Virus record (IMG/VR): IMGVR_UViG_3300005253_000062
Location: 1 to 48,300 of that record
Length of the DNA stretch: 48,300 nt
Source: a virus
Strand: one strand, 5' to 3'
Shown: positions 1 through 48,300 of the stretch, one piece after another
How the letters are laid out: every line of letters starts with the position of its first letter
Numbering within the stretch: position 1 is the stretch's first letter
Position numbers and translations under genes: made by a program
The notes under the pieces: generated by a model
The model's input: the letters and a program-made list of their open reading frames with translations, nothing else
Told to the model about the DNA's origin: nothing
Database searches by the model: none

Positions 1-121
1 GTAACGTCATTGTTATCTTTGATTAAGACCTGTGACGTTGTTCCGGTAGCGGTAGTCACCGGGACGGATATTACAACCTTGAGCAAAATCCCGTTGATGT
101 TAATTGCCTGGGTCGCAACAC
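1..121. repeat. Terminal direct repeat, copy 1 (circular assembly overlap)
   Basis: These 121 bases are identical to 48180-48300. A gene reads continuously across the join, so the repeat marks a circular assembly (an overlap of one k-mer length) or a terminally redundant genome, not a true internal duplication. Confidence 0.97.
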
Positions 122-236
122 TAGTATCGTCAGTGTCATAACTAGCCGTGATAAGATGTTCCCAGACTGGCAACAAGGGATCTATGCGCTGGTCTAACTC
201 GGTGGTAATTGTTATAGTTTGATCATCTACGCCCAT
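1..236 (-). CDS. Hypothetical virion-region protein, N-terminal part (gene spans the circular join)
   Basis: The ATG at 236 overlaps the TAA of the upstream adaptor gene as TAATG. Reading leftward gives MGVDDQTITITTELDQR and continues without a stop through position 1, which equals 48180, to the stop at 48029. The joined protein is 128 residues. It has no recognised domain; it is rich in beta-forming residues (LKVVISVPVTT) like small tail or head accessory proteins. It sits between the putative head-tail adaptor and a LamG-type protein, so a minor virion role is likely but inferred from position only. Confidence 0.8.
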   Translation of the reverse strand, partial: MGVDDQTITITTELDQRIDPLLPVWEHLITASYDTDDTSVATQAININGILLKVVISVPVTTATGTTSQVLIKDNNDV

Positions 237-1273
237 TAGAAACTCCTTTGAACTTGACCGCCCATTACATTATTGCGGGCCTTGCTTGATATTGAATCAA
301 TTCGGAATCTAAACGCATCGGTTAATTCTTCCGATACAGTTCTGTCCTTACTAATTACTCGTAAATATAAAATAGCGTCACCCAATGCTATTGCCGGTCC
401 CCACTTCAAATCGGGCAGGGCATTTGAATCATCTGAATCTAGGGCCGTACCCCTTACATTCCTGGGGGCGGTGATCCTGTAAATGTCATCCGGCTTCGGT
501 CTGAACCATAGTTTTTCCTGGTAGATCAAGCACGCTTCGGGAGGTCGACGTTTCTCCCACATACCATCTGTATAGGTCGCGGTAACAGTGCCACCAGTGG
601 CTAAGTCTGTCGTGCCGGGAATAAACCCTGCGGCGGCGGTTTCGATTACTGTGACGTATCCCATGAAAGCCGAATCGCTTCTCGCACTTCTTAAAGCGTC
701 TACAGCCAGGGCGGCGGTTAGGTATCCCGCCGAGTTATTGTCAGCCTCACTCACGGTAATAGTGCCGTCGGTTTCAATCGTTAAAGCGAATGCGCCGTAC
801 TTATTCTGTGGTATGGTATCGCCTGAGAGAGCCGTTTCGGCAGACGCCTTCGTATAAGTAGTGCCGTTGATGTCGTAGTGAAATTCAATGTTCTTGACTT
901 TCTTCGAGTCACCGGAACCTATAGTCAGAGTCGGGGGAGAGACGTACTGCTCGTCTTCGGGAAACATTCTAAAGAACCTTTCCGAGTCTCTAAAGTATTC
1001 CAACTCCACCGTACCGAACATTACAGGCGCTACTATCCTTCTATCCGTCTGAGCGAGAGCTACCGTACCATCATCAGTCATTGATGTTGTGGCGGCGTAA
1101 ATCGTTCGGAGGTCGTCTACGCCAGCTTGTTCCGGGAAATATTGAACGAGATAATCGTTTATCCGCTTGGCAACGTTAATAGCAGATATGTCGGTAGTTT
1201 CTTTGAGTCCGGTGATTTCCCGCCAGCGAGTGATGATTTCAGTCATCGTCCAGACATATTCTTGAGTCGCCAT
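236..1273 (-). CDS. Putative head-tail adaptor / head completion protein
   Basis: 345 residues from the ATG at 1273, chosen because TAAGGAG lies just upstream; the frame is open further, to 1312, but without a ribosome site. The N-terminus (ITRWREITGLKETTDI, then a helix ending NDYLVQYFP) resembles the start of podovirus head-to-tail adaptor proteins, which are helical there and followed by a beta-rich insertion; residues about 110-260 here are Thr/Ser/Gly-rich and beta-like. It would sit below the portal and join it to the tail. It lies in the late operon between fibre-type genes and shares a TAATG overlap with the next gene. The family call rests on N-terminal pattern and position, so it is moderate. 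Confidence 0.55.
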   Translation of the reverse strand: MATQEYVWTMTEIITRWREITGLKETTDISAINVAKRINDYLVQYFPEQAGVDDLRTIYAATTSMTDDGTVALAQTDRRIVAPVMFGTVELEYFRDSERFFRMFPEDEQYVSPPTLTIGSGDSKKVKNIEFHYDINGTTYTKASAETALSGDTIPQNKYGAFALTIETDGTITVSEADNNSAGYLTAALAVDALRSARSDSAFMGYVTVIETAAAGFIPGTTDLATGGTVTATYTDGMWEKRRPPEACLIYQEKLWFRPKPDDIYRITAPRNVRGTALDSDDSNALPDLKWGPAIALGDAILYLRVISKDRTVSEELTDAFRFRIDSISSKARNNVMGGQVQRSF

Positions 1274-1336
1274 GAAACTCCTTAAAGCGGACGGAAGCCC
1301 GAAGACTCCCATCCACCAAAGAGGAAAACCATATCT

Positions 1337-1573
1337 TTACGGACTATTCGGATCGACGGGTGCGAAGGCCGCTTGAATCTTTGCAATCACTATCTTGTCT
1401 TGCAAGATTTCCCTTACCAACCTTTGCTCCTCTGCGATAATCCTGTAAGTTTTGATTTTCTGTTTCGTCGCTCTGAGATTACTATCCGTCAGAACGTATT
1501 CGTTTACTACATAGCCAAGTACCGCTATGAGCGACACTATGACTATCGCTACTACAATGGTCTTCCTGTTCAT
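1337..1573 (-). CDS. Small membrane-anchored coiled-coil protein
   Basis: 78 residues. Residues about 5-25 (TIVVAIVIVSLIAVLGYVV) form one N-terminal transmembrane helix, followed by a charged helix with coiled-coil character (ATKQKIKTYRIIAEEQRLVREI). The plan is that of a bitopic inner-membrane protein with an extracytoplasmic helix, as in i-spanins, but it lies between virion genes instead of in an obvious lysis cassette and no Rz1-like partner was seen. An ATG with AAAGGGATACC upstream supports the start. Function not assigned. Confidence 0.65.
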   Translation of the reverse strand: MNRKTIVVAIVIVSLIAVLGYVVNEYVLTDSNLRATKQKIKTYRIIAEEQRLVREILQDKIVIAKIQAAFAPVDPNSP

Positions 1574-1584
1574 GGTATCCCTTT

Positions 1585-4500
1585 CTATGCATCAGGTATT
1601 ACTGCCGTCCTAACAGCGCCGAGATTGGTGTACGATACACCGATCCATCCGTCTGTAATATGATAGGTAAAGACAATCACATCGGTATCGGTGGCGAGAT
1701 ATTCAGTGCCGCCATCCGATGTATCGACGTTGTTGATAGTATCGTTACCGGCGGTAAGCGTTCTGATCTCGAAGTTGCCGCCTGCGTTGCAAAAGATCGT
1801 TACCTTTGTGCCCATTGGTGGGTTGTCCGGCAAGGTGATGAACTCAGTAACCCCTGTCGTGCCAGTGACGTTGCCGAATCTAATACCATCATTAACCTGT
1901 TGGCCTGCACCTTCTGCCCCGGCGGTAGTAAGGGTCTCACCCACGCCGGACTGAAGACCTAGTGCAGCCGACAGTGTTTCGTCAATCACAACAATCCCGG
2001 AATCTACGTGGATAGCTTCGTTGTTGGTCGAATCAATGTGCATGACGTACTCAGTGCCGCCGCCCGAAGTCGAAGTATCGACCATGTTGAGGGCAATACC
2101 TTCCTGACCGCTGATGTTCGTTCCAGATGAAGCTATTCTGAGCATTGTCGCCGTTGTGGCGGCAGCGGTCCCGTCATTGGTCAGGTGGACCATACCAGTA
2201 GAAGCAGCACCGACCCAGCCCGCACCGGCATCGCCAATTACCTTTTGGAGTGAAGCCGTCGTACTTGCAACACCGACTATGTGAATACCAGTTGCAGTAG
2301 TGGCGTTAGGAGTCACTTGAAGAACGTCAGCCGTTCCGACTCCTACTAACTGGACCGTGTCGTCGTCAGTATCGGCGCTTGTAATATCCAGCAATACGCC
2401 GTCAGTTGCACCCTGACCTGCGATAGTCATCTGGCCGTTGAGCCTCAAGTTCGGCGTAGTGGCAGTGACTTCGATCTCGACTGCATAGGCGTCGGTTACA
2501 GCCGCTCCGGTATCTTGAACGAATCTCGCCAAGAATCCTTCAGCAGCAGCTATGGTGGTTCCGGTATTATGCACCATCAACTGTGTCGCACCCGTATTGA
2601 CCACTGCATCGTCTTGCGTGAGAGTCAACTGGCCGATATTATCAGCACCGTCCCAGTTATTCGATGCGCCGTCGAGCGTGACCATAGACACAGTAGACGC
2701 GGCAAAGGCTGTGATGTTGATACCGCCTGTGTCAGTCTCGCCCGGAGTGATCTGTAAAGCATTGCCCGCGCCCGTAAGAGAAATCAGCACTGCATCCTGG
2801 TCGTCGCCTGCGGCTACACCGACTACTGACAGCATAGTACCACCGGAATTATCCTGCTGGGTGAAGGTCGTAAGGCCATTCACCGCCAAAGCAGGTTGGG
2901 TGGCGGGAACCTCAATCTCGACAGCAGTTGCGGACGCGGTAGCCGAACCGGAATGAATAAATCTCGCTAAGAAACCTTCACCGCTTGCTATCGGTGTGCT
3001 GCTATCGAGAACAACAATCGCGGACGCTCCCGTGTGAATATAAGGATCATCAGCCTGGATCAGTAGTTGGCCTTTATCATTGGCAAGGTCGATGTTATTC
3101 GTGGAGCCATCCAGAATCGCCAACGGGACAGTCCCGGAGGCTACAGCGACTATATTCAGACCGCCGGTATCGGTCTCGCCGGGGCTTATCTGTAAGGAAT
3201 CACCTGCACCAGTGTTAGAGATTGACATAGCATCAGCGTCACCGGAAGCACCCACGCCCACGACCTGAAAGAGCGTATCGCCAGCAGCATCTTGGCCATT
3301 GATCGCCGTGATACCATTCACTGCGAGCGCAGGTTGGGTGGCGGGAACCTCGATTTCAACTGCTGTTGCAGTAGCGGTGGCAGAACCTGAATGGACGAAC
3401 CTTGCTAAAAATCCTTCACCTGAAGCAATAGGCGTACTGCTATCAAGGATCATCAGTGCCGTCGCCCCGGTGTGAATGTAGGGATCGTCGGCCTGAATGA
3501 GTATCTGTCCTTTGTCGTCAGCTAAGTCAATGTTGTTCGTAGAGCCGTCGACTATGATTAACGGTACTGTACCGGACGCAGCAGCAATGACATTGATACC
3601 ACCAGAGTCGGCTTCGCCGGTTGTAATCTGTAGGGCGTCACCGGAACCTTGATGCGCAACCAATACCGTATCTGAGTTGCCGCCTGTATCAATTCCTGTA
3701 ATAGTCAGGAGATTACCACCGTTATTGATACCAGTAATAGTCTGGCTCGAACCTGTGAGAATCAGTGATCCGTTTGTGTCGCCATTCTGGTCCCATGTTA
3801 GATTGGAACCGACAGTCTCTCCGTAGAAGATATTGTCCACGCCGGTTCCGTCTATGCCAGTCGTAATGCCACCTGTACTGGTAAGACCTACTGAAGTTAG
3901 CAATCCAGCCTGATTGACACTCCAATTATCGCCTGCGATATCAGTACCACTTGGTTGACTGTCTATCGTAAGGCCGGTTCCAGTGTGTCCGGCGCCCATT
4001 GTGATCGTCATTGCGTCGGGATCGTTAGTCGAGTCGTCCTGAGTCAACGCCAAAAGCACCGTATTATCAGCAACGTCGTTATCGAATATAACCGATGCAG
4101 TGTCGACATCTATCGTACTACCTACGTTGTAGGCAGCATCCAGGCTGACTGAAGAACCAGTTTCAATCTCGGTCCACGTAGTGCCGTTCTTGCTGACGAA
4201 AAGCGTCTTGGCAGTAAGGTCATAGTACACCTTACCTTCGATAATGTCGTTATTCGTAGGCGCGGCAATAGGTGTATACTCGAACGTACCGGACGCAACC
4301 ACATCCCGAAGCCATTGCGATAGAGATTCAGGATTCGATGCGATGTCGTAGTTGATATCGCTCTTGATGAACTGACCATGAGTTACCGAGACAAAAAGTA
4401 AGCTCGCAATCACGATTGATGTCAATACTTTCTTCATAGCAAAACCCTTCTTCGGCTTCTTCGGCTTCTTCGGCTTCTGGCGAACACAACCAGCCAATTC

Positions 4501-4611
4501 AGTCCTTAATGCTTCTACTTCGTTTACAAATTCCTGCCGCAACCCCGTAAGGACTGCGGCAACTTCTTCCGGCCTATCGACTTCATCGAAGCCGTAAATT
4601 CGTGCTTTCAT
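1585..4611 (-). CDS. Large repeat-containing fibre-like protein with internal signal peptide
   Basis: 1008 residues in the longest frame. Residues 1-58 are a short charged segment ending in a KKPKKPKKPKK tract; Met59 (position 4437) starts a clear Sec signal peptide, KKVLTSIVIASLLFVSVTHG, with its own AGAAGGG ribosome site. Translation may therefore start at either place. The rest is Thr/Gly/Asp-rich and beta-like, with about four copies of a 146-residue unit; the first two are nearly identical (core DGSTNNIDLA, ADDPYIHTGA, STPIASGEGFLARF, VEIEVPATQPALAVNG) and the last two have diverged. Long beta repeats of this sort are typical of trimeric fibres or surface adhesins. Located two genes from the adaptor, it is probably a virion fibre, but export by Sec is the odd feature. 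Confidence 0.7.
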   Translation of the reverse strand: MKARIYGFDEVDRPEEVAAVLTGLRQEFVNEVEALRTELAGCVRQKPKKPKKPKKGFAMKKVLTSIVIASLLFVSVTHGQFIKSDINYDIASNPESLSQWLRDVVASGTFEYTPIAAPTNNDIIEGKVYYDLTAKTLFVSKNGTTWTEIETGSSVSLDAAYNVGSTIDVDTASVIFDNDVADNTVLLALTQDDSTNDPDAMTITMGAGHTGTGLTIDSQPSGTDIAGDNWSVNQAGLLTSVGLTSTGGITTGIDGTGVDNIFYGETVGSNLTWDQNGDTNGSLILTGSSQTITGINNGGNLLTITGIDTGGNSDTVLVAHQGSGDALQITTGEADSGGINVIAAASGTVPLIIVDGSTNNIDLADDKGQILIQADDPYIHTGATALMILDSSTPIASGEGFLARFVHSGSATATATAVEIEVPATQPALAVNGITAINGQDAAGDTLFQVVGVGASGDADAMSISNTGAGDSLQISPGETDTGGLNIVAVASGTVPLAILDGSTNNIDLANDKGQLLIQADDPYIHTGASAIVVLDSSTPIASGEGFLARFIHSGSATASATAVEIEVPATQPALAVNGLTTFTQQDNSGGTMLSVVGVAAGDDQDAVLISLTGAGNALQITPGETDTGGINITAFAASTVSMVTLDGASNNWDGADNIGQLTLTQDDAVVNTGATQLMVHNTGTTIAAAEGFLARFVQDTGAAVTDAYAVEIEVTATTPNLRLNGQMTIAGQGATDGVLLDITSADTDDDTVQLVGVGTADVLQVTPNATTATGIHIVGVASTTASLQKVIGDAGAGWVGAASTGMVHLTNDGTAAATTATMLRIASSGTNISGQEGIALNMVDTSTSGGGTEYVMHIDSTNNEAIHVDSGIVVIDETLSAALGLQSGVGETLTTAGAEGAGQQVNDGIRFGNVTGTTGVTEFITLPDNPPMGTKVTIFCNAGGNFEIRTLTAGNDTINNVDTSDGGTEYLATDTDVIVFTYHITDGWIGVSYTNLGAVRTAVIPDA

Positions 4612-4622
4612 TTTTTCCCTTT

Positions 4623-5213
4623 CTATGCAGCTTCGGGGAAAGGCACACCAAGCTTGTCGTAAATCGCCTTATCGAGAATCACCCCGAATTTGGCGTCTTG
4701 AGGAGCGTCGCCGTAGACTTCATACCTATACCTTCTCTTATGACCTATGATAGTCGAGATCATATTGTCTACTCTCGAATTCGGGTTCTGACGCATAGCG
4801 TGAATGGGACGCTTACCGATAGGATTGTTCATATCCTTGTTCTCGTCTATCAGGCATTGCGGTAGAACATGCAAATAACCGTGATAGAGATGGAAGGTAT
4901 GCGTACAACCCTTATTGAATTCGATATCAGCCTCGTCATCGTTTGCGTCTTCATAGACTGCGTACACCTTCTTCGAGTTGGCGATAGCAATTGTTTCAGG
5001 TGCAGGTTTAGCCTTCGTCTGAGGATCGAGCGAAAGCATAGCAGACACATCCTTGGCCCGCTCTGCCTTCGCTTTTTCCTTCAACTCAATTTCCTTCTTG
5101 TAAACAGCGACCTGAACCATTTCCTCAAGCTTCTCGTACTTGATATTCGGCGGTACTTTAAGCCCAAGCTTCTTGGCCTTTTCTCTAAGCTGCTCTATTG
5201 TTAATTCACTCAT
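4623..5213 (-). CDS. Virion-region protein with N-terminal HeH/SAP-like helix motif
   Basis: 196 residues. The N-terminus (SELTIEQLREKAKKLGLKV, then KYEKLEEMV) matches the two-helix pattern of HeH/LEM/SAP domains, which phages often place at the ends of small structural proteins. A Lys/Glu-rich linker follows (about 35-70), then a compact region with NPIGKRPIHAMRQNP. The gene lies between a decoration-like protein and the repeat fibre and has a good GAAAGGGAAG site. A head accessory role is inferred from position; no enzyme motif is visible. Confidence 0.6.
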   Translation of the reverse strand: MSELTIEQLREKAKKLGLKVPPNIKYEKLEEMVQVAVYKKEIELKEKAKAERAKDVSAMLSLDPQTKAKPAPETIAIANSKKVYAVYEDANDDEADIEFNKGCTHTFHLYHGYLHVLPQCLIDENKDMNNPIGKRPIHAMRQNPNSRVDNMISTIIGHKRRYRYEVYGDAPQDAKFGVILDKAIYDKLGVPFPEAA

Positions 5214-5235
5214 AATGGTCTTCCCTTTCTACTGA

Positions 5236-5892
5236 TTAAAGTCCGTCTACTCCGCTGGTAAAGTTGGCGACATCCTGATGATCCACAACGAAATCGGACA
5301 TCATGGCGGTGTAGTACATTTCCTGACCGTTCGTCATCAAGGCGGCGGCGACTCTAAAGCCTTTGTAGCCACCCAAGAACGTCGCCTGGTCGGTTATCTT
5401 ACGCCAGATAACTCCGTTGTCGGACGCAGTGTCGTCGTTGATATCAGCGGGCCACGTCGGCTCCGTAGAGTCGGTTGTCCCTGACGTGATACACTCGAAC
5501 AACACACTCCTGTCAACCAGAAGTCCGTTCTTATCCGTGGCTGTGAGAGTACCCCTTACGAGATCGCCTCGTTTAGTGGCACTTCTTTGCGTGTAGGCCG
5601 TTGACGCCTGCCAGTCGGCGGTAATTGCCCCTAAAGTCTGCGGGCCTTGAGTGCCGGTGTCGTAAGCTGCGAAGCCACCGGCGGCGGCGGCGAGCGTCTT
5701 CGTACCTGCGGTGTCAATGATGCCTTCCGTTGATTCGGCGTCTTCCATTTCCTGACCCCACCAGTAATACAGAAGCGGGTTCGCTGTTCCGTATTCGGCT
5801 ACGAACAAAAAGTCGGGAACGAAACCTACCGGGATGAAAACGATTGAACCGTCCGGCTCGAAATGTCCGGTTACTATACTATTAGCATTCAT
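5236..5892 (-). CDS. Putative head decoration / carbohydrate-binding-like protein
   Basis: 218 residues, directly downstream of the major capsid gene. Residues about 90-175 contain the pattern DWQASTAYTQ ... GDLVRGT ... VLFECITSGTTDSTEPTW ... DNGVIWRK. This is the small beta domain (WxAxTxYxxGDxV ... Y.C...GTS..EPTWP ... DG.V.W) found as an add-on in phage capsid decoration and tail proteins, thought to bind carbohydrate. The ribosome site TAAGGAG is strong. Being next to the capsid gene suggests a head decoration protein expressed at high level; specific ligand unknown. Confidence 0.6.
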   Translation of the reverse strand: MNANSIVTGHFEPDGSIVFIPVGFVPDFLFVAEYGTANPLLYYWWGQEMEDAESTEGIIDTAGTKTLAAAAGGFAAYDTGTQGPQTLGAITADWQASTAYTQRSATKRGDLVRGTLTATDKNGLLVDRSVLFECITSGTTDSTEPTWPADINDDTASDNGVIWRKITDQATFLGGYKGFRVAAALMTNGQEMYYTAMMSDFVVDHQDVANFTSGVDGL

Positions 5893-5956
5893 TTTTTTAC
5901 TCCTTAGTCTTTAGGAACCCATCACGCGGCCCCATAAGCGTTATTGCTGTAAGTCC

Positions 5957-6874
5957 TTATACAGTATGGATTAATGAGTGAATGGCAAGGTCTTGAAGTA
6001 CCTTGGCTGCATACCACTTCGACCATCCGACAGTTGACCATCTCTTGAGCGGCGACGTGCCCGGCGTCTGTACCAGGGGATTGTCACCGGCTTTGAGTTT
6101 GACGTTACCAAAAGCGTCCATGCCGATGATCGGGGCATAGTAGTTGCTTCCACTGGTAAAGCCATTGTTCGTCAGAATCCATCTGACCATTCCAGTCTGC
6201 CCCCACTCCATAGGGAGGGGTACGGCGTTCGGGCCGTAGTTCTTGATCGACAGGAAACCCGAGACGTTCTGCAAACGGATCATCGCCTCTGTATGAGCGA
6301 TTCCAATATACGCAGGCAACTGAGGAGACGTACCCTGGCCCGTGCCGGCGGCGACCTGATTGGTAACAGTCTCAATCCCGGCAGAGAACAATGTTTTGGT
6401 AATGATGTCGATGTCGGTCTTGTTCGGCAACGTAGCCGTACCGGAGCCGTTGGAGGCTGTGGTGGTACTGGATGTGCCCGAAATGACATCTCGGCAGAGG
6501 GTGTCGATAGTCAGTGCCATCTGCTTTGCGAGTCTTTCCGTCAATTGGGCCTGAGTCTGCTTGAGGCCGGTCATTAACAGTTTGCTCGTAAGCTTCATCC
6601 ACGCGCCGAACTCTTCCAACTTAACTGTAAGATCGTTGCGGGTTGCGAGGATGGGATTCGGGTCTTCGCCTTCGGTTAGCGGTACTGTCTGCGCCAACAG
6701 GGCACTCCAACGAATCCACTTCATCGTATCGCCTTCGTTCTGGGGTAAGGATACATCCTGTCCCCATCGGGCGTGGACGATGAACTTATCAATCGTCTTA
6801 AGAGCCTGCTGTTGCAGGAAAATATTCACTCCGTGAGGGGCTTGATTTGTCCCCATTACATTTTTGTTACCCAT
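5957..6874 (-). CDS. Major capsid protein, N4-gp56-like family
   Basis: 305 residues. The segment QTVPLTEGEDPNPILATRND followed by LEEFGAWMKLTSKLL is the hallmark of the N4-gp56 family of HK97-fold capsid proteins (PLTEG.....I.....TV.L..YG....T). A later stretch AYIGIAHTEAMIRLQNVSGF fits the conserved P-domain helix region, and the C-terminus (VGWSKWYAAKVLQDLAIHSL) fits as well. It follows the scaffold gene with a strong AAGGAG site, as expected for the most abundant virion protein. Length is at the short end for the family. Confidence 0.85.
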   Translation of the reverse strand: MGNKNVMGTNQAPHGVNIFLQQQALKTIDKFIVHARWGQDVSLPQNEGDTMKWIRWSALLAQTVPLTEGEDPNPILATRNDLTVKLEEFGAWMKLTSKLLMTGLKQTQAQLTERLAKQMALTIDTLCRDVISGTSSTTTASNGSGTATLPNKTDIDIITKTLFSAGIETVTNQVAAGTGQGTSPQLPAYIGIAHTEAMIRLQNVSGFLSIKNYGPNAVPLPMEWGQTGMVRWILTNNGFTSGSNYYAPIIGMDAFGNVKLKAGDNPLVQTPGTSPLKRWSTVGWSKWYAAKVLQDLAIHSLIHTV

Positions 6875-6884
6875 AATTTACTCC

Positions 6885-7661
6885 TTAACCGTGCTCTCCA
6901 TTCAATAAACTGGCAAAGAAAGCGTCACCCTCTTGCGAATTAGCGTTGGGAACGTGACCCTCTACGGCTACGCCGCCGCCGCCGCCTACCGATAAAGGTG
7001 AAGTGACACCTGTCTGGGCGGCTATCTGCTCTCTTGACGCAGCGGCGGCTTGCTCGAACACAGTTAATTTCGCCTGCTGTTCGGTAAACTGCTTCTGCCC
7101 CTGAGCCAGATTATAAGCCACCATCTGAGCTTGCGGGTTGCCCTGCGCAACCGTCTGTTGTAGGCCGGCCAATGCCGGATTAGATTGAAGAGCCTTCGTT
7201 AAATGTTCACTTGGTTTGAACATCCCACCCGAGCCTGAACCTACTACTTCGGCGAAGTCGGGATGTTGACTCATAAACGCTTGTGCCTGCATCTGTAAGT
7301 TCTGATTCTGTAATGCCTGGGCCTGCTCCTGCTGCATTTGACGAACAGCGCCGAAATTAACGTATTCGTCGTCCGCCGGAGCAGTCTGCGCGGGTTGCTG
7401 GGCCGCTGCTTGCTGCTGAAAGAACTGAGCATTGTACTCGGCTTGCTGCCTCGCTTGCTGTTCGGCGGCGAGTTGAGCTTCCGCTTCCTGTCGCTTCTTC
7501 GTCTCGGCAATTACAGCTTCTACAGATACCTTTTTCTCCGCGTCACCCGGAGCATCTTCATTGACCGTTTCCAGAGCGCCACCCTCTGGGATTTCATTGG
7601 CCGTTTCCAGAGCGCCACCCTCTGGGATTTCATTGACCGGATTTTCCTCTAAGTCTGCCAT
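6885..7661 (-). CDS. Scaffolding protein
   Basis: 258 residues, very rich in Gln, Ala and Glu, with a long helical centre (KKRQEAEAQLAAEQQARQQA) and a short C-terminal helical tail ending ASLLNGEHG. This composition and its place directly before the capsid gene are typical of phage capsid scaffolds, which guide procapsid assembly and then leave. The N-terminus carries a 12-residue tandem duplication (NEIPEGGALET twice), from two 36-nt DNA copies at 7559-7594 and 7595-7630. A terminator-like hairpin precedes the gene, so it may have a separate transcript. Confidence 0.8.
   Translation of the reverse strand: MADLEENPVNEIPEGGALETANEIPEGGALETVNEDAPGDAEKKVSVEAVIAETKKRQEAEAQLAAEQQARQQAEYNAQFFQQQAAAQQPAQTAPADDEYVNFGAVRQMQQEQAQALQNQNLQMQAQAFMSQHPDFAEVVGSGSGGMFKPSEHLTKALQSNPALAGLQQTVAQGNPQAQMVAYNLAQGQKQFTEQQAKLTVFEQAAAASREQIAAQTGVTSPLSVGGGGGVAVEGHVPNANSQEGDAFFASLLNGEHG
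7559..7630. repeat. Tandem 36-nt duplication inside scaffold gene
   Basis: Two adjacent 36-nt copies that differ at one base (CATTGACCG versus CATTGGCCG). They keep the reading frame and duplicate 12 residues near the scaffold N-terminus. Confidence 0.9.
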
Positions 7662-7686
7662 GTTGTACCTTTCTTCATATTACTCC

Positions 7687-7732
7687 AAAAAAACAACCCC
7701 GATATTAGAGCTATTGCCCTAAAGTCGGGGTT
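7687..7732 (-). terminator. Rho-independent terminator upstream of the scaffold gene
   Basis: On the minus strand AACCCCGA pairs with TCGGGGTT (7695-7702 with 7725-7732), with a nested TAGGGC/GCTCTA hairpin, followed by GTTTTTTT. It separates the terminase-portal block from the scaffold-capsid block, so it may lower read-through before a fresh start for capsid genes. Confidence 0.8.
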
Positions 7733-7776
7733 CGTCAGAATCGACCCTGTAATCTTTTAGTTGTCTACGACGCCAT

Positions 7777-7977
7777 CTACGGCGTTATGTGCATTGCATC
7801 TCCAAGCATTCCTGCGAGTGGCTCAAACTGGCCCATTTGCCGAGAGAGTGCGTTCTGCTTATCAAAGTTGCGACCTGATTCAAATGCAGTATCCAGTGCC
7901 GCATCCAACTTCTTGTTACGAGCAATTTTATCTACTCGCCGCTGACGTGCCGCTTTGTATTCTTTTCTCCAACTCAT
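7777..7977 (-). CDS. Small basic hypothetical protein
   Basis: 66 residues, starting MSWRKEYKAARQRRVDKIAR, strongly basic and helical at the N-terminus, then a Met/Phe-rich tail. Its ATG overlaps the stop of the upstream small gene (ATGA). It is the last gene before the terminator at 7687-7732, closing the terminase-portal block. No family recognised; position suggests a small packaging or head assembly helper. Confidence 0.65.
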   Translation of the reverse strand: MSWRKEYKAARQRRVDKIARNKKLDAALDTAFESGRNFDKQNALSRQMGQFEPLAGMLGDAMHITP

Positions 7978-8138
7978 TGCTTCTCCCTGGTATAGTGAAC
8001 TTCACAATCCACCTGGTCGGCATTGGGTTTATCTTTCGCAAAATGAAACTTCAACGAACCTTGAAACGCCGGAAAGGCCGCTTTTAATATACCTTTCACT
8101 TTCGTTAGTACCTTATCCTGTTCGGGTGTTTCTTTCAT
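7974..8138 (-). CDS. Hypothetical protein, 54 residues
   Basis: Starts at the ATG at 8138, which overlaps the TGA of the gene at 8135-8479 (ATGA), and ends at a TGA overlapping the next ATG. Sequence begins MKETPEQDKVLTKVKGILKA and ends HYTREKQ. Perfect coupling on both sides supports it as a real gene despite its size. Function unknown. Confidence 0.75.
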   Translation of the reverse strand: MKETPEQDKVLTKVKGILKAAFPAFQGSLKFHFAKDKPNADQVDCEVHYTREKQ

Positions 8139-8479
8139 CTTATTCCTAATTTCTGTTTCGCTCTGGTAATAAAGTCAATCTTTATCGTCTTTCTCGGCCA
8201 TATCTTCATCGCCGGTTTGCGATTGAACTTGGTCTTCTTTTCAAACGCCCAACATAAACTACCAAGACCACGAATGCAAGACTGAATTTCAAGTGTGCCT
8301 ATGCCCTTATCTTTGAGAACATCTTTCAGCGCGTAATGGAGGATTGCCTTCTGCTCCGTATCGAGAAGTCTGTACGCATTCACACCCTGTATATCGGGAG
8401 AAATGGCGGGGATTAAGGCAGGGGCGTTCTTAGCCGCCATCTTCATCAAGCCGCCTTGTTTTCGTTTGAATAGACTCAT
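8135..8479 (-). CDS. Hypothetical protein in portal operon
   Basis: 114 residues, basic, starting MSLFKRKQGGLMKMAAKN and containing RLLDTEQKAILHYALKDVLK, a predicted helical pair. Its ATG overlaps the portal stop (ATGA) and its stop overlaps the next start. No known motif is visible. Genes here in podoviruses are often small head or ejection helpers, but that is only positional. Confidence 0.65.
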   Translation of the reverse strand: MSLFKRKQGGLMKMAAKNAPALIPAISPDIQGVNAYRLLDTEQKAILHYALKDVLKDKGIGTLEIQSCIRGLGSLCWAFEKKTKFNRKPAMKIWPRKTIKIDFITRAKQKLGIR

Positions 8480-10488
8480 TTCTGTGTCCTCTCCACGGTT
8501 TTCCTGTTTTCGATCAACTTCTGAGCTTCCAGCATTCTATCCATAATAGCCAGTACAGTTTCTACTTGCTGAGCACCCGGCGCACGTTGGTTCTCGCCTT
8601 GCAACTTGGCTATCTGAGCTACGGTCTGGGCGTTCTTCAATGCTATATTCGCTCTGTTTTCGTGAACGTCTGATATGTCCTCCCTGGCCCTGGCTGCTTG
8701 TGCAGCAGTCTGGGCCTCTATAAGCGAATTGATTCTCTCTTCGCCCTGTAGTTGTTTCTGACTCTGCTGGGAAGCCTGCTGCTCGCCTCGCTCGATCAAC
8801 TTAATGAGTTCCGCGCTCGCCTGGATGGGAGCCATCTTCAACAGCCATGAAACCGGAATGAACTGAGCGGCGTCGGGGAACTCTTTCCTGATCTGCTTAA
8901 TTTCCATGTAACTCAACTGCCTTTGAGTGTCGGTTAAGAGTCCTTCGGTTGGAGTGCAGTCGTATTGAGTGAAGTCGATTTCATAAAAACCCGGTACGGG
9001 CATTTCGTTTATCATTCTAAAGACTTGATGGGGTTCTAATATCCTCTGGTTGGCTCTGACCAACTTGATCCCCACCTGCCTCTTGGATGACCTGTACCCT
9101 GAGAAAATACCTTGCTGACCCGTGAGGGCCGCTCCGGTTCTAAACTTATGGAGAATGCCCGGAATATCCTTGTCGTCACTTCCAAGAATCTCTTCGTTCA
9201 AGCCCTTGGCTTCGATAAGGGCTTTTTCAATTCCTTCCATCAACTGAAATAACCCAGGCTTAATATCTACCGAGACCACATTAGCGACAATGTCTTGAAG
9301 TTGGATATTTGCAGGAGTTTCATCGACTACGTGAAGATGAATCCCCTGACCCGCTTTGTAAATGTCCTCATAGTTCTTTAAGTATTTATCTCGAACGATC
9401 TTACCACTTTGTATTTGACTCTCGATAATATCGAAAGCCTGATTCATCTTCCGGGAATATGCGTTCTGGGGATCTCTCAAACCCCTGATGAATCCCTGTA
9501 GTTTCAATTCATCTCTCGGCTCTTCGGGAACCCAATCTCCGTGGAACCATACGAAATTGTAATCGTCCAGCCCTAAAGGATTCTCTCCGTCGAATACGAG
9601 TTCGTCGTCTACGAATACCGAAAGGAGAATTTTATTAATCGGCTTACTAAAGACTGTCGCCGCCGGGCCTCCATTCGGAGTCTTCCGATCCCTGAGCCAG
9701 TCACGAGCGGCTTTAGCGTCGCCGAAAGCATCTCGAATTCTCTCGAAAGGAAACTCTTCACCCGTCTGTCTATCTACGACCGTCTCTACAAAACTCGTAT
9801 CCCTGCGCCAGTATTCCTCATATAATCTCGTATGTGACTCTTTACGGCAGAGTGGCTGGCCCAAGAACGGCCATCTGGGGAATGAACTTATGGTATTGAG
9901 ATTATCTATCTTGTCGGCTTCGGTGGGAATGATGAGCTTAACCCTATCCTCATGCACCCACTGGCCCGTCAGAATGTAGCTACAGTCGCTTAAATCGGGG
10001 TTGTTTAGTAAGGGGTCCAGTAGGAATGAATTGAAGCCTCTACGGCCCAATTTGAGGTTATTATTCCTGTCCCTGAATATCTCAACCAAATTCGACCCGG
10101 AAGCCAAACACCCCCATTTGAAGGCTTTGCTCATCAGGTCGTATCCGGTAAACCCCTGGCCGGCGCCCAACTGCTGCATTATGATCTTTGTATGCTGGGT
10201 CGAGGGGGGATCGTCTTCTAGTCCTTGAGGGGCTATTTTCAAGATATGGCGGTTTCTCTCTTCGTAGCCTGATATGAGGTTTAGCTGTCTCTGGGTTTTG
10301 TCGAAAGTCAAGAGCTTGCGACCTTGGAGGGTGGCCTTCTCCCATTCCTCGGCTGTGTGCTGCGCGAGAAGGGCGAACTCCATGTCGATACTCATCTCGG
10401 GCCATGCGTTCGCCCAGCCCTCAGAGGCTATCTGGTAGGCGTCCTGGAAGTCGTCTTTTAGTTCAGAGGCATGCGCCATTAGAATCAC
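8476..10488 (-). CDS. Portal protein, P22-like
   Basis: About 670 residues, near the size of P22-type portals (about 725). Typical elements are the N-terminal helical region with NLISGYEERNRHILKIAP, the central KPGLFQLMEGIEKALIEAKG, and a long Gln/Ala-rich C-terminal helix (SQQSQKQLQGEERINSLIEA), matching the barrel helix of P22 portals. The portal is the dodecameric ring through which terminase packs DNA. The frame opens with GTG at 10488; an ATG at 10479 (MAHASELK) is an equally likely start as neither has a strong ribosome site. It lies downstream of terL, the usual order. Confidence 0.85.
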   Translation of the reverse strand: MILMAHASELKDDFQDAYQIASEGWANAWPEMSIDMEFALLAQHTAEEWEKATLQGRKLLTFDKTQRQLNLISGYEERNRHILKIAPQGLEDDPPSTQHTKIIMQQLGAGQGFTGYDLMSKAFKWGCLASGSNLVEIFRDRNNNLKLGRRGFNSFLLDPLLNNPDLSDCSYILTGQWVHEDRVKLIIPTEADKIDNLNTISSFPRWPFLGQPLCRKESHTRLYEEYWRRDTSFVETVVDRQTGEEFPFERIRDAFGDAKAARDWLRDRKTPNGGPAATVFSKPINKILLSVFVDDELVFDGENPLGLDDYNFVWFHGDWVPEEPRDELKLQGFIRGLRDPQNAYSRKMNQAFDIIESQIQSGKIVRDKYLKNYEDIYKAGQGIHLHVVDETPANIQLQDIVANVVSVDIKPGLFQLMEGIEKALIEAKGLNEEILGSDDKDIPGILHKFRTGAALTGQQGIFSGYRSSKRQVGIKLVRANQRILEPHQVFRMINEMPVPGFYEIDFTQYDCTPTEGLLTDTQRQLSYMEIKQIRKEFPDAAQFIPVSWLLKMAPIQASAELIKLIERGEQQASQQSQKQLQGEERINSLIEAQTAAQAARAREDISDVHENRANIALKNAQTVAQIAKLQGENQRAPGAQQVETVLAIMDRMLEAQKLIENRKTVERTQK

Positions 10489-10511
10489 TCGCTATCAATT
10501 TCGGTCAAAAC

Positions 10512-10700
10512 TTACAAAACGACTGACGGTTCTCTGTTCGGGCCAAGAGTCACTTCGATATAGCCATCCTGCACGTCGGCTTCTTTTTTTACGGCATCCT
10601 TGATGGCTTGTGCTTCCTCGATAGAAATTGGTCCAACATCCCTTCCAAAAACACACCCTGCCGAGAATATAACTATCCCTAAATATTTCATGTCATTCAT
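10512..10700 (-). CDS. Small protein with possible signal peptide
   Basis: 62 residues. After MNDMK comes a short hydrophobic stretch (YLGIVIFSAGCVFG), then a soluble acidic helix (SIEEAQAIKDAVKKEADVQ). This could be a Sec signal cleaved near CVFG or a membrane anchor; the cysteine in SAGC is not in a good lipobox. Start overlaps the upstream stop by a few bases. Function unknown. Confidence 0.6.
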   Translation of the reverse strand: MNDMKYLGIVIFSAGCVFGRDVGPISIEEAQAIKDAVKKEADVQDGYIEVTLGPNREPSVVL

Positions 10701-10947
10701 TTGTAATTATCCTTACACCTTCGGTTACGACCAATGGCCGAACACTCATCAAAAGCGTTCGTTTTTCCTCAGTGCCCCACATATAATCTAATCCGTCTTT
10801 CTTTTCAACTATAAAAGCGTGCCGCGCCATCATTTCTTCCGTTGGAGAGTCCAGGCCGATGATCTTCTGCAACTGACCTTGAAGGGCGTCGGCAACGTCT
10901 TGGTTGGTCTGCTCTTCGCTTTGATACGCGCATATTTTTTCAGGCAT
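10693..10947 (-). CDS. Hypothetical protein, late operon
   Basis: About 84 residues from the ATG at 10947 (MPEKICAYQSEEQTNQDVAD). Two in-frame upstream ATGs exist, at 10956 and 10965; GAGGAG lies 10 bases before 10947. It overlaps the end of the upstream gene. A helical first half is followed by a short beta-like region (HAFIVEKKDGLDYMW). No recognised family. Confidence 0.6.
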   Translation of the reverse strand: MPEKICAYQSEEQTNQDVADALQGQLQKIIGLDSPTEEMMARHAFIVEKKDGLDYMWGTEEKRTLLMSVRPLVVTEGVRIITNE

Positions 10948-11179
10948 TACGAACATGCTCCTCAAGGTCGTTCAAGACTTTCTGGTAAATCTCTTCTCGC
11001 ACAACATCTACCGGGGCATGACGAATTTTCCTGCGAATCCACGAGCCTAATGCGACAAGATGGTTAAGGGGAAAGATAAAAGTAACAATCCTTCCAGATG
11101 AATAATCCCGATAAGCGATACCGTGAAACCATCGCATTTGCTCACAATTTCGTATTCTATCTGATACCCAATTCCTCAT
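10940..11179 (-). CDS. Hypothetical protein after terL
   Basis: 79 residues beginning MRNWVSDRIRNCEQMRWFHG. Its ATG overlaps the terL stop (ATGA). One weakly hydrophobic segment (IVTFIFPLNHLVALGSWI) and a basic, helical C-terminus. It could be membrane-associated. No family recognised. Confidence 0.6.
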   Translation of the reverse strand: MRNWVSDRIRNCEQMRWFHGIAYRDYSSGRIVTFIFPLNHLVALGSWIRRKIRHAPVDVVREEIYQKVLNDLEEHVRNA

Positions 11180-12930
11180 GCTACCAACCCATGCTTTCTC
11201 TGTAATTCTTTGATCTTTTCGGTCGTTATACTCGAGCCGGTCCTTATAAATGGAATCCCCTGGTCGGCGATGATAAAAGCCTTCGCGCAGTGTTCCGACC
11301 AGTCCTTTTCCGGCTTGCCGGTGAAGAAAGGTCTTTCGCCTAAACTCATCGCCTGGTTCTTTTTCTCATGGAACCATTCTAAAGCATCTAAGCCGGTTTC
11401 GCAACCTTTTGCATCGAACCAACTCATCGGGAAGTGCTTTTTAGTAGTTTCGATGGAGTTATTAACGTCCTTATCCATCGGGAGACTTTGGAAGATGATC
11501 CCATGCTCTTGAGCGATCTCCCTGACCGTCTTACCCTCAGTGGCCTTATGGGCGGGGTTATCTATATCCCACGGGCCGAAATGACTCCCGTATCTATATC
11601 GTAAATCGGCTTCCCATTTATGCAAAAGGTCGGTATAATGCTGAATTCCCTCACCCTGGCCCTCGTAATAACGTAAAAAGTACCTATTCACGCCAACTAC
11701 TTGGAATAACCATAAACAAGTCGTATATCCCACATCCCAGGCTGTGTGAACGGAATAAGCGGGGTCGTGAGGTACTAAACCAATTTGGGGGGGATGTTTC
11801 CTGCGTAGAAGATTTATCTCCGAACTCCAATACGAACCCTCTCTATCGTATTCGTCGTGGTTGTTCATCACATATCGTTTGAATTTAGCCGGGGAGTCCT
11901 TCTTCATGGCCGCAATGTCCATTATGAACGGCTTCGGTAAATTATGGTAATTATCGAAAGACGTGGCTTCGTGTAACTCATAAGCCTTAAAAGACTCACC
12001 GGCATAAGGGCCGTCCTCAACCGTCATTGTATCAATACAGTCTTTGATCCACTTCTTCCAAGTCCAACAATGGCCGGCGGCGTTCGCGCCTACCATCATT
12101 TGTAGAAGAGGATTAGCCTTCAAATCTTCGATTAAACCTTCGTAGGCCGGGTCCGAAGCCGTGTAGTCCATATTGGGGATCAGTTCTCTTCTCAATCTTC
12201 CCCTCAAAAGGTCGAACTGCTCCTGAGAGTCGAACTCCTCGCCCTGCTCAATGTAAATCCAGCCCAAATTAACGTTCTGAAGACCGGAAAGCTCGTCTCC
12301 GTGCATGAACATTATCTGACTCGTAGTGCCGGGGACCATTACCTCCTTAGTCCCCTGGGGGATTTTAAGACCCGTATACCGGGTGAAGTCCTTCATCGTA
12401 CTCTTGGCCAAATCAGTGAACTTCCTTCTCACGATCAACCCTAAATTGTCCTTGTAAAGCTGAGAGAGTAAAATGCCCTTGAAAATAGCCAACATAGTCT
12501 TGCCAGTGCCCCACGCACTCAACATGCCAGGGAATCGGTACGTACTCCGGTAAAAAGCGTCCTGGAAAGGTTCGAGATGAATTATCTTATTACCTATCTT
12601 AACGTGCTCCTACTTTCTGGGAATTTTTGGGAATTTTTGGGAATATTGCATATCTGCCGATTCTGTTGGGCGTACAAGTATCGAAGGGGCTTCGGGTGGA
12701 ATCCAGGGGATTGAGTCTATTATAGATGACTCAGTGTCAAGGAACTGGGAAAGCTGAGCATTCGGTGGGGTGTATTGTTCTACCGCCCCCCTTCCGCTCA
12801 AAGGGCCTTCGCCTTCAGTCGGCCTCTCAGCCAGAGATGAGACCCTAGCTGTATCGTATCGGTTAGGTAAACCGTTGCCCTTACGATCATTATCCTTGTT
12901 ATCAGCCTGATATTGCATGTCATTGCTCAT
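11176..12930 (-). CDS. terL: Terminase large subunit, with in-frame TAG at codon 107
   Basis: ATPase-nuclease motor for DNA packaging. Walker A SAWGTGKT (residues 138-145), Walker B WIYIEQGEEF (about 224-233), and nuclease aspartate in AWDVGYTTC (about Asp399) are visible. The frame from ATG 12930 gives 584 codons, but codon 107 (12610-12612) is TAG. The sequence after the TAG, KIGNKIIHLEPFQDAFYRS then YRFPG, is clearly the conserved TerL N-terminus, and no ATG, GTG, TTG or CTG exists between the TAG and Met136, which lies inside the P-loop region. So either the amber is read through, the start is a non-standard codon (an ATA follows AGGAG), or the base is an error. A 10-nt tandem repeat, GGGAATTTTT, lies at 12619-12644 just before the stop. 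Confidence 0.82.
12619..12644. repeat. 10-nt tandem repeat before the in-frame TAG of terL
   Basis: Two full copies of GGGAATTTTT plus a partial third (plus-strand view). A 10-nt unit changes frame if it slips, so copy number here would decide how the upstream part of terL is read. Confidence 0.85.
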
Positions 12931-12950
12931 TGCTACAACCAAGACTACAA

Positions 12951-13493
12951 CTAAACTGCTGTTACGCCCTGATAATGCAGCGCCCTCTCAGTCATGGCTG
13001 CGCGGCTGTGGCTGCCTGCCCGCTGGCCGTTGTTGTTCTCGGCGCAGTGCTTGTCGATGCTGGCTTGCACATCGGTGGGTAGGTCGGCGAAGGTGGGCTT
13101 GGGGCTACCACTGCAAGCTGAGTTGTCATGCTGGATCGCAGGCTTACTATTGGCGGTGCAGCACTTGATACACTTGACTACCTTCGGATGCTGGACCGGA
13201 CCGCCACACGTCCGGCACTGGCCAGTACCATCACCCTCGTAAGCCGGATCACCAGGGACTACAACACCGAGCGTATGATCTGACTTGCGGCCACGTTGCA
13301 ACGACGGAAACCAGACATATCCTCGGCTCTGAAGGTAAGTCCATCGACTCTCAGAGTACACGTCAAGAGGGTCAAGAACACTGTCCGCCGGTAACACTCC
13401 CTCGGTAACGCTTGTTACTATTGGCGGTGTTACCTTGTTACTTTTCCTCGCTCGGTACGCTGCTTGCTTCTCTGCCTGTGTCATGCTCATCAT
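12951..13493 (-). CDS. Zinc-ribbon protein between terS and terL
   Basis: 180 residues from ATG 13493 with GGAG six bases upstream; it overlaps the terS 3' end in another frame. N-terminus MMSMTQAEKQAAYRARKS is a basic helix, the middle reads SRWTYLQSRGYVWFPSLQRG, and a four-cysteine ribbon follows (CRTCGGP ... CIKCC). The basic helix plus zinc ribbon suggests nucleic-acid binding, possibly a partner of terminase, but no named family was recognised. Confidence 0.65.
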   Translation of the reverse strand: MMSMTQAEKQAAYRARKSNKVTPPIVTSVTEGVLPADSVLDPLDVYSESRWTYLQSRGYVWFPSLQRGRKSDHTLGVVVPGDPAYEGDGTGQCRTCGGPVQHPKVVKCIKCCTANSKPAIQHDNSACSGSPKPTFADLPTDVQASIDKHCAENNNGQRAGSHSRAAMTERALHYQGVTAV

Positions 13494-13923
13494 GGTTCTC
13501 CAATACCTTACTCTCGATCTGCTTACGGGGGCTACCCAGCACCAACAGCATACTGTCAGCACCTTTAATCACATCCACGAAGTCCGCCTCAGACTTACCC
13601 AGAAGCTCGCTGGCGCGTAGTCTGTCAGCCATAGATAAAGCCCCATCATCCATACTTTCTGTCCAGAACCGCTGCCTACGCTGTCTGTTGGCTACGCCTG
13701 GCCTTACCTCGGTATCCTCCCGTGTCTTAATTCTCTCTTGCACTGCTATTGCCGATGGTGTGATTGATGCGGATGTAACGCTCTGGACCAGCCTTCTTCC
13801 GTGGTCTCTACCTATCCCTGCGATATCTGCCGCTTCGTTACTATCCCCAGCGTAGGCGTCGGCAAACATCTTGTTCTTTTGGGTTAGTCCACGCTTATGG
13901 GTCATTATTGGCTTAATCTCCAC
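13438..13923 (-). CDS. terS: Terminase small subunit (Terminase_2-like)
   Basis: 161 residues. LTQKNKMFADAYAGDSNEAA followed by a helix-turn-helix-like segment, then RQRFWTESMDDGALSMADRL and RASELLGKSEADF, is the pattern of the Terminase_2 small-subunit family, which recognises packaging sites and feeds DNA to TerL. The start is GTG at 13923 because the upstream gene ends TAG-TG sharing one base; an ATG at 13905 is the alternative. It is the first large gene of the late operon. Confidence 0.85.
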   Translation of the reverse strand: MEIKPIMTHKRGLTQKNKMFADAYAGDSNEAADIAGIGRDHGRRLVQSVTSASITPSAIAVQERIKTREDTEVRPGVANRQRRQRFWTESMDDGALSMADRLRASELLGKSEADFVDVIKGADSMLLVLGSPRKQIESKVLENHDEHDTGREASSVPSEEK

Positions 13924-14072
13924 TATTTAAGCTCTGAGGTTGGCTTTTGGTCGACCACTTTCTTTGTGCACTTCGGGCAAATACCCCACTTGACAGGCTT
14001 ATTGACGTGCATGCACCGGCACTGGGTAATCACAACCTTGCACTCTTTGCATTTCTCGATAAAGTGGCTCAT
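13923..14072 (-). CDS. Small cysteine-rich zinc-binding protein, 49 residues
   Basis: ATG at 14072 gives MSHFIEKCKECKVVITQCRC and ends STSELK-like (KPTSELK). Cysteines occur as CKEC, CRC and CPKC, the arrangement of a small zinc ribbon. Its TAG overlaps the GTG of terS by one base. Probably a DNA- or RNA-binding accessory of the packaging region; function inferred only from the cysteines. Confidence 0.75.
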   Translation of the reverse strand: MSHFIEKCKECKVVITQCRCMHVNKPVKWGICPKCTKKVVDQKPTSELK

Positions 14073-14105
14073 GCGAATAAATTCCCCGTTTTCTCACTTT
14101 TGGCA

Positions 14106-14386
14106 TTATGCCGCAAATACCTCTGGATCCAACCACGGGTTCATTCTCAATACCCTATTCTGCCATTCTTTACGGTTGTGGCTGGAGTTCTTGGTTCGAC
14201 CTGGCCTATCATACCTATTAAATCACGCGCTACGTGGCAAGCCTCTTGAACGTTCATTATGGCCTGTCCTGGAAATAGACCGTTATCCTCAATACACTCG
14301 CAGTACATTTTCTGGTGCTCTTCCTTAGATCGTTACTTCCTCGGTCTTGGCTTGTGTTCGCCTGGGTGTTTCTTTTCAAGTTTCAT
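14106..14386 (-). pseudogene. Broken first gene of the late operon (nonsense plus frameshift)
   Basis: ATG at 14386 has AGAGGA eight bases upstream and reads MKLEKKHPGEHKPRPRK, then TAA (14333-14335), then continues in frame RSKEEHQKMYCECIEDNGL ... VEPRTPATT. The product then shifts frame near 14175 into NRKEWQNRVLRMNPWLDPEV ending FAA at TAA 14106. Together these look like one protein of about 92 residues with one stop and one indel. It may be decayed, or the positions may be assembly errors. It is the gene nearest the late promoter. Confidence 0.55.
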
Positions 14387-14557
14387 TCAATAATCCTCTG
14401 CCCCAATGTGGTATTCCTTGTGCCTGTCTTTATCGAGACTTGTCTTTACGTTCTTGCTTGTCCATAAATCACAACTTCCTCGACAACACACCGTGACTCC
14501 ATGTCACCACATAAAGATTTATGCACTTTTTATCGTCGTTTCTACTCTGTGATCGGC

Positions 14558-14586
14558 ATTCTAACAACTATTTGCAGGTGTGTCAA
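14558..14586 (-). promoter_or_regulatory. Sigma70-type promoter for the late operon
   Basis: Minus strand TTGACA (14581-14586), 17-bp spacer, TAGAAT (14558-14563): perfect -35 and five of six at -10. Start would be near 14551. The start region GCCGATCACAG recurs as GCTGATCACAG at 32130-32144, a possible operator. Confidence 0.8.
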
Positions 14587-14596
14587 TAATAAACTA

Positions 14597-14626
14597 TTGC
14601 AATATGGGAATTATAGCCGATACTTA
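14597..14626 (+). promoter_or_regulatory. Candidate early promoter
   Basis: TTGCAA (14597-14602), 18 bp, TACTTA (14621-14626). The -10 is weak by the E. coli standard but resembles the TACTTT of the two small-RNA promoters at 20341 and 23974. Inference only. Confidence 0.4.
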
Positions 14627-14670
14627 ATATAGATAAAGTAAATGAATTGATAAGGCATAAGGAGAATCAA

Positions 14671-15054
14671 ATGGGTTATTCATGTTCAGTCAAAGCAGAC
14701 AACGTTCTCGCAGCATTGCTCATTCAATTACAAGCTACCGCAAGGAAAGACAGCACGTCAAATGGATGGTGCAAAAACGGCGAACACTACTTCTATGAGA
14801 TTGGTCGAGAACAGGCCGATGGTGCTATAACAGGCAAGATTTGGCGCACCTACAAAAATCTATGCTATCCGGCGGGTCCGTTCAAAATTACCCACAATGG
14901 CCTTATTGACCGTTTCCCGACAAGCACCAAATCGCAGCGTGAATCCGCAATGACTGTCGGCCTTGTCAAGTTTCACGAGGTACACGGCGGCGGTTGGAAA
15001 GACGATGAAGTTCTCGCTCCCATTCTTGGCGGTTGCAGTTTCGTTGTTATCTAA
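14671..15054 (+). CDS. Early hypothetical protein 1
   Basis: 127 residues from ATG 14671, preceded by ATAAGGAG; an in-frame ATG at 14647 lacks a site. Sequence begins MGYSCSVKADNVLAALLIQL and contains a basic region (FPTSTKSQRESAMTVGLVKF) and a Gly-rich end. It is the first gene of the early operon and is followed by a strong terminator. Small phage proteins of this plan (MGYSC...A, then W.NG..YFYE.G.E..DGAI.G) occur widely without known function. Likely host-takeover or regulatory by position. Confidence 0.75.
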   Translation: MGYSCSVKADNVLAALLIQLQATARKDSTSNGWCKNGEHYFYEIGREQADGAITGKIWRTYKNLCYPAGPFKITHNGLIDRFPTSTKSQRESAMTVGLVKFHEVHGGGWKDDEVLAPILGGCSFVVI

Positions 15055-15056
15055 GA

Positions 15057-15112
15057 TTATGCTTTATCTTCGCCCGCGCCTCGCACTGAGGCCGGGTGAA
15101 GATAGTTTTTCA
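15057..15112 (+). terminator. Strong terminator, copy 1 of an exact 56-nt duplication
   Basis: TATCTTCGCCCG (15065-15076) pairs with CGGGTGAAGATA (15093-15104), with an inner GCCTC-GCACT-GAGGC hairpin and then GTTTTT. An identical 56-nt copy lies at 15292-15347. It ends the first early gene transcript unless antitermination occurs. Confidence 0.9.
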
Positions 15113-15151
15113 CGCGTCTAATATGATACGATAGGTATAAGGAGTTGAATC

Positions 15152-15286
15152 ATGAAATCACGCACTTGGGACAACATGACCACCGAACAGCAGGAAGAAG
15201 AAAAGCGAGAATGTCGCCTCGCTGATGAGCTTGAAGCAGAAGAGCGCAGGTCCGGTTACACGTCCGATTCTGACTATGACAACTAA
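15152..15286 (+). CDS. Small acidic protein, 44 residues
   Basis: ATG 15152 with ATAAGGAG upstream. MKSRTWDNMTTEQQEEEKRE then ...ADELEAEERR and a C-terminal SDSDYDN. Highly charged, helical. It is enclosed between the two identical terminators, so it may be a separate transcription unit; TATGAT at about 15123 could be its -10. Function unknown. Confidence 0.75.
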   Translation: MKSRTWDNMTTEQQEEEKRECRLADELEAEERRSGYTSDSDYDN

Positions 15287-15291
15287 ATAGC

Positions 15292-15347
15292 TTATGCTTT
15301 ATCTTCGCCCGCGCCTCGCACTGAGGCCGGGTGAAGATAGTTTTTCA
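15292..15347 (+). terminator. Strong terminator, copy 2 of an exact 56-nt duplication
   Basis: Same hairpin as at 15057-15112 (stem 15300-15339, then GTTTTT). Identity over 56 nt, loop included, points to recent duplication or selection on the exact sequence. The ribosome site of the next gene starts right after it. Confidence 0.9.
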
Positions 15348-15359
15348 AAGGAGAATATC

Positions 15360-15575
15360 ATGAGATCGAGAAATTCAAATCCAGTTGATGACGAAATGTA
15401 CCAGCGGCTCCTTACTCTCCAAGAAGACCACCAAGGAAAAGTTACTTGGTTAGCACCATCACTGTATCTTGATTGTGGTAAACTGCTAATTACTACTTCG
15501 TGGTGGTATAAATGGGCAGGATTCGTCCCGCAAACAAAGATCAATTATTGGTTCATACCCGAAATCGCTCTGTAA
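15360..15575 (+). CDS. Early hypothetical protein 3
   Basis: 71 residues from ATG 15360 with AAAGGAG upstream. MRSRNSNPVDDEMYQRLLTL, later WYKWAGFVPQTKINYWFIPE. Rich in Trp and Tyr in the second half. No family recognised; the longer frame to 15294 overlaps the terminator and is not credible. Confidence 0.7.
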   Translation: MRSRNSNPVDDEMYQRLLTLQEDHQGKVTWLAPSLYLDCGKLLITTSWWYKWAGFVPQTKINYWFIPEIAL

Positions 15576-15604
15576 ACCTTTACCCTATATGAGAGGATAT
15601 GAAA

Positions 15605-15802
15605 ATGAAAATTGTGATCGAAATTCAATGTGATAACGCAGCGTTTCACGATCCCGAACCTAATTTAGAAATTGGACGTATATTGGCTAAATTAGCCAGT
15701 GATATGGAAGGTGGTTCGTTTGACGGCTACAAGGTACTTATGGACGCCAACGGCAATCGAGTCGGGGCCTGCGATACGGTTCCCGATGTCTGGGACGCCT
15801 AA
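15605..15802 (+). CDS. Early hypothetical protein 4
   Basis: 65 residues from ATG 15605, which is eight bases from GAGAGG; an ATG at 15599 is too close. MKIVIEIQCDNAAFHDPEP followed by EIGRILAKLASDMEG and DGYKVLMDANGNRVG. This plan (K..IEI..DNAAF, then IL..L) is a common small phage protein of unknown role. A GC hairpin (GGCCATGCGTGGCC) follows before the next gene. Confidence 0.75.
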   Translation: MKIVIEIQCDNAAFHDPEPNLEIGRILAKLASDMEGGSFDGYKVLMDANGNRVGACDTVPDVWDA

Positions 15803-15858
15803 CAACCCCCAGGGCCGGGCCATGCGTGGCCTGTGGCGCATATTGAAAGGGCAAGAAA

Positions 15859-16065
15859 ATGAAATTACAATGGAATAAAACAGGTGATATTTATTTTTCC
15901 AGGAAGGCTCCGGGTTCTCCCAAAGGTAGATTCCAGATATTCCAAACGGAAACGCAGTGGAATGTCCGTGATATGAATTTTTCCGGGGTCATTTTCGCAA
16001 CACCTGAAACGCTTACAGACGCCAAGCAAGCTGCTGAAAAAAGGTTAATTAAAAAGATAGAGTAG
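15859..16065 (+). CDS. Early hypothetical protein 5
   Basis: 68 residues, MKLQWNKTGDIYFSRKAPGS ... TLTDAKQAAEKRLIKKIE. Beta-like core and basic helical end. AAAGGG precedes the ATG, following ATATTGAAAGGG, a phrase that recurs before other genes here. No family recognised. Confidence 0.7.
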   Translation: MKLQWNKTGDIYFSRKAPGSPKGRFQIFQTETQWNVRDMNFSGVIFATPETLTDAKQAAEKRLIKKIE

Positions 16066-16078
16066 AAAGGGAGATAGT

Positions 16079-16405
16079 ATGTCAGAAGGAAAGCACACAC
16101 CGACGCCGTGGCGAGTCGAGGGGCGTGAGATAATGGCGATGAAAGAACGGGAAATTTGCCATCGTCGGTTCGCCGAAACGAAAGCCGATTTAGCCAATTA
16201 CGAGTTCATCGCCAAAGCCTGCAACGCCCACGCCCAAGATCAAAAGACAATCGCCGCTTTGGTGGCAGAGCTACAGGCCAGCACTAACCGGCTCAATACT
16301 GTAATTGATAGCGGCCTTCTATGTGACGATATGAAGCGTTCATTGCAAAAACAAAATCGCTTTAACGAAGCCACCTTGTATAAAACCGCAAATGACAAGC
16401 CATGA
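16079..16405 (+). CDS. Small phage protein with HTPTPW motif
   Basis: 108 residues. The opening SEGKHTPTPWRVEGREI with a later ANYEFIAKACNAHAQDQKTI belongs to a widespread family of small phage early proteins (HTP.PW ... N..FI..ACN.H) whose function is unknown. The C-terminal half is a coiled-coil-like helix (TIAALVAELQASTNRLNTVI). Strong AAAGGGAG site. Its stop overlaps the ATG of the next, broken gene. Confidence 0.8.
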   Translation: MSEGKHTPTPWRVEGREIMAMKEREICHRRFAETKADLANYEFIAKACNAHAQDQKTIAALVAELQASTNRLNTVIDSGLLCDDMKRSLQKQNRFNEATLYKTANDKP

Positions 16406-16549
16406 CCCGCGAACAGAACAAAGACATCTTCTACGTAGGGGCTGGGTGAAGTGTTCCCAGAGCATCGAGAACAGTTTTACACAGTTGGAATCGTATCCGG
16501 CGGCGTGGCTGCTGGGTGGAATTCGTATTTGATTGATAAGCACAGGTGA
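16402..16549 (+). pseudogene. Frameshifted small gene (GGGG homopolymer)
   Basis: ATG 16402 overlaps the previous stop. MTREQNKDIFYVG runs into TGA at 16447 after GGGGCTGGG, while the next frame continues LGEVFPEHREQFYTVG and VAAGWNSYLIDKHR to TGA 16547. Removing one G from the run near 16438 restores a 48-residue protein. This may be a sequencing or assembly error, real decay, or a slippery site. Confidence 0.6.
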
Positions 16550-16561
16550 AAAGGATAAGCC

Positions 16562-16774
16562 ATGCTAAACAAGCAGCAGCAAGCGGATTGGGCGAAATGC
16601 CGAGACACAGCACTCCGGGCAGCCAAGAGAGACGTGCCATCCCTCACACCCGAACAAGCAGGTGTTACTATCGGTGCAGGGATATTGGCAGTTTTGGACT
16701 TTTGGCAGCAACACCCGGAAGCGTCGGCAGATTCGGTGGTGCAGTGTATGCAAATAGAAAATACAGAAGGATAA
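16562..16774 (+). CDS. Early hypothetical protein 7
   Basis: 70 residues, MLNKQQQADWAKCRDTALRA, then LTPEQAGVTIGAGILAVLDF and a helical end. Site AAAAGGATAAGCC is moderate. Mixed helical protein; not predicted membrane-bound. No family recognised. Confidence 0.7.
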   Translation: MLNKQQQADWAKCRDTALRAAKRDVPSLTPEQAGVTIGAGILAVLDFWQQHPEASADSVVQCMQIENTEG

Positions 16775-16777
16775 GCC

Positions 16778-17023
16778 ATGAATGAATACTACAAAGAGCG
16801 CAAGCGAAAGAACGTTGAGCTTATTGAGTGCTCTGCTCTCTTCTGCGCCTTAATGCTCGTCGTGGCGGCGGGAATAGCTCTGTGGCAGTACGTATCGCCC
16901 TGGGCAGTGGCGTGCGTCCTGTGCCTGAACGTGGGCTTCGCTCTGGGTGTGTGGTGGGCGTCGAGAAATAAGGAGAATGATTGGGTGCGCAAACCGAACC
17001 GCGAGTCACCAAATAACGCATAG
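16778..17023 (+). CDS. Small membrane protein with two transmembrane helices
   Basis: 81 residues. Basic start MNEYYKERKRKNVELIE, then ALFCALMLVVAAGIALW and WAVACVLCLNVGFALGVWW, then a basic soluble tail. Two helices with a short turn are the layout of small holin-like or superinfection proteins, but it is in the early operon, so a host-membrane role is more likely. GGATAAGCC before the ATG. Confidence 0.75.
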   Translation: MNEYYKERKRKNVELIECSALFCALMLVVAAGIALWQYVSPWAVACVLCLNVGFALGVWWASRNKENDWVRKPNRESPNNA

Positions 17024-17467
17024 TGCGAAAATACTTGATTTTGTTCTGGACAGGTTTTAACAATTGTGGTGTTTGTAATAATTATTATGATGAAGGCTGC
17101 GACACAAGCTCGAATGGAAACTTATCAGCAGGGACGCACTTTACCCCGGCGGCGGCGTAGCCTTCGTCAGTTCCTCTCGTCGTCGGGCTTTGCGATTATC
17201 CGCGAAAGCGGTTCACGAATTGGGCAGGGTAGACATGGCCAGTATTATGTACGACGGTGCGTAATGAGTGTTATGTTAGCGGTTCTTTGTCGAAAGCTGG
17301 ATAAGGATAGCCTACCTTGCCCAAACCACTCATTCAGCCTGCCCCATTCCAATCAAGATATGCTACGTGACAGGATGTTTCAACGCGGCCCGTCCCGAAC
17401 ATTTCCTCTCCCTCCGCACGGGCGGGCCGCGTTATTATTGAAAGAATAGGCAGATTGAGAGGTCGAA
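17024..17467 (+). other. Gene-poor stretch ending in a GC-rich hairpin
   Basis: An open frame of 127 codons exists (17066-17449) but lacks a ribosome site and has low-complexity Arg/Ser/Pro composition, so I do not call it. The stretch has an AT-rich start with TATGAT near 17089, a CCGC-GAAA-GCGG tetraloop hairpin at about 17199-17210, and an 11-bp stem AACGCGGCCCG/CGGGCCGCGTT (17392-17402 with 17423-17433) followed by ATTATTGAAAG. It may encode a structured RNA. Confidence 0.5.
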
Positions 17468-17836
17468 ATGATAAGAGCCAAAAACAAACACGGCGTTATG
17501 GCAACGGGCAATCTATTTAGAACCCGCGACGGCAAATATTATCTAATGTCACCTAGTGTCACATTAGAAGTATTGGCTCATAATCCAGAAATGGCTTTTG
17601 TCGAAATCGACCTCGCAACCGGAGCCGAAGACACAGGCAAGGACGATCTGCACGGCGATAGAATCTACGGCTCCCGTGGAGAGATGAAGGGCAGGGATAG
17701 GGTGATAGATAATGGTGGATACGAACACGGGGTCTGGTGGGATACTGTCAGGCTGGTGTGGATGATGGGTAATATTCCACTTGGACCACAACTTGAAAGT
17801 GAACTCGAAATCGTAAAGGCCCCGGACTCCGACTGA
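17468..17836 (+). CDS. Early hypothetical protein 9
   Basis: 122 residues from ATG 17468 with GAGAGG upstream. MIRAKNKHGVMATGNLFRTR ... FVEIDLATGAEDTGKDD ... GDRIYGSRGEMKGRDRVIDN ... GVWWDTVRLVW. The GD.IYG...E..G....V.....G..WW pattern loosely recalls YopX-like phage proteins, but the match is too weak to name. Beta-rich. It is the last gene before a long structured noncoding stretch. Confidence 0.65.
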   Translation: MIRAKNKHGVMATGNLFRTRDGKYYLMSPSVTLEVLAHNPEMAFVEIDLATGAEDTGKDDLHGDRIYGSRGEMKGRDRVIDNGGYEHGVWWDTVRLVWMMGNIPLGPQLESELEIVKAPDSD

Positions 17837-18516
17837 GTCGCCCGGCAAGCTCTTTCAAAACTGAATAAAAGGTGCAGTAGGGACGGGGGCTGATGGCGGC
17901 GTGTGTGAAACGCATTTCCAAGCGGTACTCACGGCCCCTATGAGTCCTAGGCCAACAGGGTCACGGAAGGGGGTAAGCAGGTAGCGGATAGGATACTATT
18001 TAAGATGTCTCGTGTAGGGACAGCGCTTAGGCTACTATGCCAATCCTGCCCATCAGCCTCCTTCCCTCTGCACCTGAATCAAAAGTTACGGCAAGCTCTT
18101 TTACAATTTCAGATTACAAACTATGTGCTGGCAAAAGCGGCAGGAGCCGAAAGCGCATTCTCCTGTGCTCCGGGCAAAGGCAATAACGATGCGATAAGGC
18201 TGGTTAATCGGGTAGCTATGCCAGTACATTCAATCTTTATGTGCTGATAAGTCGATGGTCCGCCATCGTTGCGCGGTCTTATCTTGCTTGTCGGTACAGG
18301 TGCAGAGACGGCGGCAGGGGAGGGAAGAGTCGTCTATCAGTAAAGAAAGGGCTGCTACAGTATGGCCGGGGAAGCCATGCCCGTCTTTGCATCTTTTGAG
18401 ATTACCCGCGAAAGCGGATCAAGAAGCTGCCGGATAATGCCCGGATGAACTGAGCGATGGGGAGATATCCCCTGAAAGCGGACCCCCTCAGAGAGATTGA
18501 AAACAAAGTCCGCCCA
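17837..18516 (+). other. Structured noncoding region upstream of tRNA-Phe
   Basis: About 680 bases with no convincing gene. Near the start lies GCTCTTTCAAAACTGAATAA (17849-17868), similar to rrn boxA. GGGGGCTGATGG (17885-17896) pairs with CCATCAGCCTCC (18050-18061), 12 bp with one wobble, enclosing about 150 bases. Other hairpins include CCGC-GAAA-GCGG at about 18406-18417, within a 26-nt segment similar to 17194-17219, and GGGGA-GATA-TCCCC near 18460. I could not assign a known RNA family. Confidence 0.45.
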
Positions 18517-18591
18517 GGAACGGTAGCTCAGTCTGCGTAGAGCGGCCGCCTGAAAAGCGGCAGGTCGTCGGTTCGAATCCGTCCCGTTCCA
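18517..18591 (+). tRNA. tRNA-Phe(GAA)
   Basis: Acceptor GGAACGG/CCGTTCC (7 bp), D arm GCTC/GAGC, anticodon stem GCCGC/GCGGC with loop CTGAAAA (anticodon GAA), T loop TTCGAAT, discriminator A. One T-stem mismatch. CCA is not encoded. It lies in an intergenic stretch, as phage tRNAs usually do. Confidence 0.93.
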
Positions 18592-18765
18592 TTGATAGTC
18601 CATAAGAAAGGATGGTGACTGATGCGGCTCTGCAAATAATGGAGTCTATAAAACACAAGGGCGGTGGCAACTGGTTTTGCTGAGTACCCGATTTAGCCAC
18701 CGTCCACACAATTAACGCGGGTCAGTACGTCACAGAGGCTACTAACTTTAAGATAAGGAGATAAT

Positions 18766-18914
18766 ATGGAAACATACGATGTCATTGCCGTCAATATCGA
18801 CACGAAAGAGGAACCGACAAGACTCGCACGAATGCCGATGCGATTATAAAGATGGCTGTCGGAAGACGGGGCGTAGAAGAAGAGTTCTTCAAAAAGGTTC
18901 CCACGGAGGGGTGA
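18766..18914 (+). pseudogene. Frameshifted small early gene
   Basis: ATG 18766 with ATAAGGAG reads METYDVIAVNIDTK, then runs to an early TAA. The +1-shifted frame continues TNADAIIKMAVGRRGVEEEF and FKKVPTEG to TGA at 18912. Joined, it matches a common small phage protein plan (YDV.AVNI.T ... NA.AI..MA..RRGV.EEFF..VP.G) of about 50 residues. The break lies near 18808-18818. Either an indel error or a decayed gene. Confidence 0.65.
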
Positions 18915-18937
18915 TTGGGGTCTGTAAGGAGACTGTT

Positions 18938-19804
18938 ATGAAGGAAACGTGTAAGGATTGTCAATATTACGAAAAGCCCGTCCCCGCAGACGCGGAATTT
19001 TTCTGTAACAAAAAGAGCTTACATTCTGCCGACTACAGGCCATGCAGGGATTTTGAGCCAAAGGAGAATACCATGAACAAAGAATTGATCGAGAAGTTGA
19101 AGAAGCCGGAGTTGGCGCAGGCATTTGGGCTACTGACGGACGAAGAACGGGCAATATTGAGGCAGGCTGATAAGGCAAACTGCATTGTATTTACCAATCA
19201 GAATGACTGGTTTGTAGCCTTGGAGGCTATGGATTGGATACCTACTCATACCTACATCCTCAAGCCCGGCTACAAGCCGGAGCCGGAGTATCTAATTATT
19301 GAAGTAGGCATAAAAAACGGGGACAGGCCATGCAGGGATTTTGAGCCAAAGGAGAATGCCATGAACAAAGAACTAATCGAGAAGTTGCAAGACCCGAAGC
19401 AGGCGCAGCCGCTTTGCCTAAGAACAGAAGCAGAGCAGGCGATATTAACGAAAGCAGGCCCGGATAATTGTCTGATTCTAAGTGCAAGAGACTACTGGTC
19501 GTTATCCGGCAATGTCGTTAATCTTACCCCAACAGCAGCCTACATCCTCAAGCCCGACTACGAGCCGCAGCCGGAGTACGAGGATATTGAGATTCGAGTT
19601 GGGCACGGGAACTCTCTGTATATCCAGTTGTCGGGCACGGGAAGTATTAGAACCACCTTGTACAAGGCAGCAAACAAGAGCAACTTCGTCTGCTTCCACT
19701 ACAAAGACGGTGCCTCGACAAGATACACTGGCGACGTTCCGAACTGGCTCAGAAAAGCCCCCGACCAGACTATGTACGCGCGATTCATCAGGAGTAAGCC
19801 ATGA
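18938..19804 (+). CDS. Internally duplicated early protein
   Basis: 288 residues from ATG 18938 with TAAGGAG upstream; the frame is open from 18779 but that part overlaps the frameshifted gene. The N-terminus is a small cysteine module (CKDCQYYEKPVPADAEFFC). Then two copies of a module of about 95 residues follow, each starting CRDFEPKEN(T/A)MNKELIEKL and carrying YILKP(G/D)Y(K/E)P(E/Q)PEY near its end. Each copy is preceded by an internal AAAGGAGAATNCC-ATG, so shorter products could be made from 19072 and 19360. A C-terminal W-containing region follows. Function unknown. Confidence 0.7.
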   Translation: MKETCKDCQYYEKPVPADAEFFCNKKSLHSADYRPCRDFEPKENTMNKELIEKLKKPELAQAFGLLTDEERAILRQADKANCIVFTNQNDWFVALEAMDWIPTHTYILKPGYKPEPEYLIIEVGIKNGDRPCRDFEPKENAMNKELIEKLQDPKQAQPLCLRTEAEQAILTKAGPDNCLILSARDYWSLSGNVVNLTPTAAYILKPDYEPQPEYEDIEIRVGHGNSLYIQLSGTGSIRTTLYKAANKSNFVCFHYKDGASTRYTGDVPNWLRKAPDQTMYARFIRSKP

Positions 19805-19965
19805 GTTCCCATACCAAAGAAGAGTTAGAGCAAATGCTTGAGGATGTCGTCAATGAGCTTGCAATCGAGAAAGACAGAAAGTATCAGATGTTGAAAGCTG
19901 GAAGTGGAGATTACATAATGTACGACTACGACAAAACAATTGCCGGCTCAGTGGAGTTATTGTGA
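19801..19965 (+). CDS. Hypothetical protein, 54 residues
   Basis: ATG 19801 overlaps the previous stop (ATGA). MSSHTKEELEQMLEDVVNEL, helical and acidic, ending TIAGSVELL. No family recognised; coupling supports it as real. Confidence 0.7.
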   Translation: MSSHTKEELEQMLEDVVNELAIEKDRKYQMLKAGSGDYIMYDYDKTIAGSVELL

Positions 19966-19987
19966 AAATAGGTAAGAAAAAATGCGC

Positions 19988-20088
19988 CGTGTCCTATGTG
20001 TCCTATGTAATCCCTAACTCAACGTATAGTGAGAAAAGAATATGTATAAGGGGTGAAAATAGGAAACTCATGGGACACATGGGACACG
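19988..20088. repeat. 20-bp inverted array of GTGTCC(T/C)AT repeats (possible origin or operator)
   Basis: Two direct copies of GTGTCCTAT at 19988-20007 face two copies of ATGGGACAC at 20069-20088. The arms can pair over 20 bp (two G-T) across a 61-base AT-rich loop, and a further GGACAC follows at about 20090. Iterated 9-bp sites in an intergenic gap suggest binding sites for a replication initiator or repressor. Confidence 0.75.
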
Positions 20089-20107
20089 CGGACACGGAAG
20101 CCAAGAT

Positions 20108-20329
20108 ATGAGCCTAAGAACCAGACAGAACATATCGAACGACGGCCTGGACGACAGGATAGCACGCTTCGTTCATGCGCAACGGACGGGCGACTGGCTG
20201 AATTACCCACCGGCGGAGATAGATGAGCACCCTACGTTCCTAGCGGCCTTTGAGGCCAAGCGCAGGACTCGTAAGATGCTAATGAAGAGTAAGCAACAAA
20301 TTGAACATAAAAAAGATTTGACAACATAG
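20108..20329 (+). CDS. Hypothetical protein beside the iteron array
   Basis: 73 residues, MSLRTRQNISNDGLDDRIAR ... WLNYPPAEIDEHPTFLAAFE, basic helical tail RRTRKMLMKSKQ. Short, charged, no known motif. It follows the GTGTCC repeats directly and could act on them, but that is speculation from position. The promoter of the first small RNA overlaps its 3' end. Confidence 0.65.
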   Translation: MSLRTRQNISNDGLDDRIARFVHAQRTGDWLNYPPAEIDEHPTFLAAFEAKRRTRKMLMKSKQQIEHKKDLTT

Positions 20330-20346
20330 ACAGGAAGCGTTACTTT
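20318..20346 (+). promoter_or_regulatory. Promoter of small RNA locus 1
   Basis: TTGACA (20318-20323), 17 bp, TACTTT (20341-20346). The same TTGACA-17-TACTTT occurs at 23951-23979 before small RNA locus 2. Expected start is about 20353. Confidence 0.7.
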
Positions 20347-20352
20347 AACAAT

Positions 20353-20440
20353 ATGGACAGTACGATTACACTGATGAATCAAGAGTTGCTGGGGAAGAGC
20401 ATGTCTTCGTGCTGTCCAACTTCCCTGGTAACTTCTTTTT
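20353..20440 (+). ncRNA. Pseudoknot-terminator small RNA 1 (leader of the AP2-HNH gene)
   Basis: From the expected start: A TGGACAGTAC (20354-20363), B GTTGCTGGGGAAG (20385-20397), A' GTGCTGTCCA (20409-20418), B' CTTCCCTGGTAAC (20420-20432), then TTCTTTTT. A:A' is 10 bp with one wobble; B:B' is 13 bp with three wobbles and forms a terminator hairpin whose loop holds A'. The order A-B-A'-B' allows a pseudoknot or two exclusive folds. Two other loci share the design. It could be a stand-alone RNA of about 85 nt or an attenuator for the nuclease gene, whose ribosome site starts just after the T tract. Confidence 0.6.
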
Positions 20441-20454
20441 CTGAGGATGTTGTC

Positions 20455-20943
20455 ATGCCAAAAGAAATAAAGCTAACCCAAGGATTACAAGCGACCGTAG
20501 ACGATGACGATTACAAGCAAGTGAGTCAACATAAATGGCACGCAATCAAGTCGCCTTATGGATTTGTGGCCCAGAGAACTTGTTGTTGCCCATTCAGCAA
20601 CGGGCACCCACATTCAATTTTCATGCACCGACAGATTATGTCATGTCCTCATGGGCGAGTTGTTGACCATATCGACCATAACAGGCTAAATAATCAAAAA
20701 GGTAATTTGCGATGTTGTACCCGAGCAGAAAACAACGCCAATACCCGATCTAGGAAAAATAGTAGCAGTAAATACAAAGGCGTCCATTGGTATGAACCTA
20801 CACATAAATGGCTTGTTCGCATACAAGTACGTGGCAATAATATGTATCTTGGGTATTTTGACGACGAGTCTGAGGCTGCTAGAGTGTACGACAAGGCTGC
20901 TGTAAAATACCATAAAGAATTTGCCAACCTTAACTTTAAATAA
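20455..20943 (+). CDS. HNH homing-type endonuclease with AP2 DNA-binding domain
   Basis: 162 residues from ATG 20455 with GAGGA upstream. Residues 1-60 form the pre-HNH region (beta, with HKWHAIKS). VDHIDHNRLNN (70-80) and NLRCCTRAENN (84-94) are the HNH catalytic core of the HNH_3 class. Residues about 105-160 (SKYKGVHWYEPTHKWLVRI ... GYFDDESEAARVYDKAA) are a complete AP2 domain for DNA binding. Such genes are selfish elements common in phages. Its own promoter and structured leader set it apart from the surrounding operon. Confidence 0.92.
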   Translation: MPKEIKLTQGLQATVDDDDYKQVSQHKWHAIKSPYGFVAQRTCCCPFSNGHPHSIFMHRQIMSCPHGRVVDHIDHNRLNNQKGNLRCCTRAENNANTRSRKNSSSKYKGVHWYEPTHKWLVRIQVRGNNMYLGYFDDESEAARVYDKAAVKYHKEFANLNFK

Positions 20944-20954
20944 AGGAGATTACA

Positions 20955-21857
20955 ATGGAACCGGCTGTTGATGTGGAAATTATGGACACGGAAGTCGAAC
21001 TCCAAGTCTTTGACGAGGTATCGCTGGCGGTCGAAGCGGCCAAGAAGAAATGCGCTGATATCGTCTTAAAGTACGACACCCCCAAAGACATAAAGGACGC
21101 CAAGAGCTTCATCTACGATATCAGACTACTCAAAGCCCCGATCACCCAGGCTCATAAGATGGCCAAGGCCCAGCTCATAGTCGATGGTCGGGCAATGGAC
21201 GCCAAGAAGAACATGCTGATTGGCGCTCTTGAGTCAATGATCGAAGAGAAATACGCCCCGATCCAGCTCATCGAGGACGCCGAGGCCAAGAAGAAAGCCG
21301 AAGAAGAGCGGATGGAAGCCGAGCGGCAGGCAGAGTTCGACGCCGAACAGGCTAAATTCGAAGCGGGAAAGGCCGAACTCGCCGCTAAACAAGCAGAGTT
21401 CGAGCAAAAGGAACGTGACGCACGCATCGCCGAGGAAGCTGAGAAGAAGGCCGCAGAGGATGTGAGACAGGCTATTGTAGACGCGGAGTTTGCCAAGATA
21501 GCTGCCGAAACCAAGGCCAGGCAAGACGCCACCAACGCCGAGAACGCCCGCAAGCAAGCTATCGTAGACGCTGAGAACGCAAAAGCTGTCGCCGTCCAGA
21601 AAGCCAAGGACGAAGCTGCTGCCGAGGCTACTGAGCGTGAACAAGAACTCGCACAGGAACGCCGGGCAGAAGAGGCTCGTATCGCAGAAGAGCAAGCCGC
21701 CGAAGAGTTGCGCACCGCCGACGTAGAGCATCGAAGGACAGTCCATAGAGAGATATTGGCGATCTTTACGGGCATGGGCATGGGCGAGGACTTCGCCAAG
21801 ACATTGATTACCGCTATCAGCAAAAATCATATTCCGCACACGAAGATAGAATATTAG
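20955..21857 (+). CDS. Long coiled-coil protein of phage recombination/replication cluster
   Basis: 300 residues. The N-terminal 100 residues are helical (YDTPKDIKDAKSFIYDIRLL). Residues about 105-260 are an Ala/Glu/Lys-rich coiled coil. The C-terminus (IFTGMGMGEDFAKTLITAI then IPHTKIEY) matches a conserved tail of phage coiled-coil proteins usually coded beside SSB, RecT or nuclease genes (G....AK.....I....IP...I.Y). Here an SSB-like gene follows two genes later. Role in DNA recombination is inferred from context; no catalytic motif is present. AAAGGAG precedes the ATG. Confidence 0.7.
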   Translation: MEPAVDVEIMDTEVELQVFDEVSLAVEAAKKKCADIVLKYDTPKDIKDAKSFIYDIRLLKAPITQAHKMAKAQLIVDGRAMDAKKNMLIGALESMIEEKYAPIQLIEDAEAKKKAEEERMEAERQAEFDAEQAKFEAGKAELAAKQAEFEQKERDARIAEEAEKKAAEDVRQAIVDAEFAKIAAETKARQDATNAENARKQAIVDAENAKAVAVQKAKDEAAAEATEREQELAQERRAEEARIAEEQAAEELRTADVEHRRTVHREILAIFTGMGMGEDFAKTLITAISKNHIPHTKIEY

Positions 21858-21859
21858 AT

Positions 21860-22030
21860 ATGGGAATAGTACAGAGCAAAGATACTGATGGCTATACGCC
21901 TGTATGCAACGATTGCGGCATACATCTATGTTTTGATATATCATTCGTGGAGTGTGAAGACTGCGACCCGGACGTGTATGGTTCGCGGAAATTATATAGA
22001 AAGCTTCATAAAAAAAGGAGAAGCACATGA
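21860..22030 (+). CDS. Small zinc-ribbon protein, 56 residues
   Basis: ATG 21860, stop overlapping the next ATG (ATGA). MGIVQSKDTDGYTPVCNDCG then LCFDISFVECEDCDPD: CNDC and CEDC pairs make a four-cysteine zinc ribbon; the tail is basic (YRKLHKKRRST). Likely a small DNA-binding accessory of the SSB-like protein with which it is coupled. Confidence 0.75.
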   Translation: MGIVQSKDTDGYTPVCNDCGIHLCFDISFVECEDCDPDVYGSRKLYRKLHKKRRST

Positions 22031-22686
22031 ATTTTGCAGCAGTAAGAGCAGCACCTGGAAATTACATCCAGCTACAGGTTGTGGTGACAGACATCCAGCA
22101 TAGGCAAGGGGATTTCGGAGCCTGGGCATCCGGGAAAGCTCAAGACGGACATGGGGTTATCGAGGATGTATCATTTGCAGTGGCAGGCAAAGATAGACAG
22201 GGACAGCCACGAGTTTTCCCAACAGCCTTAGCTGTAAATCACCGAATCAACTGCGCTGGGAAATTTGACGCCAAAACAAACAAAATGCGTATATATTTCG
22301 ACAGCTTGGTCTTGGGCGAAGCTCCGGCCCCGAAGTCGTACCCGCCCGCCGGACAGCCAGCACAGCCCACACCACCGCCCCAGCAAGCCACACCACCGCC
22401 TCGTCAGCCTGCGAACGCTGCTCCCCCTGCCAGAGACGCCACTGGAGTCAGTATCGAGCGACAGGTATGCGTTAAGACTGTTGGAGTGCAGGCGGCGGCG
22501 AGTGCGGAAGCGGAACACCCACTGACTCTACGCGAAGCCGCTGCATGGCTGACCTTTTACGCTCACTGGATTGAAACAGGACAGTTCGTCTTCACTGAGT
22601 CGGCAACTTTGGCAACTCAACCAAGTGGCCCGAACCCAGCTTACAACCCTGATGGGCAAGAAGGCGACGAAGATTTGCCATTTTGA
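22027..22686 (+). CDS. SSB-like single-stranded DNA-binding protein
   Basis: 219 residues. Residues 1-105 are beta-rich and fit an OB-like fold (YIQLQVVVTDIQ ... FGAWASGK ... KMRIYFDSLVLGE). A Pro/Gln/Ala linker follows (about 106-145), then a helical region (REAAAWLTFYAHWIETG), and the C-terminus is GDEDLPF, the acidic tip with terminal Phe typical of SSB proteins that recruit replication partners. The N-terminal half is not a canonical bacterial SSB, and the extra helical region is unusual. The call rests chiefly on the acidic tip and the neighbours. Confidence 0.65.
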   Translation: MNFAAVRAAPGNYIQLQVVVTDIQHRQGDFGAWASGKAQDGHGVIEDVSFAVAGKDRQGQPRVFPTALAVNHRINCAGKFDAKTNKMRIYFDSLVLGEAPAPKSYPPAGQPAQPTPPPQQATPPPRQPANAAPPARDATGVSIERQVCVKTVGVQAAASAEAEHPLTLREAAAWLTFYAHWIETGQFVFTESATLATQPSGPNPAYNPDGQEGDEDLPF

Positions 22687-22808
22687 TCTAACGGCGTTCT
22701 GAGCATAGACGACTGGTATTCAGTCAGACAGCGAAAGCGAAACGAGAACGGGAAGATCACCCGAACTTTACCGTCTATGCCTTTTCGCCACTACCAGGAG
22801 TTAGAGAT

Positions 22809-23219
22809 ATGCAGTGTGGACATTATCATTCGATGCAAATACAGTACAAGGGCATTCCTGGCTGGGTATGTTACGATGGTAGGTGTCTGTTTTGCCGCGA
22901 AAAGCAACTCCAAGCCGAGAACAAAACGTTGAAGGAAGAACTCGAAACCCACCGCTGGATTCCCGTAGAAGAGACATTGCCGAAAAAGAACGAATCATAT
23001 CTTGTTTTTAACAATAACGTAGTAATGGTCTTCAAGTGGTTTGGTAAAGAGGAACAATGGGGTGGGCTATACTCAATAACTCACTGGAAGCCAATAACTC
23101 TTCCCAACAAAGAAAGCAGCGGTAAATGCAATGTAGGCATAGGGCAATTCGACCACAATCCTCAGATATTAAAGAAGGCGATAATGTACCTAAAGAAGCC
23201 AATAACCCTACCGGAGTAA
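22809..23219 (+). CDS. DUF551-containing protein
   Basis: 136 residues. WIPVEETLPKKNESYLVFNN through the stretch ending ITHWKPITLP is the DUF551 pattern (WI.V...LP....YLV ... ITHW.PLP), a small beta domain frequent in phages and of unknown function. It is preceded by a cysteine-containing region (CYDGRCLFCREKQLQAENKT) with a short coiled coil. The C-terminus repeats KPITLP, hinting at partial duplication. GGAGTTAGAGAT before the ATG. The 120 bases upstream hold GCATAGACG/CGTCTATGC, a 9-bp pair. Confidence 0.75.
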   Translation: MQCGHYHSMQIQYKGIPGWVCYDGRCLFCREKQLQAENKTLKEELETHRWIPVEETLPKKNESYLVFNNNVVMVFKWFGKEEQWGGLYSITHWKPITLPNKESSGKCNVGIGQFDHNPQILKKAIMYLKKPITLPE

Positions 23220-23259
23220 GAGATATGCAAGAAATATACCTAGGCTTTAAGAAAACAGA

Positions 23260-23697
23260 ATGTCAACCTATCCCGTAAAACTAATACTGGACGATGGCCC
23301 GACCTTCGAGAAACCCTTGTCTGAGATTCTCAGCGAACTCTCACTGGGTGGGGCTATCAAGATACTCAGCGCGATAGATTACATCACAGACGCCCAGAGA
23401 CGCTGGTACAAGGGCGTGTGTCTACCAGCCCTGGTCAAGGCCGATGAGAACGGAGAAACGGCTGAGTGGTGGGATACGGAGTGTAAAAGGCTATGTGGTG
23501 GTCTGGCTTACCTCAAGCGAGATGTTATCTTTGTAGAAATCGGCTTTGCCGGTGGAAAACAGACTGTTGGAGTTGGCCGGTTGACCACCAAAGGAGTTGG
23601 TATCCGCAAAATGACCGCCTTTATCGAGGAGATTCTATCACAAGCAATGCAAAGAGGTTGGCCAGTATCGCCACCTGACCCGGAGTTGAGGAAATAA
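23260..23697 (+). CDS. NinB-like recombination protein (putative)
   Basis: 145 residues. TDAQRRWYKGVCLPALVKA, then EWWDTECKRLCGG, and the end RKMTAFIEEILSQAMQRGW and PVSPPDPE resemble the NinB/Orf family (QRR.Y......P......, S.....EF...IE.I...A...GI..P.P). NinB proteins bind single-stranded DNA and aid RecA-type recombination, which suits the SSB-like gene nearby. The match is by pattern only. A 17-codon ORF (ATG 23225) ends inside its start and may be a coupled leader. Confidence 0.55.
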   Translation: MSTYPVKLILDDGPTFEKPLSEILSELSLGGAIKILSAIDYITDAQRRWYKGVCLPALVKADENGETAEWWDTECKRLCGGLAYLKRDVIFVEIGFAGGKQTVGVGRLTTKGVGIRKMTAFIEEILSQAMQRGWPVSPPDPELRK

Positions 23698-23698
23698 C

Positions 23699-23983
23699 AT
23701 GGCTGTAACACCAACCGATAGAATGCAGGTGGCGGCGTTCCACACGATATACAAAACGCTGCGGAAAAGGGATTCCGGCTACCAGGAACGGAAAAAACAC
23801 AGTTCTCTTGAAAAGGACTTCTGCGAAGCGATAGTCGTAACAAGCGATGACAGGATGGAAAACGCAGACCCGGCGCTTATTGAACAGTGGTTGCGAAACT
23901 ACTCTAAGCAGTGGTTGCGAAACTACTCTAAGAAAAATAAAGATTTATTATTGACAGCCGAGGGCAGAGAGGTTACTTTGTGA
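23699..23983 (+). CDS. Hypothetical protein with tandem QWLRNYSK duplication
   Basis: 94 residues. MAVTPTDRMQVAAFHTIYKT, then a central helix, and QWLRNYSK twice in a row (residues about 62-77), from an exact 24-nt tandem duplication at about 23885-23932. The 3' end of the gene contains the promoter of small RNA 2 (TTGACA-17-TACTTT). No family recognised. Confidence 0.7.
   Translation: MAVTPTDRMQVAAFHTIYKTLRKRDSGYQERKKHSSLEKDFCEAIVVTSDDRMENADPALIEQWLRNYSKQWLRNYSKKNKDLLLTAEGREVTL
23951..23979 (+). promoter_or_regulatory. Promoter of small RNA locus 2
   Basis: TTGACA (23951-23956), 17 bp, TACTTT (23974-23979), identical in boxes and spacing to 20318-20346. Expected start about 23986-23990, right where pairing segment A begins. 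Confidence 0.7.
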
Positions 23984-23985
23984 TT

Positions 23986-24074
23986 GTGATGTCCGAAACA
24001 GTGAAACAATACGAATTATTAAAGCCCCGCGCAGACTGTTTCGGACGACAGAATTGCCGGGGCTTTTCCTTTTT
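23986..24074 (+). ncRNA. Pseudoknot-terminator small RNA 2
   Basis: A GTCCGAAACAGT (23991-24002), B AAAGCCCCG (24021-24029), A' ACTGTTTCGGAC (24035-24046), B' CGGGGCTTT (24058-24066), then a T-rich tract to 24074. A:A' is a perfect 12 bp and B:B' a perfect 9 bp. B:B' is an intrinsic terminator with A' in its loop. Promoter, order of segments and distance from the start match the other two loci, while the paired sequences differ. About 85 nt long if transcribed alone. Confidence 0.65.
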
Positions 24075-24089
24075 GACAACTGAATAACA

Positions 24090-24156
24090 GCAGAGTAGCA
24101 TAATTGGTAATGCGCGTCTGAAAAGGCGACTTAAGGGTTCGATTCCCGCCTCTGCT
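24090..24156 (+). tRNA. Degenerate tRNA-like sequence (tRNA-Phe remnant?)
   Basis: 67 bases. GCAGAG/CTCTGC acceptor, GCAT/ATGC D stem with AATTGGTA loop, TTCGATT T loop with GGG/CCC stem. The anticodon arm is short (CGTCT-GAAA-AGGCG) and the loop TGAAAA suggests a former GAA anticodon. Too short and mispaired for a normal tRNA, so it is likely a decayed copy or a tRNA mimic. It lies between small RNAs 2 and 3. Confidence 0.5.
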
Positions 24157-24190
24157 CTTGGTATTATAGAAAAAATGTTGAAGAATTATC

Positions 24191-24219
24191 TTGCAATATT
24201 TGAAATAGGAGTGTAGGTT
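24191..24219 (+). promoter_or_regulatory. Candidate promoter of small RNA locus 3
   Basis: TTGCAA (24191-24196), 17 bp, TAGGTT (24214-24219). Weaker than the promoters of loci 1 and 2, but placed the same distance from segment A. TTGCAATAT also occurs in the early promoter candidate at 14597. Confidence 0.45.
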
Positions 24220-24225
24220 GAGCAA

Positions 24226-24319
24226 CATGGACCGAATCAAGATGACAAATTTAATTAAAACTTGCCCCAGGGACGATTTGCCTTCCGCGATTCGGTCCAA
24301 TCCCTGGGGCTTATTTTTT
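24226..24319 (+). ncRNA. Pseudoknot-terminator small RNA 3
   Basis: A TGGACCGAATC (24228-24238), B GCCCCAGGGA (24264-24273), A' GATTCGGTCCA (24289-24299), B' TCCCTGGGGC (24301-24310), then TTATTTTTT. Perfect 11-bp and 10-bp pairings. As in locus 1, A' and B' are one base apart, and the A' to B' junctions are alike (GTCCAATCCCTGG here, GTCCAACTTCCCTGG there). The terminator is among the strongest in the window. Confidence 0.65.
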
Positions 24320-24353
24320 AGACAAATAGCGGTGAATGCTGAAAGAGAGAGCT

Positions 24354-24506
24354 ATGTCTTGGCTTGACAACTCTACAACCCATTGTGCGTCTGAGTCGGT
24401 GCCGTGGGGAGCGTCTGTAAAGAAGAGCGAGTGCCTGCAACACGCCGGACCTGTAGGCTATACTCGTGGACTCAGCGACCGAAGCGAACGACGACGGGCG
24501 ACGTGA
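24354..24506 (+). CDS. Hypothetical protein, 50 residues
   Basis: ATG 24354 after GAGAGAGCT; MSWLDNSTTHCASESVPWGA ... GYTRGLSDRSERRRAT. Short, basic C-terminus, two cysteines. It follows the terminator of small RNA 3 directly. A weak ribosome site makes it moderate. Confidence 0.5.
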   Translation: MSWLDNSTTHCASESVPWGASVKKSECLQHAGPVGYTRGLSDRSERRRAT

Positions 24507-24642
24507 CCGATTAACTATCTTTCAGTCTGAAACCGTGTTCATAGGCGATTATTTCCTCCTAATCGTGGCTAGAAGCTTTCCTGCGCTCACTCCTTAAGGC
24601 TCTATGACCTCTGGGGGTTAGCGCTAATCTTAAGAGGTAAAC
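24507..24642 (+). other. Short structured gap with anti-Shine-Dalgarno-like loop
   Basis: Contains CGATTA-TTTCCTCC-TAATCG, a 6-bp hairpin that shows CCTCC in its loop, and ACCTCT ... AGAGGT around TTAGCGCTAA just before the next gene; the second hairpin can cover that gene's AAGAGGT ribosome site. Confidence 0.45.
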
Positions 24643-24813
24643 TTGTATAAGCACAAGAGTAAAGCTGAGCGTAGGCGATGGTGGTGGAGTCTCACAGACG
24701 ATGAGAGATATGCCATCCAACAGAAGAAAATGGCTCAAAAGCCAAAACGGACGAATTTCGAATCAACTTGCCCTATATTCCCGGTAATTGACTCATCGAA
24801 CCGCAAAGAATGA
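24643..24813 (+). CDS. Hypothetical protein, 56 residues, TTG start
   Basis: TTG 24643 is preceded by AAGAGGT. Sequence MYKHKSKAERRRWWWSLTDD then ERYAIQQKKMAQKPKRTNFE and a short end. Basic, with a WWW cluster. Composition and the ribosome site support coding. The hairpin upstream could regulate it. No family recognised. Confidence 0.6.
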   Translation: MYKHKSKAERRRWWWSLTDDERYAIQQKKMAQKPKRTNFESTCPIFPVIDSSNRKE

Positions 24814-24858
24814 CAAGAACGTATTTCGCTGCGTAAAGAACTGCGTCTAAGGGGAGAT

Positions 24859-25083
24859 ATGGAAACATCAATAATCAAGAGTAGAATCAACTGGTTCTGG
24901 CTGGAAAGATGGATTAAACAGACTGAGGCTATGTCTATTGTGGTATTTAGTGACAATGACCGCGTCGAAGAGGCTATTAAAGTCCTATATGAAGCGCATA
25001 GTTTCCTATTGAACCGCAAAGCACAATTGGAACGGGATTTACATTCCATAGACAGGACCATCCAGCTTATGAGTGAAGGATAA
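24859..25083 (+). CDS. Hypothetical helical protein
   Basis: 74 residues with AAGGGGAGAT upstream: METSIIKSRINWFWLERWIK ... EAIKVLYEAHSFLLNRKAQL, then ERDLHSIDRTIQLMSEG. Mostly helical; the second half has coiled-coil character. Coupled closely to the replication-like gene that follows. No family recognised. Confidence 0.7.
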   Translation: METSIIKSRINWFWLERWIKQTEAMSIVVFSDNDRVEEAIKVLYEAHSFLLNRKAQLERDLHSIDRTIQLMSEG

Positions 25084-25086
25084 CAA

Positions 25087-25488
25087 ATGACCCCACCCAC
25101 AATAGAAGAGGTCCGAGCCTACATTATAGAAATGGACTTCACGACAGTTGATGCTACCGAGTTCGTAGTTAAGCTAACAGCCGACGACTGGTGCAATGGT
25201 AAGGGTAAGTCGTACAAGAACTGGAAGGGCGTTGTCGTAACGTGGCACTATAACAACCTTAGATGGGGTCGGCCCCGCAACTTATGCCGTAAGTGTAAGA
25301 AATACGGGGTCTATCAAGGTGGCGACGATACCGGCCAGCAATACTGGCTATGTGAAGACCACAAGCCCCAGCCGCGAGCCGTCCTACCGGAAGAATTGAC
25401 TGAGAACGTCTTCAAGACCCCGCCCCGGACTATCAATATCCATAACGAGCAATGTAAGCAGATGAAGGATTTGAGATCGCAAAGATAA
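25087..25488 (+). CDS. Protein with replication-protein-like C-terminal motif and zinc ribbon
   Basis: 133 residues. PTIEEVRAYIIEMDFTTVDA followed by DWCNGKGKSYKNWKGVVVTW matches the small helical domain found at the C-terminus of phage replication initiator and helicase-loader proteins (P...EV..Y........D...F...Y...W...G.....W...V..W). A zinc-ribbon-like region follows (CRKCKKYGVYQGGDDTG ... CEDHK). Here the domain stands alone without an initiator body, so it may be a partner or a reduced initiator. It is the only replication-like gene besides the SSB-like one. Confidence 0.6.
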   Translation: MTPPTIEEVRAYIIEMDFTTVDATEFVVKLTADDWCNGKGKSYKNWKGVVVTWHYNNLRWGRPRNLCRKCKKYGVYQGGDDTGQQYWLCEDHKPQPRAVLPEELTENVFKTPPRTINIHNEQCKQMKDLRSQR

Positions 25489-25500
25489 CGGAGAGCAGTT

Positions 25501-25818
25501 ATGAGAGAAGATAGAGTGCCAGATGGAATGCGTGGCGACAGTTCTGCTATAAAATGCCATGAGCAACGAAAGATGCGAACAAGGTGGCATCGGTGGCTCG
25601 GGCAGAAATGTAGGTGGGACAATTCAGTATGGACTGAACTGCTCAATTGTAACTGGATGGGATGGGCCACGACCGTACTGGCCAAGCGTGGGAGTGACCA
25701 CAAGATGAGGGACAAAACCAGGGATGACGTGAAGGAGATTTTTTCATTGGCAATTACGCTGGCTGATTATGACGACTTATTGAGGCTAGATAATTTATTT
25801 GCTGAGACATTGGTATGA
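25501..25818 (+). CDS. Hypothetical protein
   Basis: 105 residues, MREDRVPDGMRGDSSAIKCH ... WHRWLGQKCRWDNSVWTELL ... DYDDLLRLDNLFAETLV. Basic and Trp-rich in the middle, acidic helical end. ATG follows GGAGAGCAGTT. Stop overlaps the next ATG. No family recognised. Confidence 0.65.
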   Translation: MREDRVPDGMRGDSSAIKCHEQRKMRTRWHRWLGQKCRWDNSVWTELLNCNWMGWATTVLAKRGSDHKMRDKTRDDVKEIFSLAITLADYDDLLRLDNLFAETLV

Positions 25819-26048
25819 GTCAAGTTAAAAAATGGGCCGTCACCGGCTTCGCCACGCTCGCTGAGAGCAAGAAGCTCGCCGATAAGGTAATTACTATGCT
25901 TTCTGAGTACGAGGGCAGGCCGGACGAAATGGGGACGCTCAAGCGGTATCTGGACCAGGAGCACAGATACACAGTGGCGCAGGGCCGGGAGATTGATAGT
26001 ATGTGGCAAATATTCACGAAGCCGAAGAAAGCCAGGAGAAAGAAATGA
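25815..26048 (+). CDS. Hypothetical basic protein before the RNA ligase
   Basis: 77 residues, MSQVKKWAVTGFATLAESKK ... GTLKRYLDQEHRYTVAQGRE, tail KPKKARRKK. Helical and basic, so RNA or DNA binding is possible. It overlaps genes on both sides by ATGA and is coupled to the ligase gene. Confidence 0.65.
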   Translation: MSQVKKWAVTGFATLAESKKLADKVITMLSEYEGRPDEMGTLKRYLDQEHRYTVAQGREIDSMWQIFTKPKKARRKK

Positions 26049-26803
26049 GTAAGAAACCACTTGGCCGCAAATCTTATGGAAGCATCCCACACCTGCCCGG
26101 CAGTCGTCGCGGCCCTGGCGATCATGGGTGCGACGAAGGCACGGCTAGAATAGCCACAATAAAGACCCGCGACAAACACGACGTTGTCATCGTTCAAGAA
26201 AAGCTCGACGGCAGTAATGTCGGAGTCTGCAAACTCAACGGAGAAATCATTGCTCTCGGTCGAGCCGGGTACAGGGCCGGAACGTCACCCCACGAACAGC
26301 ATCGAATGTTTGCAGCATGGGTTGGTCGCAATCGTGAACGGTTCGACGGCCTCTTGGTTGAAGGTGAGAGAGTTTGCGGTGAATGGTTGGCTCAAGCTCA
26401 TGGTACGAGATACGACCTGCCACACGAGCCGTTTGTGGCGTTTGATATTATGACTGGGACATCGCGTGTAGTTTATGATGAACTCTATGTCCGTATTCAC
26501 CGCTACGGTTTCATTAAGCCATTCACGATTCACTGTCTCCCAGAAGCCTATGCGATTGACAAGGCTATGGCTGTAGTGCAGGGGGTAAACGTTCACGGTG
26601 CCATTGATCCCGTAGAAGGTTGCGTGTGGCGTGTCGAACGGAATCGGCTCATTGATAAACATTCAGGTAAACGAAAGCAAGTAGTGGATTTCCTCGTTAA
26701 GTACGTTCGGCCTGATAAAGTCGATGGATGTTATTTGCCAGAAGTGAGCGGGAAAGACGCTATCTGGAATTGGAGACCGCAGTCGAGGAAGAAAAATGGC
26801 TAA
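26045..26803 (+). CDS. RNA ligase family protein (Rnl2-like nucleotidyltransferase)
   Basis: 252 residues from ATG 26045 (ATGA overlap). All main motifs are visible: motif I EKLDGSN (52-58, Lys53 the adenylation site), motif III region GEWLAQAHG (112-120), motif IIIa FVAFDIM (130-136), motif IV EGCVWR (191-196), motif V FLVKYVR (216-222). Enzymes of this family seal nicked RNA through an AMP-lysine intermediate, and in phages they repair tRNAs cut by host anticodon nucleases. No polynucleotide kinase gene was seen. Neighbour on the right is a PD-(D/E)XK nuclease; a tRNA is carried elsewhere. Confidence 0.88.
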   Translation: MSKKPLGRKSYGSIPHLPGSRRGPGDHGCDEGTARIATIKTRDKHDVVIVQEKLDGSNVGVCKLNGEIIALGRAGYRAGTSPHEQHRMFAAWVGRNRERFDGLLVEGERVCGEWLAQAHGTRYDLPHEPFVAFDIMTGTSRVVYDELYVRIHRYGFIKPFTIHCLPEAYAIDKAMAVVQGVNVHGAIDPVEGCVWRVERNRLIDKHSGKRKQVVDFLVKYVRPDKVDGCYLPEVSGKDAIWNWRPQSRKKNG

Positions 26804-27521
26804 GACGTTAGATTTACTGGATAGCCCACAGTTATTTGAAGTTGGTCCCGTAGTCGAGACAACAATAGAGCCGCGAAAGGATATGTATGGCGTAATAGGT
26901 TACTGGCCGAAAGGTGGATCGACAAATGGTGGGTTGAAGGTCAATTGTACGAGAGGCGAGTATAGGATGGCTAAAGTGCCGAGTATTATGCTTACAAAGG
27001 GAAAGGGAATAATGGCTAGATATATTACTGAGCATAGAGAATTTCTTACGAGAACCGGCAAGGACAGTCAGTCTGTGGGTGGATTATGGACTGCGTACAC
27101 ACTGAAAAGCAAACGAGAGAGCAGGTTTGCACTATTGCTCGAACACTTAATACGTACCGGCGACGTCATCCAGTGGTGGTATGAGCCGCACAGGTTCCGC
27201 TGTAAGCGACTGTATCGTAATGAGCGGCTATACACACCAGATTTCCTCGTCCATCTCCAAGAGGACGTTTTCGATACCGGAACAAAATCTGTCTGGGTAG
27301 AGGTCAAGGCTAAACTGGACCAGAACGGCAAGACTCGATTCCATTGTCTGTATTCGTCACTCCCGTGGATAAAAGATCGGATGTTGCTGATAGTTGATCG
27401 AGAGCCAACAGGTAATAGTAAGACCGCCAGGCGACAGCGAGTCTTGCAAGATGGATCATTGAGATTTATCCGGCGCGTGCTGTACGCAAATACCTGGTAC
27501 CCAAAGTTCGGGATTAGATAG
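26796..27521 (+). CDS. PD-(D/E)XK nuclease-like protein
   Basis: 241 residues. The catalytic pattern is E in the helix KRESRFALLLEHLIR (about 106-120), YTPDFLV (146-152, Asp149) and WVEVKAK (167-173, Glu169 and Lys171), preceded by QWWYEPHRFRCKR. This is the layout of DUF1064/T7 endonuclease I-like or TnsA-like nucleases, which phages use as Holliday-junction resolvases or host-DNA nucleases. The N-terminal 100 residues are a separate region with no known motif (DMYGVIGYWPKGGSTNG). It overlaps the RNA ligase gene by eight bases. Confidence 0.8.
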   Translation: MAKTLDLLDSPQLFEVGPVVETTIEPRKDMYGVIGYWPKGGSTNGGLKVNCTRGEYRMAKVPSIMLTKGKGIMARYITEHREFLTRTGKDSQSVGGLWTAYTLKSKRESRFALLLEHLIRTGDVIQWWYEPHRFRCKRLYRNERLYTPDFLVHLQEDVFDTGTKSVWVEVKAKLDQNGKTRFHCLYSSLPWIKDRMLLIVDREPTGNSKTARRQRVLQDGSLRFIRRVLYANTWYPKFGIR

Positions 27522-27548
27522 CCCCATAGGGGCGAAAGGAGAATGAAC

Positions 27549-27740
27549 ATGCAAGCGTATCAAGAACGAGTAGTTGAAGAGAAACGAGAGTTGGATGAGA
27601 AGTTGGCCAAGCTGGTCGCATTCCGTCGCACGGACCAATTTATTGGACTGGCCTCGGATGAGCAGTGCCGGATGACTCGTCAGCGTTCATTCATGGAAGG
27701 CTACAGCAAAGTGTTGGGTGAACGCATCGAAGCGTTTTAG
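27549..27740 (+). CDS. Small protein, crAss001_48-related type
   Basis: 63 residues from ATG 27549, seven bases after AAGGAG (ATG 27543 is too close). MQAYQERVVEEKRELDEKLA then KLVAFRRTDQFIGL and GYSKVLGERIEAF fit the common small phage family Y..RV..E...LD.K..KL..F......F..L......L..Q...M..Y...L..RI. Function unknown. A hairpin GCCCC-ATA-GGGGC lies before its ribosome site, and a large GC hairpin follows it (27749-27780). Confidence 0.8.
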   Translation: MQAYQERVVEEKRELDEKLAKLVAFRRTDQFIGLASDEQCRMTRQRSFMEGYSKVLGERIEAF

Positions 27741-27748
27741 CTTCACCC

Positions 27749-27780
27749 GTCCCGGCTGGCCGGTGGATGCTGGCCGGGAC
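27749..27780 (+). promoter_or_regulatory. GC-rich intercistronic hairpin
   Basis: GTCCCGGC pairs with GCCGGGAC, followed by TATTGAAAGGAG instead of a T tract. Similar hairpins before (A)TATTGAAAG occur near 15815 and 17392. Possibly an mRNA stabiliser or processing site. Confidence 0.55.
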
Positions 27781-27799
27781 TATTGAAAGGAGATAATCA

Positions 27800-28012
27800 A
27801 TGAGCTTACTTAAAAATCTGAGCTTATACAAAGAATTACTGGAATTAAAGGAAGACATTGAACATTCATTGAAATACGACTCTAAGGAAGATCGAGAGAT
27901 TAAAATTCCTAATTTCCATCAAAGAGCCGAAAATATAAAAAGCAAATACCGGGGTGTGCCGCTACCGCCCGTACCAAAGCTTTCCATAAGGGCACGATCA
28001 AGAGTAAATTAA
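27800..28012 (+). CDS. Hypothetical protein
   Basis: 70 residues, MSLLKNLSLYKELLELKEDI ... PNFHQRAENIKSKYRGV, Pro-rich basic tail. Strong AAAGGAGATAATCA site. Helical first half. No family recognised. Confidence 0.7.
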   Translation: MSLLKNLSLYKELLELKEDIEHSLKYDSKEDREIKIPNFHQRAENIKSKYRGVPLPPVPKLSIRARSRVN

Positions 28013-28021
28013 GGAGATAAA

Positions 28022-28714
28022 ATGTCAGTAGCACATCACTGCGAAGTATGCGATAAACCAGAGTACGACGACGCCCCGCACAATCATAAGAAGCCGAGCG
28101 AGGGCAGAATCCCATCCGTTGAAGAAATGGAGGGCACCCAACTCCAACACGATATCTCGGACGAAGAGTTCAAGATATTGAATAAGCCCGCCAAAGAGCC
28201 AAGATTTGCAGACACAGAAATTGATTGCACGGTATCGGGTTACGATGGTGATATCACTAAATTACAAGCTGCGAAGCTAATCATCGACCGCCAAGCGGAA
28301 GAGATCGCCCGATACACAAAAACGAACGTGGAACTCATGCGTGAACGCGACACGTTGGCCGAGCAGATTACGAGGCTTGAGAACGGGCAAGAGTTTGCCA
28401 ATGACTTGTATGCCGAGATGAAACAGACTATCGTTGATCTCAATAAAAAAGCCGATACGTTCATGGCGAAATATGATGAACAAGATGCCGAGAATGTGAA
28501 GCAGGCCGAGCAACTCAAAGCCAAGGACGAAGAACTTGAAGAATGGCGCAATAACGAAGCTGCTGTATGCCCGGAAGACGTTGGCTTTGTTGAGTATATT
28601 GCAGCTTTGAATGGAAGACTCAAAGCCAAGGACGACGCAATTAAAGCAGTCCTGACCACAATTGAACTTCCGCCTGATATTGAATTAACTCTCGAACTGG
28701 CCTTGAAAGGATAA
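28022..28714 (+). CDS. Coiled-coil protein with N-terminal zinc-like motif
   Basis: 230 residues. N-terminus HHCEVCDKPEYDDAPHNH has a C-x2-C and several His that could bind zinc. Residues about 75-190 are a coiled coil (AAKLIIDRQAEEIARYTKTN and on), interrupted by CPEDVGF. Such long coiled-coil proteins of phage early regions have no known activity. AAGGAGATAAA before the ATG. Confidence 0.65.
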   Translation: MSVAHHCEVCDKPEYDDAPHNHKKPSEGRIPSVEEMEGTQLQHDISDEEFKILNKPAKEPRFADTEIDCTVSGYDGDITKLQAAKLIIDRQAEEIARYTKTNVELMRERDTLAEQITRLENGQEFANDLYAEMKQTIVDLNKKADTFMAKYDEQDAENVKQAEQLKAKDEELEEWRNNEAAVCPEDVGFVEYIAALNGRLKAKDDAIKAVLTTIELPPDIELTLELALKG

Positions 28715-28716
28715 CG

Positions 28717-29556
28717 ATGCCAACTAAAATCCCCTACGCCCAAAGGAATTGGGAAACAGTCGGCGGCTGCGAGAAGATCAAGTCCGGCTGCAAGAACTGT
28801 TACGCCGTGAACCTCATTCACCGCTTTTCCTGTAACCCAGTTCACAAGGGCCGGTACGAAGGGCTCGTCAAGAACGGCAACTGGACGGGTAAGATCAAGC
28901 TGTTTGACGATAGACTTGAGCAGCCCTTGCGCCGACACATTCCGACGACGTACTTCGTCAATTCGCGCAGTGATCTTTTTCACAAGGACGTGCCGTTCGA
29001 GTTTGTCAAGAAGATGTGGGACGTCACGGCAAAGACGCCTCGGCATACCTACTTGTTCTTTACGAAACGTTGGAGGCGCGCGTTGGAGTTCAGTCAATGG
29101 ATGGCGGGGCATGACGATATTTCGATTGCGGAATGGCCTCGCAACGTCCACCTGTACTTCTCAGCGTCCACTCAGGCCGAGGTCGATGAGGCTGTGCCGA
29201 TTCTATTGCAGATACCCGTTGCCATGGGTGGATTGAGTTATGAACCGGCATTAGGGCCATTGGATATAAGCGAATTTGAAGAGGAAGAGTGGCGGTGTGA
29301 TGGTTGTGGTTACGCAGAGAGGCATTCAGAGTATCGCAACCAACTCGGTCACATAATCGTAGGCTGCGAATCCGGCTCGAACCGTCGCCTCTGCTCCGTC
29401 GAGGACATCAAGAGCGTAGCTGACCAGTGCAAAGACGCCGGAGTGCCCTGCTACGTCAAACAGATCCCCATAGACGGTAAATGCGTCCCTCTCAAAGAGG
29501 ACAATAGAGCAATCTGGCCAGCGTGGGTTGTGCAGGAGATGCCAAATGAAGTATAG
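28717..29556 (+). CDS. DUF5131 (phage Gp37/Gp68-like) protein
   Basis: 279 residues. The family markers are the start RNWETVGGCEKIKSGCKNCY (cysteines and W.P..GC....GC..CYA), YFVNSRSDLFHKDVPFEFV (.V.S.SDLFHE.VP), the middle TYLFFTKR, and C-terminal IIVGCESGSNRR ... DQCKDAGVPCYVKQ. The cysteine layout suggests an iron-sulfur or radical-SAM-like relative, but the family's role is unknown. A cysteine pair insert (CDGCGY, about residue 193) is present. Start is the ATG after AAAGGATAACG. Confidence 0.9.
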   Translation: MPTKIPYAQRNWETVGGCEKIKSGCKNCYAVNLIHRFSCNPVHKGRYEGLVKNGNWTGKIKLFDDRLEQPLRRHIPTTYFVNSRSDLFHKDVPFEFVKKMWDVTAKTPRHTYLFFTKRWRRALEFSQWMAGHDDISIAEWPRNVHLYFSASTQAEVDEAVPILLQIPVAMGGLSYEPALGPLDISEFEEEEWRCDGCGYAERHSEYRNQLGHIIVGCESGSNRRLCSVEDIKSVADQCKDAGVPCYVKQIPIDGKCVPLKEDNRAIWPAWVVQEMPNEV

Positions 29557-29785
29557 AACAAAGCAATCGCGGTTACAGGCAACTATGCGGAAGTTTGTAA
29601 AGGTCCACAAAGTCCACAGTTTTACGACGCAAGAGGTCAGTGCATGGATGATACGTATGGGCTTATTCCCCATACCGAAGAGGGGTGATCCAAAGGAATT
29701 ATGCGAAGAGTGGGAGAGTAATCTCGATTCAATCGGAAAACATAAACTGCCGAACCAAAATATTGTAAGGGAGATGCAAAAATGA
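29546..29785 (+). CDS. Hypothetical basic protein
   Basis: 79 residues from ATG 29546, which overlaps the end of the DUF5131 gene. MKYRTKQSRLQATMRKFVKV ... TTQEVSAWMIRMGLFPIPKR. Residues about 25-60 look like a small helix-turn-helix (TTQEVSAWMIRMGL). Its stop overlaps the next ATG. Possible DNA-binding regulator; unproven. Confidence 0.6.
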   Translation: MKYRTKQSRLQATMRKFVKVHKVHSFTTQEVSAWMIRMGLFPIPKRGDPKELCEEWESNLDSIGKHKLPNQNIVREMQK

Positions 29786-30225
29786 AAGAAACTACTGTTG
29801 ACTGTAGCGTTACAAGTTGGACGTGTTATTGGAAAGAAGGTGCAAGAAATTGTGGATGGTGTACGCATAATCGCAACGTGTCCCAGACATCTAAGCCGAC
29901 GCCAAAAGACCATTATGTGACGCCCGGAAAAAAGGCGGTAGAATTCTTCGAATATCTCATCGACAAGCACAAACTGAGCAAGAAGGCGGCGTTTTCGGTG
30001 ATCTACTTCTTACAAGAGGACACTTGCTGCTTGCCGGATACTATTGAGCAATGCCAATGGTGTGAAGGGCTGTTCGATACTAATTGCGAAGGGATTATCA
30101 TAGGTGCTGAATGGGAGTGGGAGTCTGACGACGTGACAATGGTCATGCCTAAAGAATTTCAGGATTGCTATCACTGTGAATGTGTGCCGTTCAGAGAGTG
30201 TATTCCAAAGGAGCCACAGAAATGA
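29782..30225 (+). CDS. Cysteine-rich hypothetical protein
   Basis: 147 residues with about 14 cysteines, in groups CSVTSWTCYW, CGWCTHN, DTCCLPDTIEQCQWCEG and CYHCECVPFREC. A helical middle (KKAVEFFEYLIDKHKLSKKA) separates them. Probably binds several zinc ions. Overlaps genes at both ends by ATGA. No family recognised. Confidence 0.65.
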   Translation: MKETTVDCSVTSWTCYWKEGARNCGWCTHNRNVSQTSKPTPKDHYVTPGKKAVEFFEYLIDKHKLSKKAAFSVIYFLQEDTCCLPDTIEQCQWCEGLFDTNCEGIIIGAEWEWESDDVTMVMPKEFQDCYHCECVPFRECIPKEPQK

Positions 30226-30563
30226 GGAACATGAGCTTCAGTAAGACGACCGGCCAGGCCCGTGACCGCAGTAAGATAGTGACTCGGCGATGGGGATGGT
30301 GGTTTCTTAAACCCGGCGACAAAGTACAGCAGGTCGAAAAGTGCATGGGACTCAAGTTAGGCGAGAAGGTCAAGAAGATTCACGTCATCGAGATTACCAG
30401 TGTCGGGGAGGAACCACTCGGCGATATTACCGACGACGAATGCGTACGCGAAGGACTGGAATTATTAACAGTCACGGGGTTGCAAGACCTCCTAAGGAGC
30501 ATGAAGCCCAAGAAGTTCAAGGGCGAACATCCAAACCGAATAGAATTCAAGTATGTAGATTAA
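30222..30563 (+). CDS. ASCH-domain protein
   Basis: 113 residues from ATG 30222 (ATGA overlap). MSFSKTTGQARDRSKIVTRR then WWFLKPGDKVQQVEKCMGLK, KIHVIEITSVGEEPLGDI and DECVREGL fit the phage ASCH family (S...T..QI.D..KT.TRR .. W..L..GD....V...GL..GEK....I....V..E.L..I...E...EG). ASCH folds resemble PUA RNA-binding domains and act on RNA or modified nucleosides. Sits with the RNA ligase and DUF5131 in one operon. Confidence 0.85.
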   Translation: MRNMSFSKTTGQARDRSKIVTRRWGWWFLKPGDKVQQVEKCMGLKLGEKVKKIHVIEITSVGEEPLGDITDDECVREGLELLTVTGLQDLLRSMKPKKFKGEHPNRIEFKYVD

Positions 30564-30575
30564 GAGGCCGTCATT

Positions 30576-30735
30576 ATGAGCAAGAAACAGCATCCCCTGC
30601 TTTCCTGAAAGACTGGAATCGCAGAGCAGAGACAGCGATAATATTTGCATGGGCCGAGAATTTATCAAAAGAGATTTGCTATGATGGCAGAACAGGCCGC
30701 AAGGCTAATCACACAAACTCGGGAAAGAGCACAAT
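30576..30735 (+). pseudogene. Possible frameshifted short gene
   Basis: ATG 30576 with GAGG upstream reads MSKKQHPLLS to TGA 30606. A shifted frame continues AFLKDWNRRAETAIIFAWAE and NLSKEICYDG, which looks coding. Joined, this would be a short helical protein overlapping the next gene. Weak case. Confidence 0.35.
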
Positions 30736-31022
30736 CTCGGTATGCTGAATGTGAGACGTGCGAGTATCGCGGGCCGGGGCACGGCATGAATTGTATGGAG
30801 TGCTGCCCTATTGAGACGGAAGCCAAAAGAGATGGGCGCAAAACCGAACTTCGGCCGGGTATAGGCTATTGTGACGATTGCGGAGAGGAACGCTGGCCGC
30901 AGACTTACGTCGGATATGGCATGATGGTCTGTCTTGATTGTCTCACACCAAAGGAAAAGGAGAGCAACCTTGTGGTTGATCCCTCGCCACTCACCATACT
31001 CAGCTACGGAGGTAAGAAATGA
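30681..31022 (+). CDS. Zinc-binding hypothetical protein
   Basis: 113 residues from ATG 30681. MMAEQAARLITQTRERAQSR then a cysteine region CETCEYRGPGHGMNCMECC and a second CDDCGEERWP ... VCLDC. The second part resembles a DksA/TraR-type zinc finger (C..C...I...R), often used by phages to act on RNA polymerase, but the match is partial. Stop overlaps the next ATG. Confidence 0.6.
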   Translation: MMAEQAARLITQTRERAQSRYAECETCEYRGPGHGMNCMECCPIETEAKRDGRKTELRPGIGYCDDCGEERWPQTYVGYGMMVCLDCLTPKEKESNLVVDPSPLTILSYGGKK

Positions 31023-31189
31023 AGCGGTTTAGAAAATACGGCTGGCCGGAAGATATTGACATAATCCCCGAATTGAGCGACGAACATCTAAAGAAGATTC
31101 GCCAATACGCCCCGCCAGTGAAAACAGCCCAGGAGCGAAAGTGCGATATGGCTCTCCTGGATGAAATGATAAGTAGGGGGTTGCTATGA
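31019..31189 (+). CDS. Hypothetical protein, 56 residues
   Basis: ATG 31019 and TGA 31187 overlap both neighbours (ATGA). MKRFRKYGWPEDIDIIPELS ... APPVKTAQERKCDMALLDEM. Charged, helical. No family recognised. Confidence 0.7.
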   Translation: MKRFRKYGWPEDIDIIPELSDEHLKKIRQYAPPVKTAQERKCDMALLDEMISRGLL

Positions 31190-31380
31190 GCGCAATAACA
31201 AACATATTCACCGACGACAGCTCACACTACTTAAACAAGGGTGAGGCGCGGCCGATGTATTCACCCAAGAAGGCTGGTTATACGTGGGGCCCCGTGACTG
31301 GCTCTGTCCGATCTGCCGCAAAGAGCATTCAGGGAGTTAATACAAGCGTTAGGCGGGCCAGCGAACGATGCGAACTCTGA
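31186..31380 (+). CDS. Last early gene, hypothetical
   Basis: 64 residues, MSAITNIFTDDSSHYLNKGE ... WGPVTGSVRSAAKSIQGVNT, basic tail ending SERCEL. The last 8 codons lie in a 32-nt repeat also present at 31795-31826, so its C-terminus may have been replaced by a duplication event. Confidence 0.65.
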   Translation: MSAITNIFTDDSSHYLNKGEARPMYSPKKAGYTWGPVTGSVRSAAKSIQGVNTSVRRASERCEL

Positions 31381-31397
31381 CCCGCCCTCTATTTGAA
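31352..31397 (+). terminator. Possible terminator of the early operon
   Basis: GGCGGG (31352-31357) pairs with CCCGCC (31381-31386), followed by CTCTATTTG. Weak T tract. It lies where the two operons converge. Confidence 0.45.
31357..31388. repeat. 32-nt direct repeat, copy 1
   Basis: Identical to 31795-31826. Downstream sequence stays similar for about 70 more bases in both copies (AGCCAG..GTA.GCGAGGGCTTG.AGGAGG), so the duplication is about 110 bases long and partly diverged. Confidence 0.9.
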
Positions 31398-31444
31398 AAG
31401 CTTATATCTAAGCCAGTGGTATGCGAGGGCTTGCAGGAGGCGTT

Positions 31445-31732
31445 TCATGCTAATCTCCATGCACTGCTAATATTCGTCCCATCTTCAATCTTTTCACGGA
31501 CAGATATAAGCGGCTGCGTGCTATGGTACAATGTTTCGCAATACTGGCAAGTAAGCAATAGGTTGCTATAATTGTCCGTTCCGCCTTTGGACTTTGGGTT
31601 TATATGGTGCAACAGTGCAAAGATGCTCCCGTAAAACTTAAAGTCCAAACTAAGGCTGCAACCACATCTTCCGCACTTGCCATCCCGCAATGCAAAAAGT
31701 ACCTTTCGGATACTTTGACGACTCTGGCTCAT
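31445..31732 (-). CDS. HNH endonuclease
   Basis: 95 residues. CGRCGC (20-25) and CQYC (62-65) form the zinc site; LLHHINPKSKGGTDNYSNLL (41-60) is the HNH core (HHI.P...GG.....NL..L). It is the compact form of HNH nuclease common as mobile genes. Its ATG overlaps the stop of a truncated barrel-gene remnant (TGATG). It lies between two 32-nt direct repeats, which suggests arrival by insertion with local duplication. Confidence 0.9.
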   Translation of the reverse strand: MSQSRQSIRKVLFALRDGKCGRCGCSLSLDFKFYGSIFALLHHINPKSKGGTDNYSNLLLTCQYCETLYHSTQPLISVREKIEDGTNISSAWRLA

Positions 31733-31830
31733 CAGAAATCCAACTTTAGCCCCATGTAAAGCTGATGATCGTCCTTGTCACCCAGCGGACTTTCGCCAGC
31801 GAACGATGCGAACTCTGACCCGCCCTAAGA
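31732..31830 (-). pseudogene. C-terminal remnant of a second barrel protein gene
   Basis: Minus strand reads GSEFASFAGESPLGDKDDHQ then LYMGLKLDF and stop. This matches the end of the protein at 32234-32770 (YRSFSGESPLGEKDEFQFYA, then GLMLAF). No start or upstream part exists, so it is a truncated paralog left beside the HNH gene. Confidence 0.75.
31795..31826. repeat. 32-nt direct repeat, copy 2
   Basis: Exact copy of 31357-31388. The two copies flank the HNH gene at 31445-31732. On the minus strand this copy encodes part of a remnant of the barrel gene. Confidence 0.9.
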
Positions 31831-31842
31831 GAATATTCTACG

Positions 31843-32100
31843 TCAGCCAGCAGTAGGCGAGGGCTTGTAGGAGGTGTTTCGTGCTGTATCCGGCTCCCAG
31901 CCTCTCTTGTTAGCTTCGTCTCTCAGGCGGCATGTAAGAATTACCTTGTTTGCCTCATCTCGACTTGAAAATTCAGCCATCATACGACAATCAGGATGGT
32001 CTCGCCAAAGGAAACGCCACTTCTTACGCTGCCAAAAGTAAGACTTACCCCACCATTGAATGCGAAACTTTAGGCCATTTGAAACGATACGGTACTTCAT
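31843..32100 (-). CDS. Hypothetical protein
   Basis: 85 residues, MKYRIVSNGLKFRIQWWGKS ... WRDHPDCRMMAEFSSRDEAN. Start has GGAG six bases upstream. The pattern K.R...NG..FR......W.......FS....A is common in small phage proteins of unknown role. Its 3' end lies in the segment duplicated near 31400-31460. Confidence 0.65.
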   Translation of the reverse strand: MKYRIVSNGLKFRIQWWGKSYFWQRKKWRFLWRDHPDCRMMAEFSSRDEANKVILTCRLRDEANKRGWEPDTARNTSYKPSPTAG

Positions 32101-32129
32101 CAGAACTCCAATCTCACCTGTGCTCCGGC

Positions 32130-32202
32130 GCTGTGATCAGCATTCGTTTTTAGCTCAATAATCCACATTTCAGTGGTCGACCATCGTTTTTGGCTCAATA
32201 AT
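32130..32202. promoter_or_regulatory. Short repeats and operator-like motif in intergenic gap
   Basis: CGTTTTTRGCTCAATAA occurs at 32144-32160 and 32185-32201. CTGTGATCAGCATTC (32130-32144) matches 14 of 15 bases at the late promoter start (14547-14561). Could be binding sites of one phage regulator. Confidence 0.4.
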
Positions 32203-32233
32203 GCAGTGCTCCTTAGCCGACGAGCGCTCGTGA

Positions 32234-32770
32234 TCAGAACGCCAACATTAGTCCAGCATAAAACTGAAACTCATCCTTTTCACCTAGCGGGCTCTCACCG
32301 GAAAACGATCTGTAGCGGCCCTCGGCCACAACCCCGGCTAGTACAGTCCCGGCGAACGGGCCATAGGAGATATTCTCCGACATTATCGACCCTGCGTAGC
32401 CGACGTACTCGCTGTCAGTGACCCACATGAGACCGTACATCCCGAACGACTCGTGATTTTCACCATGAATCCCAATGGCGTCGAACTGAGCCCCGAACTC
32501 CGTATCGTCGTTGCGCCAGCCCAGCCTTGCACTGAGTTCGGCGTCGGGGTTGTCAAGTTCGGTCGGAGTGCCGAGCAGCCAGAGAGCCATGTGCTGCGGT
32601 ACGGACTCACGAATCTCAATCACTTTGTCACTGTACTTGAGCCGAGAGGCGGGGGCTGGGGCGGCCTCAATGCCCAACAGGTCGCTAAGATAGTCCCCAA
32701 GGCCCGCGTTGGCGGGAGTCGCTACGAGCGACAACATCACTACAACTGCTACAATCAATAGCTTCTTCAT
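32234..32770 (-). CDS. Exported outer-membrane-barrel-like protein
   Basis: 178 residues from ATG 32770 with AAAGGAG upstream. Signal peptide KKLLIVAVVVMLSLVATPANA, cleavage after ANA. The rest alternates short beta strands (LSARLGWRN, GAQFDAIGIHG, FGMYGLMWVTD, YVGYAGSIMS) and ends with a C-terminal Phe (LMLAF), as outer-membrane barrels do. Phages can carry such proteins (for example Lom) to change the host surface or block other phages. A truncated paralog lies at 31732-31830. Barrel call is inferred from pattern. Confidence 0.65.
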   Translation of the reverse strand: MKKLLIVAVVVMLSLVATPANAGLGDYLSDLLGIEAAPAPASRLKYSDKVIEIRESVPQHMALWLLGTPTELDNPDAELSARLGWRNDDTEFGAQFDAIGIHGENHESFGMYGLMWVTDSEYVGYAGSIMSENISYGPFAGTVLAGVVAEGRYRSFSGESPLGEKDEFQFYAGLMLAF

Positions 32771-32783
32771 GTCTTTTTCTCCT

Positions 32784-32993
32784 TTACTTGTCGCTTTTCC
32801 AATTACGATAATGGCGGTCAACCGCTTCTTGGTCGTACTTAAACGACGTCATAGGCGTGCCACGTAATTGCATGAGTTTTATTAAAATATGTTCATACGC
32901 AGTCTCAGCTTTGCCCGTGCCATTATCCATGACTGAGCGTACAATATCAATGATTTCTTCGTCCTTGCTCCTATCAACATAAAGCGTACTCAT
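32784..32993 (-). CDS. Hypothetical protein
   Basis: 69 residues, MSTLYVDRSKDEEIIDIVRS ... ETAYEHILIKLMQLRGTP. Strong TTAAGGAG site. Helical and charged. No family recognised. Confidence 0.7.
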   Translation of the reverse strand: MSTLYVDRSKDEEIIDIVRSVMDNGTGKAETAYEHILIKLMQLRGTPMTSFKYDQEAVDRHYRNWKSDK

Positions 32994-33050
32994 GGTATTC
33001 TCCTTAACTTGTGACCTTTTTCCTGCAGTCGGGAATATGGTTAATGCTGG

Positions 33051-33239
33051 TCAACTTTGATCCTGTACCTTCTGAGTGGCCTGGCGCTGGAAGATAACAG
33101 CCAGGCCGATTACGACCCCGGCTATACCGGCTACGATCTCCGGCGGAACTCCAAAGGCCAGCAGTGGGGCGTTCACGATCATGCCAATGCCCATCCAAGT
33201 GGTCTTTTGTTTTAGTGCTTTGAAGATTTTGTCAATCAT
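33051..33239 (-). CDS. Small holin-like membrane protein
   Basis: 62 residues from ATG 33239 (AAAGGAG, ATGA overlap). MIDKIFKALKQKTTWMGIG, then two hydrophobic helices (GIGMIVNAPLLAFGV and IVAGIAGVVIGLAVIF) and a polar tail RQATQKVQDQS. Small two-helix proteins starting K.L..KT.W.GI in late regions are often annotated as holins or holin-like; no endolysin was found nearby to confirm a lysis role. Confidence 0.65.
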   Translation of the reverse strand: MIDKIFKALKQKTTWMGIGMIVNAPLLAFGVPPEIVAGIAGVVIGLAVIFQRQATQKVQDQS

Positions 33240-33451
33240 GGTTTCTCCTTTACTTTGGCGTGACTCGGATGAGTACAACCCTTACCTATACATGGACTCC
33301 ACAGCTTTGGGGGATTCGTGATCTCTCTGTGAGTCGGCGGATTCTTTATCAGGTTTCGAAAATGCTCATATTCACTGGCTGACATTTCGAGTTGCCTTTC
33401 CTGACTGATAAAAAATGTTACTCGGCCCGTTGCAGTGTCCGTCGTAATCAT
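33236..33451 (-). CDS. Hypothetical protein
   Basis: 71 residues from ATG 33451 after GGGAGGGGAAGAA. MITTDTATGRVTFFISQERQ ... EYEHFRNLIKNPPTHREI, ending with CIGKGCTHPSHAK, which has a C-x4-C-x-H pattern. No family recognised. Confidence 0.65.
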   Translation of the reverse strand: MITTDTATGRVTFFISQERQLEMSASEYEHFRNLIKNPPTHREITNPPKLWSPCIGKGCTHPSHAKVKEKP

Positions 33452-33633
33452 TTCTTCCCCTCCCACTCTCCGCACCAGTCGTCTTGCCTAACTACCGGCC
33501 ACAAATCCTCTCCTGCATCCGGCTCACCGCGCCGACACTCGCCGTAGTTCGGTGATACTTGAAGCGGGCCCGCCCTGGTGATATTGATTGACGGCTCGAA
33601 ATTGCCGCATGTTTCACATTGTTTCCGTGCCAT
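33448..33633 (-). CDS. Small zinc-binding protein
   Basis: 61 residues from ATG 33633 (AAAGGGGAAGC upstream). MARKQCETCGNFEPSINITR ... YGECRRGEPDAGEDLWPVV ... DWCGEWEGK. Layout C..C..F.......G.CRR..P......WP.V....WCGE is a frequent small phage zinc protein of unknown role. First gene after the minus promoter at 33698-33725. Confidence 0.75.
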   Translation of the reverse strand: MARKQCETCGNFEPSINITRAGPLQVSPNYGECRRGEPDAGEDLWPVVRQDDWCGEWEGKK

Positions 33634-33697
33634 GCTTCCCCTTTCAAATAGACGCCCGACTAACATTCTGTGAGATTATCAATCGTAATTAGAGATC

Positions 33698-33725
33698 ATT
33701 TTACCATCACGCGCAAACCTGTCAA
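33698..33725 (-). promoter_or_regulatory. Sigma70-type promoter, minus strand
   Basis: TTGACA (33720-33725), 16 bp, TAAAAT (33698-33703). It would transcribe the small genes from 33633 down to 31.4 kb separately from the rest of the late operon. Confidence 0.65.
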
Positions 33726-33793
33726 CCTTTATTTTCCATCATCTTCTCATCTTCCCACGCCTTGTCGAGTTCGTGAATATCCTTATTGACACA
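33722..33793 (-). pseudogene. Gene remnant left of the HNH insertion
   Basis: Open minus-strand frame without a start: CVNKDIHELDKAWEDEKMME then NKG and stop. It resembles the end of the gene at 34356-34517 (LELDIYELERAFECQKLMQE). The HNH gene and its promoter lie between them, so one gene end seems duplicated or split by the insertion. Confidence 0.5.
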
Positions 33794-33815
33794 ATGTACT
33801 ATTATCCATTATGAT
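33786..33815 (+). promoter_or_regulatory. Own promoter of the plus-strand HNH gene
   Basis: TTGACA (33786-33791), 18 bp, TATGAT (33810-33815). It points rightward within the leftward late region. Confidence 0.65.
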
Positions 33816-33817
33816 AC

Positions 33818-33849
33818 GGGCTCAGGCAGGTATGAGCCTGCCTGAGCCC
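33818..33849. repeat. 13-bp perfect inverted repeat at HNH promoter
   Basis: GGGCTCAGGCAGG and CCTGCCTGAGCCC with a 6-base loop, directly after the -10 box. Could be an operator or a terminator-like hairpin for leftward transcripts; no T tract follows on either side. Confidence 0.7.
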
Positions 33850-33879
33850 TTGACACGATTGTTTATTGGAGAAACAAGC

Positions 33880-34377
33880 ATGCCTACACCTACTATAACA
33901 AAGAGATGTTGCTCCTGCAAGACATCCAAATCGCTTGCGGCATTTCACAAGAACAAGGCCACACAGGACGGTCATCAGAATTATTGCAAGGCCTGTAAAA
34001 AAGCTCACGGCAAGGCTTATCAATCAACGGAAGCGGTCAAAAAAAACAACCGGCGACGTGCTGCTAAGTATTACTCCAGCGAAATAGGCAAAGCTTACCA
34101 CCAAGCCTACCGAACCAGCGAAAAATGTAAAGCTACCAAGCGGCGAAGCGCTGCCAAGTACGCCAAACGCAACCCCAACAAAATCAAGGCCAAAGACGCC
34201 GTGCACCATGCCGTTACCGCAGGCAAGCTCCCTCGCCCAGATACGTTGAAATGCCCATGCGACCAACCAGCCGGACTGTATCATCACCACAAGGGCTACG
34301 CTCGCAAAAACTGGTTCGACGTGATTGCTTTGTGCGTTCTTTGCCATAGGAAGGTTCACTCTTGCATAAGTTTTTGA
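33880..34377 (+). CDS. HNH / endonuclease VII-like nuclease
   Basis: 165 residues from ATG 33880, with TTGGAG upstream. N-terminal zinc ribbon CCSCKTSKSLAAFHKNK (C..C...K....F.K) and YCKACKKAHGKAYQ, a long basic helix region rich in Lys/Arg (AKYYSSEIGKAYHQAYRTSE), and a C-terminal core KCPCDQPAGLYHHHKGYARK with VIALCVLCHRKVHS. This is the layout of phage HNH/endonuclease VII-like proteins. It is the only plus-strand gene in the late half and has its own promoter, as expected of a mobile nuclease gene. Its end overlaps the convergent gene by 22 bases. Confidence 0.85.
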   Translation: MPTPTITKRCCSCKTSKSLAAFHKNKATQDGHQNYCKACKKAHGKAYQSTEAVKKNNRRRAAKYYSSEIGKAYHQAYRTSEKCKATKRRSAAKYAKRNPNKIKAKDAVHHAVTAGKLPRPDTLKCPCDQPAGLYHHHKGYARKNWFDVIALCVLCHRKVHSCISF

Positions 34378-34517
34378 CACTCGAACGCTCTTTCTAATTC
34401 ATAGATATCCAACTCCAGGTCGTGTGCCGCCGTCCAGGCCGCGCCGTTGCTCTTGCAATGCTCGTCAATGCCCTCACAAGCGTCTCTTAGCTTCTGGATA
34501 TGCTGTTCAGGGGTCAT
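34356..34517 (-). CDS. Hypothetical protein, 53 residues
   Basis: ATG 34517 overlaps the previous stop (ATGA). MTPEQHIQKLRDACEGIDEH ... AHDLELDIYELERAFECQKL. Helical and acidic. Convergent overlap with the HNH gene. A similar C-terminus remains beyond the HNH gene at 33722-33793. Confidence 0.7.
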   Translation of the reverse strand: MTPEQHIQKLRDACEGIDEHCKSNGAAWTAAHDLELDIYELERAFECQKLMQE

Positions 34518-34696
34518 TTCTTAAAATGAAAGTCCAGTAGGCGGTCCAGCTTCTGTTCGATTTACGACATCACAAAATTGTGAATGTGTCGATCCTTCTC
34601 TGTTTCCAATGGCCTAAAGACAAGACCAAGAAGATCAGCGGTGATTCGGCGACCTCCGGCATTCCAATCTTTCAGTAGATCGTCTTTCGTTATCAT
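34514..34696 (-). CDS. Small gene with in-frame TAA
   Basis: ATG 34696 with TGGAGACAAT upstream gives MITKDDLLKDWNAGGRRITA ... HIHNFVMS, then TAA (34562-34564), then IEQKLDRLLDFHFKK and TGA. The distal TGA overlaps the next ATG exactly (ATGA), which is strong evidence that the distal part belongs to the gene. One C-to-T change (CAA to TAA) would explain it. Total 60 codons. Confidence 0.6.
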
Positions 34697-34706
34697 ATTG
34701 TCTCCA

Positions 34707-34868
34707 TTATCTACAACCATGACAACTTGAACATTGTCTGCAAACCACACAGTTACCAGAAACCTCGATGATGTCCCGGGGAAAGCTCATTTTCTTTACC
34801 TTCCTGATAACGGGCTTCTCGTATCTTTTACTCTGGCACACAACTACTGCTTCTATTACCGCTTTCAT
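34707..34868 (-). CDS. Small cysteine-rich protein, 53 residues
   Basis: ATG 34868 overlaps the previous stop as TAATG. MKAVIEAVVVCQSKRYEKPV ... and a tail CVVCRQCSSCHGCR with five cysteines in C-x2-C spacing. Could bind zinc. Its TAATGGAG end provides the ribosome site of the next gene. Confidence 0.7.
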   Translation of the reverse strand: MKAVIEAVVVCQSKRYEKPVIRKVKKMSFPRDIIEVSGNCVVCRQCSSCHGCR

Positions 34869-35089
34869 TATGCCGCCCCCGTCAATTGCGCAGCCGGACT
34901 GGTCTCGGCTTTCATCAGTTCGACCGCCTGCGCAAGTTGTTTATCCTATAACGCCCTATTCACTTCTTTTTGGAGTAAGTCAATAGTATCCAATATGTTG
35001 ATATGCTGGATTGTTCCCTCTATCCTAGCCTCATCCACCAGCTTGTCAATAAGAAAATAGATTTGCTCGAATTTTTCATCACTGGTCAT
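34868..35089 (-). CDS. Small gene with in-frame TAG
   Basis: ATG 35089 overlaps the previous stop (ATGA). MTSDEKFEQIYFLIDKLVDE ... DLLQKEVNRAL, then TAG (34946-34948), then DKQLAQAVELMKAETSPAAQ and LTGAA ending in TAA that overlaps the next ATG (TAATG). The helical pattern continues across the TAG, and CAG to TAG would explain it. 73 codons in total. Either read-through, decay, or an error. Confidence 0.6.
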
Positions 35090-35328
35090 TTCTCTACGAC
35101 ACTGCGAATTGCCTCAATAGAATCAGCCATTGTGTTGACCTTCTCTTCGAACTTGATCCGGTGTTCGGTGTTCTGCTTGACGTCAGGCTGCATAGTTTTG
35201 ATATCGTCTGCATTGTCGCCTGCGAGATGGCCGATGTTTGTAAAGGCGACGATGACGCCCGCACCAACGATGAGTAAAGTAGTCACAATGCCGATAATCT
35301 TCAACAAGTTGCCGTTTCGCTCTGACAT
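35086..35328 (-). CDS. Membrane-anchored coiled-coil protein (spanin-like plan)
   Basis: 80 residues. MSERNGNLLKIIGIVTTLLI through VGAGVIVAF is one N-terminal transmembrane helix; the rest (TEHRIKFEEKVNTMADSIEA) is an extracytoplasmic helix. This is an i-spanin or hemolysin-accessory-like plan and the position after the tail fibre suits a lysis role, but no partner or endolysin was recognised. Confidence 0.65.
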   Translation of the reverse strand: MSERNGNLLKIIGIVTTLLIVGAGVIVAFTNIGHLAGDNADDIKTMQPDVKQNTEHRIKFEEKVNTMADSIEAIRSVVEK

Positions 35329-35341
35329 TTACTTCACTCTC

Positions 35342-38300
35342 CTAATCTCCTATTCTAGCTAACTCGAAACTAAAGGCTGCGACTGTCAGATTTGTAGTTC
35401 CAGACACATTTGCAACATACACGGACATGACGTCGCTGGCGGCCAAAATATGGATTCCCGTTGCAGATAAGGCCCCCAAATCCGCCCCCCTTACCATTCT
35501 ATGAACCACCATATTTCCGGGATATAATATAGTGACATCACCTGTAGGACTACCCTCGTTATAATCTCCATTGCCAGTCGTGGCTCCACCAGCTAAATCA
35601 ACTATTTGAAATGTATCATCAGCTTTGCTATCGACAATAAAGGAACCGTTCGCTGCGGTATTTCCCACAACACCCACTATCTCGACCATATCTCCATTTT
35701 CCAGGCCATGCGCAACACTGGTTATGACGATAGGCGTCACTGTGTCGTCCGTGACGTTGGTTATATCTTTAGGCGTAGCCAACGTAATTCCAAGTGTAAA
35801 GATCATCTCCTTATCCGCACCACCAGTTGCAGTTGCACTGCCGTGGTATGAGATTTGATATTCTCCGACACCGAGAGCGGAGAGCGTAATATTGTTGTTG
35901 GCACTGCTTCCAACTGCGTTCAACAAGTCATCAGAGTGTCCGACAACGGTAAAAGAGTCTATTATTGCAAAGGCGTTTTGTGTTGATATTGTAACTTCTA
36001 CTGTGCTTGAACCGTGATACCAAATATTCGAGAAGGAATCGCCATGTAGAAGATGCTCCGTACCCGCCCCATCCTGGAACCAAAGAGTGTTCGTGTTCTT
36101 TGTGTATATAGCGCCATTGTTGGCAATTGCCGTTGGGGTGGTTGTCTCGCTCATTGAGAAAACACCTAGCTCGGCTATGACTCTCGCGGCTGAATCAATC
36201 GTAAGAGCATCGACAGCCCCCGCCCCGGTATTGACTCCGAGAACCATCTTGGCGAGTTGATCGTTGACCCCGGCCCCATCGTGAGACATTGTGATTGTGC
36301 CCGACTCTGTTTCAGTCCCCGCTCCATCCTCTCGCTTGCCCCGGAGTATCCAGGCTCCGCTGTTATCTGCATCGGATTCAGTATTAACGTGGCCTGTTAT
36401 TGTGGGGGCAGCGTGGGTTATTTCCAGAGCAGTTTCAGGCGCCCCTTCATAAAAACCAGCCGTGGACGTTTCGCTAATGTGCAGTAGTGTAGTTCCGGTG
36501 TCATGTCTAACTCTAAAATACCGATCAGACTGATTATTATCAACGTCTATAAGGATCGATAAGCGAGAATTACTACTTACTAAACCATCTCCTCCTTGGA
36601 ATTGTACCTGCGATGATGCCCCCGTAAGGAATATATCGTCGCCGACGTGCAAATCCTGATCTGTTTTGATGTCTCCCACAACATCAACAGCCTCGGCGGG
36701 GTTAGCTTTATTTACCCCAATTCTTTTGTTAGTTGAATCGAAGGTCACAAAATTCGTGCCATCGGCTTGATCCCATTGAAACGCAGTTATAGAATCAGCT
36801 GCTGGTTGAAATATAGTCGTCCCGGCCGTAGAGATCGTCCCAGCGGGCCACTTCTGAATTGCAGTTGCGAACGTGCCGGTAAAGTCGAGGCCGATTGCAG
36901 TCGTGCCGTTGAGAACTGCATTTGGGGCTGTTACTGAACCAGTAAACGTTGCATCTCCAGCAGCATCAATAGTCATCCTGGTCGCGTTATTTGTGGAAAA
37001 GTGCATTGCTGCATTTTGGCGGTTTATAAAACCAATGTCATTATGCGAACTTGCTGATGTACTTCCTAAATACCAAAGCTGTGTATTTGTATCAAAGGCA
37101 TTATGCCCTGTAATAACTGCACTATAAAATTCATCAGTAACTGAGCCAGTAACTTGAAACTGGCCACCCTGCCACCCGCCGACCACTCCCGGCTTAATAC
37201 CTTTAACTTCTAATGGAGCGTTTGGAGCAGTTGCCCCTGTCCCAAAGCCAGCTTTGCCATCCTGTAATATTGTTAATTTAGGAGTTCCCAGTATTGAGCC
37301 TGTTGAAATTACAAATTCATCATTTGAGGCATCGTTTCCAAAAGTCCATTTACTACTTGAGCCGTTTCTTATTCTTATTGTTGCATCTGAAGTTGCTAAT
37401 GATTGCAGAAGCAGTTGTGCCTCACCGCCTGAATTTATAATATGAAAATCTGCTTCTGGACTGTCAGTCCCAATCCCAACCCTCTCATTCGTAGTGTCAA
37501 TATTAAGGATAGGCGTGCCACCATCCTGATCCAACCATTGATAAGCAGTAGTAGAATCCGCAAGGGTCTGGAAGATAGTGGTTCCCGTGGTTTGAATCGT
37601 CCCAGCGGGCCACTTCTGAATATTGGTGTACGTCCCGCCGCTCATATCGAGACCAGTAGTAGCGGTCCCACTAAAGATAATACCGCCACTGGGGAATGTT
37701 ACTGAGTCAACAACTTCTGCCGTCCGTTCGACCACCATTATCTGTCCGGCAGCGTCAATCGCATCATTCAAACACCTAATTTGAAATTGAGTACCAGTAT
37801 TAAAGAACCCTACGTATTTTTCATCAACCGGCCCGCCGGAATCGTACAAAAAGAATTCCGGATTCACACCACCCAATGAAATATAAGGCCCGGCTACTAC
37901 AGACTCTAATTCCGCCGCCGCCGTCCCAACTCTAAACTTCGGGGCGGTGTTAATCAGTTCGTTTGTAGTGTCTATTTCTAGGATATTCGCACCGCCGTCA
38001 GCGTCCGTCCAGTAATGCCCGGTTATAGAATCGGTCGCCGACTGCCATAGAATATCGCCGTCGGCATTATTGAATACGAGAGTGTTGTTCAGGGTTCCAC
38101 CGGGGCCAGATGGTCCGTACTTCGTTATTGAAAAACCCGTTTGGGTTCCGGTATTCAGTAGGATACTCGTAGACGAACCTGCGTCGCGTGAAAGATTTAT
38201 AATATCCAACCCCACATCGCCGGACGCCTGTGTGCGAGTAATAGTAAGATCGGGTGTGAAAGTAATAGCACTGGAAGTCGCTACGAGAGAATCCGTAACC

Positions 38301-38905
38301 GTCAAGGACGTACTCACGACCAAGGCCGATGTAGAAGTCGCCCCTCCCGTGGTCGTAAAAGTGCCGTCAGTTACGGTAGTTGCAGTCAATACCCCACTCT
38401 TCATTGTTGCCGAGCCGTCGGTTATAGTCCCACCCGTCACGGTCCCGGAAGCCGTGAGACTTACTGCTCCTGTAATTACCCCGGACGTTATATCGAAAGA
38501 CGAGCCAGAGTCGCTGATTGTCGTTAGATATTCAAATCCCCCGGACTCGGCCCACTTACTCATCTGAGTCCAATTGCTTGATATGAGCTTTTGGATTTCG
38601 AAATCGTCAGTGCCTATCTTGATTATCCGCCAATCGCCATCAGAAAAGGAACCCTCGTCATCTCGTGAGCCAAAATACCTCACGTCGGTATCGTTAATAT
38701 TGATACTGAGGTTTATAGACGACTTCATATCGTCCTGAATTGACTGTAATTCCTTGATGAAGATTCTGAGATATTCGTTAAGCTGGTTCGGGTCGCCGGA
38801 TAAAATACTAGACTCCCAGTAAGGAAGCCTGATCTCTTCATTGACACGCTGGATGTCAGCTTGCGCTAAGATAGGAAGTAGTAGGATTAGGAGGAGGTTC
38901 TTCAA
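35342..38905 (-). CDS. Large tail fibre-like protein with signal peptide
   Basis: 1187 residues. N-terminal signal peptide MKNLLLILLLPILAQA, then a helical collar (LNEYLRIFIKELQSIQDDMK). The body has fibre-type repeats such as VGIGTDSPEADFHI, RIGVNKANPAEAVDVVGDIK and two copies of IQKWPAGTI.T.GTTIFQ.. ADS.TA.QW. The C-terminal part contains SVAHGLENGDMVEIVGVVGN, a small beta domain seen in tail proteins, and ends ELARIGD. No S74 chaperone-peptidase was seen. Most likely the receptor-binding fibre; the signal peptide is unusual for it. Confidence 0.8.
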   Translation of the reverse strand: MKNLLLILLLPILAQADIQRVNEEIRLPYWESSILSGDPNQLNEYLRIFIKELQSIQDDMKSSINLSININDTDVRYFGSRDDEGSFSDGDWRIIKIGTDDFEIQKLISSNWTQMSKWAESGGFEYLTTISDSGSSFDITSGVITGAVSLTASGTVTGGTITDGSATMKSGVLTATTVTDGTFTTTGGATSTSALVVSTSLTVTDSLVATSSAITFTPDLTITRTQASGDVGLDIINLSRDAGSSTSILLNTGTQTGFSITKYGPSGPGGTLNNTLVFNNADGDILWQSATDSITGHYWTDADGGANILEIDTTNELINTAPKFRVGTAAAELESVVAGPYISLGGVNPEFFLYDSGGPVDEKYVGFFNTGTQFQIRCLNDAIDAAGQIMVVERTAEVVDSVTFPSGGIIFSGTATTGLDMSGGTYTNIQKWPAGTIQTTGTTIFQTLADSTTAYQWLDQDGGTPILNIDTTNERVGIGTDSPEADFHIINSGGEAQLLLQSLATSDATIRIRNGSSSKWTFGNDASNDEFVISTGSILGTPKLTILQDGKAGFGTGATAPNAPLEVKGIKPGVVGGWQGGQFQVTGSVTDEFYSAVITGHNAFDTNTQLWYLGSTSASSHNDIGFINRQNAAMHFSTNNATRMTIDAAGDATFTGSVTAPNAVLNGTTAIGLDFTGTFATAIQKWPAGTISTAGTTIFQPAADSITAFQWDQADGTNFVTFDSTNKRIGVNKANPAEAVDVVGDIKTDQDLHVGDDIFLTGASSQVQFQGGDGLVSSNSRLSILIDVDNNQSDRYFRVRHDTGTTLLHISETSTAGFYEGAPETALEITHAAPTITGHVNTESDADNSGAWILRGKREDGAGTETESGTITMSHDGAGVNDQLAKMVLGVNTGAGAVDALTIDSAARVIAELGVFSMSETTTPTAIANNGAIYTKNTNTLWFQDGAGTEHLLHGDSFSNIWYHGSSTVEVTISTQNAFAIIDSFTVVGHSDDLLNAVGSSANNNITLSALGVGEYQISYHGSATATGGADKEMIFTLGITLATPKDITNVTDDTVTPIVITSVAHGLENGDMVEIVGVVGNTAANGSFIVDSKADDTFQIVDLAGGATTGNGDYNEGSPTGDVTILYPGNMVVHRMVRGADLGALSATGIHILAASDVMSVYVANVSGTTNLTVAAFSFELARIGD

Positions 38906-40950
38906 AATCTCGTACCTCTTAGCTGTGGAAGTTGACGCTTGTCAGTGTCTCGAACTTGTTTTTCTTTTCGCTCTTTCCTACGTATAAGTACAATTTCTCT
39001 TGCTAATCGTGCATGTAGTGCAACGAATTGCTGCGTGCCTGGCGGAACTGTCATTAGGTCTGTAAGTAATTTAGACCTCTTTGGACTCTGTAATAGTTTC
39101 GACAGTGTAAATGTGAAACCAGATATATTTGCAGCAGCCTTTAGTCCACGAATAGCTAAAGCTGGATCGCCTGTGATTAGCCCACCACCCGCTCCCGCAA
39201 TCGGACCTGCTTGTAAAAGCTGAATCAAGAACCCACCAGCACCACCAGGCTTGCCTTGCGTAATCTTTGCTATCCGGGCAACGTTCCGAATATTTTTAAG
39301 TTGGTCTTTCGTGAAAACTTCCTTGAGTGCTTCGCTACCGAATGTCTCAAAACGATCTATGAAGCTCTTGCCGAATAGTGTTCGTAAATCCGATACATCG
39401 CCAGGTATTTGCACGCTACTTTTCGTTATAAGGTCGTCAAGAAATGCCGACTGTAATCTTCGTTTCGTCAGTGGATCGGCCAGTTTCATAATGGTCCGTA
39501 TCTGCTTTGGAGACTTTGCCGTGAATAATTGAGCAAATACTTTGTCGGGCGTCTCGTTTGCGATTGCTTTAAGAGTGCGTCGCACGACAGACGAATTGAA
39601 TGTTTCCTTACCAGTCTTCCAAAAAGCATTCGCACTACGCCAAGCTGCAAGTGCTTCTGGTGATAATTCCTTGGCAGCACTTGCCATTTGACTGTCAATG
39701 ATACCAGCAACTTTGTTGGACAATCCTACGATACGAGCTTTCTTATCCGGCGTATTACGTGCAAGTTCAAGGAAATCTGACCGGATATTGTGTGCTGTCC
39801 GAAAATTAACTTTGTTCGGTCTGCTAAGAATATTCTCAACTAGATCATCAATGGCAATGGACGGACCACCTTCTTTTAGTCGTTGTTTTTGTATGTCTAA
39901 TGCTATCTTCTTTATGCTACCAATATTCGTTAATGCACCTCCAACCTCTTCCTTAACCGATTTACGCACTGTTCGAATAAATGGATTGCCAGATTCATCC
40001 AGGATTCGAGATGGGATGTCAATGAACGTATCGCGTACCTGGACTGTTGGCCGCGTCAATCTATCTACCCTCTTGTACGCAGCAGCACCAGCCTGCTTGA
40101 ATGCTTTATTTTTCTTGTTTATGACGTCGCCTATTATTTCTCCCAATTCCCCCCTACCCGTTTGACCCGCACGAGGCAAGATGCTATCCATCAGGTTATC
40201 TACTAACTTACGAACGCCTTTGGGCTGGGCGATTTCTTTGATATCGCGTATCCCGCCCCTACCAAACATTGCATTCTCGGCCATCTCTTCAAAGGTATCA
40301 ATTGATCTCGATACAGTCCGCTGCGCCGGTGTGAGATCAATACCTGCCCGTTTTGCGAGGATGTTCAAATCATCCAAGCCTGGAACTGGTTTTAGGACAG
40401 ATGACTTAAACCCTAACGCAGCACCTACTCGCCTAGCTCCTCTAAGTAATGTTTCTGATGCAAGTTCAGTTCCGGCCCCAATAGCAAATGCCTCTAATTC
40501 GCCCAAGGCTGCTTCCTTAACAGACTGCGGCGCATTGGGCGAACCTACTATAGATTGGTAGAATTGCTTAATACCCTGTCCGGCGGCCCGCCCCAGCCCT
40601 GCTCCAATAACGCGGCCCTTTGGCCCAAACTTAGAACCTGCAAATTCACCTATCGTTTCCCCTACAAACGGAGCGCCTTCTTCTTTTATTCCGGTCGACA
40701 GCCGCCCTAGTCCTCGCTGTGCAGTCTGAGTGAAAACACCACCCGTTAGCGGTGGAAATAATATGTCTTGTTGGATTCCCAATCCTTGGGAAATTCTCTG
40801 CCTAATACCGGGGCCGGGGCCAGCACTGAGTTGTGGTTGCTCCCTTCTTGACTGTGGTCTTGCAGGTTGGTCCTGTTGCTGTACCAGCAAGTCCCGTTTT
40901 CGCAATAACAACTCCTTGCGGCGTTGTAATAATTCTTCTTGCGTTGCCAT
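38902..40950 (-). CDS. Putative internal virion / DNA ejection protein
   Basis: 682 residues. N-terminal coiled coil (QRRKELLLRKRDLLVQQQDQ), a Gly/Ala-rich part with amphipathic helices (GRVIGAGLGRAAGQGIKQFY), and a long helical body (KVNFRTAHNIRSDFLELARN ... ADPLTKRRLQSAFLDDL). A near C-terminal Gly/Ala segment (LLQAGPIAGAGGGLITGD) could insert into membranes. Large helical proteins after the stabilisation gene are usually ejected with the DNA in podoviruses. No lytic transglycosylase motif is visible. Confidence 0.6.
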   Translation of the reverse strand: MATQEELLQRRKELLLRKRDLLVQQQDQPARPQSRREQPQLSAGPGPGIRQRISQGLGIQQDILFPPLTGGVFTQTAQRGLGRLSTGIKEEGAPFVGETIGEFAGSKFGPKGRVIGAGLGRAAGQGIKQFYQSIVGSPNAPQSVKEAALGELEAFAIGAGTELASETLLRGARRVGAALGFKSSVLKPVPGLDDLNILAKRAGIDLTPAQRTVSRSIDTFEEMAENAMFGRGGIRDIKEIAQPKGVRKLVDNLMDSILPRAGQTGRGELGEIIGDVINKKNKAFKQAGAAAYKRVDRLTRPTVQVRDTFIDIPSRILDESGNPFIRTVRKSVKEEVGGALTNIGSIKKIALDIQKQRLKEGGPSIAIDDLVENILSRPNKVNFRTAHNIRSDFLELARNTPDKKARIVGLSNKVAGIIDSQMASAAKELSPEALAAWRSANAFWKTGKETFNSSVVRRTLKAIANETPDKVFAQLFTAKSPKQIRTIMKLADPLTKRRLQSAFLDDLITKSSVQIPGDVSDLRTLFGKSFIDRFETFGSEALKEVFTKDQLKNIRNVARIAKITQGKPGGAGGFLIQLLQAGPIAGAGGGLITGDPALAIRGLKAAANISGFTFTLSKLLQSPKRSKLLTDLMTVPPGTQQFVALHARLAREIVLIRRKERKEKQVRDTDKRQLPQLRGTRF

Positions 40951-42317
40951 TACTTCACACCTAACTGCTTGTTGATTTCAGCTAATTCTTTGTCTATGTC
41001 AATAATTTGTTGCGTATTCCTTCCTTGTGGTGATGGGCCACCTAAATCAAACGCCTTTGCTCCGCCAAAGATAAACTTCTCGTTAAGCTTTCCTTCGTCT
41101 GCAATTACCGAGAATTCATTGAATGCTTCGTTAAAGCTTCCCTTGTGACTCTTGAATATCTCATTTGCAAGATCACGAATTTCTTTGCGATCTTCCTGCG
41201 TAAAGCCAAGCCCACCTTTTAGTAAAGCATCAATTTTGCCCCTTATTCTATTTATAAGACGCTGCCCCTCAAACGTTGTTGCAAACTCCCCTTCTCTGAC
41301 TGTGGATCGTATGTCAGTTAGTTTTTGAAAATCCTTTGCAAGGGCAATATCAGTTGGGCCGAAATTTTTCTTTATCTTTAACGACCGATCATGCACAATA
41401 TTTATACTGTCTACGAATTCCTTCGCCTCCCTCAAGTTCTTTACTCGCTGGTCCGCACTAAATTCTCTTCTAAGTGTTAGTGCCAATTTCTGCTTGTCAT
41501 CCCCGCTAATATCGAGTTTGACTAAAGGCGAACCAAGCTCATCTCTATCAATTATTGCTTGCTGCCTCTTTGTTCGATCTTCTTCCGGGGTCGCCCTCGC
41601 ACTTGCCACCGCCTCATTAAAGCGTCGAGCTTTTACTTCTGATGCCGTAGGAGCCTTTCCGGGTGGATGTATCATCTTGAATTCACCTGTTTGTTCGTTG
41701 AACTGCCCGGTAGCCCCTATGGGCAAACCAGTGCCGTCACCTTCCTGCACAGTAAATGGTTCGCCGAACGATACTCCTCTATCTCTAATGTCTTTTGCCG
41801 TTGCTCGCACTTCCCCTGTCGCCGCCCTTCTCTGATCTGCGCTACGAGCTTCAAGAAGACTTCGTTGATTCTCTCTCTCTAATGGGTCGCTAAATGTCCC
41901 ACCAGATTGTATGATAGATTGCCGTGTCGCATTCGCAGTCGAATTATTGACTCTCACACCCTGCTCTTGGCCTTGAGCATCGAAAAACTTTATTGTAAAC
42001 GGCGTACCCTCTGCTATCCTACGGGCAGTCGTCGTCGCTACGTCACGGCGTTGCTGGATACCTTCTCGCTGTATATCAAAACCCTGCTGCTGACCAGGAG
42101 TTATCGGCTGATTCTGCAATGCTTGATTCTGGAATATATTCTGAGCGAACAACTGTTGTCCCTGCTGGCTCTGGGGTACGAAGCCGGGATTAGTCAAGTT
42201 CTGCAAATCGCTTGCGAACTTGATCTTCTCTTGCCCTTGTAGTAACCCTTGAAAAGCGGGAACCAAAAACCCTAGAGGGTTAAAGCCTTGGGTTGGCGGT
42301 GGTACAAAACTAGCCAT
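40950..42317 (-). CDS. Putative internal virion protein
   Basis: 455 residues, Gln/Asn-rich N-terminus (QPITPGQQQGFDIQREGIQQ), charged helical body with DRSLKIKKNFGPTDIALAKD and a C-terminal coiled coil (IIDIDKELAEINKQLGVK). It sits between the two other putative ejection proteins and overlaps the next start. No known family; role by position. Confidence 0.55.
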   Translation of the reverse strand: MASFVPPPTQGFNPLGFLVPAFQGLLQGQEKIKFASDLQNLTNPGFVPQSQQGQQLFAQNIFQNQALQNQPITPGQQQGFDIQREGIQQRRDVATTTARRIAEGTPFTIKFFDAQGQEQGVRVNNSTANATRQSIIQSGGTFSDPLERENQRSLLEARSADQRRAATGEVRATAKDIRDRGVSFGEPFTVQEGDGTGLPIGATGQFNEQTGEFKMIHPPGKAPTASEVKARRFNEAVASARATPEEDRTKRQQAIIDRDELGSPLVKLDISGDDKQKLALTLRREFSADQRVKNLREAKEFVDSINIVHDRSLKIKKNFGPTDIALAKDFQKLTDIRSTVREGEFATTFEGQRLINRIRGKIDALLKGGLGFTQEDRKEIRDLANEIFKSHKGSFNEAFNEFSVIADEGKLNEKFIFGGAKAFDLGGPSPQGRNTQQIIDIDKELAEINKQLGVK

Positions 42318-42326
42318 AATTATCTC

Positions 42327-43067
42327 CTAACCAAATAATCCACCCAAGGCTCCGGCTCCAAATTCAGTTCCCAGGAACGCCCCGGCTAATGGCCCGAATA
42401 TCCCTTGGGTCTGAGTGCCGGGCGTAACTATGTTTTCAAATCCACGAGTACCTAATGCAGTACCTAGATTCTGGGATTGTATATTCGCACCCTGACGACC
42501 CAATAGGAAGTTCTGGAACTGGCCTTGGCTAAAGAGTTGATTCAGGAAATCCTGCTGACCCGCAAGCCCCGCCCCTGCCTGGAGACCTTGAAACCCCTGT
42601 TGCAATCCAGTATTCCTTTGATTCAGAAATTGTTGCTGTGCCAGACCGGGCAACTGAGAAGCCTGCCTTCCTATCGCCTGCCCTAACCCGCTACTCCGGG
42701 CTGAGTCCAATGCCCCGAACTGACTGGCTATCTGAGGAACCACCTGCCCTTGAAACTGGCCTAAGAGGGATTGCAGGAATGGCTGTGAGCCTTGCTGTAG
42801 GGCTTGTGCCGTCAAGGGCTGGCCTAGCTGGCCTAACGCCTGCTGGGACTGTCCTATAAGCCCTGGCGCACCTGCAAACAACTGCTGAGACAACTGGCCC
42901 GCTTGAGGAGTGATATTGCCACCAAATTGCTCACCCCTCGCACCTATTAAGCCCTGCTGCTGGCTAGTTAGCTGTCTAAGTAGTTGTTCCTGTTCAGGTG
43001 TTAAAGTCGATGTCTGTGTCGTTTCGGCTTCCGTGCTGCCACCGAATATAGAATCTAAAAACCCCAT
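42327..43067 (-). CDS. Gln/Gly-rich putative internal virion protein
   Basis: 246 residues with about 25% Gln. MGFLDSIFGGSTEAETTQTS, then LTPEQEQLLRQLTSQQQGLI and repeating QALGQLGQ-type helices, then a Gly-rich end (FGAGALGGLFG). The start GFLDSIFGG and the Gln-rich helices recall internal or DNA-transfer proteins of podoviruses. Strong AAGGAG site. Confidence 0.6.
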   Translation of the reverse strand: MGFLDSIFGGSTEAETTQTSTLTPEQEQLLRQLTSQQQGLIGARGEQFGGNITPQAGQLSQQLFAGAPGLIGQSQQALGQLGQPLTAQALQQGSQPFLQSLLGQFQGQVVPQIASQFGALDSARSSGLGQAIGRQASQLPGLAQQQFLNQRNTGLQQGFQGLQAGAGLAGQQDFLNQLFSQGQFQNFLLGRQGANIQSQNLGTALGTRGFENIVTPGTQTQGIFGPLAGAFLGTEFGAGALGGLFG

Positions 43068-43076
43068 GATAACTCC

Positions 43077-44750
43077 TTAAAAATTCAACCGTCCACCCGG
43101 CCTCATCCACAGCATGATTGCATGAATGCGTGGCCTGTTATTTCTTGTGTCGTGACTAATTTGAATACTATGAAAATCGGCTACGGTGGCGTCGGCATTA
43201 ACCGATACCCAAAACTTATCAGCGCCATCATCAGCAGAATCGCACGATACAGTCCTTGTCGGAGTATCGGGTGTGTTTCGGAAGTTCCGATAGAACGACA
43301 CAACAAACGAAGCGCTGGCATCGTTATCTACCAAAAAGGCTATCCTGCCAAACATCGCTTCTTTGTTTTGCTTTATGTATGGGTTCCATCTTGCCGACTT
43401 GATGTCCATTGCAATCGTACCGGCGGCAGTATCAACCCTGTCGTAATCCCCTATATCGAATGTGTAGAGATTGCTATCAGTAGAACCCATTAAAGTAAAT
43501 GGAAAAGGATCGCCAAGTATCTCCCTTGAGTCGAGAGTCATTGCGCTCATCAGAGCGCCGTCGGAACCCGTAAAGACATCATCCGCTTCCGTCCATATCG
43601 GAACAGCCTGATTAGTGAAGGTTCCAAAGCAATGTGCCGGAACGGTATAGACAGACCATCCCTGCTCGATGATATTGTAGTCTAGGACTCTGTCCGGTGT
43701 GCTACCACCCTGTGACGTATAGGTAAAGAAGATGTGTTGATCTTCGATAACATTATGGCCTGTAGAAAACCTGATCTTACTTGAATCGAAGTCATCGACT
43801 ATATCTCTGACCTTCTGCAAGTCGAGATATTGAATCTTAAATCCGTCGTACCATAGAATATTATTTAGTCCTATGACTGCAATGCCATCATTGAACTCCA
43901 CTAACGAATAAGGAGCAAGAGAGGTATCGGTAGTGCTTATTTTCTCCCACCTGAAAGGTAAATCTGAATCTCCCGTAGTCCTGATCTTCCACAGACTCCC
44001 TGAGTACAAACCTTGAAAGAATACAACTATATCCTTACCCACCCAGCCAGCCGAAACAATGCGTTCTTGCGTGGGTGCGTCTACGAACCCCGCACCGGCC
44101 TGGCTAAAGTCAAAACTTAAAGTAGGCGAATACCTTAATCTCTGTGGTAGCCAATCACCAAATTCAGTAACGTCTAACAGTACCAACCTGTCGTTCTTTA
44201 CGAATAGAAATCGGCACGTATCCAGTTGATTAGTTTCGGGATCGTCAGCGTCCAGTTGGATATTGAACACGCTCACGTCACCCCTACCGTCATACTGGTA
44301 GACTTGGTCTACATTATTGCAGAAATACGCCTTGCCCAGCCAGTTGACGAGACTGAAAAAGTCTTTGTTATCACCGGAAAATATATCTGAGTCGCCGGTG
44401 ATATCGTTCATCGTCTGGTCTGAGACGTGATACCTATTGACTCTTAGGGTATCGAATACCAAGAGTTGAGGCATTCCATTATTAAGGTATAGATGAATCC
44501 CCATTATCGAAGTATTGGTCTGAGCCACTGCACCGTGCTTCATAGTAGCGAATAACTGGTATCCTTGTCGCTTTTCCAGAACGCCTTTATTGACTCTGGC
44601 GTTTTGAAGTGTTGGGAATGCATCAATAGGGGATTGCCACGGCTCCATCCCGATACTTTTTCCAGTAGAAAATGGAGCTATCAAGAAAGGCTCATAGCCA
44701 GCCTGCCCGAAGGCAGTAGAACATACCAATAGGAATATCAGTTTTTTCAC
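43077..44750 (-). CDS. Tail stabilisation-like structural protein with signal peptide
   Basis: 557 residues. After a signal peptide (MKKLIFLLVCSTAFGQA) comes PFSTGKSIGMEPWQSPIDAF then PTLQNARVNKGVLEKRQGYQ, the opening of podovirus proteins that seal the portal (P22 gp10-like packaged-DNA stabilisation proteins): ...G......P....P.A....N..V..G.L..R.G... The body has WD-like beta motifs (VYQYDGRGDVS, NNILWYDGFKIQYLD) fitting a beta-propeller. A Sec signal on such a protein is very unusual. Its start overlaps the previous gene. Confidence 0.7.
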   Translation of the reverse strand: MKKLIFLLVCSTAFGQAGYEPFLIAPFSTGKSIGMEPWQSPIDAFPTLQNARVNKGVLEKRQGYQLFATMKHGAVAQTNTSIMGIHLYLNNGMPQLLVFDTLRVNRYHVSDQTMNDITGDSDIFSGDNKDFFSLVNWLGKAYFCNNVDQVYQYDGRGDVSVFNIQLDADDPETNQLDTCRFLFVKNDRLVLLDVTEFGDWLPQRLRYSPTLSFDFSQAGAGFVDAPTQERIVSAGWVGKDIVVFFQGLYSGSLWKIRTTGDSDLPFRWEKISTTDTSLAPYSLVEFNDGIAVIGLNNILWYDGFKIQYLDLQKVRDIVDDFDSSKIRFSTGHNVIEDQHIFFTYTSQGGSTPDRVLDYNIIEQGWSVYTVPAHCFGTFTNQAVPIWTEADDVFTGSDGALMSAMTLDSREILGDPFPFTLMGSTDSNLYTFDIGDYDRVDTAAGTIAMDIKSARWNPYIKQNKEAMFGRIAFLVDNDASASFVVSFYRNFRNTPDTPTRTVSCDSADDGADKFWVSVNADATVADFHSIQISHDTRNNRPRIHAIMLWMRPGGRLNF

Positions 44751-45787
44751 TTTATGTACCCACGCACAATTACTGTTATAGTAGCGGAGTTATTCGCATA
44801 CGCATGTTCAATAACACCGCTCGCATCCGTAACTACAACTACATTGGCAAAATCATTAGTCTCGAAATCAATAAAGGTAGCGCCATAACCTTGCGATCCA
44901 CCGCCAGGGGTTCGTTGCGCGAACGTACCATTAGCACCTTTTTGTTTCACTGTATAAAAATCCGCACTTGTCGAAGTAATTTCCAGATACACCAGGGCTA
45001 CATTACTGCCGACAGTACCGGATAGATCGAGGTCTTGAAATGTATTAGCCGCAGTCAAGGTAGTATTGAATACCGTCACGCTTGCCAGGGTAACTCCACT
45101 TGCACTGTCTTGGGCATCGACGTAAGTCACAGTAGCAAAATCAGTCTGGTCGGCACTGGCATCGTTCCACCTGACAAGGTTCCATGTCGTTCCGTTGGAA
45201 GTCTCCCATACCGTCACGTCCCCCAACGCAGTAACGATATTAGCCGAACTACCATCGAGATTATTAGAGTCATCCACCGCCGTAGTGGTATCGAACGTAA
45301 TTGTCCCCATCGACTCGATGAATATAGTCTTGCCGGCCGGTCCGTCGTCAAAGTCTGAGATGGTCAGAGTTCCCGAGTCGGTCTTGAACGTCCTGCCAAC
45401 CAGGACAGTTGGGGTTTTGTCGGAAGCCGTAAAGGTGACTACGTTAGGTATGCTGTCAATTCCTACGAAGCCCGTCCCGTTTATGTAAGTATTCAAGACC
45501 CTGTTATCGGAATCCACCCATAACAGTCCATTGTTAGACGCGCTGAGTCCCGTTGAACCGTCCGCAGTCGTCGTAGGTGCTCCTGATTGATACCAGGGAG
45601 ACGCTGATCCCTCCATAGATATATCGACGCCCAAAGCGACTTCCAGAGTGTTCCAGTTGTCTCTTATCTTCCCAGCCGATGTATCCCAAGTCCGGTTATC
45701 TGCGGGTTCGGTATTGTCCCATGCGCCCATGCAGAGAAATAGTACAAAAGGTAGCCATGCCAATAGAATGAAACTAATCTTTTTCAC
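44747..45787 (-). CDS. AWDNT-type tail protein B with signal peptide
   Basis: 346 residues. Signal peptide MKKISFILLAWLPFVLFLC, then AWDNTEPADNRTWDTSAGKI, RDNWNTLEVALG and SMEGSASPWYQSGAPTTTAD, a common N-terminal attachment module of phage tail fibres. Shared with the next gene upstream, while the C-terminal 250 residues (SDKTPTVLVGRTFKTDSGTL and on, beta-rich) are different. Likely a tail appendage with a swappable C-terminal domain. Confidence 0.7.
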   Translation of the reverse strand: MKKISFILLAWLPFVLFLCMGAWDNTEPADNRTWDTSAGKIRDNWNTLEVALGVDISMEGSASPWYQSGAPTTTADGSTGLSASNNGLLWVDSDNRVLNTYINGTGFVGIDSIPNVVTFTASDKTPTVLVGRTFKTDSGTLTISDFDDGPAGKTIFIESMGTITFDTTTAVDDSNNLDGSSANIVTALGDVTVWETSNGTTWNLVRWNDASADQTDFATVTYVDAQDSASGVTLASVTVFNTTLTAANTFQDLDLSGTVGSNVALVYLEITSTSADFYTVKQKGANGTFAQRTPGGGSQGYGATFIDFETNDFANVVVVTDASGVIEHAYANNSATITVIVRGYIK

Positions 45788-45844
45788 GGGATTATCCTTT
45801 GTGTCTCAGTTGTCATAGAACTGTTCATAAAGCAATGGCCCTTG

Positions 45845-46564
45845 TTAATCATAATCCCACACCACCTTAACATTACCCTGTATAGTCGCCGCATCCGGCG
45901 CGCCGCCCCATTCTAAGTAGACAACCTTACCCGCCGGAACCGTCGCGTCTGAAAATGACGTGATATTCGATGTTCCGTTGGTTGTGTCGATAGCGGCTAT
46001 TAAGGTGGCATTCGCCAATCCTATGAAAGCGTCGGCGAATTTCAAATCCAAGTCGAATTCGGTAGTCGGGTCGGCGTCTAACGTTATTTCGACTTTTGTA
46101 ATTGTCAGTGCCGCCGCCGTATTAGGATCGAGTGACCATTGGGAATCCAATCCCTGCAAGGTCGGTGGGTCGGCCATGTTAAGAAGATACCAATGCTCTA
46201 ATCCCGACGGACGCGCCGATAGAGCCGAGCCGGTAGCTATCAATACCCATGAAGGATGAACGTAGTGATAGAGAACCTGGTTGTCGGAGTCTACCCATAG
46301 CATACCATTGTTACCTGCCGCAAGCGCAGTAGAGCCATCTGCGGTCGTCGTCGGGGCCGAGGACTGATACCAGGGCGAAGCGCTGCCTTCCATAGATAAG
46401 TCAATACCCAGAACAACCTCTATAGCGTCGTTATTACTCCTGATGTCTCCGGCGGCTACGTTCCACGCTATGCTATCTCCCGGCCTGGTATTATCCCACG
46501 CGCCCACACAGAGAAAGACTATCATCGGCAACCACGCCACTAAAATAAACCTAATCTTTTTCAT
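45845..46564 (-). CDS. AWDNT-type tail protein A with signal peptide
   Basis: 239 residues from ATG 46564, which overlaps the upstream TGA (ATGA); the frame is open to 46714 but that part is spurious. Signal peptide MKKIRFILVAWLPMIVFLC, then AWDNTRPGDSIAWNVAAGDI and SMEGSASPWYQSSAPTTTAD, about 60% identical to the neighbour over the first 100 residues. The C-terminal part is a different small beta domain (PTEFDLDLKFADAFIGLANA). Tandem duplication with divergent ends. Confidence 0.72.
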   Translation of the reverse strand: MKKIRFILVAWLPMIVFLCVGAWDNTRPGDSIAWNVAAGDIRSNNDAIEVVLGIDLSMEGSASPWYQSSAPTTTADGSTALAAGNNGMLWVDSDNQVLYHYVHPSWVLIATGSALSARPSGLEHWYLLNMADPPTLQGLDSQWSLDPNTAAALTITKVEITLDADPTTEFDLDLKFADAFIGLANATLIAAIDTTNGTSNITSFSDATVPAGKVVYLEWGGAPDAATIQGNVKVVWDYD

Positions 46565-47454
46565 GCCGCCATCCTCCACCTGCCGTCTATGCCGTCCTGG
46601 AAGAAATTCTTCCAGAAGTCTTTTGAGATTATTATGAAGTTCCCTGCACTGGAGGCGCCGAACGTTCCACCTGCCAAAGCTATACATTCTTCCAAACTTA
46701 ATACTCTTGACCAAACCGAAAGCTCGTCTATGAGGCCGATAAAATTAGCGTTATGGTCTGTATCTCTGGAAAATACAATGAAATCAGCATCCTCGATATT
46801 CATTACTTCCGAACCAGTCCCCGTAGCATCGTAGTCAGTAGAAGCGTCATCATCCCTGACCCATATTCTCCAGTCCTTAGTGCCGCCATCATAAGTGTAA
46901 ACGACAAAATACCATTGAAACGTGATAGTCGCCACAAGGGTGTTTGCGAATATCTCGGTACTTGCTCCTGCATTGTACCCGATGAACGTTGAGAACCTTT
47001 CCGTTCCAGTGTCATTCCAGCCCACCATCCAACTACGTTTATTGCCTGTTGAATCCCATTTAGATACCGCAGACCCAAATGATGCGCTAGCTATATTGTG
47101 AGGCTGAAACCATCCAGCAATTGAAAATGTACGGTTACTGGTCGCATTCTTACCGGGAAAGGTTGCAGTAAGATTGGCATCACTTTTCTGAAAACGAGAA
47201 GAAGTTGGTTGAGCGCTAAGCGCCGAAACCAATCCCTCTTTCGCCGTGGCACTATCAGTGGGTGACCCCCCGGAATAATTCGGGACCAGTGTTAAACCAT
47301 TACCAGACGTGTCTAGCGGAGAGTCCGGAGAGCCCCCATAGCTCTCAAACGTATAGAGAGCTTCTAAGTTAATCGCTTCTGAATAATCATTAGCCCCAAA
47401 GACCGGCCCGCACAACAGCATCCAGATAAGGAAATAGATTCGTAGGTTTTTCAT
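46561..47454 (-). CDS. LamG-like (concanavalin-type) domain protein with signal peptide
   Basis: 297 residues from ATG 47454 (ATGA overlap). Signal peptide MKNLRIYFLIWMLLCGPVFG, cleavage near GAN. The body is a LamG/concanavalin jelly-roll: ALYTFESYG ... LDTSGNGLTLVPN ... RTFSIAGWFQPHN ... QWYFVVYTYDGGTKDWRIWV ... GLIDELSVWSRVLSLEECI. Such domains bind sugars; here probably host surface glycans. Confidence 0.85.
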   Translation of the reverse strand: MKNLRIYFLIWMLLCGPVFGANDYSEAINLEALYTFESYGGSPDSPLDTSGNGLTLVPNYSGGSPTDSATAKEGLVSALSAQPTSSRFQKSDANLTATFPGKNATSNRTFSIAGWFQPHNIASASFGSAVSKWDSTGNKRSWMVGWNDTGTERFSTFIGYNAGASTEIFANTLVATITFQWYFVVYTYDGGTKDWRIWVRDDDASTDYDATGTGSEVMNIEDADFIVFSRDTDHNANFIGLIDELSVWSRVLSLEECIALAGGTFGASSAGNFIIISKDFWKNFFQDGIDGRWRMAA

Positions 47455-48029
47455 ATTGAAAATCTCCACCTTGTTAGTTCGTAAAGATTCTTCATCTGTA
47501 CCGGAGTCAAAAGGGTGCTGTAAAGTCTCACACCAGCTACTATGCCATCGGTATAATTCCCTGTTTCCCTGCCGATATCGAAGTCGCTGGCGTTCTTAGC
47601 CGATGTATCGGTTATGCCTATGTGATACCACCTGCCTGCGGTCAGAGTCACGGCCGCCGCCACGCCATCTGTGTATAGAATTGCCGTGCCACCGGCGAAT
47701 CCGTTCTTGGTCAAAGTTCCATTAACGACTGTGAGGAAGTCCGTACCGTTAAGGTCGATAGGGCTGTCTGTGTGGGCGGTCACATCATCAGGCTTGAACC
47801 ACATTGAAGTCGTTTTGACACTTGAAGGCCCGGCCCCGACGTCGATGTATATCGAACTCCCCGACACAAGATCAAAACCCGGATACTTCGGCACAGGTGA
47901 ATTGGTAGGCACACCGTTGAATCCGTTTTGGGATTCATCGAACACGATAGACTGCAAGACGTCGTGCATTGCGAGACTGCATACCAATCCCTGATTAGAG
48001 GGTTGCGGAGGAAGCTTCCTCGGATTCAT
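47451..48029 (-). CDS. LamG-like domain protein
   Basis: 192 residues, no signal peptide. Pattern LVCSLAMHDVLQSIVFDESQ ... KTTSMWFKPDDVT ... LTAGRWYHIGITD ... AGVRLYSTLLTPVQMKNLYE is again a concanavalin/LamG fold, shorter than its neighbour. TAATG overlap with the upstream gene, ATGA with the downstream. Two LamG proteins in a row, one exported and one not, suggest partners in host recognition. Confidence 0.8.
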   Translation of the reverse strand: MNPRKLPPQPSNQGLVCSLAMHDVLQSIVFDESQNGFNGVPTNSPVPKYPGFDLVSGSSIYIDVGAGPSSVKTTSMWFKPDDVTAHTDSPIDLNGTDFLTVVNGTLTKNGFAGGTAILYTDGVAAAVTLTAGRWYHIGITDTSAKNASDFDIGRETGNYTDGIVAGVRLYSTLLTPVQMKNLYELTRWRFSI

Positions 48030-48300
48030 TATATACCCCTGAGTGTAATCGTGGGTGTTTCTGCGCTCCCTGCTGCTCCTGACGGTTCGTATGAAACGTC
48101 GATACTACCCGACAATGCCTCAAAGAGATTGAACGTGTACGGCGTAGCACTCTCGGCCAATTCACCGGAATCGAAGATGGTAACGTCATTGTTATCTTTG
48201 ATTAAGACCTGTGACGTTGTTCCGGTAGCGGTAGTCACCGGGACGGATATTACAACCTTGAGCAAAATCCCGTTGATGTTAATTGCCTGGGTCGCAACAC
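48029..48300 (-). CDS. Hypothetical virion-region protein, C-terminal part (gene spans the circular join)
   Basis: Continuation of the gene that starts at 236. This end supplies roughly the last 78 residues plus the duplicated overlap, and finishes ...PTITLRGI. Its TAA overlaps the ATG of the next gene at 48029 (TAATG), showing translational coupling. A linear gene caller would start it artificially at an internal TTG at 48265. Function unknown. Confidence 0.8.
   Translation of the reverse strand, partial: VATQAININGILLKVVISVPVTTATGTTSQVLIKDNNDVTIFDSGELAESATPYTFNLFEALSGSIDVSYEPSGAAGSAETPTITLRGI
48180..48300. repeat. Terminal direct repeat, copy 2
   Basis: Exact copy of bases 1-121. Removing one copy leaves about 48,179 unique bases and restores one open reading frame of 128 residues across the join. 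Confidence 0.97.

Follow-up and report, generated by a model that had tools for sequence, protein, structure and literature searches.

We found that a stretch of viral DNA of 48,300 nt (the window; IMG/VR record IMGVR_UViG_3300005253_000062, positions 1 to 48,300) carries repeated copies of a short element formed by a promoter, an ATG at or near the tip of the RNA, a knotted fold that hides this ATG and a terminator hairpin. The element is usually placed directly upstream of a gene, often one encoding a selfish DNA-cutting enzyme. Our main reading, to which we give a probability of about 55%, is that it works as a leaderless leader that is itself translated: its fold hides the start codon and stops transcription when no ribosome has arrived in time. 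Sequence statistics give good support to the element and its open frame, and comparison supports the pairing itself; we infer the transcript ends, the translation and the gating by ribosomes from the sequence.

The element in the window

A preliminary description, made from the letters of the window alone, had proposed three loci that share a promoter and a pairing order A-B-A'-B', with B:B' as terminator. The computed pairings bear this out at 20353-20440, 23986-24074 and 24226-24319: in all three loci A' lies within the loop of the B:B' hairpin and a U-run comes after. The two promoters described as identical are indeed so, and TTGACA-17-TACTTT has exactly two matches in the record (20318 and 23951) and none in the sequence read backward. 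Regarding helix lengths, those given for B:B' (13, 9 and 10 bp) and for A:A' of locus 3 (11 bp) stand, A:A' of locus 1 extends to 12 bp including a G-U around the 10-bp core, and A:A' of locus 2 has 13 bp and not 12. When one bulge is allowed, B:B' grows from 13 contiguous pairs to 17 in locus 1 and from 9 to 13 in locus 2. A probable fourth copy (17087-17187), weaker and with a poor U-run, was absent from the preliminary description. The features are as follows:

17057..17187, + strand: probable fourth copy, weaker; promoter-like TTAACA-17-AATTAT, ATG at 17087
17088-17101 with 17156-17169 (A), 17145-17155 with 17177-17187 (B), + strand: helices of the fourth copy, computed
20318..20346, + strand: locus 1 promoter TTGACA-17-TACTTT, by pattern match
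20353..20355, + strand: locus 1 leader ATG at the predicted RNA start; frame open and fused into the HNH gene
20354..20365, + strand: locus 1 segment A, pairing with A' at 20407-20418
20381..20397, + strand: locus 1 segment B, pairing with B' at 20420-20437
20407..20418, + strand: locus 1 segment A' inside the B:B' loop, by computed pairing
20420..20443, + strand: locus 1 segment B' and U-run, predicted terminator, by computed pairing and sequence
20455..20943, + strand: HNH/AP2 homing-type endonuclease gene 3' of locus 1 (Pfam HNH_3, PHROG 99)
23951..23979, + strand: locus 2 promoter TTGACA-17-TACTTT, by pattern match
23989..24087, + strand: locus 2 leader frame of 32 codons, open across the terminator
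23990..24002, + strand: locus 2 segment A, pairing with 24035-24047 (13 bp)
24021..24034, + strand: locus 2 segment B, whose core 24021-24029 pairs with 24058-24066
24035..24047, + strand: locus 2 segment A', by computed pairing
24054..24073, + strand: locus 2 segment B' and U-rich tail, predicted terminator, by computed pairing and sequence
24191..24219, + strand: locus 3 promoter-like TTGCAA-17-TAGGTT, by sequence; weaker than those of loci 1 and 2
24227..24367, + strand: locus 3 leader frame of 46 codons, open across the terminator
24228..24238, + strand: locus 3 segment A, pairing with 24289-24299 (11 bp); two compensating changes in the relative L023
24264..24273, + strand: locus 3 segment B, pairing with 24301-24310 (10 bp); three compensating changes in L023
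24289..24299, + strand: locus 3 segment A', by computed pairing
24301..24318, + strand: locus 3 segment B' and U-run, predicted terminator, by computed pairing and sequence

Compensating changes and controls for chance

The preliminary description took the differing sequences of the window loci as covariation inside one genome. This is weak alone because the pairing was the very criterion by which the loci were spotted. Real covariation comes from the contig L023 (IMGVR_UViG_3300005253_000027), where the copy at 13985 is a homologue of locus 3 and aligns with it without gaps across the element. Of the 21 pairs none is broken; five are changed on both sides (two in A:A' and three in B:B') and one is changed to G-U. 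A homologous locus with compensating changes in related phages is what the description had named as a check. When the structure is slid by 1-3 columns no double change is seen, and in a shuffle control, weak because only two sequences are compared, 19 of 500 shuffles reach the observed value.

The pairing pattern is simple and the initial three loci were chosen by eye, both of which would suit chance pairing at a few promoters. Nevertheless, the fold follows none of 2,046 shuffled downstream sequences, the control for a test on about 3 Mb of sequence in which 18 out of 10,329 promoter-like sites have it downstream (12 of the 18 scoring at least 54). Together with the five compensating changes in the homologue and the recurrence of the design in unrelated contigs, these shuffles refute chance as an explanation of the fold as such, and we regard this alternative as scarcely credible. 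In 40 dinucleotide shuffles of the window, with a looser threshold, a fold with a T-rich tail appeared 0.2 times per window. A promoter-free scan of six viral genomes returned as strong matches mostly the known promoter-ATG sites, and besides these a tract of repeats, echoes on the reverse strand of copies already known, and isolated matches in G9 and G16; it also recovered the weaker window locus at 17087.

Distribution among viral contigs

At least eleven further copies were found in seven other viral contigs. The window has three copies plus the weaker one, L023 (also G007) has four (3291, 9902, 12210 and 13985), G009 has two, and L121, L158, L187, L190 and L198 have one each. L023 carries the closest relative of the window's HNH gene; its copy at 9902 precedes an HNH gene and that at 12210 an Endonuclease VII gene (PF02945). 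G009 (IMGVR_UViG_3300028610_000388) is syntenic with the window, and loci 1-3 sit in stretches missing at the corresponding place of this genome. The nine copies of the window (three), L023 (four) and G009 (two) were found without an ATG criterion. The remaining five came from a scan of viral contigs with the pattern TTGACA-17-TANNNT-(5-9)-ATGGAY-(45-75)-RTCCA, which gave the full design in at least five of at least 119 loci; as the ATG was part of this pattern, their ATG is not independent evidence. One more locus, L159, combines the fold with an open frame but lacks a clear downstream gene; it is less sure and was kept separate. Similar folds with a short leader frame or none occur in L090, L066, L025 and, at 29844, the virus of L187, and they weigh against the main reading.

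Among cellular genomes, 21 matches to a stricter promoter-ATGGAY-RTCCAAC pattern included none with a comparable structure (a single cellular match scored 32 in a permissive test), and eight named phage records (218 kb) held no copy of the element. This distribution, with recurrence in unrelated viral contigs, suggests that the element looks viral and is patchy and dispersed. Relatives of the HNH gene generally lack the element: of 45 loci, only that of L023, the closest, has it. The first comparison genomes came from protein searches with four parts of the window: 28717-29556 gave the syntenic relative L020/L021, 26003-26803 is a mobile RNA-ligase gene with matches in unrelated contigs, the portal gave two short fragments and 20955-21857 gave no relatives. 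The pattern AAATTTANTTNAAACTTGCC matched only L023 and one unrelated AT-rich contig, and a DNA similarity search of loci 2-3 against the phage records returned chance matches only.

The covariance models of Rfam 15, at permissive E-values, gave no match over the loci in the window or in L023, nor over the copy inside L020, in agreement with the earlier statement that no precedent has been described.

Start codon, leader frame and downstream genes

In all members an ATG is at or adjoins the predicted RNA start. The start of helix A falls within a range from 4 nt upstream to 6 nt downstream of this ATG, most often on its T, and the nine members found with no ATG criterion likewise have the ATG next to where A starts. 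The -10 box lies 6-9 nt upstream of the ATG in most members, a spacing that was a search condition for five of them. Bacteria have leaderless genes with an adjacent -10 box (PMC12340547, PMC3160421), which are alike in that the box lies a few bases before the ATG and differ in that they head ordinary proteins, with a frame devoid of a terminator fold. The same spacing between promoter and ATG occurs 40 times in G019, a virus of 203 kb, against none in the backward-read control, and these matches mostly head frames of ordinary length (49-271 codons). In the genomes of the window, G007, G009, L121 and L187 the fold occurs only where an ATG adjoins the promoter, and some leaderless-looking genes of these five genomes have no fold. 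Leaderless initiation is therefore plausible on sequence grounds.

In 15 of 15 loci (L159 included) no stop interrupts the ATG frame before B' ends, compared with 1 and 5 of 15 for the other two frames. The product of the chance probabilities for the open frame is 1.4e-8; with locus 3 and its homologue both among the members, full independence does not hold. The leader frame spans 30-46 codons or is fused in frame to the downstream gene. We abandoned the idea of a constant in-frame relation between leader and homing endonuclease, as 4 of 11 fits one in three. Leader peptides are unlike one another, and between locus 3 and its homologue the differences are about equal across codon positions, with no third-position excess. 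The peptide itself is thus probably not what matters, and it seems to be the act of translation that counts. By eye the leader peptides share no control codons.

The earliest in-frame stop always falls beyond the hairpin (for unfused frames 6-54 nt past it, often 6-14 nt), so that a released RNA would have a start codon and no stop codon. It could then act as a non-stop message that traps ribosomes or feeds trans-translation, and regulatory non-stop messages are known, as arfA of E. coli, in which the RNA can likewise end ahead of any stop codon (PMC10107115). We consider this very unlikely, because A:A' hides the start codon of that very RNA and would block ribosome loading, and no peptide is conserved, whereas arfA encodes a functional protein.

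In 11 of the 14 members a promoter, a leader frame and a predicted intrinsic terminator stand upstream of a same-strand gene that begins 96-121 nt after the leader ATG. Five of these genes encode homing-type nucleases: HNH/AP2 proteins (window locus 1, L023 9902 and L121), an Endonuclease VII (L023 12210; PF02945) and a DUF559 nuclease (L158). Two proteins are replication-organiser-like, that of L187, with relatives that carry DnaD-domain or replication initiation annotations, and that of L198, by resemblance only; four are of no assigned kind. At window locus 1, L023 9902 and L023 12210 a likely ribosome-binding site lies 3' of the terminator.

A downstream gene is not evident for window loci 2 and 3 or for L023 13985. 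This counts against the main reading and would suit a stand-alone, trans-acting small RNA in which the terminated 90-nt RNA is the product and the pseudoknot shields both ends; the compact fold, the paired 5' end and the terminator at the 3' end are consistent with it. We judge this improbable, given the narrow distance to a same-strand gene in most members, the conserved open frame and the lack among members of a shared single-stranded sequence that might act as a seed or bind a protein in all of them. The preliminary description had left the choice between short pseudoknotted RNAs and self-contained attenuators. The family is real and extends beyond one genome, and the gene soon after the terminator favors the attenuator half. 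A plain noncoding RNA is disfavored, as an RNA starting at an ATG with a frame open across the structure points to a translated leader. The ATG at the RNA start, the open frame and the spacing of the downstream gene had been overlooked in that description.

Proposed mechanism

In our main reading, each locus would act in cis as a translated 5' leader of about 100 nt. As judged from promoter spacing, RNA polymerase would start at or within a few bases of the ATG, and the mRNA would thus be leaderless or nearly so. Segment A would be accessible to a ribosome until A' is made, some 50-75 nt later. As A' is transcribed before B', A:A' would first bury the start codon, and B:B' would then form the intrinsic terminator that ends transcription. 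By default this would release a terminated transcript of about 90 nt whose start codon is masked. A' and B' are one base apart in 8 of 14 members; being often contiguous, they would allow the two helices to stack on a continuous strand as a single rod about 21-32 bp long that has the RNA 5' end at a central nick. Duplex energies are ample (-15 to -28 kcal/mol for A:A' and -10 to -30 kcal/mol for B:B'), and a pseudoknot-free folding programme chooses one helix or the other. The presence of both helices at once, as a true pseudoknot, is a candidate structure. An early ribosome trailing the polymerase would part the helices, so that the terminator is passed and the ribosome reaches the start of the downstream gene. 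The effect would be a low, ribosome-dependent expression of homing endonucleases and possibly of replication genes.

Ribosomes are able to suppress intrinsic terminators, and in the short pyrBI leader pausing enables this (PMC4824070). Terminators that lie within the first 100 bp of an E. coli coding region mostly remain functional, translation cost a terminator placed 30 bp past the start codon only about 10% of its efficiency, and the first ribosome catches up with the polymerase after about 100-200 nt (PMC4824070). By analogy, termination by default is likely here, with a leader of 80-100 nt. Because ribosomes catch up slowly, relief by them may be slight unless the polymerase pauses, and read-through would need unusually early ribosome loading or a pausing polymerase. 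The same data would suit a constitutive or protein-controlled attenuator, in which the fold ends most transcripts and read-through depends on a phage antiterminator or on chance rather than on leader translation: terminators so close to the start mostly work whatever the translation (PMC4824070), a default-off state suits keeping nuclease genes low, and the fold, the U-run and the downstream gene are all there. It leaves unexplained, however, the open 5'-ATG frame against the other frames and the ATG beside A in members found without an ATG criterion, and we consider it unlikely.

Relation to known systems and significance

The element would be a leader attenuator in kind, and by analogy it may work most like pyrBI of E. 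coli, in which a leader frame overlaps an intrinsic terminator relieved by transcription-translation coupling. Both have a short translated leader before a gene and a terminator within the frame, and in both the proximity of a ribosome could decide read-through. In contrast to pyrBI, the element is found in viruses, its mRNA is predicted to be leaderless, its start codon is paired and its terminator is one half of a candidate pseudoknot. HDV-like ribozymes have the same A-B-A'-B' order with short helices and no terminator. Structured leaders also limit expression of T4-type homing endonucleases (I-TevI, segB, mobE), by hairpins that cover the gene's own ribosome-binding site (PMC2988022). The viral element instead buries the 5' start codon, has a terminator built in and leaves the ribosome-binding site of the gene after the U-run. 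No helix over that site was found at window locus 1, L023 9902 or L023 12210, and for this reason we do not consider it a T4-type hairpin. To our knowledge the element is undescribed.

More broadly, and with less confidence than even odds would warrant, these copies may belong to a patchy, widespread class of viral RNAs that unites a leaderless start codon, its antisense and an intrinsic terminator in a single pseudoknotted rod centered on the 5' end of the RNA; whether the first ribosome or RNA polymerase wins the race would then decide the expression of mobile or replication genes. The class would be missed by sequence-based RNA searches, and a search by design (promoter, ATG, A-B-A'-B' and open frame) finds it. 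If our reading is true, viruses would tie expression to immediate ribosome loading at a leaderless start codon by a compact rule that fixes almost no sequence, since any A and B will do when their complements follow. Such an off-switch would evolve easily and could serve homing endonucleases as well as other genes. Furthermore, it would provide a natural system to measure how fast a ribosome catches RNA polymerase.

A conserved noncoding stretch

A structured noncoding stretch is conserved between the window (22688-22806) and a syntenic viral locus, L020 (8626-8758); it reads TGAGCATAGACGNCTGGTA...GCGAAAGC...CTATGCC. Both sides are changed between the two viruses in 3 of its 24 predicted pairs. 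Small genes lie downstream in both, the window's being DUF551-like. An Rfam search of the window and L020 returned no match for this stretch.

tRNA-like sequences and hairpins

The window contains an intact tRNA gene:

18517-18591, tRNA-Phe

We also observed a degenerate tRNA-like sequence between loci 2 and 3 (24089-24157), which scores 33 bits against the Rfam tRNA model; ARAGORN called no tRNA there. In L020, a tract at about 5000-5290, 5' of a tRNA-Ile gene, has both a T-arm-like hairpin and an acceptor-like pairing at its end, and then a T-run. The gene preceding locus 2 ends with a roughly 24-nt direct repeat (CAGTGGTTGCGAAACTACTCTAAG, 23888-23933). Just 3' of locus 2 (24068-24090) is the flank TTTGACAACTGAATA, common to positions 41345-41500 of the syntenic relative IMGVR_UViG_3300028610_000388, where there are two additional hairpins with T-runs.

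Folds and promoters in other viruses

A-B-A'-B' folds with a U-run and a good promoter, lacking a leader frame (an open frame running from an ATG at or near the predicted RNA start through both helices and the terminator), were found on two other viral contigs:

L066, 4882-4783 (-), helix B of 23 bp
L025, 7620-7706 (+), with a gene directly 3'

In the 203-kb virus IMGVR_UViG_3300050821_001527, of which L233-L243 are a portion, 40 TTGACA-17-TANNNT-5..9-ATG sites occur, mostly within two clusters. Judging from these promoter-ATG arrangements, leaderless genes are apparently numerous in this virus.
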